Positions 1 to 64,000 of a stretch of 64,000 bases of DNA are shown here, piece by piece. Position 1 is the first letter of the stretch; each line of letters begins with the position of its first letter. The notes under the pieces are model-generated. The model was not told the origin of the DNA, ran no database searches, and worked only from the letters and a program-made list of their open reading frames with translations. Made by a program: the position numbers and the translations under genes. The stretch is from Candidatus Ruthenibacterium merdavium (lineage in GTDB: Bacteria > Bacillota > Clostridia > Oscillospirales > Ruminococcaceae), in assembly GCA_019119935.1 (NCBI GenBank), contig DWWA01000007.1, forward strand, positions 1 to 64,000. The letters are read 5' to 3'.

Positions 1-45
1 TAGGGGGCTGCCAGAAATAAAAGTGTGATTGTCAAGCCTATTCAG

Positions 46-121
46 TACCCCCTTAAGGGGGTAACCACAGGAAGTAGGCCCTTATAGGGCCTGTTCAAAC
101 CACCCGTTCAACGGGTGGTTT
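46..121. repeat. Three consecutive perfect or near-perfect hairpins (TACCCCCTTAAGGGGGTA; AGGCCCTTATAGGGCCT; AAACCACCCGT-TCA-ACGGGTGGTTT)
   Basis: Inverted repeats read directly at 46-63, 76-92 and 97-121; the last is followed by T residues and could also be a terminator. Confidence 0.75.
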
Positions 122-211
122 TGATTACGCAAAAATTTCGTCAAAGTGACACAAAAAGCACACAACAATCCATTATAATAACGTGGAAAACTGCGGTAAA
201 GGGGTAGTGGT

Positions 212-1993
212 ATGAGTAATAATGTGAAGCGTCGGCTGAAGCTGTGGCTTCGGCCCACGAAAAAGAAAGTAATTTTGCTTGTAATTATCGTTGCGCTGCT
301 GGCGGCGGCAGGGTCGATCCTTTCAAAAGCATCGAAACAAGCGGCGGCATCTGCGGCAGCGGACGAGCCGGCCTACCGAAGTGTGGTTCTGCAAAAAGAT
401 TCTATGGCTGACAGCATCACAGTAACCGGTACGGTGGCAAGCGCCGATGTGGCAAACGTAACAACGCAGCAAACACAGACCGTAAAAACCATTTCGGTTC
501 AGGTGGGCGATACGGTGAAAAAAGGCGACGTGATCTGTACGCTTGACACCGCCGATTTAGAAAAGGAACTGGCAAGGAAACGGGAAAGCCTTGCAACCGA
601 CCAAAGTACAGCACAGCGAAACTATGAAAGCGCGCAGGAAAGTTTGGCCACGGCGCAGGAAAAGTATCAGACGGCCTACCAAAACTATGCGACGGCAGCA
701 GCCGATTTAGAGGCAAAACGTTCAGCTTATCTTCCGGCTGAAAATTCCATTAAAACATACTTAGATGCTTACAATGCAGCGCTTACGGCCGAGCAAAATG
801 CGGGTATTGCGCTGAACAGCAACACACAAATCGTTGCGGCGCAAGCGGCGGTTGAAGCGGCGCAGGCGGCAGTGGCAGCTGCACAGGGCGGCGGTTCGCA
901 GCAAGGCTCTGCAGAGAGCGGCGCGGGGAATATGCCCTCTTTGCAGAATTCGGACGCCTTAGCGCAGGCTCAGGCGCAGCTTGCCGCAGCACAGCAGCAG
1001 CTGGCACAGGCCCAAGCACAGGCAGCAGACCTTGCGAAAGCTTATAACGACGCAGCAGCGGCACGGCAGGCAGCGGAAAACAGCCTGAAAAGCGCCAAGA
1101 CGAACTGCAACTATGAGGCTTTGTTTACCGCTTATTCCAATGCCGACCAAGCATTCAGCACGGCCAAGCAGTCGTACGAGGCGGCCAAGCAGCAGGTGGA
1201 CACGGCCGAGCAGCAGCTGCAAACGGCGAAAGATCAGCTCGACAATGACACGGTGCTGGAAACGGTTGAGCAGCTTCAAGAGCAAATTGAAGACTGCACC
1301 ATTCGTGCAACGGCAGACGGCACCATCACCTCTTTGAATGCAACCGTAGGCTCCTCTGCCTCCACGGCAGGCGGAACGCCTTTGGCTACCATTCAGAATA
1401 CCGGCGCTTTGAAAGTATCCGTCAACATTGACGAAAATGATATCCAGCAGATGAAAGTCGGCCAGCGCGCTATTATCCGAAGCGATTCGACCGGCGATAA
1501 GGAAATCAGCGGAACGCTGACACAGCTTTCCGTGACAACCTCGGAAAACGGCTTTCCCGCCGAGGTATCCGTGGATGACGCAGACAGCGGCCTGTTGATT
1601 GGCGTATCGGCAAAAGTGGAAATTGTGCTCAGCGAAACGGAAGGTGTTTACAGCGTTCCGTACGATGCCGTGGAAACAAATGACAGCGGCGAAAAAGTGA
1701 TTTATGTGCGCGACGGAAATGACTGGAAAGAACTGCCCGTCACCACCGGAATGGAAACGAGCTACTACATTGAAATTGAATCTGATGAACTGCAAGACGG
1801 AATGGAAGTGCGCGTGCCCGTTGGATCATCCGGCGATGCATCCATGAGTATTGAGGAAATGATGAACGGTGGAATGATGCAGGGCGAAGTAGTGATTGAA
1901 GGCCCGGCAGAAGGCGGCGGACCGGCAGGTGGGCCTGACGGCGGCCGCGGTCAGCAAGGCGGTGGAGCTGTGATGGCTGCACCTGTCGGTTAA
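212..1993 (+). CDS. HlyD/MacA-family efflux periplasmic-adaptor-like subunit
   Basis: N-terminal TM, lipoyl-like VQVGDTVKKGDVICTLD, long Ala/Gln-rich coiled coil, barrel domain; followed by MacB-like ATPase and permease. Confidence 0.9.
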   Translation: MSNNVKRRLKLWLRPTKKKVILLVIIVALLAAAGSILSKASKQAAASAAADEPAYRSVVLQKDSMADSITVTGTVASADVANVTTQQTQTVKTISVQVGDTVKKGDVICTLDTADLEKELARKRESLATDQSTAQRNYESAQESLATAQEKYQTAYQNYATAAADLEAKRSAYLPAENSIKTYLDAYNAALTAEQNAGIALNSNTQIVAAQAAVEAAQAAVAAAQGGGSQQGSAESGAGNMPSLQNSDALAQAQAQLAAAQQQLAQAQAQAADLAKAYNDAAAARQAAENSLKSAKTNCNYEALFTAYSNADQAFSTAKQSYEAAKQQVDTAEQQLQTAKDQLDNDTVLETVEQLQEQIEDCTIRATADGTITSLNATVGSSASTAGGTPLATIQNTGALKVSVNIDENDIQQMKVGQRAIIRSDSTGDKEISGTLTQLSVTTSENGFPAEVSVDDADSGLLIGVSAKVEIVLSETEGVYSVPYDAVETNDSGEKVIYVRDGNDWKELPVTTGMETSYYIEIESDELQDGMEVRVPVGSSGDASMSIEEMMNGGMMQGEVVIEGPAEGGGPAGGPDGGRGQQGGGAVMAAPVG

Positions 1994-2005
1994 GGGGTGC
2001 GGCGC

Positions 2006-2728
2006 ATGAACGACAGAAAAGAGATTATCCGCATGAGCGGCATTGTGAAAAAGTTCAATGTGGGCGCCGAAAACGAGCTGGAGATTCTGCACGGGATTGA
2101 CTTGACGGTTTATGAAGGGGAATTTGTCGCAGTGGTCGGAGAATCGGGCTCAGGCAAATCAACACTGATGAACATCATCGGTGTGCTCGACCGTCCGACA
2201 GAAGGCCGGTACATTCTTGACGGTATTGATATTTCTACGATGCACGACAAGGAGCTTTCCAAAATCCGCTGTGACAAAATTGGGTTTGTGTTTCAAACCT
2301 TCAACCTGATTCCTCGAACCACGGCTTTGAAAAATGTGGAATTGCCTATGATGTATGCAGGACATTCCGGAAGCAGCCGTACAAAGCGTGCCAAAGAATT
2401 ACTGCAAACCGTGGGAATGGGGGAGCGCATGACTCACCGCCCCAACGAGCTTTCCGGCGGCCAAAAACAGCGCGTTGCCATTGCGCGGGCGATGGCAAAT
2501 GATCCGGCGATGATTCTTGCAGACGAACCCACCGGCGCGCTGGACTCCAAAACCGGACGCCTTGTGATGGATTTATTTCACCAGCTGCATGAGCAGCAGG
2601 GGAAAACCATTGTGCTCATTACGCACTCCGAGCAGCTTGCGAGTGAATGTGAACGCATCATCACGATCTCCGACGGCATGATCATCGGAGAGAGAAAGGG
2701 AGGAGGCGCGCGCAGTGCTCATCTTTGA
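2006..2728 (+). CDS. ABC transporter ATP-binding protein, MacB/LolD-like
   Basis: Walker [10 protein letters not shown], signature [14 protein letters not shown], Walker [16 protein letters not shown] opens at 1997, likely start at ATG 2006. Confidence 0.93.
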
Positions 2729-3983
2729 AAATATTATGCTGGCCATTTCCGGCCTTTGGGCAAATAAAATGCGCGCTTTGCTCACTATGCTGGGCATCAT
2801 CATCGGAATTGGATCGGTCATCGGTATTATGACCGTGGGCGACAGCATGCAAAGCTCGATGACTTCCAACATGCAGAGCATGGGCGCGAGCAATATCACG
2901 GTCAGCTTAACACAAAAGAGCGACTCCGATGTGCGCGAGGGCGGCGCAACGCTGATGTTTCGCCGCCAAAGCTGGTCGGACGAAGACCTTTTAACCGACA
3001 GCATGATTGACGACTATTTGAAGTATTACGGAGATCAGGTAGAGGCAATTGGGCTTTCAGAGTCGCTCGGCTCAAAAAAAATTGAGGAAGACGACAACAT
3101 TACCGTATCCTTAACAGGCGGGAACGCGGCTTATCAGACGGTACAAGACGTTAAAATTCAGCGCGGACGTTTTTTCACCGATGAAGATGTGGAAAATGAG
3201 CGTACCGTAGCGGTTGTAAGCGATGTCTTGTGTGAAAATCTGTTCGGCAGAGTAGATCCGATCGGAAAAACTGTATCTGTCACCGTGGGAACAAAGGTTC
3301 ATACCTTTCATATCATCGGGACTTACGAATATCAAGATATGGGAATTGCATTAGGAAGCACCGACGCAATACCGGAAACGGCGATGTACATTCCCATCAG
3401 CGTTGCAAAAAGCATCAATCATTCCGCAGCGGGTTATTCCAGCTTTACGGTGGTGGGAAAAGCAGACGCAGACGCACAGGCGCTTTTGCAAAACACAAAA
3501 GACTTTTTTGCCAGCTATTATACGAGGAATAATTCTTATACCGCAACGGCTACGAACCTTGAAAGTCTGATGGAAATGATGCAGGAAATGATGGGAACGG
3601 TTTCCTTGGCGATTGCCGTGATTGCGGGGATCAGTTTGCTGGTCGGCGGCATTGGCGTAATGAATATTATGCTTGTTTCAATTACGGAGCGAACGCGTGA
3701 AATTGGTACACGCAAAGCGCTCGGAGCTACCAACAACAGCATTCGCATCCAGTTCATTGTCGAAAGTGTGATTATTTGCCTCATTGGCGGCGTGATCGGT
3801 ATTGCAGTGGGTGCGGGCCTTGGCTCGTTCGGTGCAAACTTGCTGGGATATGCGGCAACACCGAGTATTTCTGCCATTGTGACGGCAGTGAGCTTCAGTA
3901 TGGCAATCGGCGTGTTCTTCGGCTATTATCCGGCGAATAAAGCCGCAAAACTCGACCCGATTGAAGCGCTTCGCTATGAATAA
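2715..3983 (+). CDS. ABC transporter permease, MacB/FtsX family
   Basis: MacB periplasmic core-like domain and C-terminal FtsX-like TM region (GGIGVMNIMLVSITERTREIGTRKALGA); overlaps the upstream ATPase gene. Confidence 0.93.
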   Translation: MLIFENIMLAISGLWANKMRALLTMLGIIIGIGSVIGIMTVGDSMQSSMTSNMQSMGASNITVSLTQKSDSDVREGGATLMFRRQSWSDEDLLTDSMIDDYLKYYGDQVEAIGLSESLGSKKIEEDDNITVSLTGGNAAYQTVQDVKIQRGRFFTDEDVENERTVAVVSDVLCENLFGRVDPIGKTVSVTVGTKVHTFHIIGTYEYQDMGIALGSTDAIPETAMYIPISVAKSINHSAAGYSSFTVVGKADADAQALLQNTKDFFASYYTRNNSYTATATNLESLMEMMQEMMGTVSLAIAVIAGISLLVGGIGVMNIMLVSITERTREIGTRKALGATNNSIRIQFIVESVIICLIGGVIGIAVGAGLGSFGANLLGYAATPSISAIVTAVSFSMAIGVFFGYYPANKAAKLDPIEALRYE

Positions 3984-4032
3984 GCGCATAAAAAACAAAA
4001 GCGGAAATTTTTATTTTCAATTTTCGAAAGAT

Positions 4033-4073
4033 AAAAAGGCACGGGAAAGAACCAGCTTTCCCGTGCCTTTTTT
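4033..4073. terminator. Bidirectional intrinsic terminator between convergent genes
   Basis: AAAAAGGCACGGGAAAG...CTTTCCCGTGCCTTTTTT. Confidence 0.9.
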
Positions 4074-4089
4074 AGTTTTGTCACAGTGT

Positions 4090-5907
4090 TTATTTTGCCG
4101 CATCAAACGCTTCGCTGTGATATTGGTGCGTATAAAGCTGATAGTAACGGCCCTTTTTCGCGAGCAGTTCTTCATGCGTACCGGCCTCGGCAATTTCGCC
4201 TTTATCAATCACAAGAATTTGATCGGCGCCCCGAATGGTAGACAAGCGGTGTGCTACGACAAAGCTGGTGCGCCCCGAGAGCACTTTGCTGATCGCGGTT
4301 TGAATGAGCTGTTCGGTTTCGGTGTCAATGCTGCTGGTGGCCTCGTCCAAAATGAAGATACGCGGGTCGGCCAGCAGCACGCGGGCAAAGCAGATGAGCT
4401 GTTTTTGCCCCGTCGAAAGGCGGCCGCCGCCTTCGCCCACCTGCGTTTCATATCCTTGCTCCATCGCCTCAATAAAGCCGTCGGCACAAGCCAGCTTCGC
4501 GGCCTGCCGCACTTCGTCCATGGTGGCATCCGGCTTTCCGAAACGAATGTTTTCGGCAATCGTTCCGCTGAACAGGTGCGGCGTTTGCAAAACATAGCCC
4601 AGCGCGCTTTGCAGCCAAAGCTGGCTGCGCTCACGGTAGTCCTTGCCGTCAATCAGCACTTGGCCGGAAGTTGGCTCATAAAACCGGCACACGAGATTGA
4701 CGATGGTCGATTTGCCCGAACCTGTTTCACCAACCAATGCGATGGTTTGGTTCGGCTCAACCGTCAAGTTGAAATCGTGCAGGACGGTTTCCCCCGTTTT
4801 GTACCGGAAATCTACATGAGAAAACTCAATTTTTCCGGTAATCGGCTCCCAGTTTTCGCGGCGCGGCGCAAGCGTTGTGCCGTACACCGCTTCCACTTCG
4901 GGGGAATCGACAATATCGGGCTGGGTATCAAGCAGGTCAATCACGCGTTCTGCCGAGGCTTGCGCCGCCTGCATTTCCGCCAAAATATTGGCAAGCTGCT
5001 GAATGGGATCAAACAGCTGTGTGGTGTAGCTTAAAAACGCGGAGAGCGTGCCGAGGCCCAGCACACCGCCGAGCACCAGCTTGCCGCCGCCGGATAGTGC
5101 CAGCGCGGTGGAAACACTGCCCAGCGCAACGACAATGGGCATAAACAGCGCGCTCCAAAGCGCGGCGCGCACGGCGGCCTGCTTCATGCCGCCGGTTAAA
5201 GAGCGGAATTCTTCGCACCCGGCCTCCTCACGCACCAGCGTTTTGGTGGTGACAGCGCCCATGATGCCCTCGTTAAATGCACCTGTAATACGGCTGTTCG
5301 CCGCACGCACTAAGCGCTGCTGACGCAGAATTTTGCGCTGGAAAAAGACGCACAAAGCCGCCAGGATGGGCGCAACGCAAAGCACAATCAGCCCCAGCTG
5401 CCAGTGCATCCAAAGCAGTACGGCAATGATACCCAGCACATAAAAGCCCGACCAGCAAAGGTCCACAAGGCTCCAGGCAATCATTTCGGCCAGACGGGAA
5501 ACGTCACTGCCCATGCGCGCCATGAGCCAGCCCACGCTGGTGGTGTCGTAAAAGCTGAAGGAGAGCTGCTGTAAGCGGGAAAAAGCGTCTTGGCGAATGT
5601 CATAGCTGATATCCATTTCGAGCTTGCCCGCACCGCGCACAAAGAAAAAGACTCCCGTACCCTGCAAAATCACGACAAGTGCATACACTGCGGCAAACAG
5701 GCCGATGCCCTCGGTGGTTTTGCCTGTAATGAAGTAGTCGATTGCAAAGCGGGTTAACTGCGGATAGGCTAAATCCACACATGCAACTACCAGCAGCGTG
5801 AGCATTAAGCGGATGACGGTTTGCGGACGCCGCATTGCATAGGCAATCAGACGCTTCCAAACACGCAGGTCAACTTTTGTGTTCTGGTATTCTTTTTGCT
5901 CATGCAT
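4090..5907 (-). CDS. ABC transporter ATP-binding/permease (exporter half-transporter)
   Basis: TM domain plus GETGSGKSTIVNL, LSTGQKQLICFARVLL; likely start MHEQKEYQNTK at 5907. Confidence 0.92.
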   Translation of the reverse strand: MHEQKEYQNTKVDLRVWKRLIAYAMRRPQTVIRLMLTLLVVACVDLAYPQLTRFAIDYFITGKTTEGIGLFAAVYALVVILQGTGVFFFVRGAGKLEMDISYDIRQDAFSRLQQLSFSFYDTTSVGWLMARMGSDVSRLAEMIAWSLVDLCWSGFYVLGIIAVLLWMHWQLGLIVLCVAPILAALCVFFQRKILRQQRLVRAANSRITGAFNEGIMGAVTTKTLVREEAGCEEFRSLTGGMKQAAVRAALWSALFMPIVVALGSVSTALALSGGGKLVLGGVLGLGTLSAFLSYTTQLFDPIQQLANILAEMQAAQASAERVIDLLDTQPDIVDSPEVEAVYGTTLAPRRENWEPITGKIEFSHVDFRYKTGETVLHDFNLTVEPNQTIALVGETGSGKSTIVNLVCRFYEPTSGQVLIDGKDYRERSQLWLQSALGYVLQTPHLFSGTIAENIRFGKPDATMDEVRQAAKLACADGFIEAMEQGYETQVGEGGGRLSTGQKQLICFARVLLADPRIFILDEATSSIDTETEQLIQTAISKVLSGRTSFVVAHRLSTIRGADQILVIDKGEIAEAGTHEELLAKKGRYYQLYTHQYHSEAFDAAK

Positions 5908-7738
5908 GGAGAGCACCCCCTTCCTGCGCTTCATCCAGTTCGTTCTGCAAAGCGCAGACACGGCGGTACATGCCTTCTTCACGGCAAAGCGTTTCATGCG
6001 TGCCGCGCTGTACAATGCGCCCGCCATCCATGACGAGAATTAAATCGGCGCGCCGCACCGTGGCAATGCGGTGGCTGATTAAAAACATGGTGCAATCTTT
6101 TTTTGCGGTCAGCGCGTCGCGGATGGCCGCATCCGTCTGCGCGTCCACCGCGGAAAGTGAGTCGTCAAAAATCATAATGGGCGCATTTTGCAGCAAGGTG
6201 CGCGCAATGGCCACACGCTGCTTTTGCCCGCCCGAAAGGGTTACGCCGCGCTCACCGACCACGGTTTCATAGCCTTCGGAAAAGCTTTGAATGACATCAT
6301 GCAAACTGGCGGTGCGTGCCGCTTCAAAAATTTCGCTTTGTGAAGCGCCGCGCCTTGCAATGGCAATGTTCTCGCCAATGGTGCGGCTGTACAAAAACGG
6401 CTCTTGCAAAACAAGGCCGACGTTCTGGCGCAGGTGATGGCGCTCGATGTCGTTGACATCCACGCCCGAAAGGGTGATGTGCCCGGCGCTGGCTGTCCAG
6501 TGACGCTGCAATAAGTGAACCAGCGTTGATTTTCCCGAACCCGTAGACCCGAGAATGCCGACCGTCTGTCCCGGCTGCACCGAAAAGCTGATATCGTGCA
6601 AAACTTCGCCCTCGCCGTAATCGAAGCTCACGTGTTCGAAGGAAACAGATCCGTCAATTTCGGGGCAAAGCGCTTTTCCCGGCTCGGCTTCTTCCGGCGT
6701 ACAGAGAATATCCTCTAAGCGGGTGAGGGACACGTCGGCTTTTCCGAGGTCGGCCAAAATGCGTCCCAGCTGACGCATGGGAAACGTGAGCATGGAAGTA
6801 TAAGTAGTAAACAGCAGCACATTACCCACGGTAAAGCTGCCCTTCACGCAGAAATAAACGCCGCAGCACAGGCTGAGTGCAATTTGCAGATAACCCGCCA
6901 TGTCCGACAGGCCCCAGTAAGCGCCCATGACGCTGGTGAGTTTTGTGATGCTGTTGTGATAATGCTGGTTTTTCGCGGTAAAGCGCTCCAGCTCGGCCTT
7001 TTGCTGGGCAAATGCGCGCACAACGCGCATGCCTGTCAAGTCCTCTTGCAGCATCGTGCTCATTGCGCCCTCGGCTTCGTCTGCTTTCAAAAACAGGTTT
7101 TGCACCCGGCGGAAATACACAAAGCTGAACAGCGCCAAAAACGGCATTAAACAGCATGAAATAAGTGTCATCTGTGGGCTGATGGGAAGCATGACGGCAA
7201 CGGCGGTAATTGCCATGCCAATCGTGCGCAGCATTTGAATCAGCTGCATTTGAATAAAGCGGCGCACCATGTCCACGTCGGTGGTACAGCGCTGAATGAG
7301 GTCGCCCGTCTGTGCGCCGGAATAATAGCTGAACGGAACATTCTGCAAATGTGAAAATAACTTATCGCGCAGTTTTTTGGCAAAGCCCTCGCCCAAAAAG
7401 GCAAGGCTGTGCCCGCGCAGATAAGAAAACAGCGCGTTGAGCAAATTAACCGCGACAATCGCCCCGGCAACCCACCACAGCGCCTGTGTCGGCGCAAGGC
7501 TTGCCAGCCGTTCTCCAAAGCCGTTTAAAACAGACGGCAGGGAAGGGGAAAGATCGCCCAAAACGGAGTCTACCGCAAAACTGACCAGAATGGGCGTCAG
7601 ATAAGAAGTGATGATGGCCGCCGCAGCCGAAACGGCCGCAAGCACCACCCAGCGCTTTAACCCGCAAAACAATTCTTTCAGCAATGCCGAACGAAAGCCC
7701 TTTGGGATATGCGCTTTTAAAGCGTTTTCCTGTTTCAT
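5900..7738 (-). CDS. ABC transporter ATP-binding/permease (second half-transporter)
   Basis: TM domain plus [29 protein letters not shown]; overlaps the downstream half-transporter. Confidence 0.92.
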   Translation of the reverse strand: MKQENALKAHIPKGFRSALLKELFCGLKRWVVLAAVSAAAAIITSYLTPILVSFAVDSVLGDLSPSLPSVLNGFGERLASLAPTQALWWVAGAIVAVNLLNALFSYLRGHSLAFLGEGFAKKLRDKLFSHLQNVPFSYYSGAQTGDLIQRCTTDVDMVRRFIQMQLIQMLRTIGMAITAVAVMLPISPQMTLISCCLMPFLALFSFVYFRRVQNLFLKADEAEGAMSTMLQEDLTGMRVVRAFAQQKAELERFTAKNQHYHNSITKLTSVMGAYWGLSDMAGYLQIALSLCCGVYFCVKGSFTVGNVLLFTTYTSMLTFPMRQLGRILADLGKADVSLTRLEDILCTPEEAEPGKALCPEIDGSVSFEHVSFDYGEGEVLHDISFSVQPGQTVGILGSTGSGKSTLVHLLQRHWTASAGHITLSGVDVNDIERHHLRQNVGLVLQEPFLYSRTIGENIAIARRGASQSEIFEAARTASLHDVIQSFSEGYETVVGERGVTLSGGQKQRVAIARTLLQNAPIMIFDDSLSAVDAQTDAAIRDALTAKKDCTMFLISHRIATVRRADLILVMDGGRIVQRGTHETLCREEGMYRRVCALQNELDEAQEGGALHA

Positions 7739-7966
7739 GATACCTCTCGTTTCTGCTTGGGGTGTTTCTGAATGTTTAAAATTTTCAGAAAGCGCCCATG
7801 ACTTTGCACTTCACGGGCAGTGCAAAGCGGGAAAAGGCTTTTGCATGACATGGGTGAGAAACCGGACAGCTGCAAAAGCCGCGGACAAATTGTCCGCAAA
7901 GGGGTAACGGCACCAATGCGGAATCTATGGCAGTGGAGCAAAAGCTCCATTGCACCGAAAAAAAAC

Positions 7967-7986
7967 GGGAGCGCAAAAGCGCTCCC
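7967..7986 (-). terminator. secA intrinsic terminator
   Basis: GGGAGCGC-AAAA-GCGCTCCC followed on the minus strand by a T-run. Confidence 0.85.
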
Positions 7987-7999
7987 ATGGGAAAAGCAA

Positions 8000-10783
8000 T
8001 TATTTGGCAGAGCCTTGCGCGGCTAAATCGGGATGATACTGCGCGCAGGTGCATTTCTTCCATTTCAGGCCGCTGCCGCAGGGGCAGGGATCGTTTCGGC
8101 CAATGGAAGTTGCCTTTTTCACGGGCACTTTTTTCACACTGCCATCGGTAGGGCCGCCTTCGTGCGTCGGCTTTGCCACTTCTTCGCGCTGAACGGGCTG
8201 GGGTTTTTCCAGCCGCAGCTCCAAAGTGAGCAACAGACGGGTGGTGTCCTCTCGAATGGAATCCACCATTTCGTCAAACATCTTAAAGCCCTCGACACGG
8301 TATTCGACAACGGGGTCGTGCTGGCCGTAGCTGCGCAGATGAATGCCCTTGCGCAGTTCTTCCATCGCGTCGATGTGCTCCATCCACTTGGTGTCTACGA
8401 CACGCAGGAGAATCATGCGTTCAAACTCACGCATGAGCGGCGAGCCGTAGCGTTTTTCCTTGTTTTTGGTAATCAGCTCGGCGCGGTCGGTGAGCACTTT
8501 AATGACGTCCTCGCGGGTGAGGGTTTTCAGCGCTTCCTCGTCGTAATGGAAGTCGTCCGGGCCGCACAGCCAGCGCAGGTAGTAATCGCGCAGGCCCTCA
8601 AAGTTCCACTCGGATGCATTGTCGCCGCCCAGATACAAGGAGGCCGTTCCGGTGATCGACTCGTGCATCATCGTATGCACGCTGCCGGACACATCTTCGC
8701 CCGCCAAAACCTTTTGACGCTGCGAATAGATAATCTCACGCTGACTGTTCATCACGTCATCGAACTGGAGCACGTTTTTGCGGATGGAGAAGTTGCGTGC
8801 CTCCAGCTTTTTCTGTGCGCTTTCGATGGTCGCGTTAATCATTTTGTTTTCAATGGGCGTATCGTCCTCAACGCCCAGGCTGTTCATCAGGTTCTGCACA
8901 CGCTCACCGCCGAACAGACGCATCAAGTCGTCCTCAAGGCTGATGAAAAAGCGCGAAGAACCGGGGTCGCCCTGACGGCCTGCACGGCCGCGCAGCTGGT
9001 TGTCAATGCGGCGGCTTTCATGGCGCTCAGTACCAATGATAAACAAACCGCCTGCGGCGCGCACTTCCTCGGCCTGCTTTGCCACAACGTCCTTGTGGGT
9101 TGCTTCCAGCTCGTTATAGCGGCGGCGCACCTCGAGGATCTCCTCGTTATCGGTTTCGGCGTGGCCGTTCGACTCGGCAATCAGCTCCTCCGAGAAGCCC
9201 TCGCGGCGCAGCTCAGCCTTTGTCATATACTCCACGTTGCCGCCCAGCATAATGTCGGTGCCGCGGCCCGCCATGTTGGTGGCGATGGTAACAGCGTCCT
9301 TTTTGCCGGCCTGTGCAATGATTTCGGCCTCTTTCTCGTGATATTTCGCGTTGAGCACTTCATGCTTTACGCCGCGCTTTTTCAGCATTTTGGAAAGAAG
9401 CTCGCTCTTTTCAATAGAAATCGTACCCACGAGAACGGGCTGTCCCTTTTCGTGGCACTCAATTACCTGTTCAATGACGGCGTTGAATTTGGCCTGCTCA
9501 GTTTTGTAAACAGCGTCGTTCAAATCCTGACGGGCGATGGGCTTGTTGGTGGGAATTTCCACAACCGACAAACCGTAAATCTCTTCAAACTCGCCTGCTT
9601 CGGTGGAAGCCGTACCGGTCATACCGCCCAGCTTTTTGTACATGCGGAAGAAGTTTTGGAAAGTGATGGTCGCAAGCGTTTTGCTCTCGCGCTCCACCTG
9701 TACGCCCTCTTTGGCTTCGATAGCCTGGTGCAAGCCTTCGTTGTAGCGGCGGCCCACCATCAAACGGCCGGTAAACTCGTCAACAATTACCACTTCGCCG
9801 TCGCGCACCACATAGTCTACGTCGCGTTTCATCACGCCGCGCGCTTTGATGGCTTGGTTGATGTGGTGCAAGAGCGTCATGTTTTCGCCGTCGGAGAGGT
9901 TTTCTACATTAAAATAACGCTCGGCCTTTTCAATGCCGCTTTGGGTCAGCGTGGCGGTCTTTTTCTTTTCGTCCACCACATAGTCGCCGTCCACCTGCTC
10001 GTCTTGGTCGGTTTTTTCGTCCAGCTCGGCAACCACACTGCGCTTTAAGCCGCGGGCGAAGTTATCCGCCAGCTTATAAAGGTCGGTGCTCTTGTCGCCC
10101 TGGCCGGAGATGATCAGCGGGGTGCGGGCCTCGTCGATTAAGATGGAGTCCACCTCGTCCACGATGGCGTAAGCGTGTCCGCGCTGCACCATTTGCTCTT
10201 TGTAGACCACCATGTTGTCGCGCAGGTAGTCAAAGCCGAACTCGTTGTTTGTGCCGTAGGTAATGTCGGCGGCATAAGCGGTGCGGCGCTGTGCCTTGTC
10301 CAGCTCGTGGGTAATCAGGCCCACGGACATGCCGAGGAAACGGTACAGTTTGCCCATCCACTCGGAGTCACGGCGAGCGAGGTAATCGTTGACGGTAACA
10401 ACGTGAACGCCGTCGCCGGTCAGCGCGTTGAGGTATACCGGCAGCGTTGCCACCAGCGTTTTACCCTCACCGGTGCGCATCTCGGCAATGCACGCGCGGT
10501 GCAGCACAATGCCGCCGATGATCTGCACGGGGAAGTGCTTCATGCCCAGCACACGCCAAGAAGCCTCGCGGCAAACGGCGAATGCATCGGGCAGAATGTC
10601 GTCCAGCGTTTCGCCTTTGGCAAGACGCTCTTTCAGCTTGGGCGTCATACCGGCCAGCTCTGTATCGCTCATGGCAGCGTAGGCAGGCTCCAGCGCCAAT
10701 ACCTTATCTGCGATGGGGCGCACTTTTTTCAGCTCTTTCGAGGAAAAGCTGCCGAATAATTTTTCAAGTAATGCCATTTTCAC
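8000..10783 (-). CDS. secA: Preprotein translocase ATPase SecA
   Basis: [40 protein letters not shown]-terminal zinc motif [15 protein letters not shown]. Confidence 0.98.
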
Positions 10784-10811
10784 ACCTCGTTTGATGTTGC
10801 ATATCTCTCAT

Positions 10812-10841
10812 ATCATACTACTATGTATACGGGCCTGTCAA
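10812..10841 (-). promoter_or_regulatory. Sigma-A-type promoter for secA (TTGACA-N18-TATGAT)
   Basis: Minus strand ttgacaggcccgtatacatagtagtatgat upstream of the start codon. Confidence 0.6.
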
Positions 10842-10906
10842 TCAATCTTTCGTAAATCACAGGGAAAAAAACGAAAACCCCGCGTTTTCGGCGGGGCTTG
10901 GCAAAA

Positions 10907-11149
10907 TTATGCATTTGAAAGGGCGAAATGAGAAAACAGGTGCTCATCTTCGGGGTTGGTACAATGCAGATGAGCGGTTTCGATGCGGTCGGTTTGCAGC
11001 AAACGCTGAAAGCCGATCAGCTGGCAAAGCTTGCTTTTCAGGTTCAGCTTATCGCCTTCCGGCGTTACCATGTAAACGTCGCCGGTGCAGCTGGAAAGTG
11101 CGGTGTTAAAAGCATTGAGATCGAGCTGGCGGAGGTTAAAATGAGTCAT
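10907..11149 (-). CDS. Small conserved-looking hypothetical protein (80 aa)
   Basis: ATG at 11149 with GGAAAGGAAG upstream; downstream hairpin near 10875-10899 with a T-run on the minus strand. Confidence 0.6.
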   Translation of the reverse strand: MTHFNLRQLDLNAFNTALSSCTGDVYMVTPEGDKLNLKSKLCQLIGFQRLLQTDRIETAHLHCTNPEDEHLFSHFALSNA

Positions 11150-11480
11150 AAGGACTTCCTTTCCGGTGAGCCGCGCAAAACGCGGCATGGTGACACACAG
11201 GCAATCGCATGTGCATAGTGCACAGTATAACCTGTAAGGCGGCTTTATGTCAAATTGGAAAAAAAGAGAGAGGAATTGCTGTTTAATTGCCAAAAATAAG
11301 CAATAACCATAAATGCAATAGGACAACTATACAAAAAAAGTACGGCACAAAGCGGCAAAGCTGAAGCAAACAGAAAAAAACGAAAAAAATTTTTGGAAAA
11401 CTTGCAAAAAGATTCGATTTTCTTTATAATAAAGGATAGGTTCCCATGTTAAAAAACTATCAAAAGTAAGGAGCATCGCT

Positions 11481-12173
11481 ATGACTTATTCACATGAAGT
11501 AGAGCAAATGTGTCCGGTCGCAAAGGGCCCTCACCACGGCCCCGCCCCCATTCCCGAAGAGGGCAAATGGGTTAAGGCGTACGAGATTAAGGACATTTCC
11601 GGTTTGACACACGGTGTAGGCTGGTGTGCACCCCAGCAGGGCGCTTGCAAGCTGACACTGAACATCAAAGACGGTATCATCGAAGAGGCTTTGGTGGAGA
11701 CTTTGGGCTGCTCCGGTATGACGCACTCCGCTGCTATGGCGGGTGAGATTCTCCCCGGCAAAACCATCCTCGAAGCTCTGAACACCGACCTCGTTTGTGA
11801 CGCCATCAACGTGGCGATGCGCGAGCTGTTCAAACAAATCGTTTACGGCCGCAGCCAGACTGCTTTCTCCGAGGGCGGCTTGCCCATCGGCGCTTCCCTC
11901 GAGGATTTGGGCAAAGGTCTGCGCAGCATGACCGGCACCATCTTCTCCACAAAGGCAAAAGGCGTGCGTTATCTGGAGCTGACCGAGGGTTACATCACCC
12001 GCGTTGCTCTGGACGAGAACAACGAGGCCATCGGCTACGAGTTCGTGCGTTTGGGCAAGATGATGGAGGATATCCGCAAGGGTGTAGACGCTAACGAGGC
12101 TTACAAAAAGAACGTTGGCACCTACGGCCGCTTTGCGAACGCCGCCAAATACATCGACCCGCGCGAGCAATAA
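11481..12173 (+). CDS. NifU-N-like iron-sulfur cluster assembly scaffold family protein
   Basis: GACKLTLNIKDGIIEEALVETLGCSGMTHSAAMAGEIL; RBS aaggag; paired with a GGGtGRT protein. Confidence 0.82.
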   Translation: MTYSHEVEQMCPVAKGPHHGPAPIPEEGKWVKAYEIKDISGLTHGVGWCAPQQGACKLTLNIKDGIIEEALVETLGCSGMTHSAAMAGEILPGKTILEALNTDLVCDAINVAMRELFKQIVYGRSQTAFSEGGLPIGASLEDLGKGLRSMTGTIFSTKAKGVRYLELTEGYITRVALDENNEAIGYEFVRLGKMMEDIRKGVDANEAYKKNVGTYGRFANAAKYIDPREQ

Positions 12174-12191
12174 GAAGGGAGGAACGGTACA

Positions 12192-13184
12192 ATGGCTAAA
12201 TTTGAAGGTCAGGAACGCCGCATGCCCAAAATCGAGGCATGCTTGAAAGAGAACGGCTTGGGCACTTTGGACGATTGCCGTAAGCTTCTGGAAGAAAAAG
12301 GCATCGACGTGGAGGGCATCGTCAAAGGCGTGCAGCCCATCTGCTTCGAGAACGCTGTTTGGGCATACACTCTGGGCACCGCTATCGCTGTAAAGCGCGG
12401 CCTGAAGAACGCTTCCGAGTGTGCTGCTGCCATCGGTGAGGGCCTTGAGGCATTCACCGTGCCCGGTTCTGTTGCTGAGCAGCGCAAGGTTGGCCTCGGC
12501 CACGGCAACCTCGGCGCAATGCTGCTGAATGACGACACCAAGTGCTTTGCATTCCTCGCAGGCCACGAGTCCTTCGCAGCTGCTGAGGGCGCAATCGGCA
12601 TTGCTCGTACTGCGAACAAGGCTCGCAAAACTCCGCTGCGTGTTATTCTGAACGGCCTTGGCAAAGATGCTGCTTATATCATCAGCCGCATCAACGGCTT
12701 CACCTATGTGAACACCGAGTACGACTTCACCACCGGCAAGCTGAACATCGTCGAGGAGCGTGCTTTCTCCGAGGGTGAGCGCGCCGCTGTTAAGTGCTAT
12801 GGTGCAAACGACGTTCTGGAAGGCGTTGCCATCATGCAGCACGAGGGTGTTGACGTTTCCATCACAGGTAACTCCACCAACCCCACTCGCTTCCAGCATC
12901 CCGTTGCCGGCACCTATAAGAAATGGGCGCTGGAGAACGGCGTGAAGTACTTCTCTGTTGCATCCGGCGGCGGCACAGGCCGTACCCTGCATCCGGACAA
13001 CATGGCAGCCGGCCCGGCTTCTTACGGCTTGACCGACACCATGGGCCGTATGCACTCCGATGCACAGTTTGCAGGTTCCTCCTCCGTGCCCGCGCACGTT
13101 GAGATGATGGGCCTCATCGGTGCAGGCAACAACCCCATGGTTGGCATGACGGTTGCATGCGCTGTTGCTGCTTCTCAGGTATAA
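12192..13184 (+). CDS. GGGtGRT-family protein
   Basis: Contains the family signature SGGGTGRTLHPDNMAAGPASYGL. Confidence 0.9.
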   Translation: MAKFEGQERRMPKIEACLKENGLGTLDDCRKLLEEKGIDVEGIVKGVQPICFENAVWAYTLGTAIAVKRGLKNASECAAAIGEGLEAFTVPGSVAEQRKVGLGHGNLGAMLLNDDTKCFAFLAGHESFAAAEGAIGIARTANKARKTPLRVILNGLGKDAAYIISRINGFTYVNTEYDFTTGKLNIVEERAFSEGERAAVKCYGANDVLEGVAIMQHEGVDVSITGNSTNPTRFQHPVAGTYKKWALENGVKYFSVASGGGTGRTLHPDNMAAGPASYGLTDTMGRMHSDAQFAGSSSVPAHVEMMGLIGAGNNPMVGMTVACAVAASQV

Positions 13185-13214
13185 TTTTAAAAGCAAAGTT
13201 TCTTTTGCTTATAA

Positions 13215-13252
13215 ACACGCCGCAGGGCTTTTCGCTCTGCGGCGTGTTTTTT
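13215..13252 (+). terminator. Intrinsic terminator after the GGGtGRT gene
   Basis: ACACGCCGCAGGGC-TTTTC-GCTCTGCGGCGTGTTTTTT. Confidence 0.88.
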
Positions 13253-13382
13253 ACAGTCGACTGTAAAAAGGAAAAAATTTTGTTTTCCTTATGAGTAAGG
13301 TGAGGAACGAGAAAAAGCGGGAAACGATTTTGCCGATGATGATTCCCGGCAGCTATGCGGCTTTTTCAAAAAAACTTTTCAA

Positions 13383-13433
13383 CAAAAAATCCGGTGACTG
13401 TGGAGAATTCCCCCACAAACACCGGATTTTTTA
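13383..13433 (-). terminator. Intrinsic terminator of the phosphatase/YibE unit
   Basis: AAAAAATCCGGTG...CACCGGATTTTTT inverted repeat. Confidence 0.75.
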
Positions 13434-13478
13434 TTCTTTTTTCTCTTGACTGTTCCGGCAAGGCTTTTTTGAAGAGCG

Positions 13479-14666
13479 TCATGCCGCCTGCTCTGCATCC
13501 GAAAGGCTTGGCAGAGCACCCAGTGCTTTGGAAGAAGCGCGCTTTGTCAAAAGAAAACCGGCTGCCATTGCCGTAAACGGAGCCACGGTTACAAGCCCGA
13601 AGCTGCCCACCACCGTATCTAAAATTTCCGCAGCCACATATTTGTAGTTTAAAATGTGATCGATAGGGGTTCCCTGTGCCATAAACACCATCAACAGGGC
13701 AATGTATCCGCCCGAATAGGCCAAAAGCAGGGTAGTCGTCATCGTCCCCATGGCGGCGCGTCCCACATTCAGGCCGGAGCGCGCGGCTTCCCAGCGGCCA
13801 ATATCCGGCTTTTTTTGAATGACTTCATAGACGGCAGAGGTAATGTCAACCGACAAATCCATCATTGCGCCGGAAGCACCGATGAAAATACCGCTCATAA
13901 AAATAGCGGTGAGGTTGAGGTGTTCGTATCCGCTGTATAAAAGAGATTCGGAATTGCTCATCACGGCGCCGTGAATTTTAAAAAGATCGGTAAATAGAAT
14001 GCCCATCACAGCCGTGGTGAAAATTCCCAAAAGAGAACCAAGCGTAGCCACAACGGTGCGCCGCTCAAACCCATAAACAAACAGAATAATAATGGCCGTC
14101 AGCAGTACAGTGATGCCCATGCCTACCCAAACGGGGTTCATCCCTTTTAAATAGGCGGGAACCAGCACTTTCCAAATCATTAAAACGGTAATTGCAAACG
14201 AATAGAGCGACTGCAGGCCGTTTTTTCCGGCAAAGAGAACGAGGAATAAGGCAAAGGCCGCAAACAGCCAAAGCTCTGCGGAAAGGCGATAGTGATCGGT
14301 GATGACAGCAGATAAAATCTGCCCATTGCTTTCGCTGATGGTGACATAGGCGCGGTCGCCCGGGACAAAAATTTTATCTTTTTCTAAAGAGCCGCTCAAA
14401 AAGTTGACACTTTCTACTTCGCGTCCGGAAAGCGGCCCGTCTTCAATTAAGAGTGTGCACATTTGTTCGCCCGATTGAATCAGCCCGGAGCTTTTAATGG
14501 TGCTGTTGTCAACTTGTACTACTTTTCCGACAGCGCGGATGGTGCCCTGATAAAGGAGCGCATCCTCATAGCCCGTGGGCAGGGCGATGAGGATGGCAAT
14601 GATGATCAGAGCAATCAAGGAAGTGCCGAGAAAACGGCGGTGCTTTTGGATCATCTGATGAATCAT
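13479..14666 (-). CDS. YibE/F-family membrane protein
   Basis: Multi-TM, SGAMMDLSVDITSAVYEVIQKKPDIGRWEAARSGLNVGRAAMGTMTTTLLLAYSGG. Confidence 0.85.
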   Translation of the reverse strand: MIHQMIQKHRRFLGTSLIALIIIAILIALPTGYEDALLYQGTIRAVGKVVQVDNSTIKSSGLIQSGEQMCTLLIEDGPLSGREVESVNFLSGSLEKDKIFVPGDRAYVTISESNGQILSAVITDHYRLSAELWLFAAFALFLVLFAGKNGLQSLYSFAITVLMIWKVLVPAYLKGMNPVWVGMGITVLLTAIIILFVYGFERRTVVATLGSLLGIFTTAVMGILFTDLFKIHGAVMSNSESLLYSGYEHLNLTAIFMSGIFIGASGAMMDLSVDITSAVYEVIQKKPDIGRWEAARSGLNVGRAAMGTMTTTLLLAYSGGYIALLMVFMAQGTPIDHILNYKYVAAEILDTVVGSFGLVTVAPFTAMAAGFLLTKRASSKALGALPSLSDAEQAA

Positions 14667-14667
14667 T

Positions 14668-16284
14668 TTATTTTACTCCGGTCAAGTCTGCTAATTTTTG
14701 GAAAATTTCCGTGTTGTCATAGTATCCTGCAAAGTTTTCTGCGCCAACGCCCTCTACCAATACTTCAACGGGCAGGCCGGTGTGCGCATAAGAGCCGAAG
14801 TTGATGCCGCTTTTGTTGTTTAAAATATGTGTAATGGTAACAGTCAGCGGCTCATAGCTGCCGTAAAGGACATACTCTTCCTGAGAAAACTCTTCTTCCT
14901 CGCCGGTGCGGCTCATGGTTTCGTCGTAAGCGGCCTTCAGGCAATCATACTCGTACTGTGTCATCATCAGTGCGCCGGTGTCGCCCGACTCCGGGTGCGA
15001 GTCTGCGTTGTCTTTCTTTGAGCTTCCGTCGCTTGCTTCGGCGGTGGGAGCGGTCAGCCCGAACAGCTCAGTCACGTCTTTCATCACATCGTCAAAGCCG
15101 GTTTTGTTTTCTTTGTAGGCGGAAACATAGTCGCTGTCAAACTTTGCATAGGAAATCTTTTGCTCGTCCATATTCGTGAGGAACGTATCGTAATTTGTGC
15201 CCGCATAACCGATTGTCAAACCGCCTGTTTCATGGTCGCCGGTGACAATAATCAGCGTTTCATCGGGATGCTCATTATAAAACTTCACAGCCTCTTTTAC
15301 GGCATTGTCAAGTGCAATGGTGTCCTGAATTGCAGAAGCGGCGTCGTTTGCGTGGCACGCCCAGTCAATCTTTCCGCCTTCAACCGCCATGAAGAAACCG
15401 TTGTCGTTGTTCAAAACCTCAATGCCTTTTCGCACATAATCAGCCAGCGCCCACTGCCCGTCTTGAAGGTCAATGTCGTAAGGCATGGCGTTGCTGTCAG
15501 CAAGGTTTTCTTCAATGACAATCACAGGGCCGGATTTAGCAGTTAAAGCTTCGGCTTCCTTTGTCGTTTTTACAACGGAGTATCCGGCTTCTTCGGCCAG
15601 TGTATACAGGTCTGTTTGGTCTTCGTCTTTGCCCGTGGGCTGGTTGAAGTCGCCGCCCGCAAAGTAGTCGAAGCCGCTTTCAATCAGTTCCAGGCCGATT
15701 TCATAATAGCTGTTGCGCGAAGCTTGATGTGCATAGAAAGCCGCCGGCGTTGCATGATTCAGATTAACGGAAGATACCACGCCGATTTTATAGTCCTTTT
15801 GCTCTTTCAGCTTTTCTGCAATGGTTTCGTATTCCGTTTTGAAATCCTCGCTCACATTGATGCTGCCGCTCCAAGTTTTAAACCCGGTGGCAATCGAAGT
15901 TGCTGTTGAGGCGGAGTCGGGAGCAAAGGAAGTGCTGTCGTAAGTTTGCGCAGAACCCGTGACGGCAAGGTCCATCATCGCAAGGTGATTTTCACTTTGT
16001 AAAACCGTTTTGTTCTCCCCGTCAACGCTCAAGGTTTTGGGGGAGGCCTCATTTTGAGCGGCGCTGAGATAGTAATTGGTCAGCTGAATTTGCGGATAGC
16101 TCATTCCGTCGCCGATAAATAAAAAGACATATTTAGGAATTTTCGTGCTTGCTGCGGCAGCGGCAGCTGTTTGAGCGGCGCTTGCAGGCTCGGAAGCGGG
16201 AGCGGCCTCAGCGGTGCAGCCCGTTGCGGCGCTGACCAGCATGGCGGCGGTACAAAGAAGGCTCGCGGTTTTCTTGTTCATCAT
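14668..16284 (-). CDS. Secreted alkaline phosphatase
   Basis: Lipoprotein-like signal (AATGC), FIGDGMSYPQI, DSASTATSIATG, VTGDHETGG; likely start 16284 after AGGAGAAC. Confidence 0.93.
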   Translation of the reverse strand: MMNKKTASLLCTAAMLVSAATGCTAEAAPASEPASAAQTAAAAAASTKIPKYVFLFIGDGMSYPQIQLTNYYLSAAQNEASPKTLSVDGENKTVLQSENHLAMMDLAVTGSAQTYDSTSFAPDSASTATSIATGFKTWSGSINVSEDFKTEYETIAEKLKEQKDYKIGVVSSVNLNHATPAAFYAHQASRNSYYEIGLELIESGFDYFAGGDFNQPTGKDEDQTDLYTLAEEAGYSVVKTTKEAEALTAKSGPVIVIEENLADSNAMPYDIDLQDGQWALADYVRKGIEVLNNDNGFFMAVEGGKIDWACHANDAASAIQDTIALDNAVKEAVKFYNEHPDETLIIVTGDHETGGLTIGYAGTNYDTFLTNMDEQKISYAKFDSDYVSAYKENKTGFDDVMKDVTELFGLTAPTAEASDGSSKKDNADSHPESGDTGALMMTQYEYDCLKAAYDETMSRTGEEEEFSQEEYVLYGSYEPLTVTITHILNNKSGINFGSYAHTGLPVEVLVEGVGAENFAGYYDNTEIFQKLADLTGVK

Positions 16285-16509
16285 ACAGTTCTCCTCTTTT
16301 TCATTTGCGGCAAAAGCCACGGTTCTGCACATAGGCAGAGTTGTTGATTTGTCGCCCGGACAGGTTTTATTTTAGCGGGCTGTGTGTAAAGTTTGTTACC
16401 CTGCGTTTGTAAAAAAGAGTACAAAATTTGCAAAATTTCAGTAATGTGAGCTGAAAAAAACAGCAATAAAAAATTGTTAACATAAAATAGAAAAAATGAA
16501 TAAAATGTA

Positions 16510-16538
16510 TTTACATATTGGCTTTCACTTGCTATAAT
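16510..16538 (+). promoter_or_regulatory. Sigma-A-type promoter (TTTACA-N17-TATAAT)
   Basis: tttacatattggctttcacttgctataat, upstream of the GH38-type gene. Confidence 0.7.
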
Positions 16539-16610
16539 GACAGCGAAACAGCACGAAGCCAGATCGGTGCTTTGAGTTGCTGGATTTGATGCAGTCAGGA
16601 GGAGCTTTTT

Positions 16611-19016
16611 ATGAGCCGTACCATTCAAAACGTCTATATCGTTCACCATTCGCACACCGATATCGGCTACACGGATTTACAGGAAAAAATCATTGCCAAT
16701 CAGGTGGAGTATTTACACGAGGCTGTGCGCCTTTGCAGTGATCCCAAGCACGAAGGTTTTCGCTGGAACTGCGAAACATGGTTTTGCGTGCGCGAGTATT
16801 TAAAAGAAGCAAGCGAGCAGGAAAAAGAAGCTTTCTTCCGTTTAATGAAAGAAGGCAAGCTGGGCTTTTCTGCGAATTATCTCAATTTCACTGATTTGGT
16901 GGACAGCGAGATGCTGAGCGACGAAATGGATGAGATGTGCGCTGTTTTAAACCAATATGGCGTGGAGCACCGCACTGCAATGTTTGCGGACATCAACGGC
17001 ATTTCCATGGGCCAGCGCGACGCGCTCATCAATCACGGCGTCGAATTTTTGTATACCAATATTCACTGCCACCACGGCATGTATCCGCTGTATCAAAACC
17101 AAACGGCTTACCGCTGGGAAAATGCCGAAGGGAAGCAGCTGCTTGTGTGGAACGGTGAGCACTACAATCTCGGAAACGCACTGGGAATTGTGCCGAATCG
17201 TCAAGCCAACTTTATGACACAGGACTTTTTCGGCAAAGTGCCGCAGGAAGTAGAAACGGTGGATATTCTGCACGGCAATTTGCAGAAATACTTAGAGGAA
17301 TGTGAAGAAAGCGGCTATGCTTACCCGTTTATCATCACCAGTGTGTCCGGTGTGTTCAGCGATAACGCACCCCCCGAGCCCAAAATTCAGGAGATGGTAA
17401 CGGCTTATAATGAGCGCTACGGGGCGCAAGGCGTGCGTTTGCAGATGGTTTCTCTGCAAGAGCTGTATGCCGCCGTTGCACCCTATTTGAACGATGTGCC
17501 TGTCTATCGCGGCGATTTAACTGATTGGTGGGCACACGGCATTGGCTCTACGCCCTATGCAGTAAAGCACTACCGCGATGCGCGGCACCGTTACCATGAG
17601 TGCCTGCGCCTCGACAGCGGTGCCAAAGAAAAATATCCGGAACTTGCGCAGGCGGCCCGTGACAGAATGCTTTTGTATGCAGAGCACACATGGGGCCATT
17701 CCAGCACCATCACCCACCCGTATGAGTCTATGGTTCTTCACTTGGATATGCGCAAAAACGGCTACGCCTCCGATGCACACGAGGCGGCCTCCCGCATGAT
17801 GCAGAAAATTCGCCGCGAAAAGGGAGAAATCTGCACCTACTACGGCTCGAGCGGAACGGTTCGTGTGTGTCCCACCGGACGCGCAAAGGGCTTGCAGCCG
17901 GTTGAATTTTATTTAGAAAATCCGCATTTGAAAGCGGCGCGTGTGGTGCGCGATGACGGCAAGGAAATGACATGTCAGATTCACACCGGTTCACGCGGAC
18001 AGCACATCACCTTCCTTGATTGCTTTGAGGACGGCAAGGCGCGCGAGTATACCTTTACCGAACAGCCCTTCCGTCCCGAAATGCCCAGCCATCGCCATGC
18101 CTACATCGGCTCTGAGCGCGTGAAGGATATCATCAGCGACTATGACCCCATTTCCTGCTTCCTGCCCTATCAATACGAAAATGAGTGGTTCCGCTTGGCG
18201 TATCGCCCGGGTGAAGGCGTAACGGAGTTTGTTCACAAAGCCAGCGGGAAAAATATGCTGACAGAGGGAGAAATCCCGTTCTTTACGCCTGTTTATGAAT
18301 GCACCCCGATTCGCTGGGGCGCAGAGTTTGAATTTGCAGGTAAGCAAGGGGAAGAACGCCGCTTGCTGGGCCGCAACATCCGCGGAAAGCACGCTCGGCT
18401 TTCCGTTGGCAAACTCAAGGAGATTTTGTGCCGTGAGCGAGGCCCGGTTTTTACGCTGTTAGAGATGAAGTTTGAAATGGAAGGCTCTATGCATACCAGC
18501 GTGTTCCTTCGCTTGTTCGAGCAAGCTCCGCGCATTGACTTTTATCTTGAACTGGGAAAAACTCTGTCGCAGGACATCGAGAGCGTTTTCCTGCCCATGC
18601 AGCTGAATTTAGACGACGCACAGCAGGTTTATTTGAAAAAGGGAACGGAGGCGTTCCGCCCCGGCATTGACCAGCTTCCCGGAACCTGCATGGAATACTA
18701 TGGTACGGATGACGGCCTTGCATTTGTCACGCCGCAAGGCAGTGTACTCATTGCCTGCCATGATGTACCGCTGGTTTACATGGGTGAAATGCGTCATCAC
18801 GCCGTGCGCCTGTGCGACGGCAGCCCGGAAAATAACCGCCGCCCGATTTATTCGTGGGTGATGAATAACATCTGGGAAACCAACTTCAAAATGGATCTTT
18901 CCGGCTTTGCGCAGTACCGCTACACGCTGCACTTGAGCGAGGAAACAAACGGAGAAAAGGCAATGTCTGAGCTGACAGAGCGCACTTTCGACCCGGCGGC
19001 ACTATTGATCCGCTGA
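16611..19016 (+). CDS. Glycoside hydrolase family 38-type (alpha-mannosidase-like, DUF5054-like) protein
   Basis: N-terminal VHHSHTDIGYTDLQEKI and AEHTWGH motifs. Confidence 0.75.
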   Translation: MSRTIQNVYIVHHSHTDIGYTDLQEKIIANQVEYLHEAVRLCSDPKHEGFRWNCETWFCVREYLKEASEQEKEAFFRLMKEGKLGFSANYLNFTDLVDSEMLSDEMDEMCAVLNQYGVEHRTAMFADINGISMGQRDALINHGVEFLYTNIHCHHGMYPLYQNQTAYRWENAEGKQLLVWNGEHYNLGNALGIVPNRQANFMTQDFFGKVPQEVETVDILHGNLQKYLEECEESGYAYPFIITSVSGVFSDNAPPEPKIQEMVTAYNERYGAQGVRLQMVSLQELYAAVAPYLNDVPVYRGDLTDWWAHGIGSTPYAVKHYRDARHRYHECLRLDSGAKEKYPELAQAARDRMLLYAEHTWGHSSTITHPYESMVLHLDMRKNGYASDAHEAASRMMQKIRREKGEICTYYGSSGTVRVCPTGRAKGLQPVEFYLENPHLKAARVVRDDGKEMTCQIHTGSRGQHITFLDCFEDGKAREYTFTEQPFRPEMPSHRHAYIGSERVKDIISDYDPISCFLPYQYENEWFRLAYRPGEGVTEFVHKASGKNMLTEGEIPFFTPVYECTPIRWGAEFEFAGKQGEERRLLGRNIRGKHARLSVGKLKEILCRERGPVFTLLEMKFEMEGSMHTSVFLRLFEQAPRIDFYLELGKTLSQDIESVFLPMQLNLDDAQQVYLKKGTEAFRPGIDQLPGTCMEYYGTDDGLAFVTPQGSVLIACHDVPLVYMGEMRHHAVRLCDGSPENNRRPIYSWVMNNIWETNFKMDLSGFAQYRYTLHLSEETNGEKAMSELTERTFDPAALLIR

Positions 19017-19041
19017 AAAAGCAATTGAAAATTAAGAGATA

Positions 19042-19074
19042 AAAACCGGCTGTTCTTTCAGAACAGCCGGTTTT
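19042..19074 (+). terminator. Intrinsic terminator
   Basis: AAAACCGGCTGTTCT-TTC-AGAACAGCCGGTTTT. Confidence 0.88.
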
Positions 19075-19164
19075 ATTTTGTAAAACTCTTTTTGCGGCCT
19101 GCGCTTTTTGATTCGCAGCGCGACTTTTGAGGTTTTGTTTGAAGAAACTTTTTGATAAACAGAA

Positions 19165-19368
19165 AGGGGAAAGCACGAAGCTTTCCCCTCAGTTTGTCGA
19201 AAAAGCTTCGCTTTTTCACAAACTGTGTCCCTATTTCAAATGGAAAAGAGGGGTAGCCCCCTTTTCCAAGCCTTTTTCCCCTTGCAGCCCAGGTTCTTTC
19301 TGAATCAGGCGGCAGTTTTTCGACAGTCTCAGGGGAAAGCACGAAGCTTTCCTCTTTGCTGCTGCCTG
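19165..19368. repeat. Intergenic array of hairpins, including two copies of AGGGGAAAGCACGAAGCTTTCC(C/T)CT
   Basis: Hairpins at 19165-19189, 19190-19225, ~19241-19268, and nested 19306-19315/19359-19368 enclosing 19331-19355. Confidence 0.8.
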
Positions 19369-19412
19369 CCGGAACAGAACAGATGAACTTTGTCTTGCGG
19401 AAATAACAACAA

Positions 19413-19670
19413 TTACGCTTGTTCGTGATCCATCGCAGCAATTGCCTCACGGCATTCTTTGCAGATGTTCCGGCCTTGATACGTCTGAACATCAACGGCA
19501 CTGCCGCAGAAGATGCAGGCGGGCTGGTATTTTTTCAAGATAATGCTGTCATCATCCACATACACTTCGAGCGCAGAATCTTTATCGATATCCAATACTC
19601 GACGAAGTTCGATCGGTAACACCACACGGCCGAGGTTATCCACCGGACGTACAATTCCCGTAGACTTCAT
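19413..19670 (-). CDS. AbrB/SpoVT-like transcriptional regulator with C-terminal zinc-ribbon-like CxxC motifs
   Basis: MKSTGIVRPVDNLGRVVLPIELRRVLDI plus CIFC...CKEC; start at 19670. Confidence 0.9.
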   Translation of the reverse strand: MKSTGIVRPVDNLGRVVLPIELRRVLDIDKDSALEVYVDDDSIILKKYQPACIFCGSAVDVQTYQGRNICKECREAIAAMDHEQA

Positions 19671-19803
19671 AGGGAAATCCTCCTTTGTTTTATTGTTTCT
19701 GTGCAATCATATTATACCAAACCTTGCCAAATATTGTCAATCTTTGGAAAACCATTTTACAGATTTAACTATTAAATTTCACGAATTATTCAAGTTTTTA
19801 GCC

Positions 19804-20802
19804 TTAAAGTGACAGGAAACCAACTTTTTTATACACCTTACGCAGCATTTTAGCGGCGGCGGCGTTGGCTTTTTCGGCACCTTGCTTCAAAATATCGTCT
19901 AAATATTCCTTGTCTGCCAAAATGCGATGATACTCATCCTGCACCGGGCGCAAAACCGCAACAACGCTTTCGCCGACGGCGGTTTTGAAATCTCCGTAGC
20001 CTTTGCCTTCAAATTCGCGCTCAATCTCTTCAAAGCTTTTTCCGGTGCACGCGCTGTAAATTGACATCAAGTTTGTCACGCCGGGCTTTGTTTCATCGGC
20101 GCGCACGCAGTTGTCGGAGTCGGTCACGGCACGCTTGAACTTTTTCATAATCACATCCGGCTCATCGAGCATCCGGACAACGGCGTTTGCGTTTGTGTCC
20201 GATTTGCTCATTTTCTTTTCCGGCTCCTGCAGGCTCATTACCTTGGCGCCTACTTTGGGAATGTAGCCGTCGGGAATGGGGAACGTTTCGCTGTAAATTC
20301 CGTTGAATCGCTGGGCAATGTTGCGCGCCAGCTCCAAATGCTGCTTTTGATCTTTGCCGATGGGCACAAGGTCGGTGCCGTAAAGCAGAATGTCTGCCGC
20401 CATCAAAATAGGGTAAGTCAGCAGGCCGCCGTTGATGTCTTCGGGATGTTTGGCGCTTTTTTCTTTAAATTGATGCATGCGGGTTAAATCTCCGAACGGG
20501 CAAAAGCATCCCAGCACCCACGAAAGCTGCGCGTGTGCCGGCACGTGGCTTTGCACAAACAAAATGCTTTTGGAAGGGTCTACGCCGCTGGCTAAGAACA
20601 AAGCGGCTGTTTCGCGGGTTTGACGGCGCAGGTCGGCCGGGTTTTGACGCACGGTAATTGCGTGCTGATCCACCACAGAATAAATGCAGTCGTATTCTTC
20701 TTGTAAAGCGCCCCAGTTGCGAACCGCACCCACATAATTTCCAAGCGTAAACGTTCCGGTGGGCTGAATTCCGCTGAATACCCGTTTTTTCTGCTGTTCC
20801 AT
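19804..20802 (-). CDS. trpS: Tryptophan--tRNA ligase
   Basis: FSGIQPTGTFTLGNYVGAVRNW, KKMSKSD; likely start MEQQKKR at 20802. Confidence 0.96.
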   Translation of the reverse strand: MEQQKKRVFSGIQPTGTFTLGNYVGAVRNWGALQEEYDCIYSVVDQHAITVRQNPADLRRQTRETAALFLASGVDPSKSILFVQSHVPAHAQLSWVLGCFCPFGDLTRMHQFKEKSAKHPEDINGGLLTYPILMAADILLYGTDLVPIGKDQKQHLELARNIAQRFNGIYSETFPIPDGYIPKVGAKVMSLQEPEKKMSKSDTNANAVVRMLDEPDVIMKKFKRAVTDSDNCVRADETKPGVTNLMSIYSACTGKSFEEIEREFEGKGYGDFKTAVGESVVAVLRPVQDEYHRILADKEYLDDILKQGAEKANAAAAKMLRKVYKKVGFLSL

Positions 20803-21045
20803 GGCTGATATCCTCTTTTCTTTGCGGGCCGTTCTGCGCTGATTAAACGCATATTTCCCTAATTTATTCAATGTAACGATATTATAGCACACGTTGTACT
20901 GCAAAGCAATTGACAAACGGTTCCGGGAGAGATAAACTAGAGAGGATAATAATCGGCGCAAAGGCGGAAAAATGCCGCAAAATAGATGCCGAAAAAGTTT
21001 TATTCTGCGGCCGTGCGGGCCGTACGATTAAAGGAGTAAAAAGTT

Positions 21046-22500
21046 ATGTCAAACACTGTCCGTACCCGTTTTGCCCCCAGCCCCACGGGGTATATGCATG
21101 TGGGCAACCTGCGCACTGCGCTGTATGCTTATTTGATGGCAAAGCATACAAACGGCACCTTCATTCTGCGCATTGAAGATACCGACCAAGAGCGCTATGT
21201 GGAAGGCGCTGTGGACATTATTTATAATACGCTTCGCGAAACAGGGCTGATTTGGGACGAAGGCCCCGACATCGGCGGCCCTGTCGGCCCGTATGTGCAA
21301 AGCGAGCGCATGGGCATGTTTAAAGAGTATGCCGAACAGCTCGTGAAAGAGGGCAAGGCGTACTATTGTTTTTGTGACAAAGACCGCTTAGAGGAAATGC
21401 GCTTGGTGCAGAAAGCCAGCGGTCAGGCGCCTCACTACGACGGACACTGCCGCCATTTGTCTGAAGAAGAAATCCAAGAAAAACTGGCAGCAGGCGTGCC
21501 TTACGTCATTCGTCAGAAAATGCCGGAAACGGGAACAACCTCGTTTGAAGATGTGGTGTACGGCCATATCGAAGTGGATAACTCGACGCTTGATGATCAG
21601 ATTTTGATTAAAACCGACGGAATGCCCACTTATAACTTTGCCAACGTGGTGGACGACCACTTGATGGGCATTACCCACGTTATCCGCGGCTCGGAATATC
21701 TTTCGAGCGCGCCGAAGTACAATTTGCTGTACGAGGCATTCGGCTGGGAAATTCCCACCTATATCCACTGCCCGCCCGTCATGAAAGACGCGCAGAACAA
21801 GCTTTCCAAGCGCAACGGCGACGCCAGTTATCAGGATTTGGTGGCGAAAGGCTACTTGACTGAGGCGGTGCTGAACTATATTCTTCTGCTGGGCTGGAGC
21901 CCCAAAGGCGAGCAGGAGATTTTCAGCCTGAAAGAGATGGTAGAGCTTTGGGATGAGCACTTTATCGGAAAAGCTCCCGCCATCTTCGATCCGCAGAAGC
22001 TGCGCTATATCAATGCTGAGTATATCCGCGCCCTCAGCCCGGAGGCTTTCTTTGAAAAGGCGAAGCCGTACATGGATGAAGTGGTGCACTGCGAGTGCGA
22101 CCGCGAATTGCTGGCAAGCGTATTGCAGCAGCGCTGCGAGGTGCTGAGCGATATTCCCGAGCAGATTGACTTCATTGACGAGATGCCGGAGTATGAGCTC
22201 GAGCTGTACACCAGCAAAAAGATGAAAACTACGCCGGAAACCTCGAAAGAGGCCATCAACTCGCTGCTGCCCGTCTTGGAAGAAGTGGAGGATTGGACGC
22301 GCGATAACATCCACAACGCGGCGTTTGCGCTGATTGAAAAGCTGGGCGTGAAGAACGGCTACATTCTGTGGCCTCTGCGCGTGGCGCTGTCCGGCAAGCA
22401 GTTTACCCCCGGCGGCGGCATTGAGCTGGCTGCTATTTTGGGCAAGGAGAAGAGCATTGCCCGCCTGAAAGCCGCGCAGGAGCGTTTGGCGCAGGTGTAA
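21046..22500 (+). CDS. gltX: Glutamate--tRNA ligase
   Basis: [37 protein letters not shown]. Confidence 0.97.
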
Positions 22501-22540
22501 GCAAAAGATAGGCTGATTTGCAGCTGTTTGATTTTAATGT

Positions 22541-22584
22541 AAAAAGGGTTCCCGGAAAGCGCTTGCTTTCCGGGAACCCTTTTT
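22541..22584. terminator. Intrinsic terminator
   Basis: AAAAAGGGTTCCCGGAAAGC-GCTT-GCTTTCCGGGAACCCTTTTT. Confidence 0.92.
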
Positions 22585-22637
22585 GTCAGATATGAGAAGA
22601 TGGAAGAAGATCATTTGGTGTTTTTTGCGGCTTTTCG

Positions 22638-23762
22638 TTATTCTGCGTCAAACAGGCTCAGCCATTCGCCGTAGCCTTGCGCTTGCATTTCGTCGTAGGG
22701 AATAAAACGCAGCGATGCGCTGTTGATGCAGTAGCGTACGCCGTTGGGGCTTTCCGGCTCACCATAGAACACATGGCCTAAATGTGCATCGCCCGCTTCG
22801 CTTTTTACTTCCGTGCGGTTCATGCCGTAAGATAAATCCTCGTGAAGCGTGACGCTGTCTTTGTCAATCGGTGCGGAAAAACTGGGCCATCCGCAGCTGC
22901 TTTCAAATTTGTCCAGCGAGGAAAAGAGCGGCTGCCCCGTGGTGATATCGACATAGATGCCCTTTTCATCAAAGTTCCAGTATTCGCCGGTAAAAGCGCG
23001 CTCCGTTGCGCCGTTTTGCGTTACTTCATACTGTAAATCGCTTAAATTTTCGCGCAGAATGTCGCGGCTGGGCTTTTCCCAGCGGCTTTGTGCCGCGGCG
23101 TCTTCCTTTTCGCTGATGATGCCGTTAATGTCCCGAAATGCCTGCACGGGAATGTGGCAGTAACCGTTTGGGTTTTTGTCGAGGTAGTCTTGGTGGTATT
23201 CCTCCGCCGGGAAAAAACTGCTCAAGGGCGCAACCTCCACGGCGAACACGTCATGCTTTTCGCGTTCTTTTGCGGTGTAATCTTCCACGGTTTTCTGCGC
23301 TGCCTCGTCGGCAAAATAAATGCCCGTCTGGTATTGCGTGCCGATGTCGTTGCCCTGCCGGTTTTCCACCGTGGGGTCAATCACATAGAAAAAAGCTTTC
23401 ATCAGCTGGTCAAGGCTGACTTTACCGGGGTCGTAAACCACACGCACGGTTTCCCGATAGCCCGTGTCGCCGCGGCATACAGTTTCGTAATCAGGGACGA
23501 TTTCGGCGCTGCCGTTTGCATAGCCGCTTTGCGCGTCGAGCACGCCGTCAATGCTTTGGTACAATTTTTCCATTCCCCAAAAACAGCCTCCGGCGAAATA
23601 GATTTCCGCCGCGCCGTCGGGCAGGGGAGAAAGGGTGGTCTTTGTCATATCGCTTACCTCCTGTTGTGTTTGGGAAGAGGGCGTAGAAGCGGGAAGTGCT
23701 GCGGTGCATCCTGTCAAACAAATGGCCGCAGCGAGGCCCGCCGTTACAATTTTTTTACGCAT
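22638..23762 (-). CDS. msrAB: Bifunctional peptide-methionine (S)/(R)-sulfoxide reductase, predicted exported lipoprotein
   Basis: Lipobox-like LTGC; Msr[19 protein letters not shown]; Msr[11 protein letters not shown]...[12 protein letters not shown]. Confidence 0.95.
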
Positions 23763-23782
23763 GCGGCACCTCTTGTTTTGTG

Positions 23783-23820
23783 TGATAATAATTATTTAAT
23801 AATAACTATTATCATTATGA
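23783..23820 (-). promoter_or_regulatory. AT-rich inverted repeat, candidate Fur/PerR-type operator upstream of msrAB
   Basis: TGATAATA-N16-TATTATCA followed by ttatga. Confidence 0.4.
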
Positions 23821-24053
23821 ATTTCTTTTTTGTTCTTGTCAAGCAAACGGTGCAGATTTTCATAAAACCTTTACAACATCGTCACCGCAGGCTCTGTTTT
23901 GACAAACCGGGAGAAAAAAACACAGTTTCATACAGCAGAAACAGACAAAAACTTTTCAGCCTCGCTTTTATACTGAATGATGAACCCTCGCGCAGCCCCA
24001 GCGGACAAGCCCGCCCTGCGCTGAAAACCCAAAAGAAAGCAGGTTGATTGTTC

Positions 24054-26387
24054 ATGTCTGTGAAACCGAAAGTGATTTTGCCGCCGTTGCTTCGGCAGCC
24101 TCTTCGCAGTCAGGCCCGCCGCTTCGGACTGCGCCTTTTAAAACCCTTTGCCTGTCTGGTGATGGGCTTTTTGTCGTCGGGGGCGGTGCTCTTCGGCAGT
24201 ATGCATCCGCTGGGCCTTTGTTTCGCAGCAAGCGTACCCGCGCCGCTGGCGCTCTTTGCCGCACTGGGGGCGGGTGCGGGCTATACGTTCTTTTTAGACC
24301 TTACCTCGGCCAGTGCGTACTTTTTAGCACTGGCGGGCGTGGCGCTTTTGCGAGCCTTAGCCGACTGGAAACACTGGGAGGAAGCCCCGCTCTTTGCCGC
24401 AACAGCAGGTGCGCTGTGCTTTACTTTTATTCGCACGGGGCTGAGCTTGCTTGCCGACCATGCGTTAATCGGAATTTTGCTTACCTGTGCGGAGGGCATG
24501 CTTATTTTAGGAATGTCCTATTTGCTTTCGGCCTTTTTCTCGCTCAAGGTTTACACCCTTCGGCAAACAGACTATGAGCAAAACGCCGCAATTTGTTTTG
24601 CCTTTATGGCGTTTTTGGCTGTGTTTACGCCCTACGCTGTTTTAGGGCTGATGCCTGCCCGCGTTTTGGCGGCACTGGCTGTGCTTTGCGCTTCATGGCG
24701 CTACGGAGCGTCGGGCGCGGCCATCACGGGCGTGGCGGTCATTGCAGGGCTTACCATGTGTGACGCCTCTTCGCTGTTTGCCGCTTCGGGCATTGCGGTG
24801 GGCGGCCTGTGCGCGGGGCTGTTTGCAGGACAAGCCCGCCTGCCCTCTGCGGTGTCCTTTTGCGCTGCGGGCTTTTTGGGAGTGCTGTGTGCGCCGATGC
24901 CGGGCGCAGGGCTTTTGTACATGCTGGAACTTTTGCTCGCATCCGTTCTTTTTCTTGTCGTTCCCAGTCGGCTTGCACTTCGCTTGCCGCAGCCCGCGCA
25001 GGTGCTGTCGGCGGCGTCCTCACGGGCTTGCTCGGCGGCGCTCGCCAATCGGCTGAACGCGCTTTCCGGCGCACTGTACGGCGTGGGGGAAACGGTGGAG
25101 CAGGTTTGCCGGAAAATGGCGGGGCTTCAGCGCACAGAGCTTTCTCTTGCGGATGCGGTTTCGCGCCGCTGCTGCAAGGATTGTTCGCGCCGCTTTTCCT
25201 GCTGGGTAGACCACGCGCACGATTGTTACGAGGCGTTTGCGAAGCTGGATACGGCGCTCTCTCACGGAGAGTGGATTGATGTTACGCAGCTGCCCGCTCC
25301 GCTTGACACGCTTTGCACACAGCCGCAGAAAGTATGCGCACATGCCTATGCCGAGCATGCCCGGCGGATTGAACTGCGGGGGATGCGCACGCAAGATGCC
25401 GCTGTGCGCGCTGCGCTTTGCGAGCAGTACGGGGCGCTGGCGGCCTCTTTGGGAACGCTTTCCGGAGAACTTTCGATGGCGGAGCTGCCCGACCGGCGCA
25501 AGTCTGCGCGCTTGAAAGCGCTTTTTTGGGAGCTGGGGCTGGAACCGGGCGATGTGAGCGTTGCGCAGGATATGCACGGAAGGCTGACTGCGACGGCGTG
25601 TGTTGCGCCGATTGATTTTTCACAGCAGGAACTGAACGAATTGACGCAGGAGGTTTCGGCTTTGTGCCGCCGCCGTTTTTCTCCGGCAGAAGCGACGGCT
25701 ACCCCCGTGATGACAATGCTTACCTTTCGGCAGGCGCCTTGCTTTGAAGCTGATTTCGGCGTTTACGGAATGGCTGCGCATCCGGGCGGCGTTTCGGCTG
25801 ATGCCGCGCGTGCATTTTTGTGCAGCGACGGGTATGCCTGTGCTGTTTTATGCGACGGCATGGGAACGGGCAAAGAGGCGGCGGTAGACGGCGTTATGGC
25901 CGCGCAGCTTGCGTGCGAGCTGTTAAAGGCGGGCTTTGCGCCGGAGGAAACGGCACGGCTGGTGAATGGTTCTTTGGCACTGAAAAACGGTGCGGGACAA
26001 GAGTCTGCTACCACGCTCGATATCTTGAAAATTGACCTGTTTACGGGAGAAGCCGTTTTGTTTAAAGCGGGGGCCGCGCCGACGTTTGTCATCCGTTCGG
26101 AATTTGTCGATACCTTTCAGACGGAAAGTGTACCGCTTGGCATTTTAAACAAGGTGCTGGGACAAACCATGTCGCTCACCTTGCAGGAAGGCGACACCGC
26201 AGTTCTTGTGAGTGACGGCGCGGTGGACGGAGGAGCTGATTATCTGCGCGCGGTGCTGAGCGAGAAAAAACGGCAAACCGCACAAGGGCTTGCCGAATTT
26301 GCCGCTGCCCGTGCCCGTGCGCATGCACAGAACCCGGATGACATTACTGTTTTGACGGTGCGCATCACCAGAACCTGCGCTTTTTGA
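24054..26387 (+). CDS. spoIIE: Stage II sporulation protein E (SpoIIE), PP2C-type phosphatase
   Basis: Multi-TM N-terminus; CAVLCDGMGTGKEAA, AVLVSDGAVDGG phosphatase motifs. Confidence 0.9.
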   Translation: MSVKPKVILPPLLRQPLRSQARRFGLRLLKPFACLVMGFLSSGAVLFGSMHPLGLCFAASVPAPLALFAALGAGAGYTFFLDLTSASAYFLALAGVALLRALADWKHWEEAPLFAATAGALCFTFIRTGLSLLADHALIGILLTCAEGMLILGMSYLLSAFFSLKVYTLRQTDYEQNAAICFAFMAFLAVFTPYAVLGLMPARVLAALAVLCASWRYGASGAAITGVAVIAGLTMCDASSLFAASGIAVGGLCAGLFAGQARLPSAVSFCAAGFLGVLCAPMPGAGLLYMLELLLASVLFLVVPSRLALRLPQPAQVLSAASSRACSAALANRLNALSGALYGVGETVEQVCRKMAGLQRTELSLADAVSRRCCKDCSRRFSCWVDHAHDCYEAFAKLDTALSHGEWIDVTQLPAPLDTLCTQPQKVCAHAYAEHARRIELRGMRTQDAAVRAALCEQYGALAASLGTLSGELSMAELPDRRKSARLKALFWELGLEPGDVSVAQDMHGRLTATACVAPIDFSQQELNELTQEVSALCRRRFSPAEATATPVMTMLTFRQAPCFEADFGVYGMAAHPGGVSADAARAFLCSDGYACAVLCDGMGTGKEAAVDGVMAAQLACELLKAGFAPEETARLVNGSLALKNGAGQESATTLDILKIDLFTGEAVLFKAGAAPTFVIRSEFVDTFQTESVPLGILNKVLGQTMSLTLQEGDTAVLVSDGAVDGGADYLRAVLSEKKRQTAQGLAEFAAARARAHAQNPDDITVLTVRITRTCAF

Positions 26388-26408
26388 GCACAGAAAGCAT
26401 GCGCCGAA

Positions 26409-26840
26409 TTACAGAATTCCTGCGCTGCGGTCCACCGAGGTAGAGAGAATAATTTGACTGGAAGTTGCACCGAATTTTTGAAACCGGTTGATCAGGCTTT
26501 CCAGCTCGGCGATGCCGGAACACGCCACGCATAAAATAAAGCTGTAACTGCCCGTTACATGGTAACAGCGGGCAACGCCGGGCTGGTGGTCTGCCAGCAT
26601 TAAAAATTCCTCGTGGTCGGAGGGAGCAACGCTCACGCTGATGAGCGCTTCAATCTGATGCTCCGTTACTTTGTCGCCGTATACAACGGTATATCCCGCA
26701 ATGATATCTTCGCGCTCCATGCGGCGGATGCGCTCGCTCACGGCAGGGCTGGTGAGCGCCACTTTCTGCGCAATATCTTTCACCGTCATGCGGGCGTTTT
26801 GTGCAAGCAGGTTTAAAATTCTCTTATCAATATCATCCAT
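26409..26840 (-). CDS. Lrp/AsnC-family transcriptional regulator
   Basis: MDDIDKRILNLLAQNARMTVKDIAQKVALTSPAVSERIRRME plus RAM-type C-terminus. Confidence 0.93.
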   Translation of the reverse strand: MDDIDKRILNLLAQNARMTVKDIAQKVALTSPAVSERIRRMEREDIIAGYTVVYGDKVTEHQIEALISVSVAPSDHEEFLMLADHQPGVARCYHVTGSYSFILCVACSGIAELESLINRFQKFGATSSQIILSTSVDRSAGIL

Positions 26841-27003
26841 GGTTTTCCATCTCCTGATTTATAATGCCTTTGTTTTTTAAGTGCTTTTTGCATAAATTTT
26901 TGCTTTATGAAAAATGTGTCGTCATATTTTGTTGCTTTTTAATTATATAAAGTTTTTATGGGGTTGTAAATAAATTTTTTAAAATAAATGTGCTTTTTCT
27001 ACT

Positions 27004-27031
27004 TTGACAGATTAAAAAAAAGGTGTATAAT
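27004..27031 (+). promoter_or_regulatory. Perfect-consensus sigma-A promoter TTGACA-N16-TATAAT
   Basis: TTGACA 27004-27009 and TATAAT 27026-27031. Confidence 0.85.
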
Positions 27032-27037
27032 AATAAG

Positions 27038-27140
27038 CGTCGGAGGAATCCGGCTTCTTAGTTATGCTTACAAGTTTTATTTTTATACTTTCCCACCCCT
27101 CTATGCAAAAGGAGCTGTCGCAAGACGGCTCCTTTTGCTT
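27038..27140 (+). ncRNA. Candidate small regulatory RNA (~100 nt)
   Basis: Promoter immediately upstream; 5' hairpin GTCGGA-GGAA-TCCGGC; CTTTCCCACCCCTCT stretch; terminator at 27107-27136. Confidence 0.5.
27107..27136 (+). terminator. Intrinsic terminator
   Basis: AAAAGGAGCTGTC-GCAA-GACGGCTCCTTTT then GCTTTT. Confidence 0.88.
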
Positions 27141-27208
27141 TTGCTGAAAATATGGTACAATGAAGCGAATAAACCCCGGGCGGGCAGTGATGCCTAAGGA
27201 GTGATGGT

Positions 27209-28030
27209 GTGCAGTGTAGAGGAAAACGGAAGGTTTCGATTTGTTTAGCGGTGTGCACAGTAATTGCCGCCGCGGCAGCGGTATGGCAGTTTGTACAGCA
27301 CAAACCGACACAAGAGCAGTGAACACAAAGCGTGAAGCCTAATGTTGTTTCTCAAAGCGATGCTTCTGCCGGGCAGTCATCAGTATCACTGCCGCAAAGC
27401 ACGTCGAGTTTAGAAAGCGCCGTTTTGATCTCACAGTCATCTGGCGCTCAGCCGCTGCTCGAAGATGGTAAAAATTACGCGATGTATATGCAGTTCGAGT
27501 ACCTTTTTACTTTAATGACGGATTTGTACCGAGAATCGGATCCGGTGATTTACGCAGAGTACCTCCACGATAATGAATGTGTGGTTGATAATGTAGTGCA
27601 GATTATCAGTACCGTGGGTGAGGCGCGTGTCTTACAGGTTTTAAAAGGAAATTGCGAGGAAGAGATTGTTCCTGTGCTGTTTACAGGGGGAACGGTTTCC
27701 TCCGCTCAGTATCTCAGTGCGATGGATGAGGATGCCAAACAGTACAGCGGCATTGAGGAAACGGAATTTTTGGAAACTTATCAAACGGGTACCCTTAAAA
27801 CCGATGAAATGGCGAAGCTTGAGAGCGGAAAATCTTATCTGCTTTTTTTGACTTATGTTAAGGAGTATGACATCTATTCGGTGGCTGGCGGCTGCTACGC
27901 CGCGCGCGAGGTTTCCGAAGACGGAAAGATCTACAGCCCGGAACAGGGCGCATTTGTCACAGACGACACCGGTTTATTTTCCGTGCAGAAAAATGGCGGA
28001 AAACTCCAATTCCCTCCCCCCACAGAATAA
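27209..28030 (+). pseudogene. Hypothetical membrane-anchored protein interrupted by an in-frame TGA at 27320-27322
   Basis: GTG 27209 after AAGGAG; translates V/M-QCRGKRKVSICLAVCTVIAAAAAVWQFVQHKPTQEQ-stop-TQSVKPNVVSQSD, in frame with the 232-aa ORF at 27332. Confidence 0.6.
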
Positions 28031-28061
28031 AAAAAGGCCGTCTTGAGAGGACGGCCTTTTT
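28031..28061. terminator. Bidirectional intrinsic terminator
   Basis: AAAAAGGCCGTC-TTGAGAG-GACGGCCTTTTT. Confidence 0.9.
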
Positions 28062-28065
28062 CAAT

Positions 28066-29325
28066 TTAAACAAGCTTTTCAGGCAGCAAGTACGCTTCCA
28101 ATAAATGAACCTGTGTCGATTTTACAATGCCTTCGAGATACAAGCCGTCCTCGCGGTATTCCTCTTGCAGCACCGTTCCGTGCTCACGCATCGGGGCCGC
28201 GGCGCCCAGCTTGTCATAGGGCAGCAGCACGCGGATGCGGCGCACACGGTCGGAAAGCACTTGCTCAATGCGCTCCAAAAGCGTGCTGATGCCGTAGCCT
28301 GTTTTTGCGCTAATGCAAACGGCCTCGGGGTCCATCAGCAGTGCGCCGTCCATCAAATCCCACTTATTATAAACAAGAATCTGCGGAATATCCGCACAGC
28401 CGAGCTCGCTGAGCACTTGATCGGTCACGGCCAGCTGGTCGGGCGCTTCGGGGTCGGCGCCGTCGCATACCTTCAAAATAACATCCGCATAAGCCGCTTC
28501 TTCCAAGGTGCTTCGGAACGCTTCCACCAGTCCGTGGGGAAGACGGCTGACAAAACCGACGGTGTCCACCGCCACCGTTTCCAGCCCGGACGGCAGAACT
28601 AAGCGGCGCGCCGTCGGGTCCAGCGTGGCAAACAGCATGTTGGCTTCCATCACATCCGCGCCGCACAAATGATTTAAAAGGCTTGATTTGCCGACGTTGG
28701 TATAACCCACCAGCGCGATGACCGGCACGCCGTTTTTCTTGCGGCTTTTGCGCGTTTCGGCGCGGCGGCGCTCCATATCCGCCAGCTTTTCTTCCAGTGC
28801 GTCAATGCGGCGGCGCACATGGCGGCGGTCGTATTCCAGCTTTGACTCGCCCGCGCCGCGCCGCGCGCCTGCACCGCCGCCGCCTCCGCCGCCCTGACGC
28901 GACAGGCTTTGGCCAAGCCCCGCCAGCCGAGGCAGACGGTAACGCAGGCCGGCAAGCTCCGTTTGCAGTTTGCCCTCGTTCGTGACTGCACGGTTTTTGA
29001 AAATTTCCAAAATCAGCATCGTGCGGTCAATGACTTCAATTTCTAAAATCTCTTCCAAATTGCGAATTTGACTGCCGGAAAGCTCCGCGTCGAAAATCGC
29101 GCACTCCGCCCCAACATTTTGGCAGAGCAGATGTCCTTCCTCCAAGCGCCCTTCGCCCAAATAGGTGGCGGCTTCGGGCACGTCGCGCTTTTGCACAATC
29201 TGCCCCACACATTCCATGTGGTTGGCCTCGGCTAATGCCGAAAGCTCCTCCATGCTGCGCTCCATGTCGTACTCGCCGCGGTCCAGCCCGAACAAGACAA
29301 CTTTGATATTTCCTTCCTGGGTCAT
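28066..29325 (-). CDS. hflX: GTPase HflX
   Basis: GGGGGGGAGARRGAGESKLEYDRRHVRRRI linker, ALVGYTNVGKSSLLNHL, DTVGFVSRLPHGLVEAFRSTLEE; likely start 29325. Confidence 0.96.
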   Translation of the reverse strand: MTQEGNIKVVLFGLDRGEYDMERSMEELSALAEANHMECVGQIVQKRDVPEAATYLGEGRLEEGHLLCQNVGAECAIFDAELSGSQIRNLEEILEIEVIDRTMLILEIFKNRAVTNEGKLQTELAGLRYRLPRLAGLGQSLSRQGGGGGGGAGARRGAGESKLEYDRRHVRRRIDALEEKLADMERRRAETRKSRKKNGVPVIALVGYTNVGKSSLLNHLCGADVMEANMLFATLDPTARRLVLPSGLETVAVDTVGFVSRLPHGLVEAFRSTLEEAAYADVILKVCDGADPEAPDQLAVTDQVLSELGCADIPQILVYNKWDLMDGALLMDPEAVCISAKTGYGISTLLERIEQVLSDRVRRIRVLLPYDKLGAAAPMREHGTVLQEEYREDGLYLEGIVKSTQVHLLEAYLLPEKLV

Positions 29326-29453
29326 GAGTGTTCTCCTTTTCGGCGGGGGCGCTTGAAATTGCCCCGTGTATTTTGGTATCATTATAGCGGTATCGCGCCC
29401 ATCCGTCAACGCACACGCGCTCGGAAAACGGCGCTTGCAACAGGAGGCTTTCT

Positions 29454-30272
29454 ATGAACTATCGTATGCTTGTGTTAGACTTAGATGATACTTTGCTGAA
29501 AGATGACCGCACCGTGTCGGAATTGACGCGCCGCCGCTTGCTGGAGGCCCAGCAGCAGGGCATGATTGTTGTGCTCGCTTCCGGACGTCCGACGTATGCC
29601 ATGCAGCACTTGGCAAAAGAACTTTGCCTTGCCGAGTACGGCGGGTATTTCATTTCGTTCAACGGTGCGCGCATCACTTCTTGTGCGGATCAGCACATTT
29701 TGCTCAGCGTGGATATTTCCCATGCGCAGATGTGCAAGCTGTTTGACCTGGCGCAAGAGCACGGCGTCTACATTCAAACCTATACCGAGGATCATATTCT
29801 GGTTTCAAAAGACAACGAATATACACAAATCGAAAAAGAAATTACCGGCATGGATGTCATCGAATGTGCCGATTTTAAAGCCGAGATTCCGAAAACGGCG
29901 GTAAAAGCGATGATGCTCGAACACCCCGACCGCTTAAAAGAGGTGGAAAAGGCCCTTCGCCCCGTCGTGGAAAACGAGCTTTATATGACGATTACCAAAC
30001 CGTTCTTTTTGGAGTTTATGAACCCGGCTGTGGATAAAGGGAAAAGCCTTGTCACCTTGGCACAGCATTTAAATGTGCCGATGGAGCAGGTGATTGCTGT
30101 CGGGGACAGCTATAATGACATCAGCATGATCAAGGCCGCCGGGCTGGGCGTTGCCATGGGCAACGCGGTAGAAGCCGTCAAACAGGCCGCCGACTATGAA
30201 ACGGCGGACAATGAGCACGATGGTGTTGCGCGTGTGGTAGAGCGCTTTTTCTTGCAGAAAGATAAATCATAA
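29454..30272 (+). CDS. HAD-superfamily Cof-type phosphatase
   Basis: LDLDDTLLKDD, AVGDSYNDISMIKAAGLGVAMGNA. Confidence 0.93.
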   Translation: MNYRMLVLDLDDTLLKDDRTVSELTRRRLLEAQQQGMIVVLASGRPTYAMQHLAKELCLAEYGGYFISFNGARITSCADQHILLSVDISHAQMCKLFDLAQEHGVYIQTYTEDHILVSKDNEYTQIEKEITGMDVIECADFKAEIPKTAVKAMMLEHPDRLKEVEKALRPVVENELYMTITKPFFLEFMNPAVDKGKSLVTLAQHLNVPMEQVIAVGDSYNDISMIKAAGLGVAMGNAVEAVKQAADYETADNEHDGVARVVERFFLQKDKS

Positions 30273-30276
30273 AAGC

Positions 30277-30310
30277 ACAGCGGACGCGCCGAAATTGGCG
30301 CGTCCGCTGT
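30277..30310. terminator. Intrinsic terminator between convergent genes
   Basis: ACAGCGGACGCGCC-GAAATT-GGCGCGTCCGCTGT. Confidence 0.85.
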
Positions 30311-30344
30311 TATTTTATGTGTATTTTTGGAAGGAAACAGGCAC

Positions 30345-31577
30345 TTAAAACGCCCAGTTGCCGTTTTGGAATACGGGTACGCGCGTGCCGTCCGGGCGGA
30401 TGCCCGTAATGGCAAGGTCGGCGGTGCCGAACATAAAGTCAACGTGTGTCAATGAGTCGTTGACGCCCAGCTCTAAAAGTTCTTCGCGGCTTTTGGTGGT
30501 TCCGCCTTCGACGGCTTCGCTGATGCCGGAGCCGACCGCCAAATGGCAGGATGCGTTTTCGTCATATAACGTATTGTAGAATAAGATTCCTAAATTACTA
30601 ATGGGAGAATCATAAGGCACCAGCGCACACTCGCCCAGATATTTCGCGCCTTCGTCCATCTCCAAAATAGACCGAAGCACTTCCTCTCCTTGTTTTGCGC
30701 CGAAATCGACAACGCGCCCTTTTTCAAAAGTCAAATAAAACTCGTCAATTAAGCTGCCGTTGAAGTTCAGCGGCATGGAGCTGTAAACCGTACCCTCGGT
30801 GCGCTCGCGGTGGGGGGCAGTGAACACTTCCTCTGTAGGCAGGTTGACAAAATGCCAGCGCCCGTCCGCCGTGGAGGTGCCGCCGCCGCACCAAATGCCG
30901 CCGGGCAGCAAGCCGACGGTCAAATCAGTGCCCAGGCTGTTTTGGTAATGCAGGGCGTCAAATCCTTGCTCATTGAGCCATGCAATGCGCTTTTGAAACT
31001 CTTCGCGGTGCGTTTCCCACGCGGCTACGGCATCCCCGGTATTTACGCGCGCTGTTTGGAAAATGGCATCCCAAAGGCGGTCAAGAGCCTCTTGTTCCGG
31101 TAGATCCGGAAAAACAGCCTTTGCCCATTTGGGACTTGCCGCACCGACGATGCACCACGGCATTGTTCCGTTGCGGTGTGCTTCTACAAACGGTCCGCAT
31201 GCATTGCGGGAGGCCTTCTGTGCTGCGGCGGGCTTTTTGGGGTCAACATCGGCTAAAACGCGCGGGTCATCCGAGCGAATGCTCAAAAAAGCGGCTTTTC
31301 GCTGTGCCATGGTGTTGCGCATTAAGCTTGTCCACTCCGGGCACTGAGAAATTTTTTCCATATAAGAATGGCGATAGCGCAGTTTTGTAATTTCGCTGTC
31401 CAGCCATTCCACGACAACATCGGACGCACCGGCTGCATAGGCTTGTTCTACAACAAGTCGCACAAAGTCGGCTACGTCCACCGAGGCGGAAATCATTACT
31501 TCCTGTCCCGGTATAACCGCAAGCCCGGTGACAACCGCCAAGCGTGCATATTCGCTCAGTTTTTCCTGCATGGTCAT
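30345..31577 (-). CDS. M29-family aminopeptidase
   Basis: HRERTEGTVYSSMPLNFNGSLIDEFYLTFEKGRVVDF, GECALVPYDSPI, H-VDFMFGTADL; start near 31577. Confidence 0.9.
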   Translation of the reverse strand: MTMQEKLSEYARLAVVTGLAVIPGQEVMISASVDVADFVRLVVEQAYAAGASDVVVEWLDSEITKLRYRHSYMEKISQCPEWTSLMRNTMAQRKAAFLSIRSDDPRVLADVDPKKPAAAQKASRNACGPFVEAHRNGTMPWCIVGAASPKWAKAVFPDLPEQEALDRLWDAIFQTARVNTGDAVAAWETHREEFQKRIAWLNEQGFDALHYQNSLGTDLTVGLLPGGIWCGGGTSTADGRWHFVNLPTEEVFTAPHRERTEGTVYSSMPLNFNGSLIDEFYLTFEKGRVVDFGAKQGEEVLRSILEMDEGAKYLGECALVPYDSPISNLGILFYNTLYDENASCHLAVGSGISEAVEGGTTKSREELLELGVNDSLTHVDFMFGTADLAITGIRPDGTRVPVFQNGNWAF

Positions 31578-31666
31578 GGAAATATCCCCCTCAAGGCGCA
31601 CTTTCGGCGCATTTTTTGCTATTATAGCACGGTAGAGTGGAAAAGTAAACTTTTCGCACTCCGCCC

Positions 31667-31725
31667 TTGACAAACGGCGCGCTTGCGCATACACTAAGAA
31701 TGTTGAATTAGCACAAACTAACAAC
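31667..31725 (+). promoter_or_regulatory. feoAB promoter (TTGACA-N17-TACACT) with inverted-repeat candidate metalloregulator site
   Basis: TTGACA 31667-31672; TACACT 31690-31695; TTAGCACAAACTAA 31708-31721 flanked by GTTG/CAAC. Confidence 0.5.
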
Positions 31726-31770
31726 GGCGTGAAAAAAAGAATTGACGCGCTTTTTTAAGGAGGATTTTTC

Positions 31771-32004
31771 ATGACATTGGCACAGCTGCCTGTGGGGTGC
31801 AGCGCCCGGATTGCCCGTGTGGGCGGCGAGGGTGCCCTGCGCCGCAGGCTTTTGGATATGGGGCTGACGCCGCGCACGCAAATTACCGTGCGAAAAACCG
31901 CGCCGATGGGAGACCCCATTGTTTTGCATCTGCGCGGGTACGAGCTGACGCTGCGTTTGGAGGATGCGGCCAACATTGAGCTGGAGGAGGGCGCAGGCGT
32001 ATGA
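31771..32004 (+). CDS. feoA: Ferrous iron transport protein A
   Basis: LAQLPVGCSARIARVGGEGALRRRLLDMGLTPRTQITVRKTAPMGDPI. Confidence 0.95.
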   Translation: MTLAQLPVGCSARIARVGGEGALRRRLLDMGLTPRTQITVRKTAPMGDPIVLHLRGYELTLRLEDAANIELEEGAGV

Positions 32005-34046
32005 TTTTTGCACTTGCGGGAAACCAGAACTCCGGAAAAACGACGCTGTTTAATCAGCTGACCGGCTCGAACCAGCATGTGGGCAACTTTCCCGGCGTTA
32101 CCGTGGATAAAAAAGAAGGCACCATTCGCCCGGCGGGAGGCGGCAAAGGAAAAGCCCCCGCCGCAGATGCTTCCACGGTGGTGGATTTGCCGGGCATTTA
32201 TTCACTTTCGCCCTATACCGCCGAAGAAATTGTCACGCGCGATTTTCTGATTGGCGAAAAGCCGGATGGCATCATCAACATTGTGGACGCGACGAATATC
32301 GAGCGCAATTTGTACCTGTCCATGCAGCTGATTGAGCTGAATATCCCGATGGTGATTGCGCTGAACATGATGGACGAAATGCGCGCCAACGGCAACACGG
32401 TGGATATCAAAGGGCTGGAGAAGGAGCTGGGCGTGCCGGTTGTGCCGATTTCGGCGGCAAAAAATGAAGGTGTGGACGAGCTTGTCGCCTGCGCCTTGCG
32501 TGCGGCGCAGCAGCGCCAGTGCCCCAAACGGCAGGATTTCTGTACAGGTGCGGTGCACCGCTGCATTCACGGCATCGCCCACTTGATTGAGGACCACGCA
32601 CAGGCGGCGGGGGTTCCGCGTTATTTTGCCGCCACGAAGCTCGTCGAGGGCGACCGGCCGATGGAAGAGCGCCTGCGCCTGAGTGACAATGAAAAAGACC
32701 TCATTGAGCACTCCGTCACAGAAATGGAGCAGGAGCTGGACACCGACCGAGAAGCCGCATTGGCGGATATGCGCTACACGTTTATTGAGAATTTGTGCCG
32801 CGAAACGGTGGTGAAAAAGGGCGAGAGCCGTGAGCACGCCCGAAGCGTTGCGATTGACCGCGTGTTAACGCATAAGTATGCCGCAATCCCGCTGTTTTTG
32901 GGAATTATGCTGCTTATTTTCTGGCTGACGTTCGGCGTCATCGGGGAAGCACTCAGTGCGGTGATGGAATTTTGCGTAGAAGGCGTCACGTCTTGGGTGG
33001 ATGCCGGCTTGACGGCATACGGCATTAACCCCGTGATTCATGCGCTCATCATTGACGGAATTTTCGCCGGTGTGGGCAGTGTGCTCAGTTTTTTGCCCGT
33101 CATTGTAACGCTGTTTTTCTTTCTTTCCCTTTTGGAAGATTCGGGCTACATGGCGCGCGTTGCTTTCGTGATGGACAAGCTTTTGCGCAAAATCGGCCTT
33201 TCCGGCCGGAGTTTTGTGCCGATGGTTATCGGCTTTGGGTGCAGTGTACCTGCTATTATGGCAACACGCACGCTGTCGAGTGAGCGCGACCGCAAAATGA
33301 CGATTTTGCTTACGCCGTTTTGCTCTTGCAGTGCAAAACTTCCCATTTACTCGGTGTTTACGGCGGCCTTTTTCCCGAAAAACGGCGCGCTGGTGATGAT
33401 GGCACTGTACTTAATGGGAATTTTCGTCGGCATCTTGTGGGGATTGATGATGAAAAGCACGATTTACCGCGGCAACCCGGTGCCTTTTGTGATGGAACTG
33501 CCGAATTACCGCATTCCCAGCCCGAAGAGCGTTGCTCTGCTGATGTGGGATAAAGCACGCGACTTTTTAACCCGTGCTTTTACGGTGATTTTTATCGCCA
33601 CGGTGATTATCTGGTTTTTGCAGTCGTTTGACCTGCGGTTTAACGTGGTGGAAAACTCTGCCGACAGCATGCTTGCGATGCTGGGCCGCTTGATTGCGCC
33701 GGTGTTTGCTCCGCTCGGCTTCACCGATTGGCGCGCGGCAACGGCGCTCATCACCGGCTTTTCGGCAAAAGAGGCCGTTGTCAGCACGATGGCGGTGCTC
33801 ACGGGTTCCGGTACGACAGGCTTGACCGGGGCGCTTCAAGCAATCTTTACTCCGGTGCAGGCATTCAGCTTTTTGACGTTCACCCTGCTGTACACGCCGT
33901 GTGTGGCGGCGATTGCGGCGGTTAAACGCGAAATGGGTTCCGGCAAAGCGGCTGCGGGCGTTGCCGTGATGCAGTGTGCGCTGGCTTGGCTGTGTGCGCT
34001 CATTGTATATCAAGTGGGCAGCGCTCTGACGATGCTGTTTGTGTAA
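32001..34046 (+). CDS. feoB: Ferrous iron transport protein B
   Basis: ALAGNQNSGKTTLFNQLTGSNQHVGNFPGVTVDKKEG, GSVLSFLPVIVTLFFFLSLLEDSGYMARVAF. Confidence 0.97.
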   Translation: MIFALAGNQNSGKTTLFNQLTGSNQHVGNFPGVTVDKKEGTIRPAGGGKGKAPAADASTVVDLPGIYSLSPYTAEEIVTRDFLIGEKPDGIINIVDATNIERNLYLSMQLIELNIPMVIALNMMDEMRANGNTVDIKGLEKELGVPVVPISAAKNEGVDELVACALRAAQQRQCPKRQDFCTGAVHRCIHGIAHLIEDHAQAAGVPRYFAATKLVEGDRPMEERLRLSDNEKDLIEHSVTEMEQELDTDREAALADMRYTFIENLCRETVVKKGESREHARSVAIDRVLTHKYAAIPLFLGIMLLIFWLTFGVIGEALSAVMEFCVEGVTSWVDAGLTAYGINPVIHALIIDGIFAGVGSVLSFLPVIVTLFFFLSLLEDSGYMARVAFVMDKLLRKIGLSGRSFVPMVIGFGCSVPAIMATRTLSSERDRKMTILLTPFCSCSAKLPIYSVFTAAFFPKNGALVMMALYLMGIFVGILWGLMMKSTIYRGNPVPFVMELPNYRIPSPKSVALLMWDKARDFLTRAFTVIFIATVIIWFLQSFDLRFNVVENSADSMLAMLGRLIAPVFAPLGFTDWRAATALITGFSAKEAVVSTMAVLTGSGTTGLTGALQAIFTPVQAFSFLTFTLLYTPCVAAIAAVKREMGSGKAAAGVAVMQCALAWLCALIVYQVGSALTMLFV

Positions 34047-34095
34047 ACAAAAGATGGTCTGCTTTTGAGAAAAAGCGAAGTATGCCAAAGAGAAG

Positions 34096-34146
34096 AAAAA
34101 AAGCGGGCACAGCCGCGCGTATTCTGCGCGATTGTGCCCGCTTTTT
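34096..34146. terminator. Intrinsic terminator between convergent genes
   Basis: AAAAAAAGCGGGCACA...TGTGCCCGCTTTTT. Confidence 0.85.
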
Positions 34147-34150
34147 GTCC

Positions 34151-34336
34151 TCAGTGAAGCGCTTTCTCCACCATCATCATGGCTTTTTCCGCTTCTTTGC
34201 CCGCGCGCTTCAGCGCCTTTTTCACTTGACGGGGATGACGGGCATTCAAATACATGCCCATTGCGCCTACGGTTGCGCCGGCCAGCATGCCCATGGCGGC
34301 GCCGCTCATACGGTCTTTCGTTTCTCGATTCATCAT
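34151..34336 (-). CDS. Small Gly/Ala-rich putative membrane protein (YtxH-like)
   Basis: MMNRETKDRMSGAAMGMLAGATVGAMGMYLNAR followed by a basic amphipathic helix. Confidence 0.65.
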   Translation of the reverse strand: MMNRETKDRMSGAAMGMLAGATVGAMGMYLNARHPRQVKKALKRAGKEAEKAMMMVEKALH

Positions 34337-34539
34337 AAAACGCCCCTTTCCGATTCGGCCCTGTGCTGTGACAGGGCGCATTTCCTTCATTCAGCACGGA
34401 GATCCCGGCTTCCGTATTAGTCTTACCCGCTTTTTTTAAAAAAATTCTGTGAGAATTTTTTCCGGTTTATTCGCGTTTTGCACGTGAATGTGTTATACTG
34501 TAACAAGAATGGAAAGTATCTGTTTGAAGGAGTGTTTTT

Positions 34540-35397
34540 ATGACGGAATCGCGCGCCGCCTCGGCTCTTTGCATCCACGATTTATCCGGCGTGGGGCGGT
34601 GTAGTTTAAGCGTCATTTTACCTGTGCTGTCTGTGTGCGGTGTGCAGGCTTGCGCTTTGCCGACGGCGCTTTTATCCACACATACCGGGGGCCTCGGTAC
34701 CCCGGCGAGAACGGATGAGTTTGGTTTTGCATGCGCGGCGCTGGAGCATTACGAAACGCTGCGCCTTTCGTTTGACTGTGTTTACAGCGGCTATCTTGCT
34801 GCGCCTGCGTGCGCCGCACTGGTTCGCCGTGCGCACAGCGTGTTTGCGAAGGCGTGGAAAGTGGTTGATCCTGTTCTGGGCGACGGCGGCAAGCTGTATC
34901 GTTTTGTGACAAACGAGCTGATCGAAGCAATGCGGGAGCTGTGCCTTTCCGCAAGCGTCATTACGCCGAACGTTACAGAGAGCGCTGTCCTTTTAGGGCT
35001 TGCGCCGCACGACGGCCCCATGACCTCGGAGCAGGCGAAAAAACGGATGCAGGCGCTTCGCGGCGAGTTTGGCTGCGATGTTGTGCTGACGGGAATCCGC
35101 CTCGAAACGGGCGGCCGCGCAAACGGGCTGCTTTGGGGAACCGGCGAGCCTCAGGTGTATGTATATGAGGAAGAGGGCGGCCACTGCCCGGGCAGCGGAG
35201 ATCTGTTTGCCGCTGCTTTTACGGGGCTGATTTTGCAGGGAAATGCCGCGGAAAAAGCGCTTTGCCATGCCGCTGAATTTGTGCGCCGTGCAGTTGCCTC
35301 GGCGGAAAAGGCTGATGCAGACCCTCGCTTCGGCGCGCTCTTTGAGCGTCATTTGCCTTATCTTGCGGCATTGGATGATGCGCAGCTGAACCAATAA
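34540..35397 (+). CDS. PfkB-type pyridoxamine/pyridoxal kinase
   Basis: CIHDLSGVGRCSLSVILPVLSVCGVQACALPTALLSTHTGG; GSGDLFAAAF. Confidence 0.88.
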   Translation: MTESRAASALCIHDLSGVGRCSLSVILPVLSVCGVQACALPTALLSTHTGGLGTPARTDEFGFACAALEHYETLRLSFDCVYSGYLAAPACAALVRRAHSVFAKAWKVVDPVLGDGGKLYRFVTNELIEAMRELCLSASVITPNVTESAVLLGLAPHDGPMTSEQAKKRMQALRGEFGCDVVLTGIRLETGGRANGLLWGTGEPQVYVYEEEGGHCPGSGDLFAAAFTGLILQGNAAEKALCHAAEFVRRAVASAEKADADPRFGALFERHLPYLAALDDAQLNQ

Positions 35398-35410
35398 GGA
35401 GGAACTTTTT

Positions 35411-35920
35411 TTGCACGAACCTTTGAATATTGTTTTGGTGGAGCCGCAAATTCCGCAGAATACGGGAAATATTGCGCGCACCTGTGCGGCGACCGGTGCG
35501 CGGCTTCACTTAGTAAAGCCGATGGGCTTCACCGTCGACGATAAAAAGCTCAAGCGAGCCGGGCTGGACTACTGGCATTTGCTGGATATCACTTACTATG
35601 AGAATTTACAGGATTTTTTTGAGAAAAACAGCGGCCCGTTTTACTATTTTACAACAAAAGCGCGCCACCGTTACAGCGATGTGAAGTATCCCGACGGGGC
35701 TTACCTCGTGTTTGGCCGTGAGGATGCCGGGCTTCCGGAATCGCTCTTATATGAAAACCCGGAAACCTGCGTGCGGCTGCCCATGCGCAGTATGGCGCGC
35801 AGCTTGAATTTGTCGAACACCGTGGCAATCGCCGTTTACGAGGCGCTGCGCCAGCAGGATTTTGACGGTTTGCTGGAGCAGGGAAGCTTGAGAGATTATC
35901 AGTGGGAGGAAACAACATGA
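35411..35920 (+). CDS. trmL: tRNA (cytidine(34)-2'-O)-methyltransferase, SPOUT family
   Basis: NIVLVEPQIPQNTGNIARTCAATGARLHLVKPMGF, LPMRSMARSLNLSNTVAIAVYEALRQ; TTG start after aaggaggaac. Confidence 0.93.
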   Translation: MHEPLNIVLVEPQIPQNTGNIARTCAATGARLHLVKPMGFTVDDKKLKRAGLDYWHLLDITYYENLQDFFEKNSGPFYYFTTKARHRYSDVKYPDGAYLVFGREDAGLPESLLYENPETCVRLPMRSMARSLNLSNTVAIAVYEALRQQDFDGLLEQGSLRDYQWEETT

Positions 35921-36783
35921 GAACGACAGTTTTATTGACCGATTCCGCTTGCGACCTTTCGCCGGAGCTGGAAAAAGAGTATGGCATTGACATTCTGCCG
36001 TTTCATATCACGGTGGACGGCGTCGGCTATACCGAGCGTGTCGATTTTGACTGTGAACAGTATTATGACATGCTGACAAAATGCAAGGAAATTCCGAAAA
36101 CGGCGCAGATTACCTCGTTTCGCTACCTTGAAAAGTTTGAGGAATACGCTGAAAACGGCGTGAAAAACGTGATTTGCGTCACCATCAATTCCGGCGGGTC
36201 CAATACGCATCAGTCGGCGCTGATGGCGCGCGACGAATTTGCCGCCGAGCATCCGGAAAGCGACATGCACATTTATGTTGTGGACAGCCACAGCTATTCC
36301 ATGGTGTACGGCGATGCTTTAATCGAAGCGGCGAAAAAAATCGACGGCGGCGCCGATGTGAAAAGCGTGATTGACTTTTTGGAAGAGCACTTTGCCTGTG
36401 CGGAGGTGGTGCTTTCCATGTACACGCTGAATTTTGCGAAAAAGAGCGGACGCATCAGCGCGGCGGCGGCCTTTGCCGGCGAACTGCTCGGCTTGAAGCC
36501 CATTATCACCATCATTGACGGCGTGACGAAAACCGCCTCAAAGGTGCGCGGTGATAATGCCGTAATGCCGGCCATTGTAGCACATGCTCAAAAGAATATG
36601 GAGCCGGGCAGCGAATATATTGTCGGCACAACGGATAAAGACAATGGAAAAATGCTGGCCTCGCTTTGCAAGAAGGCGTTTGGCTATCCGCCCAAGCGCG
36701 TGTTTCTGCTGGGCGCCGCCGTGGCTACCAACACGGGCCCGAATGCGGTTGCCATGGTTTACCGCGGCAAGCCGCGCCGATAA
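35917..36783 (+). CDS. DegV-family fatty-acid-binding protein
   Basis: VLLTDSACDLSPELEKEYGIDILPFHI; start ATG 35917. Confidence 0.93.
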   Translation: MRTTVLLTDSACDLSPELEKEYGIDILPFHITVDGVGYTERVDFDCEQYYDMLTKCKEIPKTAQITSFRYLEKFEEYAENGVKNVICVTINSGGSNTHQSALMARDEFAAEHPESDMHIYVVDSHSYSMVYGDALIEAAKKIDGGADVKSVIDFLEEHFACAEVVLSMYTLNFAKKSGRISAAAAFAGELLGLKPIITIIDGVTKTASKVRGDNAVMPAIVAHAQKNMEPGSEYIVGTTDKDNGKMLASLCKKAFGYPPKRVFLLGAAVATNTGPNAVAMVYRGKPRR

Positions 36784-36803
36784 AAGCTTTGTAGGAGAAT
36801 AAA

Positions 36804-37775
36804 ATGAAACTGCCGGTTTTATATGTAGTCATTCCCTGTTATAACGAAGAACAAGTGCTCCCCGTGACAAGCGGGCTGTTTTTTGAAAAAATTCACGCCT
36901 TAGTCAAAGCAGAAAAGATATCCCCGGAAAGCCGCGTGCTGTTTGTGAATGACGGATCGAAAGACGAAACTTGGCCCATCATCCGCAAGCTGTCTGAGGA
37001 AAACGAGTGCTGTGAAGGCATTTGCCTTTCTCGCAATCGCGGCCATCAAAATGCCTTGCTGGCCGGGCTGATGACGGCGCGGTGTTATGCCGACGTCACC
37101 ATTTCCATCGACTGCGACGGCCAGGACGATATCAACGCCATGGACGAGATGATTGACCACTACCATAAAGGCATGGACGTGGTGTATGGCGTGCGCTCCA
37201 AACGCGATACGGACACTTGGTTTAAGCGCACGACCGCGGAAAGCTTTTATAAGCTGATGAACGCGCTCGGTGCGCAGACGGTGTATAATCATGCTGACTA
37301 CCGCTTAATGTCGCGCCGTGCGCTCGACGGTTTGGCACAGTTCAAAGAGGTCAATTTGTTCTTGCGCGGCTTGGTGCCGCTGGTGGGATATCCCAGCAGT
37401 ATTGTCACCTATGAGCGCGCAGAGCGGATGGCGGGCGAAAGCCATTATCCGCTGAAGAAGATGCTCTCGTTTGCCTTCGACGGCATCACCAGCCTTTCCG
37501 TGAAACCCATCCGGCTGATTACGGCGCTGGGCTTTTTCATCAGCTTTGTGAGCATCCTTGCAATTTTATGGGTGTTAGGCACAAAATTATTTGGCCAAAC
37601 AGTTTCGGGCTGGTCCAGCATGGTGTCGGCCATTTTCTTTATGGGCGGCGTACAGCTTTTGTGCCTGGGCGTGATTGGTGAGTACATCGGAAAAATTTAT
37701 AATGAAACGAAGGCGCGCCCTCGCTTTTTAATCAGCGAGAGCACGCTCCCACAGCGGAGGCAGGATAATGAGTAA
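36804..37775 (+). CDS. GT2-family glycosyltransferase (GtrB/DPM1-like) with two C-terminal TM helices
   Basis: LYVVIPCYNEEQVLPVTSGLF, SIDCDGQDD, C-terminal TM pair. Confidence 0.93.
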   Translation: MKLPVLYVVIPCYNEEQVLPVTSGLFFEKIHALVKAEKISPESRVLFVNDGSKDETWPIIRKLSEENECCEGICLSRNRGHQNALLAGLMTARCYADVTISIDCDGQDDINAMDEMIDHYHKGMDVVYGVRSKRDTDTWFKRTTAESFYKLMNALGAQTVYNHADYRLMSRRALDGLAQFKEVNLFLRGLVPLVGYPSSIVTYERAERMAGESHYPLKKMLSFAFDGITSLSVKPIRLITALGFFISFVSILAILWVLGTKLFGQTVSGWSSMVSAIFFMGGVQLLCLGVIGEYIGKIYNETKARPRFLISESTLPQRRQDNE

Positions 37776-38355
37776 AATTCAATGGAAGGGCTCCACGCTG
37801 CTTGCGCCTGTGCCGCCTGCGCTCGTGAGCTGCGGCACGATGGACAGGCCCAATGCCCTCACGATTGCATGGACGGGCATCATCAACTCTCAGCCGCCGA
37901 AGACGTATATTTCCGTTCGTCCGGAGCGGTACAGCTATGATCTGATTTCCGCCTCGCGCGAGTTTGTCATCAACCTGCCCACTGCCGAGATGGTGCGTGC
38001 AATTGATTACTGCGGGGTGCGAAGCGGACGCGACGAAAATAAATTTGAAACGCAAGGGCTGACCGCACTGCCCGTGGAGGGGTTTTCCTGCCCGATGGTG
38101 GGCGAGGCGCCGCTCAGCTTGGTGTGCCGCGTGACGGATATTGTCAAACTGGGAACGCACGATATGTTTTTAGCCGATATTGTTTCGGTCTACGTGGATA
38201 ATTCTTTGGTGGACGGGGACGGAAAGCTTCACTTAGCCAAAGCCGGGCTTTGTGCCTATGCGCACGGCGAATATTTTGCGCTGGGCAAAAAAATCGGAAG
38301 CTTTGGCTTTTCCGTCAAAAAGAAAAAACGCGCCCCGCGCAAGGGAGGGAAATAA
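37768..38355 (+). CDS. Flavin reductase-family (FMN-binding split-barrel) protein
   Basis: PPALVSCGTMDRPNALTIAWTGIINSQPPKTYISVRPERYSYDLI. Confidence 0.9.
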   Translation: MSKIQWKGSTLLAPVPPALVSCGTMDRPNALTIAWTGIINSQPPKTYISVRPERYSYDLISASREFVINLPTAEMVRAIDYCGVRSGRDENKFETQGLTALPVEGFSCPMVGEAPLSLVCRVTDIVKLGTHDMFLADIVSVYVDNSLVDGDGKLHLAKAGLCAYAHGEYFALGKKIGSFGFSVKKKKRAPRKGGK

Positions 38356-38356
38356 A

Positions 38357-38806
38357 ATGGTTTACGATACTTTGGAAAATTTGAGCCAGTACACAGGCAT
38401 GTTCGACCATCTCGATACGGCCATTGAGTTCATTCAAAACTATGATTTGAATGATTTGCCTTTGGGTAAAACCGAAATTGACGGGGAGAATGTCTTTGTC
38501 AACGTCACGGAAACCGATACGCTGCCCGCCGAGGGACGTGCGTTTGAAACACATTCCAATTACATGGATTTGCATATTGATTTATGCGGAGAGGAATTGT
38601 GCGAAGTAGCACTCGGCAAAGTGACCGAGGAAAAGCCGTATGACGAAGCCGAGGACTGTGCGCTTTGGAACGCCGACACTACCTGCGGGCTGGTATTGGG
38701 CGAAGGGCGCTTTGCGGTATTCATGGTAGAAGAGCCGCATAAACCCTTGATTCGTGCCGCGGGAAGCGCCGCCGTGCGCAAAGCGGTATTTAAAATTGCT
38801 TACTAA
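38357..38806 (+). CDS. YhcH/YjgK/YiaL-family (DUF386) protein
   Basis: MVYDTLENLSQYTGMFDHLDTAIEFIQ, SNYMDLHIDLCGEE; start ATG 38357. Confidence 0.85.
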   Translation: MVYDTLENLSQYTGMFDHLDTAIEFIQNYDLNDLPLGKTEIDGENVFVNVTETDTLPAEGRAFETHSNYMDLHIDLCGEELCEVALGKVTEEKPYDEAEDCALWNADTTCGLVLGEGRFAVFMVEEPHKPLIRAAGSAAVRKAVFKIAY

Positions 38807-38841
38807 GGGTTTTCTGAAAATTCGAAATTTTCAGTTTTTCT

Positions 38842-38960
38842 GCAAGAAGCGATGTCTGCTGCGTTAAAAATGCTTGGCATCCGCAAAGGATTTCTGCGCT
38901 TTTTTCTTGCGGGCACGCACATCTTGCGAAAAATCTGAGCATTTCTTTGTTTTCGGATAC
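38842..38960. repeat. Dispersed intergenic repeat, copy A
   Basis: Similar by eye to 55880-55994; shared core TGGCATCCGCA(A)..G.T..CTGCGCTTTTT..CTTG. Confidence 0.6.
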
Positions 38961-39011
38961 GCCCTAAACGGTAAGAACCGTTTTGAATGCTGTTTTTTGG
39001 AGGTGTTTTGT

Positions 39012-39662
39012 ATGAAGTGTATGATGATTGGTGTAGCAGGCGGAACAGGGTCGGGCAAAACGACGCTGACCACTCGCTTAAAAGAGTGTTTCGGTGACAA
39101 CTTGTGCGTCATTAGCTATGACAGCTATTATCTGCCCCACACAGGCATGAGTTATGAGGAGCGTTGTGCGCTGAATTACGACCACCCCAGTGCCTTTGAC
39201 ACCGAACTGTTTTTGCAGCACTTGGAAGCGCTGAAAAACGGCGAGAGCATTGCGTGCCCGGTTTATGATTTTAAAGAGCATGATCGCTCGAATGAAACCG
39301 TTTTAATTTCGCCCGCGCCCATTGTGGTGCTGGAAGGTATTTTGCTGTTGACAGACCCGCGGATTCGCGCTTATTTGGACGCGAAAATTTTTGTGGATAC
39401 CGATGCCGATGTGCGTGTTCTGCGCCGTGTAGTGCGCGACGTGAACAAGCGAGGCCGCACGATGGAAAGCGTGATTGCGCAGTATCTCACAACCGTAAAG
39501 CCGATGCATGAGCAGTTTGTGGAGCCGAGCAAGCGATATGCCGACGTCATTGTGCCGGAGGGCGGAAAAAATGCCGTTGCGCTGGATTTGCTGGTGCGCC
39601 GCTTAGAGCATCATTTGACGCAGGCGCTTCAAGAGCAGGAAGAAGCCGATAAAGCACAGTGA
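39012..39662 (+). CDS. udk: Uridine kinase
   Basis: MIGVAGGTGSGKTTLTTRL, YDSYYLPHTGMSYEERCALNYDHPSAFDTELF; start ATG 39012. Confidence 0.93.
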   Translation: MKCMMIGVAGGTGSGKTTLTTRLKECFGDNLCVISYDSYYLPHTGMSYEERCALNYDHPSAFDTELFLQHLEALKNGESIACPVYDFKEHDRSNETVLISPAPIVVLEGILLLTDPRIRAYLDAKIFVDTDADVRVLRRVVRDVNKRGRTMESVIAQYLTTVKPMHEQFVEPSKRYADVIVPEGGKNAVALDLLVRRLEHHLTQALQEQEEADKAQ

Positions 39663-39690
39663 GTGCCGTGATGTAAAATAAAAAAGAAAA

Positions 39691-39720
39691 GGGGCTTGTG
39701 CATGAAAATGCACAAGCCCC
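39691..39720 (-). terminator. queT intrinsic terminator
   Basis: GGGGCTTGTGCAT-GAAA-ATGCACAAGCCCC; T-rich on the minus strand downstream. Confidence 0.85.
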
Positions 39721-39746
39721 AAACGGTTTCAAAAGGAAAAATCAGC

Positions 39747-40283
39747 TCAGCAAGCCTCTTTGTCCGCTTCCATCAAGCGGCGCACAGCAGGAATCCGCTC
39801 CAGCACCGTGACGAGAACAACACCTATCACGCCGCAGCTGATGAGCTGGCCGATACCGACTGTAAGCATATTAAACAGCAAAACCTCAATGCCGGCAGTT
39901 TCCGGCATGAAAATATAAGTGATTTCAGCGCCGACAATCACGGCGTTGACCAAAATCGGCGGCAAAGCGGCGGCCAGCGGCAAGCCCTTGGTGCGCACGC
40001 GCGCCAGTTTCAGCGTCATCCATGCGGAAATCAGCGTAGCCAATGTGCCGAACAGCATGTCCCACGGACTCATGCTGTACAGATTGCTTAAAAAGCACCC
40101 GATGGTAACGCCCCAGACGGCTTCCGGGAACAGCACGGGAAGCAGCGTGAGCGCTTCGCTGACGCGCACTTGAACAGCGTTGTAGCTCAGCGGGGCGAGC
40201 ACAAGGCAAAGTGCAACGTATAAGGCTGCAATCAGTGCAATGAGCGCAAGGCGTTTGGTTTTGGTTCTGTTTGTTGTTTTCAT
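39747..40283 (-). CDS. queT: QueT-family transporter (ECF S component, predicted queuosine precursor uptake)
   Basis: IALIAALYVALCLVLAPLSYNAVQVRVSEALTLLPVLFPEAVWGVTIGCFLSNL; start ATG 40283. Confidence 0.93.
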   Translation of the reverse strand: MKTTNRTKTKRLALIALIAALYVALCLVLAPLSYNAVQVRVSEALTLLPVLFPEAVWGVTIGCFLSNLYSMSPWDMLFGTLATLISAWMTLKLARVRTKGLPLAAALPPILVNAVIVGAEITYIFMPETAGIEVLLFNMLTVGIGQLISCGVIGVVLVTVLERIPAVRRLMEADKEAC

Positions 40284-40315
40284 GGTGCAATAATTCCTTT
40301 CGGCGAAAAATTTTG

Positions 40316-40424
40316 CCCTGCCCGCTTCGCCGGTTCGGGAGGGTGGCTGTTTGCAGTGCAAACAGTGGACATAAAAGAGTCTGCCTGCCGCACGATTGTG
40401 CAGCAGGCAGACGTAAAGCTGTCC
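40316..40424 (-). promoter_or_regulatory. Structured 5' leader of queT, candidate riboswitch
   Basis: 15-bp hairpin 40379-40412 inside GGACA/TGTCC (40367-40371/40420-40424), hairpin 40347-40365, GC-rich hairpin ~40316-40345. Confidence 0.45.
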
Positions 40425-40529
40425 ATTTTTTATTATATCGGATCAAAAACAAACGCGCAAGGGGGGAAACTTCACCAATCGGCAAAATTCCCTTGAAAAA
40501 TACAAAAGGGAACCGGTTAAATGCCGGAA

Positions 40530-41234
40530 TTACTCTTCTTTGCCGCGGGGAAGTTCGATGCGAGCTTCGCTGGTACGAATCAAGTGGAATAGGCTTGTGG
40601 CAAACTGCGGATATTCCCGCGAGAGGCTTTCCGTCGTCATCACAAAAGCGGAGGCATCCTTCACCGGCGAGCCGGCGGCGGTTTCCTCTCCGGACAAAGT
40701 GGCCTGCACGTTGGCGTGTGCAATATTCATTGCCGCGTCTGAATAGCCTTGGTACACCGATGTGGGCACGCGGAACATGCTGGCGGGATTTTTCGGCGCC
40801 GATGCGTGCATCAAACGGAACATTTTATACACGGCCAGCATCAAATAAGCGCTCACTTCCGTAACAAGTGCTTTGTTCGGGCATGCGTTCAGCTTATCGT
40901 ACAAAATATTTAAACTGTTGGAAATCAGCTTTTTGTTTAAAACAGGCAGCACACTTCCGTGAAATACGCCGTCTTTTGCGGATTCAGGTTCGGGCAATTC
41001 TTCTACGGAAAGCGTTAAGCCGCTTCGGTCCGCACTGCGGCCCAAAAGGTAGTCACACGATACGTCGTAGTAATTGGCCACGCGTACAACAAAGTCAAGG
41101 CCGCATTCACGAATGCCCTTTTCATAGTGCGACAAAAGCGCCTGAGAAATGCCCAGCGCCGCGGCCGCCTCTTTTTGGGTAACACCCTTTTCTTTTCGCA
41201 GTAAAGTGATAATCCGGTTAAAATCGGAAGCCAT
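40530..41234 (-). CDS. XRE-family helix-turn-helix transcriptional regulator
   Basis: FNRIITLLRKEKGVTQKEAAAALGISQALLSHYEKGIRECGLDFVVRVANYYDVSCDYLLGRS. Confidence 0.93.
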   Translation of the reverse strand: MASDFNRIITLLRKEKGVTQKEAAAALGISQALLSHYEKGIRECGLDFVVRVANYYDVSCDYLLGRSADRSGLTLSVEELPEPESAKDGVFHGSVLPVLNKKLISNSLNILYDKLNACPNKALVTEVSAYLMLAVYKMFRLMHASAPKNPASMFRVPTSVYQGYSDAAMNIAHANVQATLSGEETAAGSPVKDASAFVMTTESLSREYPQFATSLFHLIRTSEARIELPRGKEE

Positions 41235-41524
41235 AACATACAATACCCCTTTGTAATTACGTATCGTAAATTATAACCGAAACAAAACCTTTTGTAAATA
41301 TCTAAAATGGCGAAAAAAACCAAAATTCTTTGTGGAAAAGAAAAAATAGCTATATCGTGTGGGAAACACTGGCATTATTCCTCAAAATATAGTATGATAT
41401 GAATAAAAAAATTTTTGTGAACGAGTATGCGGCAAGCGTTTTTGAGCCGGTAGAGCGGCGCGCGCATGTCAGCAAAACGGCGGCGCGGGTGCGAACCGCT
41501 TTTTTTGTGAAAAGGGAGAGATGT

Positions 41525-42151
41525 ATGAAAAATTATCGTCTTTATTTGATTCGTCACGGCATTACACAGGGGAATCTCGACGGCATTTACATGGGAAGCG
41601 GAACCGATCAGCCGCTGTGCGCCGAAGGTGTGCAGCGTTTGGAAGCGCTGAAAGGTCAGTATCGTTACCCGGATGTCAACACTGTGTTTTCCAGCCCGAT
41701 GCAGCGTGCGATTGAAACGGCGGAAATTCTTTTCCCGTTTGCCAAAGATAAAATCATCTTGGAGGATTTGCGCGAAACGGATTTCGGCGAGTTTGAAGGA
41801 CAGAAAATGACCGACCTGCTGGAAGATGAGGCATTCAAACGCTGGATGGACCCCACGCAGCATTTTACGCCGAACGGCGGCGAGCGTGCGGAAGACTTTC
41901 ATCAGCGGTGCCGCCATGTTTTAATGGGCATGCTGGAGTATATGATGAAAGCAGGCGTGGAAAAGGCGGCGTGTGTAACGCACGGCGGCGTGATTATGAG
42001 TATGCTTGCGCAGTGCGGCCTGCCCCAGCGCAGCCCGCAGGAGTGCATGGCAGACCCCGGCTGCGGCTACGAAGTGCAGTGCAGTGCGCAAATGTGGATG
42101 CGTGATAATGCCGTGGAGCCTGTGGCGATTGTGCCTTACGGCTATCTATAA
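41525..42151 (+). CDS. Histidine phosphatase (phosphoglycerate mutase-like) family protein
   Basis: YLIRHGITQGNLDGIYMGSGTDQPL, ETDFGEFEG, CVTHGGVI; start 41525. Confidence 0.93.
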   Translation: MKNYRLYLIRHGITQGNLDGIYMGSGTDQPLCAEGVQRLEALKGQYRYPDVNTVFSSPMQRAIETAEILFPFAKDKIILEDLRETDFGEFEGQKMTDLLEDEAFKRWMDPTQHFTPNGGERAEDFHQRCRHVLMGMLEYMMKAGVEKAACVTHGGVIMSMLAQCGLPQRSPQECMADPGCGYEVQCSAQMWMRDNAVEPVAIVPYGYL

Positions 42152-42169
42152 TATTTGATAAGGCTGGGA

Positions 42170-42199
42170 AAGGGCGCTTTGCGAGAGCAAAGCGCCCTT
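42170..42199 (+). terminator. Intrinsic terminator
   Basis: AAGGGCGCTTTGC-GAGA-GCAAAGCGCCCTTTT. Confidence 0.88.
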
Positions 42200-42379
42200 T
42201 TGTGCTCTTTTTTTGTCATGTGGTGAAAACCGAAAAGACATACAAAAGCAAGTTTAATGCATTATGAAAAATATTTTCGTCATTGTGAACAATCTTTTTG
42301 CATAACATTTTACATCGCTTTTTTGATGCAATATCTTTAAAAAAATAAAAAAGTGTGATAATATTTTTGTATAACTTGC

Positions 42380-42565
42380 TGTTGCATTACCGAGAAATGC
42401 AGCACGGCCTTGTCAAAAAGGCCGGCAAAGCCTGAAATTCGGCTGGGTGCAAGGGCGGCGCGCATGTGCGCTGTCATGCAGAAAATCATTTTCTGCACGG
42501 GGTGCTTGCTTTTTTGCCAATTAAAGCAAGGCGGCAATCGCTCCAAGTATCAGAAAGAGGGTAGA
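42380..42565 (+). promoter_or_regulatory. Long multi-hairpin 5' leader of the EF-G paralogue
   Basis: Hairpins TGCTGTTGCATT/AATGCAGCA, GGCCTTGTCAAAAAGGCC, AGCCTGAAATTCGGCT, GCGCGCATGTGCGC, GCAGAAAATCATTTTCTGC; no ORF. Confidence 0.45.
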
Positions 42566-42570
42566 GCGTT

Positions 42571-44655
42571 ATGAACTATGCAAATGATCGAATTCGTACC
42601 GTGCTGTTGGCCGGCCATGCAGGCGCAGGAAAAACCACGCTCGCGGAAGCACTGCTGTACTTAACAAAAGGAACCGACCGTCTGGGCCGCGTAGAGGACG
42701 GAAACACGGTGTGCGATTATGATCCCGATGAAGCGAAAAGACATGCTTCGCTTTCTTCGGCAGTAGCGCCGGTTGAGTTTGACGGTGTGAAAATCAATTT
42801 GATTGACACTCCGGGCTTGTTTGATTTTGAGGCGGGTTTATACGAGGGAATCCGTGCGGCGGAAAGCGTGCTGATTGCCGTTTCCGCACGAAGCGGCCTG
42901 AGCGTGGGGGCGCAGAAGGCCTATCAGCTGGCAGTGAAAAATGAAAAAGCACGCATGTTCTACGTCAGCAAGGTGGATGCGGAGAATGCCGATTTTTATA
43001 AAGTGTTTGAAGAGCTGAAAACAGAAATTGGCCCTTCCGTTTGTCCCGTTGTGGTTCCCATTGAGCAGGCAGGCGGCCGCATTTACTTGAACCTTATTAC
43101 GAAAAAGGCGTACAGCTATGCCGGCGACGGCACTGCGCGTGAGGTTCCTGTTCCCAGCTACGGCCATCGCACCGAGGGACTCATTGCCGCCATGCGTGAG
43201 GCGGTTGCCGAAACCGACGAAGCGCTGATGGAGAAATTCTTTGAAGGCGAGCCGTTTACCGAGGAAGAGATGATTGAAGGCATTCGCATGGGTACGCGCG
43301 CAGGCACGATTACGCCCGTTGTGTGCGGTGCCTCCACCTCCATGGCGGCAACCGATCAAGTGCTTTGGGCCATGCGCAAATTGCTGCCCAGCGCCGCACG
43401 CGCCGCGGGTGAAATCGGCACAGACCGCGACGGCAATCCCGTTGAAATCGCATGTGATCCCGATGCACCGCTGTGCGCTTACGTATTTAAAACCGTTGCC
43501 GACCCGTTTGTGGGTAAAATGAGCTATGTAAAAGTCATCAGCGGCAAGCTGACCACCGACACTCCTGCGTTTAACCCGCGCACGGGCGAGCCGGAGCGTC
43601 TTGGTAAGCTGGCGTTTGCAAAAGGCAAAAAGCTGATTGACACCGACTGCATTTCTGCGGGCGATGTAGGCGTTTTGACAAAATTGCCGAACGCGAAAAC
43701 AGGCGATACCCTGTGCGCCCCGGGGCGCGTGGTGACGCTGGAACAGCCGTCTTTCCCTGTTCCCACGCTTTCCATGGCCATCAAAGTGAAGAACAAGGGC
43801 GATGAGAGCAAAGTGTCCGGCGCACTCCAGCGCCTGATGGAGGAAGACCCCACCATCGGCTACCGTGTGGACACCGAAACTGTCCAGCAGATTCTCAGCG
43901 GTATGGGCGAGCAGCATTTGGATGTTGTGTGCTCCAAGCTGAAAAATAAATTCGGTGTGGAAATTGCGCTGGCAAAACCGCGCATTGCCTACCGTGAATC
44001 CATCCGCAAGAAATTTAAGGCGCAGGGCCGCCACAAAAAGCAAACGGGCGGTCACGGCCAGTTCGGTGATGTATGGATTGAATTTGAGCCCACTTCCGAC
44101 GGTGATTTTGTGTTTGAGGAAAAAGTGTTCGGCGGCAGTGTGCCGAAAAACTTCTTCCCGGCAGTCGAAAAAGGCTTGCAGGAAGCGGTGCAGCACGGCG
44201 TGCTGGCGGGATATCCCGTTGTGGGCCTGAAGGCCACTTTGCTGGACGGAAGCTATCACCCCGTGGACTCTTCGGAAATGGCGTTTAAAATGGCGGCAAA
44301 AATTGCCTATAAGGCAGCCTTGCCGCAGGCAGGCCCTGTGCTGCTTGAGCCGATCGGCATGCTGAAGGCGACTGTTCCCAACGACGCCACCGGCGACATT
44401 ATGGGAGAAGTAACCAAGCGGCGCGGCCGTGTGCTGGGCATGAACCCGGCCGAAAACGGAATGCAGACGGTGGAAGCAGAAGTACCCGTAAGCGAGATGC
44501 ATGACTTCACCACCTATCTGCGCCAGACGACACAAGGACGCGGCAGCTTTGTATTTGAGTTTGCCCGTTATGAGGCGTTGCCTTCACAATTGGAGGGTAA
44601 AGTGATCGAGGACGCCAAAAAGTTTATGGATATCAAGTCGGACGACGAAGTATAG
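42571..44655 (+). CDS. Elongation factor G-like protein (EF-G2/FusA2-type paralogue)
   Basis: GHAGAGKTTLAEALLY, five-domain EF-G layout; switch II LIDTPGLFDFEAG and G4-region SKVD depart from canonical DTPGH / NKxD. Confidence 0.92.
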   Translation: MNYANDRIRTVLLAGHAGAGKTTLAEALLYLTKGTDRLGRVEDGNTVCDYDPDEAKRHASLSSAVAPVEFDGVKINLIDTPGLFDFEAGLYEGIRAAESVLIAVSARSGLSVGAQKAYQLAVKNEKARMFYVSKVDAENADFYKVFEELKTEIGPSVCPVVVPIEQAGGRIYLNLITKKAYSYAGDGTAREVPVPSYGHRTEGLIAAMREAVAETDEALMEKFFEGEPFTEEEMIEGIRMGTRAGTITPVVCGASTSMAATDQVLWAMRKLLPSAARAAGEIGTDRDGNPVEIACDPDAPLCAYVFKTVADPFVGKMSYVKVISGKLTTDTPAFNPRTGEPERLGKLAFAKGKKLIDTDCISAGDVGVLTKLPNAKTGDTLCAPGRVVTLEQPSFPVPTLSMAIKVKNKGDESKVSGALQRLMEEDPTIGYRVDTETVQQILSGMGEQHLDVVCSKLKNKFGVEIALAKPRIAYRESIRKKFKAQGRHKKQTGGHGQFGDVWIEFEPTSDGDFVFEEKVFGGSVPKNFFPAVEKGLQEAVQHGVLAGYPVVGLKATLLDGSYHPVDSSEMAFKMAAKIAYKAALPQAGPVLLEPIGMLKATVPNDATGDIMGEVTKRRGRVLGMNPAENGMQTVEAEVPVSEMHDFTTYLRQTTQGRGSFVFEFARYEALPSQLEGKVIEDAKKFMDIKSDDEV

Positions 44656-44681
44656 AGTCGTCGATACCTCTCCCCCCTCGG

Positions 44682-44715
44682 CACGGGCAGTCTTCTCGGG
44701 ACTGCCCGTGCTTGT
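44682..44715 (+). terminator. Intrinsic terminator
   Basis: GCACGGGCAGTC-TTCTCGG-GACTGCCCGTGC then TTGT. Confidence 0.75.
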
Positions 44716-44835
44716 CTGTCAAGCGGCAGAGCAGGCAAATTTCTTTTATATATTCTTCCTAAAGGATAAAAACAGTTGAATATGCAAAAAAAGAATGAGG
44801 AAAAATGTCACTTTATACAAAAAAGAGAGTTTTGC

Positions 44836-44864
44836 TTGACACGCCCATATAAAGAAGTTATAAT
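44836..44864 (+). promoter_or_regulatory. Perfect-consensus sigma-A promoter for greA (TTGACA-N17-TATAAT)
   Basis: ttgacacgcccatataaagaagttataat. Confidence 0.85.
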
Positions 44865-44950
44865 AGTGAGCATTGTACGGCCGGTTGGAAAGAGTTTATG
44901 TGCGGTGCGTACAGTAGAGTATTCAGTGCAAACTGTGCCAAAGGAGAACG

Positions 44951-45439
44951 ATGAACGTGAATAAAGAAGTCGTTATGACATATGCAGGTCTGCGTGCGCT
45001 GGAAGACGAGTTGGAAAACTTGAAAACCGTGAAGCGTAAAGAAGTTGCCGAAAAGATCAAAGTGGCGCGTGGCTACGGCGATTTGTCTGAAAACAGCGAA
45101 TATGACGAGGCGAAAAATGAGCAGGGCTTGGTGGAAAGCCGCATTGCCGAGCTGGAAAAGCGCTTAAAACATGCACGAGTGATTGACGAAAGTGAGCTGA
45201 GCAACGACAGCATCAGCGTTGGCAGCCACGTCAAGATTAAAGATGAGGACGGCGAAGAGGAAGAGTACGATATTACCGGCTCGACCGAGGCAGACCCGCT
45301 GGAGGGTAAAATCTCCGACGAAAGCCCCATCGGCGCTGCGCTGATTGGCCACGCTGTGGGCGACAAGGTGGATGTCACGCTGCCCAACGGAACAACTGTT
45401 TTTTACGAAGTTGTGGAAATCAGCGGCGCAATCCGATAA
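44951..45439 (+). CDS. greA: Transcription elongation factor GreA
   Basis: [46 protein letters not shown]. Confidence 0.96.
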
Positions 45440-45481
45440 ATCCGAAAAGAAAAGCTGTTTTGCTTTTTTGAGATTTGTGAA

Positions 45482-45508
45482 AAAACAGGTGCGCAAGCAC
45501 CTGTTTTT
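45482..45508 (+). terminator. Intrinsic terminator
   Basis: AAAACAGGTGC-GCAA-GCACCTGTTTTT. Confidence 0.88.
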
Positions 45509-45619
45509 GTGTTATACTATTGCTTGTAGATGCTGAAAGGGCGGCCGCGGGCTGCTTTTTCAAAAGGATTGTCAGACACGGCGTGCCGTGTCGGGAATTT
45601 ATAATAGGAGAGAACGTTC

Positions 45620-47587
45620 ATGGCAGAAAATCAGATGCCCATTCAAAATGAAGCACAAGACCAGCAGGACTACAACGAGCTGGTCGCCATTCGCCGCGAA
45701 AAATTAAAAGCGCTTCAAGACGCAGGCAAAGATCCTTTTGCGAACACCGTTTGGCCGCAGAGCGATTTTGCCGCAGAGATTAAAGAAAGCTTTGTCGATT
45801 TGCCCGAGGACGCCGAGCCGCGCCGTGTCTGCATGGCGGGCCGCATGATGTCCAAGCGCGTGATGGGCAAAGCGAGCTTTGCCGACTTGCGCGATAAAAG
45901 CGGAAACATTCAAATGTATGTGCGCCGCGACGACATCGGCACCGATTCCTATCAGGAATTTAAAAAGTTTGATATCGGCGATATCGTCGGTGTGCGCGGC
46001 TTTGTGTTCCGCACAAAAATGGGCGAGATCAGCGTGCATGTAACGGAAATTGTGCTTTTGAGCAAAAGCCTTCTGCCTCTTCCCGAAAAGTTCCACGGCC
46101 TGACCGACCGCGAAACACGCTACCGTCAGCGCTATGTGGATTTGATTGTCAATCCCGAAGTAAAAGACGTTTTCATCAAACGCAGCAAGATTATTAAGGA
46201 AATCCGCAATTACCTTGACGACCATGCGTTTATGGAGGTGGAAACGCCGGTTCTGCATACGCAGGCAGGCGGCGCGGCGGCACGTCCGTTTATTACCCAC
46301 CACAATACGCTCGACATAGATATGTACATGCGCATTGCGCTGGAGCTGCACCTGAAACGCCTCGTGGTGGGCGGTTTGGACCGTGTGTACGAAATTGGCC
46401 GCGTGTTCCGCAACGAGGGTATGGATACGCGCCATAACCCCGAGTTCACGATGCTGGAGGCTTATCAGGCATACACCGATTACCGCGGCATGATGGACTT
46501 GTGCGAAGATATGATGCGTACGGTAGCGCGCAAAGTAAACGGCACGGCTGTCTGTGAGCTGGACGGCGTGACCTACGACCTCGAAAAGCCCTTTACCCGC
46601 ATCAGCATGGTGGAGGCGGTGCGTCAGCACGCCGGAGTGGACTTTGATGCGATTGCCGACGATGAGGCGGCAAAAGCAGTTGCCAAAGAGCATCATGTGG
46701 CATTTGAGCCGCACCACAAAAAGGGCGATATTCTGAACCTGTTCTTCGAGGAGTTTGTTGAGGAGAAGCTGGTTCAGCCCACCTTCCTGACCGGCCATCC
46801 CGTTGAAATCAGCCCGCTGTCGAAAAAAGACCAAAGCAATCCTGCTTATACCGAGCGTTTTGAGCTGTTTATCGGCGGACGCGAGTACTGCAATGCGTTC
46901 AGCGAGCTGAACGATCCGATTGACCAGCGTCAGCGCTTTGAATATCAGGAGTTCTTGAAGGCGCACGGCGATGACGAAGCTTCCGGTGTGGATGAGGACT
47001 TCCTCAATGCGCTCAGCTACGGTCTGCCCCCGACAGGCGGTATCGGCATCGGCGTTGACCGTTTTGTGATGCTTCTGACGGGTGCTTCTACGATTCGTGA
47101 CGTGCTGTTGTTCCCCACCATGAAACCGCTGGATGCTGTGAAAAAAGAAAGCGCGGCAGACGGTGAGGCTCAGCAGGCACCGAAAACCGAGGAGAAGCCG
47201 GCAGAGAAAATTGATTTTTCCAACGTGAAAATTGAGCCGCTGTTTGAGGAATATGTGGATTTTGAAACATTCAGCAAATCGGATTTCCGTGCGGTAAAAG
47301 TGAAAGCGTGCGAAGCCGTGCCCAAGAGCAAAAAGCTGTTGAAATTTGTTTTGGATGACGGCACAAGTACAGACAGAGTGATTCTCAGCGGGATTCACGA
47401 GTACTACGAGCCGGAAGAGCTGGTGGGAAAAACCTGCATCGCAATTACAAACCTGCCGCCCAGACCGATGATGGGAATTGATTCGTGCGGCATGCTGATT
47501 TCCGCCGTGCACGAGGAAAACGGGAAAGAGGGGCTCAACCTTCTGATGGTTGACAGCCGCATTCCCGCAGGCGCGAAGCTGTATTAA
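45620..47587 (+). CDS. lysS: Lysine--tRNA ligase with C-terminal Trbp111/MetG-type tRNA-binding domain
   Basis: Class II LysRS motifs (RNEGMDTRHNPEFTMLEAYQAY, GIGIGVDRFVMLLTG) followed by DFRAVKVKACEAVPKSKKLLKFVLDDG...LPPRPMMGIDSCGMLISA. Confidence 0.95.
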   Translation: MAENQMPIQNEAQDQQDYNELVAIRREKLKALQDAGKDPFANTVWPQSDFAAEIKESFVDLPEDAEPRRVCMAGRMMSKRVMGKASFADLRDKSGNIQMYVRRDDIGTDSYQEFKKFDIGDIVGVRGFVFRTKMGEISVHVTEIVLLSKSLLPLPEKFHGLTDRETRYRQRYVDLIVNPEVKDVFIKRSKIIKEIRNYLDDHAFMEVETPVLHTQAGGAAARPFITHHNTLDIDMYMRIALELHLKRLVVGGLDRVYEIGRVFRNEGMDTRHNPEFTMLEAYQAYTDYRGMMDLCEDMMRTVARKVNGTAVCELDGVTYDLEKPFTRISMVEAVRQHAGVDFDAIADDEAAKAVAKEHHVAFEPHHKKGDILNLFFEEFVEEKLVQPTFLTGHPVEISPLSKKDQSNPAYTERFELFIGGREYCNAFSELNDPIDQRQRFEYQEFLKAHGDDEASGVDEDFLNALSYGLPPTGGIGIGVDRFVMLLTGASTIRDVLLFPTMKPLDAVKKESAADGEAQQAPKTEEKPAEKIDFSNVKIEPLFEEYVDFETFSKSDFRAVKVKACEAVPKSKKLLKFVLDDGTSTDRVILSGIHEYYEPEELVGKTCIAITNLPPRPMMGIDSCGMLISAVHEENGKEGLNLLMVDSRIPAGAKLY

Positions 47588-47631
47588 AGCGGTGCGGCTC
47601 TTTACAGCCGCAGAAATAAGATAAAACCTAT

Positions 47632-47670
47632 AAAACAGGCGTTTCCGCAGCGGCGGAAGCGCCTGTTTTT
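47632..47670 (+). terminator. Intrinsic terminator
   Basis: AAAACAGGCGTTTCCGC-AGC-GGCGGAAGCGCCTGTTTTT. Confidence 0.85.
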
Positions 47671-47769
47671 ATGCGCTTGAGCCTAAAGCGAAAAAGCGTT
47701 TTCCTTTCGGAGAAGCACAGGAATTTTGAAAAGCGAGGGTTTATATCAGCCGATTGTTCTTAAAAAATA

Positions 47770-47817
47770 ACCACTTATCGGTAAACGGTGGAAAAGAAGT
47801 GCCAATTGTCTTATACT
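47770..47817 (+). promoter_or_regulatory. Candidate LytTR autoregulatory operator/promoter
   Basis: ACCACTTATCGGTAAACGGTGGAAAAGAAGTGCC upstream of TATACT and the LytTR gene. Confidence 0.4.
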
Positions 47818-47847
47818 GAAACTGCGACGAGGAGGTGACAAAACGTC

Positions 47848-48288
47848 ATGCAGGTGGAAATTAAAATTGATGAACAATGCCTTGAGCCGAAAATTGTCAT
47901 TGTCACACGCGAGGTAACAGATGAAATCAATGAAATTGTGAAAAGCCTTTCTTGTGATTCACACATGAGAATTGTTGGGTTTCAGGAAAGCTGTGCAGAA
48001 ATTTTACAGCAAGAAAACATTGAGCGGGTATTTGCCTCGGACGGAAAAGTGATTGCCCAAACAGACACAGGTGAATACGTTTTGCGGCTGAGGCTCTATG
48101 AAGCCGAGCAGCGGCTGAACCGGCACAGTTTTGTGAGGATATCCAACTCCGAAATCATCAACTTAAAAAAAGTAAAAGGTTTTGATTTAAGCTTCGCGGG
48201 AACGATTTGTGTAACACTGACGAACGGGACGGTTACTTATGTTTCACGGCGTTATGTCGCTAAAATTAAACAAGTATTAGGAATATGA
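47848..48288 (+). CDS. LytTR-type DNA-binding transcriptional regulator
   Basis: RLYEAEQRLNRHSFVRISNSEIINLKKVKGFDLSFAGTICVTLTNGTVTYVSRRYVAKIKQVLGI. Confidence 0.93.
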   Translation: MQVEIKIDEQCLEPKIVIVTREVTDEINEIVKSLSCDSHMRIVGFQESCAEILQQENIERVFASDGKVIAQTDTGEYVLRLRLYEAEQRLNRHSFVRISNSEIINLKKVKGFDLSFAGTICVTLTNGTVTYVSRRYVAKIKQVLGI

Positions 48289-48297
48289 GGTGATTTT

Positions 48298-48771
48298 ATG
48301 AAAAAGAAAATCATTTATGACGCAGCATCGGGATTCCCCATCGGCATTGCCGTCGGATTTTTGTTTTCTCTCATTGTTTCCGTATTGATTGGAGATGGCA
48401 GCTTTTACCCTGTGATGCCGGAGCTTGCCGTGAAAACGGGAAGCGAGCTGAATGCAGTCATTCTTCAAACGGTTTTGTGCGGCGCGCTGGGCTCGGTATT
48501 CAAAGGGGCGAGCATCGTCTGGGAACTGGAATCTTGGAGCCTTTTGAAGCAAACCGGCGTTTACTTTGCCATTGGCTGCGTTGCGATGGCGGCGGCTGCG
48601 TATACGGCAGGCTGGATGCATTCTTCTATTTTGGGAGCGCTTTTCTTTATCGCAGCCTTTGGCGTGATTTTCGTGCTGATCTGGATTGTTCAATATTTTC
48701 TTTGGAAAAGAAAGGTCGAACAAATTAACGAAAGGCTGAAAAAAGGCGGCGCTATTCAGCAAAACGATTGA
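48298..48771 (+). CDS. DUF3021-family membrane protein
   Basis: Four predicted TM helices and adjacency to a LytTR regulator. Confidence 0.85.
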   Translation: MKKKIIYDAASGFPIGIAVGFLFSLIVSVLIGDGSFYPVMPELAVKTGSELNAVILQTVLCGALGSVFKGASIVWELESWSLLKQTGVYFAIGCVAMAAAAYTAGWMHSSILGALFFIAAFGVIFVLIWIVQYFLWKRKVEQINERLKKGGAIQQND

Positions 48772-48917
48772 TTTTTTGTGAAAAAATTCGTATACCTGTG
48801 TTGTAATTTCCGGCTTTTTTCTCCGTTCTGACCGTAAAAAAATACTTACACGCGGCAGCCTTCCTTTGATACAATAATACCACGGGCTGCATAAGCCCTA
48901 AAATGGAAGGAGAAAAA

Positions 48918-49406
48918 ATGAATATGCCGCAAAACAAAAGAGAAAGTTTAATTTACACGGTGCTGATGTGCTTTGTTATGGTGCTTTGGATGAGCATTTA
49001 TAATGTAGCGCTTCAATACGGAAAGCTTGATTTTGAGGTTCTGGCTGCCGCATGGATCGGCTTTCCGATTGCCTATGTGTTTGCCATGTGCTGTGATTGG
49101 TTTTTTGTGTCGAAGCTGGCGAAAGGCTTTACCTTTGGCTTTTTGGTAAAGCCGGAAGATTCCGTGCTGAAAAAAGTGGTTTGTGTATCCTCTTGCATGG
49201 TGGTGCCGATGGTTTTGATCATGTCGCTGTACGGCGCGGTGGAAGGTGCGGTACATACCGGGGGATGGAACGGCATCTTGAGCGCGTGGCTTTTTAATAT
49301 TCCGCGCAACTTTGTCATGGCGCTGCCTTTGCAGCTGCTGATTGCCGGCCCGCCGGTGCGAAAGGTGTTTCGCGGATTATTCCCGGTTGGGAAGGTGCTC
49401 GAATAA
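48918..49406 (+). CDS. DUF2798-like membrane protein
   Basis: Hydrophobic repeats, WIGFPIAYVFAMCCDWFFVSKLAKG; start 48918. Confidence 0.7.
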   Translation: MNMPQNKRESLIYTVLMCFVMVLWMSIYNVALQYGKLDFEVLAAAWIGFPIAYVFAMCCDWFFVSKLAKGFTFGFLVKPEDSVLKKVVCVSSCMVVPMVLIMSLYGAVEGAVHTGGWNGILSAWLFNIPRNFVMALPLQLLIAGPPVRKVFRGLFPVGKVLE

Positions 49407-49444
49407 AAATCAGTTAAAAATAAGGGCGGTTGCGCTGAAAACGG

Positions 49445-49482
49445 TCAGGGTGTGCAGAATAGTTTGCACGCCCTGATTTTTT
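49445..49482 (+). terminator. Intrinsic terminator
   Basis: TCAGGGTGTGCA...TGCACGCCCTGATTTTTT. Confidence 0.78.
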
Positions 49483-49650
49483 GTCAGAACTGGTTAACAA
49501 ATGTTAAAAAATAAAGCGCATGTTTTTTTGCAGCTGTAAGCTAACTTTTGCGCAAAAACAGGACAGATGAAGCAACAAATTTGATGTGGAATTATTTTTT
49601 TGGGGTCATCAGTCATAAATTTTGCGAATTGAATTTGGTTAAAGATGATA

Positions 49651-49679
49651 TTGTGAAAAAACAAACGACGCGTTATAAT
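49651..49679 (+). promoter_or_regulatory. Promoter for the fucose operon (TTGTGA-N17-TATAAT)
   Basis: ttgtgaaaaaacaaacgacgcgttataat. Confidence 0.6.
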
Positions 49680-49792
49680 TCACATGTGGACGCTATCTTC
49701 ACATGGCGGCAGCGGTTTCAAACATCAGAAATGCCATGCGGACGTATGTGAAAAAGGTTCGGCGAATTTATACGCAGGAAAGGATATAAAAG

Positions 49793-50482
49793 ATGGATAT
49801 TCAGTTAATCAAAGAGCAAATCTGCGATGTGTGCCACAAAATGTGGCAGCTGGGATGGGTTGCGGCAAATGACGGCAACGTTTCGGCACGCTTGGAGGAC
49901 GGTACGTTTCTCTGCACGCCCACCGGCATGAGCAAAAGCTTTATTACCCCGGAAAAGCTCATTCGCATTGATGCAGACGGCAATATTGTGGAAGCGGCGG
50001 AGGGCCTGCGTCCGTCCAGCGAGATTAAAATGCATTTGCGCTGCTACGAAAAGCGCCCCGATGTATGGAGTGTAGTGCATGCACATCCTCCCGGAGCAAC
50101 CGGCTTTGCCGTGGCGCATAAAGCAATGGATATGTACAATATGATTGAGGATGTGGCTGTCATCGGCAGTGTTCCTCTTACGCCTTACGGCACCCCCAGC
50201 ACCGCAGAAGTGCCCGATTCCATCGAGCCGTATTTGGAAGAGCACGACGTCATGCTGCTGGAAAACCACGGCGCACTGGCCGTGGGCAGCGACGTCATCA
50301 CCGCTTTCTACCGTATGGAGAGCTTGGAACTGTGGGCGAAAATTACCATCAACGCGGTGATTTTGGGCGGCAGCAAGGACATCAGCCGAGAGAACATCCA
50401 AAAGCTGATTGACCTGCGCGGATATTACAAAGTTACGGGCCGTCATCCCGGCTACAAAAAGTTCGATAACGGCTTAAAATAA
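49793..50482 (+). CDS. fucA: L-fuculose-phosphate aldolase (class II aldolase)
   Basis: NDGNVSARLEDGTFLCTPTGMSK, VVHAHPPGATGFA; next to fucI. Confidence 0.88.
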   Translation: MDIQLIKEQICDVCHKMWQLGWVAANDGNVSARLEDGTFLCTPTGMSKSFITPEKLIRIDADGNIVEAAEGLRPSSEIKMHLRCYEKRPDVWSVVHAHPPGATGFAVAHKAMDMYNMIEDVAVIGSVPLTPYGTPSTAEVPDSIEPYLEEHDVMLLENHGALAVGSDVITAFYRMESLELWAKITINAVILGGSKDISRENIQKLIDLRGYYKVTGRHPGYKKFDNGLK

Positions 50483-50496
50483 AAGGGCGTGATACA

Positions 50497-51906
50497 GTGA
50501 AAAAGTTGCTGGCGTTTGACTTCGGCGCTTCCAGCGGACGCGCCATTTTGGGCGAATATGAAAACGGCGCGTTGACTTACCGGGAAATTCACCGGTTTGA
50601 AAATAACCCCGTTGAAGAAAACGGCCATCTGCGCTGGAATTTCCCCGAGCTGATGCGGGAAGTATACCAGGCTTTGGAAATGGCAGGTCCTGTGGACAGC
50701 ATCGCCTTTGACACTTGGGGCGTGGACTTTGGTCTTTTGGACGAAAACGGGAATTTGCTGGAAAAGCCTGTCCATTATCGTGACAGCCGAACCCAGCACA
50801 CACTGGAAAAGGCATTTTCCGTCATGAGCGCGCAGGACTTATACGCGGCGACGGGAAGCCAGCTGATGGCGATTAACACGCTGTTCCAGCTGATGGAAAC
50901 CGACCTTTCCAAAGCAAAGCAAGTGCTCTTTATGCCCGATTTATTTGCTTATCAGCTGTGCAAAAAGGCGGTGTGCGAGCAAAGTATCGCCTCCACTTCC
51001 CAAATGCTCGATTTGCAGAAAAAGGCGTGGAGTGAAACAGTGCTTTCGGCATTTGAAATTCCCAAAGAGATTTTTGCGCCGCTGGTGCAAAGCGGCACCG
51101 TGATTGGGGAATATCAAGGCGCGAAAGTGGTGGCAGTCGCCGGTCACGATACGCAAAGCGCCGTCGCAGCCATGCCCGCCCAAAACGAAAACAGCGCGTT
51201 TTTATCGTGCGGAACATGGAGTTTGTTTGGCTGTGAGCTGGATGCTCCCGTTTTAACGGCGCAGAGCCGAGAAGCGGAAATGTCCAATGAACTCGGTGCA
51301 AACGGGAAAATCAATTACTTAAAAAACATCACCGGCCTGTGGCTGATTCAGGAAAGCCGCCGCCAGTGGAAGCGCGAGGGCAAAGAGTACAGCTTTGGCG
51401 AAATTGCCGCTATGGCCGAGCAGGCCGAGCCGATGAAATGCTTCATTGATGTCAATGCGCCGCAGTTTGCCGCGCCGGGCGATGTGCCGGAGCGCATTCG
51501 GGAATACTGCCGCGAAACCGGCCAGTTTGTACCGCAAAGTGTGGGCGAGGCGGCGCGCTGCATTTACGAAAGTCTTGCATGGCAGTATCGCGAAACCTTT
51601 TTGGAGATGCAGAACATTACCGGCAAGCGCTTTGAAACGCTGCATATTCTGGGCGGCGGATGTCAGGCGGCGCTCTTGTGCCAGTTGACGGCGGACGCGC
51701 TGGGCGTTCCCGTGCAGGCAGGGCCCGTGGAAGCGACGGTACTGGGAAATTTGCTGCTGCAGCTGAAAGCACTCGGAGAAATTGACAGCCTTGCCGAGGG
51801 GCGGGCGATGATACAAAAAATTGAAACAGTAACGCAGTACCTGCCGAGCAACAGTGAACGCTGGGCAAGTGCAGGGCGTTTTTTCAGAAAAGGAGAATTA
51901 ACATGA
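50497..51906 (+). CDS. FGGY-family sugar kinase, RhaB-type, likely acting as fuculokinase
   Basis: [59 protein letters not shown]. Confidence 0.88.
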
Positions 51907-53687
51907 TCTATCCCAAAATCGGTATTCGGCCGACGATTGACGGCCGCTGGGGCGGCGTTCGTGAGAGCCTCGAAACTCAAACCATGGGCATGGCAAAGCG
52001 CGCCGCAGCTTTAATCAGCGAAAATCTGCGCTATCCCGACGGCACGCCCGTGCAGTGCGTGATTGCGGACAGCACCATCGGCGGCGGTGCAGAAGCGGCG
52101 GCTTGCCAGGATAAATTCAGCCGCGAAAACGTTGTGGCAACACTGACTGTCACCCCTTGCTGGTGCTACGGCAGTGAAACATTTGATATGGACCCGAAAA
52201 CCATCAAGGCGGTTTGGGGCTTTAACGGCACCGAGCGCCCGGGCGCAGTTTATCTCGCTGCTGTTTTGGCGGCTCATACCCAAAAGGGATTGCCCGCTTT
52301 TGCCATCTACGGCCATGACGTGCAGGACGCGGCAGACGAAACCATTCCCGCTGACGTGCAGGAAAAAATTCTGCGCTATGCACGCTGTGCCGTTGCTGTG
52401 GGCTGGATGAAGAACAAAGCCTATGTCAATATGGGCGCTGTGTCCATGGGCATTATGGGCAGCTACTGCGACGCGGAAATGTTCCAAAAATATTTCGGCA
52501 TCCGCGCTGAGTGGTGCGACCTGACTGAAATTCTGCGCCGCGTGACGCTGGGCATCTACGACCCCGAGGAATACGAAAAGGCGCTCAGCTGGATTCGCGC
52601 CAACTGCAAAGAGGGCCTTGACTGCAACGAGGGCAAGAACCTGCCCGAGATTATCACAAAATCGAAGGTCGTTCCCGCCGACAAGGATTGGGAGTTCATT
52701 GCAAAAATGAGCATCATCATGCGCGATATCCTCTATGGCAACCCGAAGCTGGCCGAGCTGGGCTGGCACGAGGAAGCGCTTGGCAAAAACGCCATTGCAG
52801 GCGGTTTCCAAGGCCAGCGCAACTGGACGGACTGGCTGCCGAACGGCGACTTCACCGAGGCGATTTTGGCTTCGACCTTTGACTGGAACGGCACCAAAGC
52901 CCCCACGCCGTTTGCAACAGAGAACGATACGCTCAACGGCGTTGCCATGATGCTGGGCACCTTGGTGACGAATACCGCGCCTTGCTTCCATGATGTGCGT
53001 ACTTATTGGAGCCCCGAAGCTTACGAGCGTGTAACGGGCAAAAAAGCGCAGGGCAAAGCGGCAAACGGCTTTATTCACTTGATTAACTCCGGCGCGACGG
53101 CGCTTGACTGCACCGGCGCATCGAAAAATGAAAACGGCGAAGGCTGCATGAAGCCCTTCTGGGAGATGACCGAGCAGGATGTGAACGCATGCTTGCAGGC
53201 CACCGACTGGTGCCGTGCCAACTACGAATATTTCCGCGGCGGCGGATTCTCCAGCCACTTTAAAACACAGGCGGAAATGCCCGTCACGCTGCTGCGCGTG
53301 AGCATTGCCGAAGGCGTTGGCCCGATGCTGCAAATTGCAGAAGGCTACACCGCAACCCTGCCTGAAGCAGAACATGCCGTGCTGGATAACCGCACTGACC
53401 GTACCTGGCCGACCACTTGGTTTGTGCCGAAGCTGACCGGCAAGGGCGCGTTCAAAGACGTTTACAGCGTTATGGCAAACTGGAGCGCCAACCACGGCGT
53501 TACGGTGTACGGTCATGTGGGCGCTGACCTCATCACACTGGCTTCCATGCTGCGTATTCCCGTCAGCATGCACAACGTGGAAGATGAAAAGATTTACCGT
53601 CCGCACACTTGGGCGGCGTTTGGCACCGACAACCTTGAAGCGGCCGACTTTGCGGCTTGCAAACACTACGGTCCGCTTTATCGTTAA
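51903..53687 (+). CDS. fucI: L-fucose isomerase
   Basis: [35 protein letters not shown]; 594 aa; ATG overlaps the kinase stop. Confidence 0.96.
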
Positions 53688-53726
53688 TTCTTAGCAGTTT
53701 TTTGAATCAAAGGGGGATGTTTTCCA

Positions 53727-54875
53727 ATGGCAAATCGTATTGTATTGAACACAATTTCTTATCACGGCAAAGGCGCAATTGAGAACATTGTGCCGGAGTT
53801 GACGGCGCGCGGCTATAAAAAAGCTTTCGTGTGCTCCGACCCCGATCTGGTGAAATTCGGCGTCACGAAAAAAGTAACCGATCTGTTGGAGAAAGCGGGC
53901 TTTGCTTATGAGCTGTACAGCGACATTAAGCCCAACCCCACCATTGAGAACGTGCAGAACGGCGTGAAGGCATTCCAGGCCAGCGGCGCTGACAGCATTG
54001 TGACCATCGGCGGAGGTTCTTCGATGGACACTGCAAAGGCAGTAGGCATCATCGTCAACAACCCCGAGTTTGCCGATGTGCGCAGCTTGGAAGGCGTTGC
54101 TCCCACCAAAAAGCATGCAGTGTTTACCATTGCGGTTCCCACCACAGCGGGAACGGCAGCCGAGGTTACCATCAACTACGTTATCACCGACGTGGAAAAA
54201 CACCGCAAATTTGTGTGCGTAGACACCAATGACATTCCCGAAGTGGCCCTCGTTGACCCGGACATGATGTCCTCTATGCCCAAAGGCTTGACCGCTGCAA
54301 CCGGTATGGATGCGCTGACCCACGCCATTGAGGGCTACATCACCAAGGGCGCTTGGGAGATGACCGACATGTTCCATCTCAAAGCCATTGAGCTGATTGC
54401 AAAGCACCTGCGCGGTGCCGTGGACAACACGCCGGAAGGCCGTGAGGGTATGGCGCTCGCACAGTATATTGCGGGCCAGGGCTTCTCGAACGTTGGCCTT
54501 GGTATTGTTCACTCGATGGCACACAGCTTGGGCGCTGTGTATGACACGCCGCACGGTGTGGCAAACGCAATTTTGCTGCCCACGGTGATGGAGTACAACG
54601 CAGAGTGCACCGGCGAGAAATACCGCGAAATTGCCCGCGCGATGGGTGTTGCCGGCGTTGATTCCATGACGCAGGACGAGTACCGCAAAGCAGCTTGCGA
54701 GGCGGTGAAAAAGCTTTCTGCCGATGTGGGCATTCCCGCCGACTTGAAAGAAATTGTCAAGGATGAAGATGTGCAGTTCCTTTCGGAGTCTGCTTACGCG
54801 GATGCTTGCCGTCCCGGCAACCCGAAAGATACTTCTGTGGAAGAAATTGCCGCTTTGTATCGCAAACTGATGTAA
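53727..54875 (+). CDS. fucO: Lactaldehyde reductase / iron-containing alcohol dehydrogenase
   Basis: IVTIGGGSSMDTAKAVGIIVNNPEFADVRSLEGVAPTKKHAVFTIAVPTTAGTAAEVT, GIVHSMAHSLGAVYDTPHGVANAILLP. Confidence 0.93.
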   Translation: MANRIVLNTISYHGKGAIENIVPELTARGYKKAFVCSDPDLVKFGVTKKVTDLLEKAGFAYELYSDIKPNPTIENVQNGVKAFQASGADSIVTIGGGSSMDTAKAVGIIVNNPEFADVRSLEGVAPTKKHAVFTIAVPTTAGTAAEVTINYVITDVEKHRKFVCVDTNDIPEVALVDPDMMSSMPKGLTAATGMDALTHAIEGYITKGAWEMTDMFHLKAIELIAKHLRGAVDNTPEGREGMALAQYIAGQGFSNVGLGIVHSMAHSLGAVYDTPHGVANAILLPTVMEYNAECTGEKYREIARAMGVAGVDSMTQDEYRKAACEAVKKLSADVGIPADLKEIVKDEDVQFLSESAYADACRPGNPKDTSVEEIAALYRKLM

Positions 54876-55059
54876 AAATAAGCTTTGTGCCGCAGCTCCC
54901 TTTGTGCTGCAGCACATTTTTCACCTCTTTGCGCTAATTTAGACAATCTTCGGCCAGATTCGAGATAAGAATATCTTTTTGGAATTTTTTATGTTATAAT
55001 CAAAAAAGGTAGATAAAATGCCGTAACTCAGAAAGGGAATCGGAAAGTGAGGGAGTAAG

Positions 55060-55836
55060 ATGTTTCAAATCGCAAATTTAACCAGCAATCAGAATGTAAA
55101 GGTTGTACAGCAGATGGGCCCCTTTACGGTCATTGAACACCAAAGGGATTTAAGTGTTCGCCCGGAATCCGCAATGGCTTCGTATTACTGTGCGGAAATG
55201 AATGTCAGAAAAAGACAAGTGCTGTGTGAGCTCAGCAAGGCACAGGTGACCGTTCAGGCAGGTGCGATGCAGTGGATGGCGGGTGACGTAAACGCCACTA
55301 CGGGCATTAAAGGCGTGGGAGATTTGCTGGAAAAAGCCATGCGCGGAAAAGTCAGCGGGGAAGGCACCATTAAGCCGGAGTACACCGGAAGCGGAATTAT
55401 GATGCTGGAGCCTACTTACAAGCATTTGATTTTAATGGACGCGGCCGAGTGGGGCGGCGCCGTTGTTTTGGACGACGGCTTGTTCTTAGCCTGTGATTCT
55501 CGTTTAAAGCACAAAGCGGTGATGCGCTCCAGCTTTTCCTCGGCTGTGGCCGGCGGCGAGGGACTGTTCAACCTGAGCTTGAACGGCAGCGGCGTATTCT
55601 GCATTGAGGCCGACTGCCCGAAAGAAGAATTGATTGAGATCACGCTGCAAAACGATGTGCTGAAAATTGACGGCAACTATGCCGTAGCGTGGAGCGCCGG
55701 GCTGGCCTTTACGGTGGAGCGTTCGGGCAAAAGCCTGATTGGCTCCGCGGCTTCGGGCGAAGGTCTTGTCAATGTCTATCGCGGCACGGGTAAAGTGCTG
55801 ATGATGCCGACGGGCGGCTCTGTAACACATGTATAA
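55060..55836 (+). CDS. AIM24-family protein
   Basis: VQAGAMQWMAGDVNATTGIKGVGDLLEKAMRGKVSGEGTIKPEYTGSGIMMLEPTYKHLILMD. Confidence 0.88.
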   Translation: MFQIANLTSNQNVKVVQQMGPFTVIEHQRDLSVRPESAMASYYCAEMNVRKRQVLCELSKAQVTVQAGAMQWMAGDVNATTGIKGVGDLLEKAMRGKVSGEGTIKPEYTGSGIMMLEPTYKHLILMDAAEWGGAVVLDDGLFLACDSRLKHKAVMRSSFSSAVAGGEGLFNLSLNGSGVFCIEADCPKEELIEITLQNDVLKIDGNYAVAWSAGLAFTVERSGKSLIGSAASGEGLVNVYRGTGKVLMMPTGGSVTHV

Positions 55837-55879
55837 AAATCAGGAATTTTCTGAAACGTCAGTGCTTCATTTTTCTTAG

Positions 55880-55994
55880 TAAAAAGCGAAGCCTGCCGCG
55901 TGGCAATGCCCGGCATCCGCACAAGATAACTGCGCTTTTTGCCTTGTCGGGCTGCGTATTCTGCGGAAAATTGAAGGATTGCTTTCGGAAATAC
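55880..55994. repeat. Dispersed intergenic repeat, copy B
   Basis: Similar by eye to 38842-38960. Confidence 0.6.
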
Positions 55995-56022
55995 GAACAG
56001 ATTTTATCGGCTTAGAACACGC

Positions 56023-56073
56023 GTACCCTGTTTGACGCAAGCGTATTGCTTTGCGTCAGACGGGGTGCTTTTT
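56023..56073 (+). terminator. Long-stem hairpin plus T5, ending where SulP homology begins
   Basis: GTACCCTGTTTGACGCAA / TTGCGTCAGACGGGGTGC then TTTTT. Confidence 0.7.
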
Positions 56074-57488
56074 ACCAAATTTCCGGGCCTACGGGCGCAA
56101 TGGCGGCGATTTTAATGTCCATTGTGGCGCAATACGGAATGTCCGGTGTGTTTGCCGCCACCGTTTTGGCGGGAATTTTGCTGATTTTAGCCGGAGTGTT
56201 TCATCTTGGACGTGTTACGGCTTATTTGCCCATGCCGGTAATTACCGGTTTTACTTCCGGAATAGCGGTGGTGATTGCGCTGGGGCAGGTGGATAATTTT
56301 TTCGGTACAGCCTCCAAAGGGAATACCGCAGTGGAAAAACTGCTCGATTGGCTGACGGGCGGCATCTTCCAAATCAATCTCGGCGCGCTGGCGCTCGGGT
56401 GTTTTGTGGTGCTGTTCATGGTGTTTTATCCGAAGCGCTGGAACAACGTGGTTCCAGCTTCGCTGGTGTCTATTATTTTAGCGACAGTGCTCGCGCTGTT
56501 CGTTTTTCCGGATGTGGCGCGCGTGGGCGAAATTCCCACAACGCTCTTACTGCCGGAGCGCTTCAGCTTTTCCGGGCTGAATTTTGACAAAATACAGGCA
56601 TTGCTGCCCCCGGCAATCAGCATTGCGGCACTGGGCATGATTGAAAGCCTTTTGTGCGGTGCCAGTGCTGCGCGCATGACGGGTGTTGCGCTGAACAGTG
56701 ACCGCGAGTTGATTGCGCAAGGCGTGGGCAATCTGCTCTCGCCGTTTTTCGGCGGTATTTCGGCAACAGCGGCCATTGCGCGCACCAGCGTTGCAATTAA
56801 ATCCGGCGCGCAGACGCGCCTCACCGGCATGATCCATGCGGTTGTTTTGCTGATTTCAATGCTTTTGCTCGCGCCTGTGATGGCGCAAATTCCATTAAGT
56901 GCCTTGGCGGGTGTTTTGATGGTGACAGCGTGGCGCATGAATGAATGGGAAACCATCCGATATTTATTCAGCCATCGTTTTAAAGGCGCCATTTTGAAGT
57001 TTACGGCAACCATGGCGGCAACGATTTTATTTGATTTGACCATTGCCATTTTGGCCGGCGTGATTGTGGCGCTCATTTTGCTGGTGGTGCGGTTGTCCCG
57101 CTTGGAAATTCATTATGACAAAGTAAACCCGGAACGCTTAAACGCACCCGGAGAAATTGCGCAGGAATACCGCTCGGCGCAAGTGGTTTATGTAACGGGT
57201 GCCGTTATCTTTGCGAATACCGAGCAGATTTCAGCGGTGTATGATGCTGTGAAAGAAGCGCCGGCGGTGATTTTTTCCATGCGCGGCACGTCTTATATGG
57301 ACATTTCCGGCGCACAAAACTTGTTGCAGCTGATCGAGCGTCTGAAAAACGAAAATAAGACGATTGCCGTCTGCGGCGTTTCCGACAGCGTTTGTGAAAT
57401 GATGCACCGCAGAGGCATTGCGGACTGTGTCGGGAAAGAGCATTTTTATTGGAGCGTTGCGCGCGCTTTGCAGAGTGCACAGCCGTAA
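56070..57488 (+). pseudogene. 5'-truncated SulP-family anion transporter with C-terminal STAS domain
   Basis: Reading begins at FYQISGPTGAMAAIL with no upstream TM segment; the only nearby start (TTG 56046) lies in a terminator-like hairpin without an RBS. Confidence 0.65.
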
Positions 57489-57744
57489 GATGGGTTTTGT
57501 GCACAGTGTGAAAGCGAAACGATGGCAAATTCTTGCGCAAATTTGTGTATTTTTTAACGATATTTGTCGGAATTTTTTTTGTACTTTGTAAAAAGCAACA
57601 AGTTTTTTTGATTTTGCAAACTCTTTTGAAACTTACTGGAAAATCGGTTGAACACATAGTATAATAAAAATGCAAGACTGTGCAAAGATGCCTGTGCAAC
57701 AACCTGTTTGCGCAGGCAGATGCAATTATAAGGAGAGGTGTCGA

Positions 57745-58699
57745 AATGACGAATAATGTGCTGACGATTTTATCTTCACTTTCTGATTGGACTGCCCCGG
57801 AGGTAGACAATGCGACCATGATGCATGGTGATATGCCCGGTGATAAAATTGAAATCGGTGACAGCCACAAGCAAAAAGCGGCCACGGTATTTCCCGTTTT
57901 GGTGGAGAAGCTGAAAGCCGTTATGGAAAATCATCCGCATCAGCGTGCCGTTGTCTGCGTATGCGGCGGAAGCGGCGTGGGCAAAAGTGAAATCGCCAGC
58001 CTGCTCGGTGAGTATCTGCAAAAGGCCGGTGTCGGCAGCTATGTGCTCAGCGGCGACAACTATCCCCACCGCATTCCGGCACAAAACGATGCCGAGCGTC
58101 TGCGCGTGTTCCGCTGCGGCGGCGTGCGCGGCCTTGTGGCGGGCGGCGTTTACAGTGAAGAAGTAAAGGCGACCTTGCGTACTTTGCAAGAGCAGGATAC
58201 CGATGCTTCTCCTGCCTTGTGTGCGGAGCATCCTTGGCTGGCCGTTTACCAAAAAGAGGGCAAAAAAGCCCTGAGCGGTTATCTCGGCACCGACCGTGAG
58301 CAGAATTTTGAGGAGCTGAGCGCCATTATCAGCCAGTTCAAAAACGGCGCAAAAGAAATTTACTTGAAGCGCATGGGCCGCACTCCGCTGGATTTGTGGT
58401 ATGATCTTGTTGATTTTTCCGAAAAGAATGTCCTGCTCATTGAGTGGACACACGGCAACAGCAACGGTTTCAGCGGTGTGGATATTCCCGTTCTTTTGAA
58501 CAGCACGCCGCAGGAAACGCTGGAGCACCGCCGCAGCCGCAACCGTGACGGCGCCGTGGACAGCCCCTTCACCACAATGGTATTGGAGCTCGAGCAGCGT
58601 CAGCTGGAAAGCCAGGCCCACAAAGCGGAAATCATTGTGGCAAAAAGCGGCGAGCTTTTGAGCTATGCCGAGTACCGCGAGCTGATGGCGAACGCATAA
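57745..58699 (+). CDS. P-loop kinase of uncertain specificity (uridine/adenylylsulfate kinase-like fold)
   Basis: VVCVCGGSGVGKSEIASLLGEYLQKAGVGSYVLSGDNYPHRIP; likely start MTNNVLTIL at 57746 after GGAGAGG. Confidence 0.8.
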
Positions 58700-58712
58700 G
58701 GAGGAGCACCGT

Positions 58713-60380
58713 ATGAAACAAGCGAATGCAAAACCTATGCTGAATGCTTACCCCGACAGCATCGGCAGTAAGCTGTGCCACGTGGTTGAGCTTTTGAAAC
58801 GCCCGGAAATGAAGGACGTGTTCGGCTCATTCTACATTCTGCCCAGTGTGTTTAATACCGACCTTGACCGCGGTTTTTCTGTTGTAGACTACCAGCTGAG
58901 CGATGAGTACGCAAAGCGCGAAGACTTGACGGCTTTGGAAGCTTTGGGCATTGATTTAAAGCTCGACTTTATCTTGAACCATGCCTCGGTGCTCAGCCCG
59001 CAGTTTCAGGATTTGCTGAAAAACGGCGCGAACTCCCGCTACAAAGACTTTTTCATCAACTGGAATGAGTTTTGGAAAGACTGCGGCACCATGACCGAGG
59101 GCGGTTACATTCAGCCTGACGAGAAATATCTCAGCAAAATGTTCTTCCGTAAACCGGGCCTGCCCATTTTGATGGTTCGTATGCCCGACGGTACGGACGT
59201 ACCTTATTGGAACACGTTCTATCAGAAAGTATCCTACCGCAAGCCGACCGTGCAGGAGCTGATGCAGGCGGCGAACATTCAGTACACTACCGCCGAGCGC
59301 CTGCATGCGATGGTCAGCGCCGGTTTGGACGAGGGGAAAGCCCCTGCCGAACTGGACTGGAGCGGCTGGGAGCATTGCCGCGATGCAGTGTGTGACTGGC
59401 TGGAAGGTCATCGCGAATATCTCGGCCAGATGGATTTGAACATCCGTTCTCAGCTGGTGTGGGATTTTTACGACGACACCTTGAAAACCTTGGCCGGTTA
59501 CGGCGCCAGCATTGTGCGCCTTGATGCGTTTGCTTATGCGCCGAAAGAGCCCGGTGAAAAGAACTTCCTCAACGAGCCGGGCACGTGGGATTTGCTGGAG
59601 CGCGTCTGCGCACTGGCAAAGAAGTATGACTTGCAGCTTCTGCCGGAAATTCACGCCAGCTATGGCGAGAAAATCCACGAGAAAGTGGCACAGCAGGGCT
59701 ATATGACGTATGATTTCTTCCTGCCCGGCTTGCTGATTGACGCGCTGGAAGCACAGGACGGACACTACCTGCGTGAGTGGGCGCAGGAAATCTATGACAA
59801 GAAAATCCGCGTTGTCAACATGCTCGGCTGCCACGACGGCATTCCTCTGCTTGACTTGAAGGGTCTGATTCCCGACGAGCGCATTCAGACGCTGATTGAT
59901 ACCGTTGTTTCGCGCGGTGGTTATGTGAAAGACCTGCACGGTGCGAAAAACATGTATTATCAGGTCAATGCCACTTATTACAGTGCGCTGGGTGAAAGCC
60001 CGGAGAAAATGCTGCTGGCGCGCGCCATTCAGCTGTTTATGCCCGGCAAACCGCAGGTGTGGTATCTTGACTTGTTCTGCGGCAAGAACGACCATGAGGC
60101 CGTGCGCCGCGCAGGCCCCGGCGGTCATAAGGAAATCAACCGCACCAATCTGTCCATGGAGCAGGTGGAAAGCGGCTTGAATGACCCCACAGTGCAAAAG
60201 CAGCTTGAACTTTTGCGCATGCGTTCGGAGCATCCTGCTTTTGGCTTTGATTCTGCGCTGGAAATCGGCGGCGACAAAAACCTGCTGACGCTGAAATGGA
60301 CTAACGGTGAGCATTGGGCACAGCTTTCTGCGGACCTCGCGGCGTGCACCTATGAAATCACCGCAAGCAAAACAGTTTAA
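58713..60380 (+). CDS. GH13 sucrose-phosphorylase-like (GH13_18-type) glycoside phosphorylase/hydrolase
   Basis: LNAYPDSIGSKL, FYILPSVFNTDLDRGFSVVDYQLSDEY, LDFILNHAS, IVRLDAFAYAPKE, LLPEIHASYGEK, VNMLGCHDG. Confidence 0.8.
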   Translation: MKQANAKPMLNAYPDSIGSKLCHVVELLKRPEMKDVFGSFYILPSVFNTDLDRGFSVVDYQLSDEYAKREDLTALEALGIDLKLDFILNHASVLSPQFQDLLKNGANSRYKDFFINWNEFWKDCGTMTEGGYIQPDEKYLSKMFFRKPGLPILMVRMPDGTDVPYWNTFYQKVSYRKPTVQELMQAANIQYTTAERLHAMVSAGLDEGKAPAELDWSGWEHCRDAVCDWLEGHREYLGQMDLNIRSQLVWDFYDDTLKTLAGYGASIVRLDAFAYAPKEPGEKNFLNEPGTWDLLERVCALAKKYDLQLLPEIHASYGEKIHEKVAQQGYMTYDFFLPGLLIDALEAQDGHYLREWAQEIYDKKIRVVNMLGCHDGIPLLDLKGLIPDERIQTLIDTVVSRGGYVKDLHGAKNMYYQVNATYYSALGESPEKMLLARAIQLFMPGKPQVWYLDLFCGKNDHEAVRRAGPGGHKEINRTNLSMEQVESGLNDPTVQKQLELLRMRSEHPAFGFDSALEIGGDKNLLTLKWTNGEHWAQLSADLAACTYEITASKTV

Positions 60381-60426
60381 AAAAATAAAGCCTGCAAACA
60401 ATCATGATGTGCGTTTGCAAGCCGGT

Positions 60427-60461
60427 AAAAACGCCCTTCTGCTTTGGCAGAAGGGCGTTTT
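60427..60461. terminator. Intrinsic terminator between convergent genes
   Basis: AAAACGCCCTTCTGC-TTTG-GCAGAAGGGCGTTTT. Confidence 0.88.
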
Positions 60462-60506
60462 GCTGCTGTATTTTGTTTTTTCACGAAAAAGCACGCTTTA
60501 GAAATC

Positions 60507-61862
60507 TTATGTTGAACTGCTTTCGCCGCCGTCGGTGTTTTCCGGTTCCTTTGGCGGCTGCTTGACTTCTACAAGCGCCATCTGCACCTGATGCTCGCGA
60601 ATTTCCATGACATGAATCTCCAAAGCGCCGATGGTTACCTCCACGCTGCTTCCGTCGCGCGGGACAGTTCCGAGCGCATCAAAAATCAGCCCGTTAAAAG
60701 TATCGTGCTCTTCACAGGGCAGTGTAACATGGAGCGCTTCGGCTACTTCATCCAGAGGTGCCGAGCCGCGGATATGCCAGCGGTCCGGTGCAATCTGTTC
60801 AATATCCGGAGCCTGCGTGTGGTCGGCGTCGTCTTCAAAATCACCCACCAGCTGCTGGACAAGGTCATTCATCGTGACAATGCCTGTCATGCCGCCATAC
60901 TCATCCAGTACCACCGCCATATGGTGATGCCCTTGCTTCATGTTGCGGAAGAGTACGTCCGCTTTCACGCTTTCAGGCACAAAATAGGCCGGTTTTACTG
61001 CTTTTTTCATCAGGTTTTCTCTGCTTTGGTCTTCCAAACGGAAATAATCTTTCGCATTTAAAATACCCAGCACGTCATCGGCGGACTCGCCGCACACCGG
61101 ATAAAGCTTGTGACGACTGTTATAGATGGTGGCCTTCCACTCGTCCATGGTTTCGTCCATCCACAAAATGGCGGTATCCGTTCGGTGAGTGGCAATTTCC
61201 GCCGCAGTTAAATCGTCAAATTCAAATACATTTTGAATCAGCGCTTTCTCCTCGTGGTCAATCGTACCTTTTTCCGTGCCGACATCCACCATCATGCGGA
61301 TTTCTTCTTCGCTGACTTCCTCTTCTTCGGCATTCGGGTCAATTCCCAAAAGGCGCAAAACAAAGTTTGTGGAGGCCGTTAAAAACCAAACCAGCGGGGC
61401 AAACAGCTTTGCAATGGCGCTGATCAGGCCGGAAATCGCCAGCGCCAATGTTTCCGCTTTTCGCATGGCAACCCGCTTAGGCACAAGCTCACCGAAAATC
61501 AGCGTAAAATACGAAAGAATAAACGTAATTAACACAACGGCGATGGTGTCAAGCGTTTTGGCGGGAATCGGCAGGCCGAACCCCATCAGCCATTCCACCA
61601 ATCCGTCGGAAAAGTTATCGGCCGCAAAGGCGCTTCCCAAAAAGCCGGAAAGCGTAATCGCCACTTGAATGGTGGCAAGAAAACGGGCCGGCTGGCTCGT
61701 CAAACGCGCCAGACGAACGGCGCGGCGGTCGCCTTCCGCGGCCATCTTGGCAAGTTTTGCATCGTTCATGGAAATTACCGCGATTTCAGCGCTGGCAAAA
61801 ACCGCATTCAGTGCAATCAGCACCACTTGTATCAATATCATCAAAAGCATGGAATCTTCCAA
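60507..61862 (-). CDS. CNNM/HlyC-CorC-family protein (DUF21-CBS-CorC_HlyC)
   Basis: DUF21 TM region, RTDTAILWMDETMDEWKATIYNSRHKLYPVCGESADDVLGILNAKDYF, VVLDEYGGMTGIVTMNDLVQQLVGDFEDD. Confidence 0.94.
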   Translation of the reverse strand: MEDSMLLMILIQVVLIALNAVFASAEIAVISMNDAKLAKMAAEGDRRAVRLARLTSQPARFLATIQVAITLSGFLGSAFAADNFSDGLVEWLMGFGLPIPAKTLDTIAVVLITFILSYFTLIFGELVPKRVAMRKAETLALAISGLISAIAKLFAPLVWFLTASTNFVLRLLGIDPNAEEEEVSEEEIRMMVDVGTEKGTIDHEEKALIQNVFEFDDLTAAEIATHRTDTAILWMDETMDEWKATIYNSRHKLYPVCGESADDVLGILNAKDYFRLEDQSRENLMKKAVKPAYFVPESVKADVLFRNMKQGHHHMAVVLDEYGGMTGIVTMNDLVQQLVGDFEDDADHTQAPDIEQIAPDRWHIRGSAPLDEVAEALHVTLPCEEHDTFNGLIFDALGTVPRDGSSVEVTIGALEIHVMEIREHQVQMALVEVKQPPKEPENTDGGESSST

Positions 61863-62213
61863 AATAAAACCTCCCTGTGTAAAACCATTCGAAACCGTGT
61901 TCGCAAATTTTTGAGGCTCCGTTCTTTTTTAAAATGCCCCAAAAACGCAAAAAGACACAGCCCGACGCTATTCCAGCAAGCGCAGACTATGCCATATCCT
62001 ACACACGATGCAGTATAACGCGGGAGTTTCGCCGTTATTACTGTCCGCATCTTCCATGATGTTTCCTACACCCCTTTCTCTTTGTGCAAAGCACTATGGC
62101 GCAATTATATCGGAAAATTGCCGACTTGTCAACCAGGGCGAATGCAGTGATTGACGCACGGCAGAATCTTTAGTAAAATACCAAAAGAAACTGAGAAAGA
62201 GAGGGATTTTGTA

Positions 62214-62762
62214 ATGAAACTTTTCTTTGCAAGCGATCTGCACGGAAGTGCTTATTATACCGAAAAACTGAAAGAACTGTACGAAAAAGAACAGGCGGAA
62301 AAGCTGATTTTGCTGGGAGACTTGCTGTATCACGGCCCGCGCAACGACTTGCCGCGCGATTATGCGCCCAAACGTGTCATTGAAATTTTGAACGGCATGA
62401 AAGAAGAAATTTTGGCGGTGCGCGGCAACTGCGAGGCCGAAGTGGACCAAATGGTGCTGCAATTTCCCGTGATGGCAGAGTATGCGGTGCTTTGGCTCGA
62501 TGGCCGTATGGTGTTTTTGACGCACGGCCACCATTTTAACGAGGAAAACCTGCCCATGATGCGAAAGGGCGATGTGCTCATTCACGGACACACCCACCTG
62601 CACTGTGCGGCCGACCGCGGAAATTATTATTTTTGCAACCCCGGAAGCATGTCGATTCCGAAGGGGGATAAAATTAACAGCTATATGATTTATGAGGACG
62701 GCATTTTTACCGTAAAAGATTTGGAGGGCGGCGTGCTGGAAACGCTGGATATCCGTCAATGA
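62214..62762 (+). CDS. YfcE-type phosphodiesterase
   Basis: MKLFFASDLHGSAYYTEKL, LLGDLLYHGPRNDLP, VRGNCEAEVD, THGHH, IHGHTH; start 62214. Confidence 0.93.
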   Translation: MKLFFASDLHGSAYYTEKLKELYEKEQAEKLILLGDLLYHGPRNDLPRDYAPKRVIEILNGMKEEILAVRGNCEAEVDQMVLQFPVMAEYAVLWLDGRMVFLTHGHHFNEENLPMMRKGDVLIHGHTHLHCAADRGNYYFCNPGSMSIPKGDKINSYMIYEDGIFTVKDLEGGVLETLDIRQ

Positions 62763-63598
62763 GTGAACTGACAAAGCAGCTTGCCGTTGAGCGCAGCATC
62801 ATTAAAAAATATAAAAAGCCGATTTGGAACCGCTTTATCGGAGCGTGCAAAGACTATCAGATGATTGCGCCGGGGGATGTCATTGCCGTTTGTATTTCGG
62901 GCGGCAAAGACAGCTTTCTTTTGGCAAAATGCATGCAGAATTTACAACGCTATTCCGAAGTGCCGTTCGAGGTGCGTTTTTTGTGCATGGACCCGGGCTA
63001 TCGGCCTGAAAACCGCGCTTTAATTGAAAAAAATGCCGCGCTTTTGGGCATTCCGCTCACTATTTTTGAAACGGACATTTTCGACAGCGTTTACCATGTG
63101 GAGAAATCTCCCTGTTACCTTTGCGCGAGAATGCGCCGCGGCCACCTTTACAAAAATGCGCAGGCACTCGGCTGCAATAAAATTGCACTCGGCCATCACT
63201 TTAATGACATGGTGGAAACGGCCCTCATGAGCATGATGTGGGGCGCAGAGCTGAAAACCATGATGCCGAAGCTGAAAAGCCAAAACTATGAAGGCATGGA
63301 GCTGCTGCGGCCGCTGTACTATGTGCGTGAGGACGACATTTTGGCGTGGAAGCGCTATAACGGCTTGGAATTTCTGCAATGCGCCTGCCGCTTTACCGAA
63401 AGAGAAGAGGAGCACGCCGGAGCGCGTGCCGCAACGAAACAGCTGGTGCGTCATTTGCGTGAAATCAACCCGCAGGCAGATTACAATATTTTCCAAAGTT
63501 TGCATCATGTGAACTTAAATATGCTGCCCGGTTGGCAAAAGAACGGAGAAACACACAGCTTTTTAGAAGAATATAGTGAGTTTTGCCAAGATATATAA
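62759..63598 (+). CDS. TtcA/TilS-like PP-loop tRNA sulfurtransferase family protein
   Basis: VIAVCISGGKDSFLLAKCMQNLQ, CYLCARMRRGHLY, LGHHFNDMVETALMSM; overlaps the upstream gene. Confidence 0.88.
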   Translation: MSELTKQLAVERSIIKKYKKPIWNRFIGACKDYQMIAPGDVIAVCISGGKDSFLLAKCMQNLQRYSEVPFEVRFLCMDPGYRPENRALIEKNAALLGIPLTIFETDIFDSVYHVEKSPCYLCARMRRGHLYKNAQALGCNKIALGHHFNDMVETALMSMMWGAELKTMMPKLKSQNYEGMELLRPLYYVREDDILAWKRYNGLEFLQCACRFTEREEEHAGARAATKQLVRHLREINPQADYNIFQSLHHVNLNMLPGWQKNGETHSFLEEYSEFCQDI

Positions 63599-63689
63599 AC
63601 TAATGCGTTACAATTCGCAAAAAAGCGAAAATAAATTAAGAAGAAAATATTCTTTTTTCTTGTTTTTTTCCGTAAAGTGAGCTATAATG

Positions 63690-63895
63690 AGTACCAATCA
63701 TGCGTATTTCAAAGAAGTACGCTTGTTTTTCACGCGCAAATTTAAACGTAGGCGGAGCCAACAAGTTTTCTTGTAAACTTATTGTGACAGGAAGCCGGTG
63801 CCGCCCGGCGCCCTGTTTTGGACAGAGTTTTTTGGCTGAAACGTGGGATGCCGAGTTAGGGTTTGATCTCTTGGTATAATTTTGAGGTAAGGAGT
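63690..63895 (+). promoter_or_regulatory. Structured 5' leader of unknown class upstream of the terminal gene
   Basis: GCGTATTTC..GAAGTACGC; CAACAAGTTT/AAACTTATTG; GGTGCC-GCCC-GGCGCC inside ACAG/CTGT; AGCCAA/TTGGCT closing stem; ATGCCGAG/CTCTTGGTAT. Confidence 0.4.
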
Positions 63896-63902
63896 GTTCA
63901 AG

Positions 63903-64000
63903 TTGTTTAAACGAGTGAAGTTAAAAAACTATTTGTTAACCGTTTTTTCGATTGTGATTGTGCTTTGCGGCATCACAGCGCTGGTAGGTATTGTTGGTTT
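63903..64000 (+). CDS. N-terminus of a membrane protein, probably a methyl-accepting chemotaxis receptor (cut by window end)
   Basis: TTG start after aaggagtg; M/L-FKRVKLKNYLLTVFSIVIVLCGITALVGIVG. Confidence 0.5.
   Translation, partial: MFKRVKLKNYLLTVFSIVIVLCGITALVGIVG

Follow-up and report, generated by a model that had tools for sequence, protein, structure and literature searches.

What is specified by the intergenic DNA at positions 27004-27142 of a 64,000-nt stretch (hereafter, the window) of the genome of Candidatus Ruthenibacterium merdavium? An earlier note on this DNA proposed a small RNA (sRNA), the alternative being a leader or attenuator for the 27209 gene. The reading favoured here, with a probability of about two in three, is a free-standing C-rich sRNA gene, the product of which would act in trans and independently of Hfq, and would be controlled by the neighbouring Lrp-type protein.

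Promoter and Predicted Transcript

The locus opens with a sigma-A promoter (27004-27031, + strand), and the exact consensus TTGACA-N16-TATAAT described for it previously was verified. The 64-kb window has four perfect consensus promoters, compared to none in 100 dinucleotide shuffles. The other three lie at 19711-19740 (-), preceding an AbrB/SpoVT-like gene, at 44836-44864 (+), preceding a greA-like gene (both genes judged by reading), and at 62104-62132 (-), where about 200 nt without an assigned gene follow.

The predicted sRNA transcript spans 27038-27142 (+) and is about 105 nt long, its start being deduced from the -10 element and its end from the terminator. Its predicted fold (-36.6 kcal/mol; z = -5.3 against shuffles) begins with a short hairpin at the 5' end, continues through an unpaired section and closes with the terminator stem, which bears out the layout proposed in the earlier note (5' hairpin, unpaired C-rich stretch, terminator). 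Two of the details given there need qualification. The 6-bp hairpin with its GGAA loop is present (27039-27054, +) but is lineage-specific rather than a family feature, being variable or absent in homologues, and its stem is missing in many of them, including most of those from Gemmiger. The strong intrinsic terminator is real, but its stem is 15 bp (27105-27138, +) and not 13 bp, and it covaries in homologues. Between these two elements lies the C-rich core, AUACUUUCCCACCCCUCU (27085-27102, +), a putative pairing seed. This core and the terminator are the conserved portion of the locus.

A Clade-Specific sRNA Family

The sRNA had been described as an orphan, but it belongs instead to a clade-wide family whose members are linked to an Lrp/AsnC gene. 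When 61 related genomes were searched at the DNA level, the C-rich stretch and terminator were found in the majority of those from the same genus and also in several further genera of that bacterial family, while the 5' part differed among them. Over 16 aligned loci (alignment A2) the core ATACTTTCCCACCCCTCT is invariant, and 98.7% of the cells of the terminator stem are paired, far above slid controls; 10 of its 15 pairs have changed on both sides, i.e., by compensatory changes.

One genome from each of 84,980 species (257 Gb) was scanned for the exact 18-mer ATACTTTCCCACCCCTCT, which occurred in 96 stretches; the chance expectation is about 7.5, an arithmetic estimate that assumes uniform base composition. 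Among the matches listed are Faecalibacterium, Gemmiger, Fournierella, Anaerofilum, Ruthenibacterium, Pygmaiobacter and Subdoligranulum, and the remaining listed matches within the clade come from unnamed Oscillospiraceae/Clostridia bins. Those listed from outside the clade are one Pseudanabaena and one Paenibacillus record; neither has an adjoining lrp gene, and both are chance matches. A Pygmaiobacter-like locus (L221) carries a core with a one-base deletion inside CCCC. When the order and class were sampled, near-matches outside the family occurred at chance level only, none with promoter and terminator together, and they were rejected for lack of that pair. Weak covariance matches in other genera were also set aside, as they are ordinary terminators with no adjoining lrp. 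No link to phages was found among the phage records or viral contigs searched. The sRNA family is specific to the clade of Faecalibacterium and its relatives within the Ruminococcaceae. The genome of the window falls together with assemblies labelled Ruthenibacterium. Other members of the clade, Faecalibacterium prausnitzii and Gemmiger, belong to the dominant bacteria of the human gut.

Comparison with homologues in related genomes had been suggested as a check on the sRNA call, and in this comparison the promoter and terminator recurred alongside the core at 95 non-redundant loci. The -35 element is TTGACA in 84 and the -10 element TATAAT in 65 of these; all 12 consensus positions are matched in 64, and 89 have a 16-nt spacer. 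The core lies at a variable distance from the transcription start (between about 23 and 95 nt), and the predicted transcript lengths run from 82 to 154 nt (median 106). All homologues have a single C-rich core, CUUUCCCACCCCUCU, and the predicted probability that CCCACCCC is unpaired has a median of 0.985 and exceeds 0.7 at 85 of the 95 loci. The features of the C-rich sRNA class are present, namely an sRNA's own promoter, an intrinsic terminator and an exposed C-rich stretch, and a conserved ORF is absent.

The Divergent Lrp/AsnC Gene

On the other side of the promoter, and divergent from it, is a gene for a transcriptional regulator of the Lrp/AsnC family (26409-26840, -), with Pfam HTH_AsnC-type and AsnC_trans_reg matches and with LrpC (2cfx) as the best PDB sequence match of its product. 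It has a divergent promoter of its own, TTTACA-N17-TATAAT, at 26942-26970 (-). The sRNA was found to be divergent from an Lrp/AsnC-family gene at all 94 testable loci, these being the non-redundant loci for which 450 nt or more of upstream sequence was available. Because the 94 loci had been found through the core, a search anchored on lrp was also run. The sRNA was at the same place in 21 of the 23 loci whose Lrp shares 51% identity or more with that of the window; its core was exact in 19 of the 21, and the other two showed a single A-to-G change in the first position of the core. Of the two loci without the sRNA, one (G108, locus L256; Lrp 59% identical) has kept a degraded promoter and a terminator but has lost the core, so that the sRNA has apparently decayed there. 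None of the seven inspected loci with an Lrp of less than 47% identity carries the sRNA.

The common intergenic region also has A/TAAAG tracts upstream of the sRNA -35 element (about 26944-26990 in the window), at fixed distances of around -56, -37 and -24, which are conserved across genera and partly overlap the divergent lrp promoter. These tracts could be a UP element or Lrp sites. The sRNA is probably co-controlled with Lrp, a view for which adjacency and the conserved A-rich tracts are the basis.

Leader, Attenuator or Peptide Gene

The frame that follows in the window, at 27209-28030 (+), specifies a signal-peptide-like hypothetical protein and is broken in frame by a TGA codon at 27320-27322. 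Since it lies on the same strand as the sRNA and only 70 nt past the terminator, it could be thought that the locus serves this gene in cis, as its leader or attenuator. That alternative is contradicted by synteny in the closest relative (G003), where the sRNA is 99% identical, the 27209 gene is missing, and hflX comes next in the opposite orientation. Across the family the downstream neighbours vary, with hflX (convergent) at many loci and other genes elsewhere, whereas the upstream lrp is constant; no same-strand downstream gene is conserved, nor was an alternative structure seen to be conserved. As judged from these comparisons and from the interrupted frame, it is very unlikely that the locus acts as a leader or attenuator. 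In the window, the 27209 gene is placed between the sRNA and hflX and, as G003 is without it, looks like either a recent insertion at this position or a loss in G003. In Anaerofilum sp. An201 (locus L146), the sRNA core is followed at a distance of about 200 nt by a glycine riboswitch (3425-3518).

The 27-codon ATG ORF starting at 27064, pointed out previously, does exist, and the locus might then be a short-protein gene using this or another frame across the core. We find this hardly credible. An ATG frame extends over the core at only 21 of the 95 homologous loci, and in differing frames, so that no conserved peptide spans it; third-position variation is absent from the core, and the length of the 5' part varies freely. 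What is conserved is the RNA (core and terminator) and not a peptide, and this, together with the promoter and terminator at 95 loci and the failure of the leader alternative, supports the original sRNA call.

Hfq and Potential Targets

A search with the Hfq model found nothing in any of 12 carrier genomes, of which two are complete, but was positive in all five controls, which included E. coli and B. subtilis. Pairing by the sRNA would, therefore, be Hfq-independent.

Searches for targets covered several types of site. In 16 genomes, sites complementary to 14/15 core bases (G-U allowed) occurred at chance level only, and none of them was at a start region. The lrp start region was not distinctive as a target, with a mean duplex energy of -9.4 kcal/mol compared to -8.3 kcal/mol for shuffles. 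In eight genomes, the start patterns GGGGTGGG..ATG and GAGGGGTG..ATG gave 60 sites that were fetched, 37 of them with plausible ORFs, but only one orthologous pair was shared, a WYL-type regulator (L285/L311), in addition to one pair of ABC-ATPase paralogues. Chance can give both pairs, and these short-seed scans produced no convincing target set common to several genera. As no conserved target emerged, the pairing with Shine-Dalgarno regions is something that we infer.

Discussion

The mechanism we propose is as follows. A strong housekeeping promoter would transcribe a short RNA with a variable 5' part, and the terminator would both end this RNA and protect it. The exposed and invariant 18-nt C-rich seed could then pair in trans with several mRNAs at their G-rich ribosome-binding regions and so block translation or hasten decay, without the help of Hfq. 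The neighbouring Lrp-type protein may control the sRNA from the intergenic region that they have in common, in which case the level of the sRNA would be set by an amino-acid or nutrient signal.

Pairing seeds in sRNAs usually tolerate some drift, but here all 18 bases are fixed, and the searches turned up no long mRNA site complementary to them. It could be argued from this that the RNA is real but that its core is a protein-binding site, making it a decoy or scaffold for an RNA-binding protein instead of an antisense RNA, and the failure to find Hfq leaves room for another protein to be involved. Against this, the core is C-rich, exposed and adjoins the terminator, as in C-rich regulatory sRNAs, and the core would be frozen just as well if many targets made use of overlapping parts of it; nor was a candidate protein identified. 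We consider such a protein site unlikely as the core's main function. As to the frozen core itself, both overlapping short targets and protein binding fit, and we favour the former. The extreme conservation within a single intergenic region might also suggest that the stretch is chiefly a DNA element, such as an operator or a replication or recombination site, with the transcript being incidental. This is a distinctly improbable reading, given that the terminator stem directly 3' of the core is maintained by compensatory changes and that a promoter spacing fixed at 16 nt, combined with a core distance of anything between about 23 and 95 nt, is more in keeping with an RNA than with an operator.

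A wider proposal can be offered tentatively, at somewhat less than even odds: that the trans-acting sRNA is a clade-wide, Hfq-independent master riboregulator forming one module with Lrp/AsnC, its core frozen by many short G-rich targets or by one RNA-binding protein, and its field of action being central or amino-acid metabolism. A core of 18 nt that is constant across many genera, with no obvious long target, is unusual. Our literature search found no described trans-acting sRNA for Faecalibacterium prausnitzii or Gemmiger, and the family suggests that some of the commensals most abundant in the human gut possess a regulatory RNA not described before. Such a conserved sRNA, constantly accompanied by Lrp, offers an immediate handle on post-transcriptional control in gut commensals without detected Hfq, and bears on how the sRNAs of Firmicutes function without this protein.

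Relationship to Known sRNAs

Rfam searches of the window gave no family at gathering or permissive thresholds, and none was assigned at the gathering threshold to the sRNA at six homologous loci. The earlier note had likened the C-rich motif to sRNAs of the RsaE/RoxS type. RsaE was not listed in the cmscan of the window, and the RsaE/RoxS model (RF01820) had no match at the sRNA locus in six carrier genomes, all other matches being below the cut-off; the B. subtilis control was positive. In RoxS, C-rich regions pair with Shine-Dalgarno regions and so cover ribosome-binding sites in a Firmicute (PMC4409812, PMC8216469). RoxS also carries a duplication of CCCCUUUGUU (PMC4409812). The sRNA described here resembles RoxS/RsaE of the Bacillales, likewise a Firmicute sRNA that is short and free-standing, has an intrinsic terminator and exposes a C-rich region, but it differs in lacking the CCCCUUUGUU duplication, in having one C-rich core and not four regions, in its Lrp/AsnC neighbour, and in belonging to another bacterial order. 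The comparison holds for the mode of action and not for membership: as the covariance model has no match, the likeness is one of working in a similar way. FsrA and CsfG are further C-rich sRNAs of B. subtilis (PMC8216469), and they share with the present sRNA a C-rich seed and a similar predicted build, but there is no Rfam match to them and no Fur- or sporulation-linked context is evident here. By analogy, the mode of action is most likely RoxS/FsrA-like, with the sRNA not being a member of those families.

The arrangement next to a regulator gene has a counterpart elsewhere. In enterobacteria, the gene of the sRNA GcvB is divergent from that of GcvA, a LysR-type transcription factor of amino-acid metabolism, and GcvB acts via GU-rich seeds with Hfq. 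The likeness is again in how the system works, an sRNA gene being divergent from the gene of an amino-acid-type regulator; here, the partner is of the Lrp/AsnC type, the putative seed is rich in C, and the search for Hfq was negative. No description of an Lrp-linked sRNA was found in the literature, including, by a term search, the main text of structured-RNA surveys. Given that there is no Rfam family, no phage link and no such description, the Lrp-linked sRNA is regarded as a new family of a known kind, the C-rich regulatory sRNAs, its new features being the Lrp/AsnC partner and the host range.
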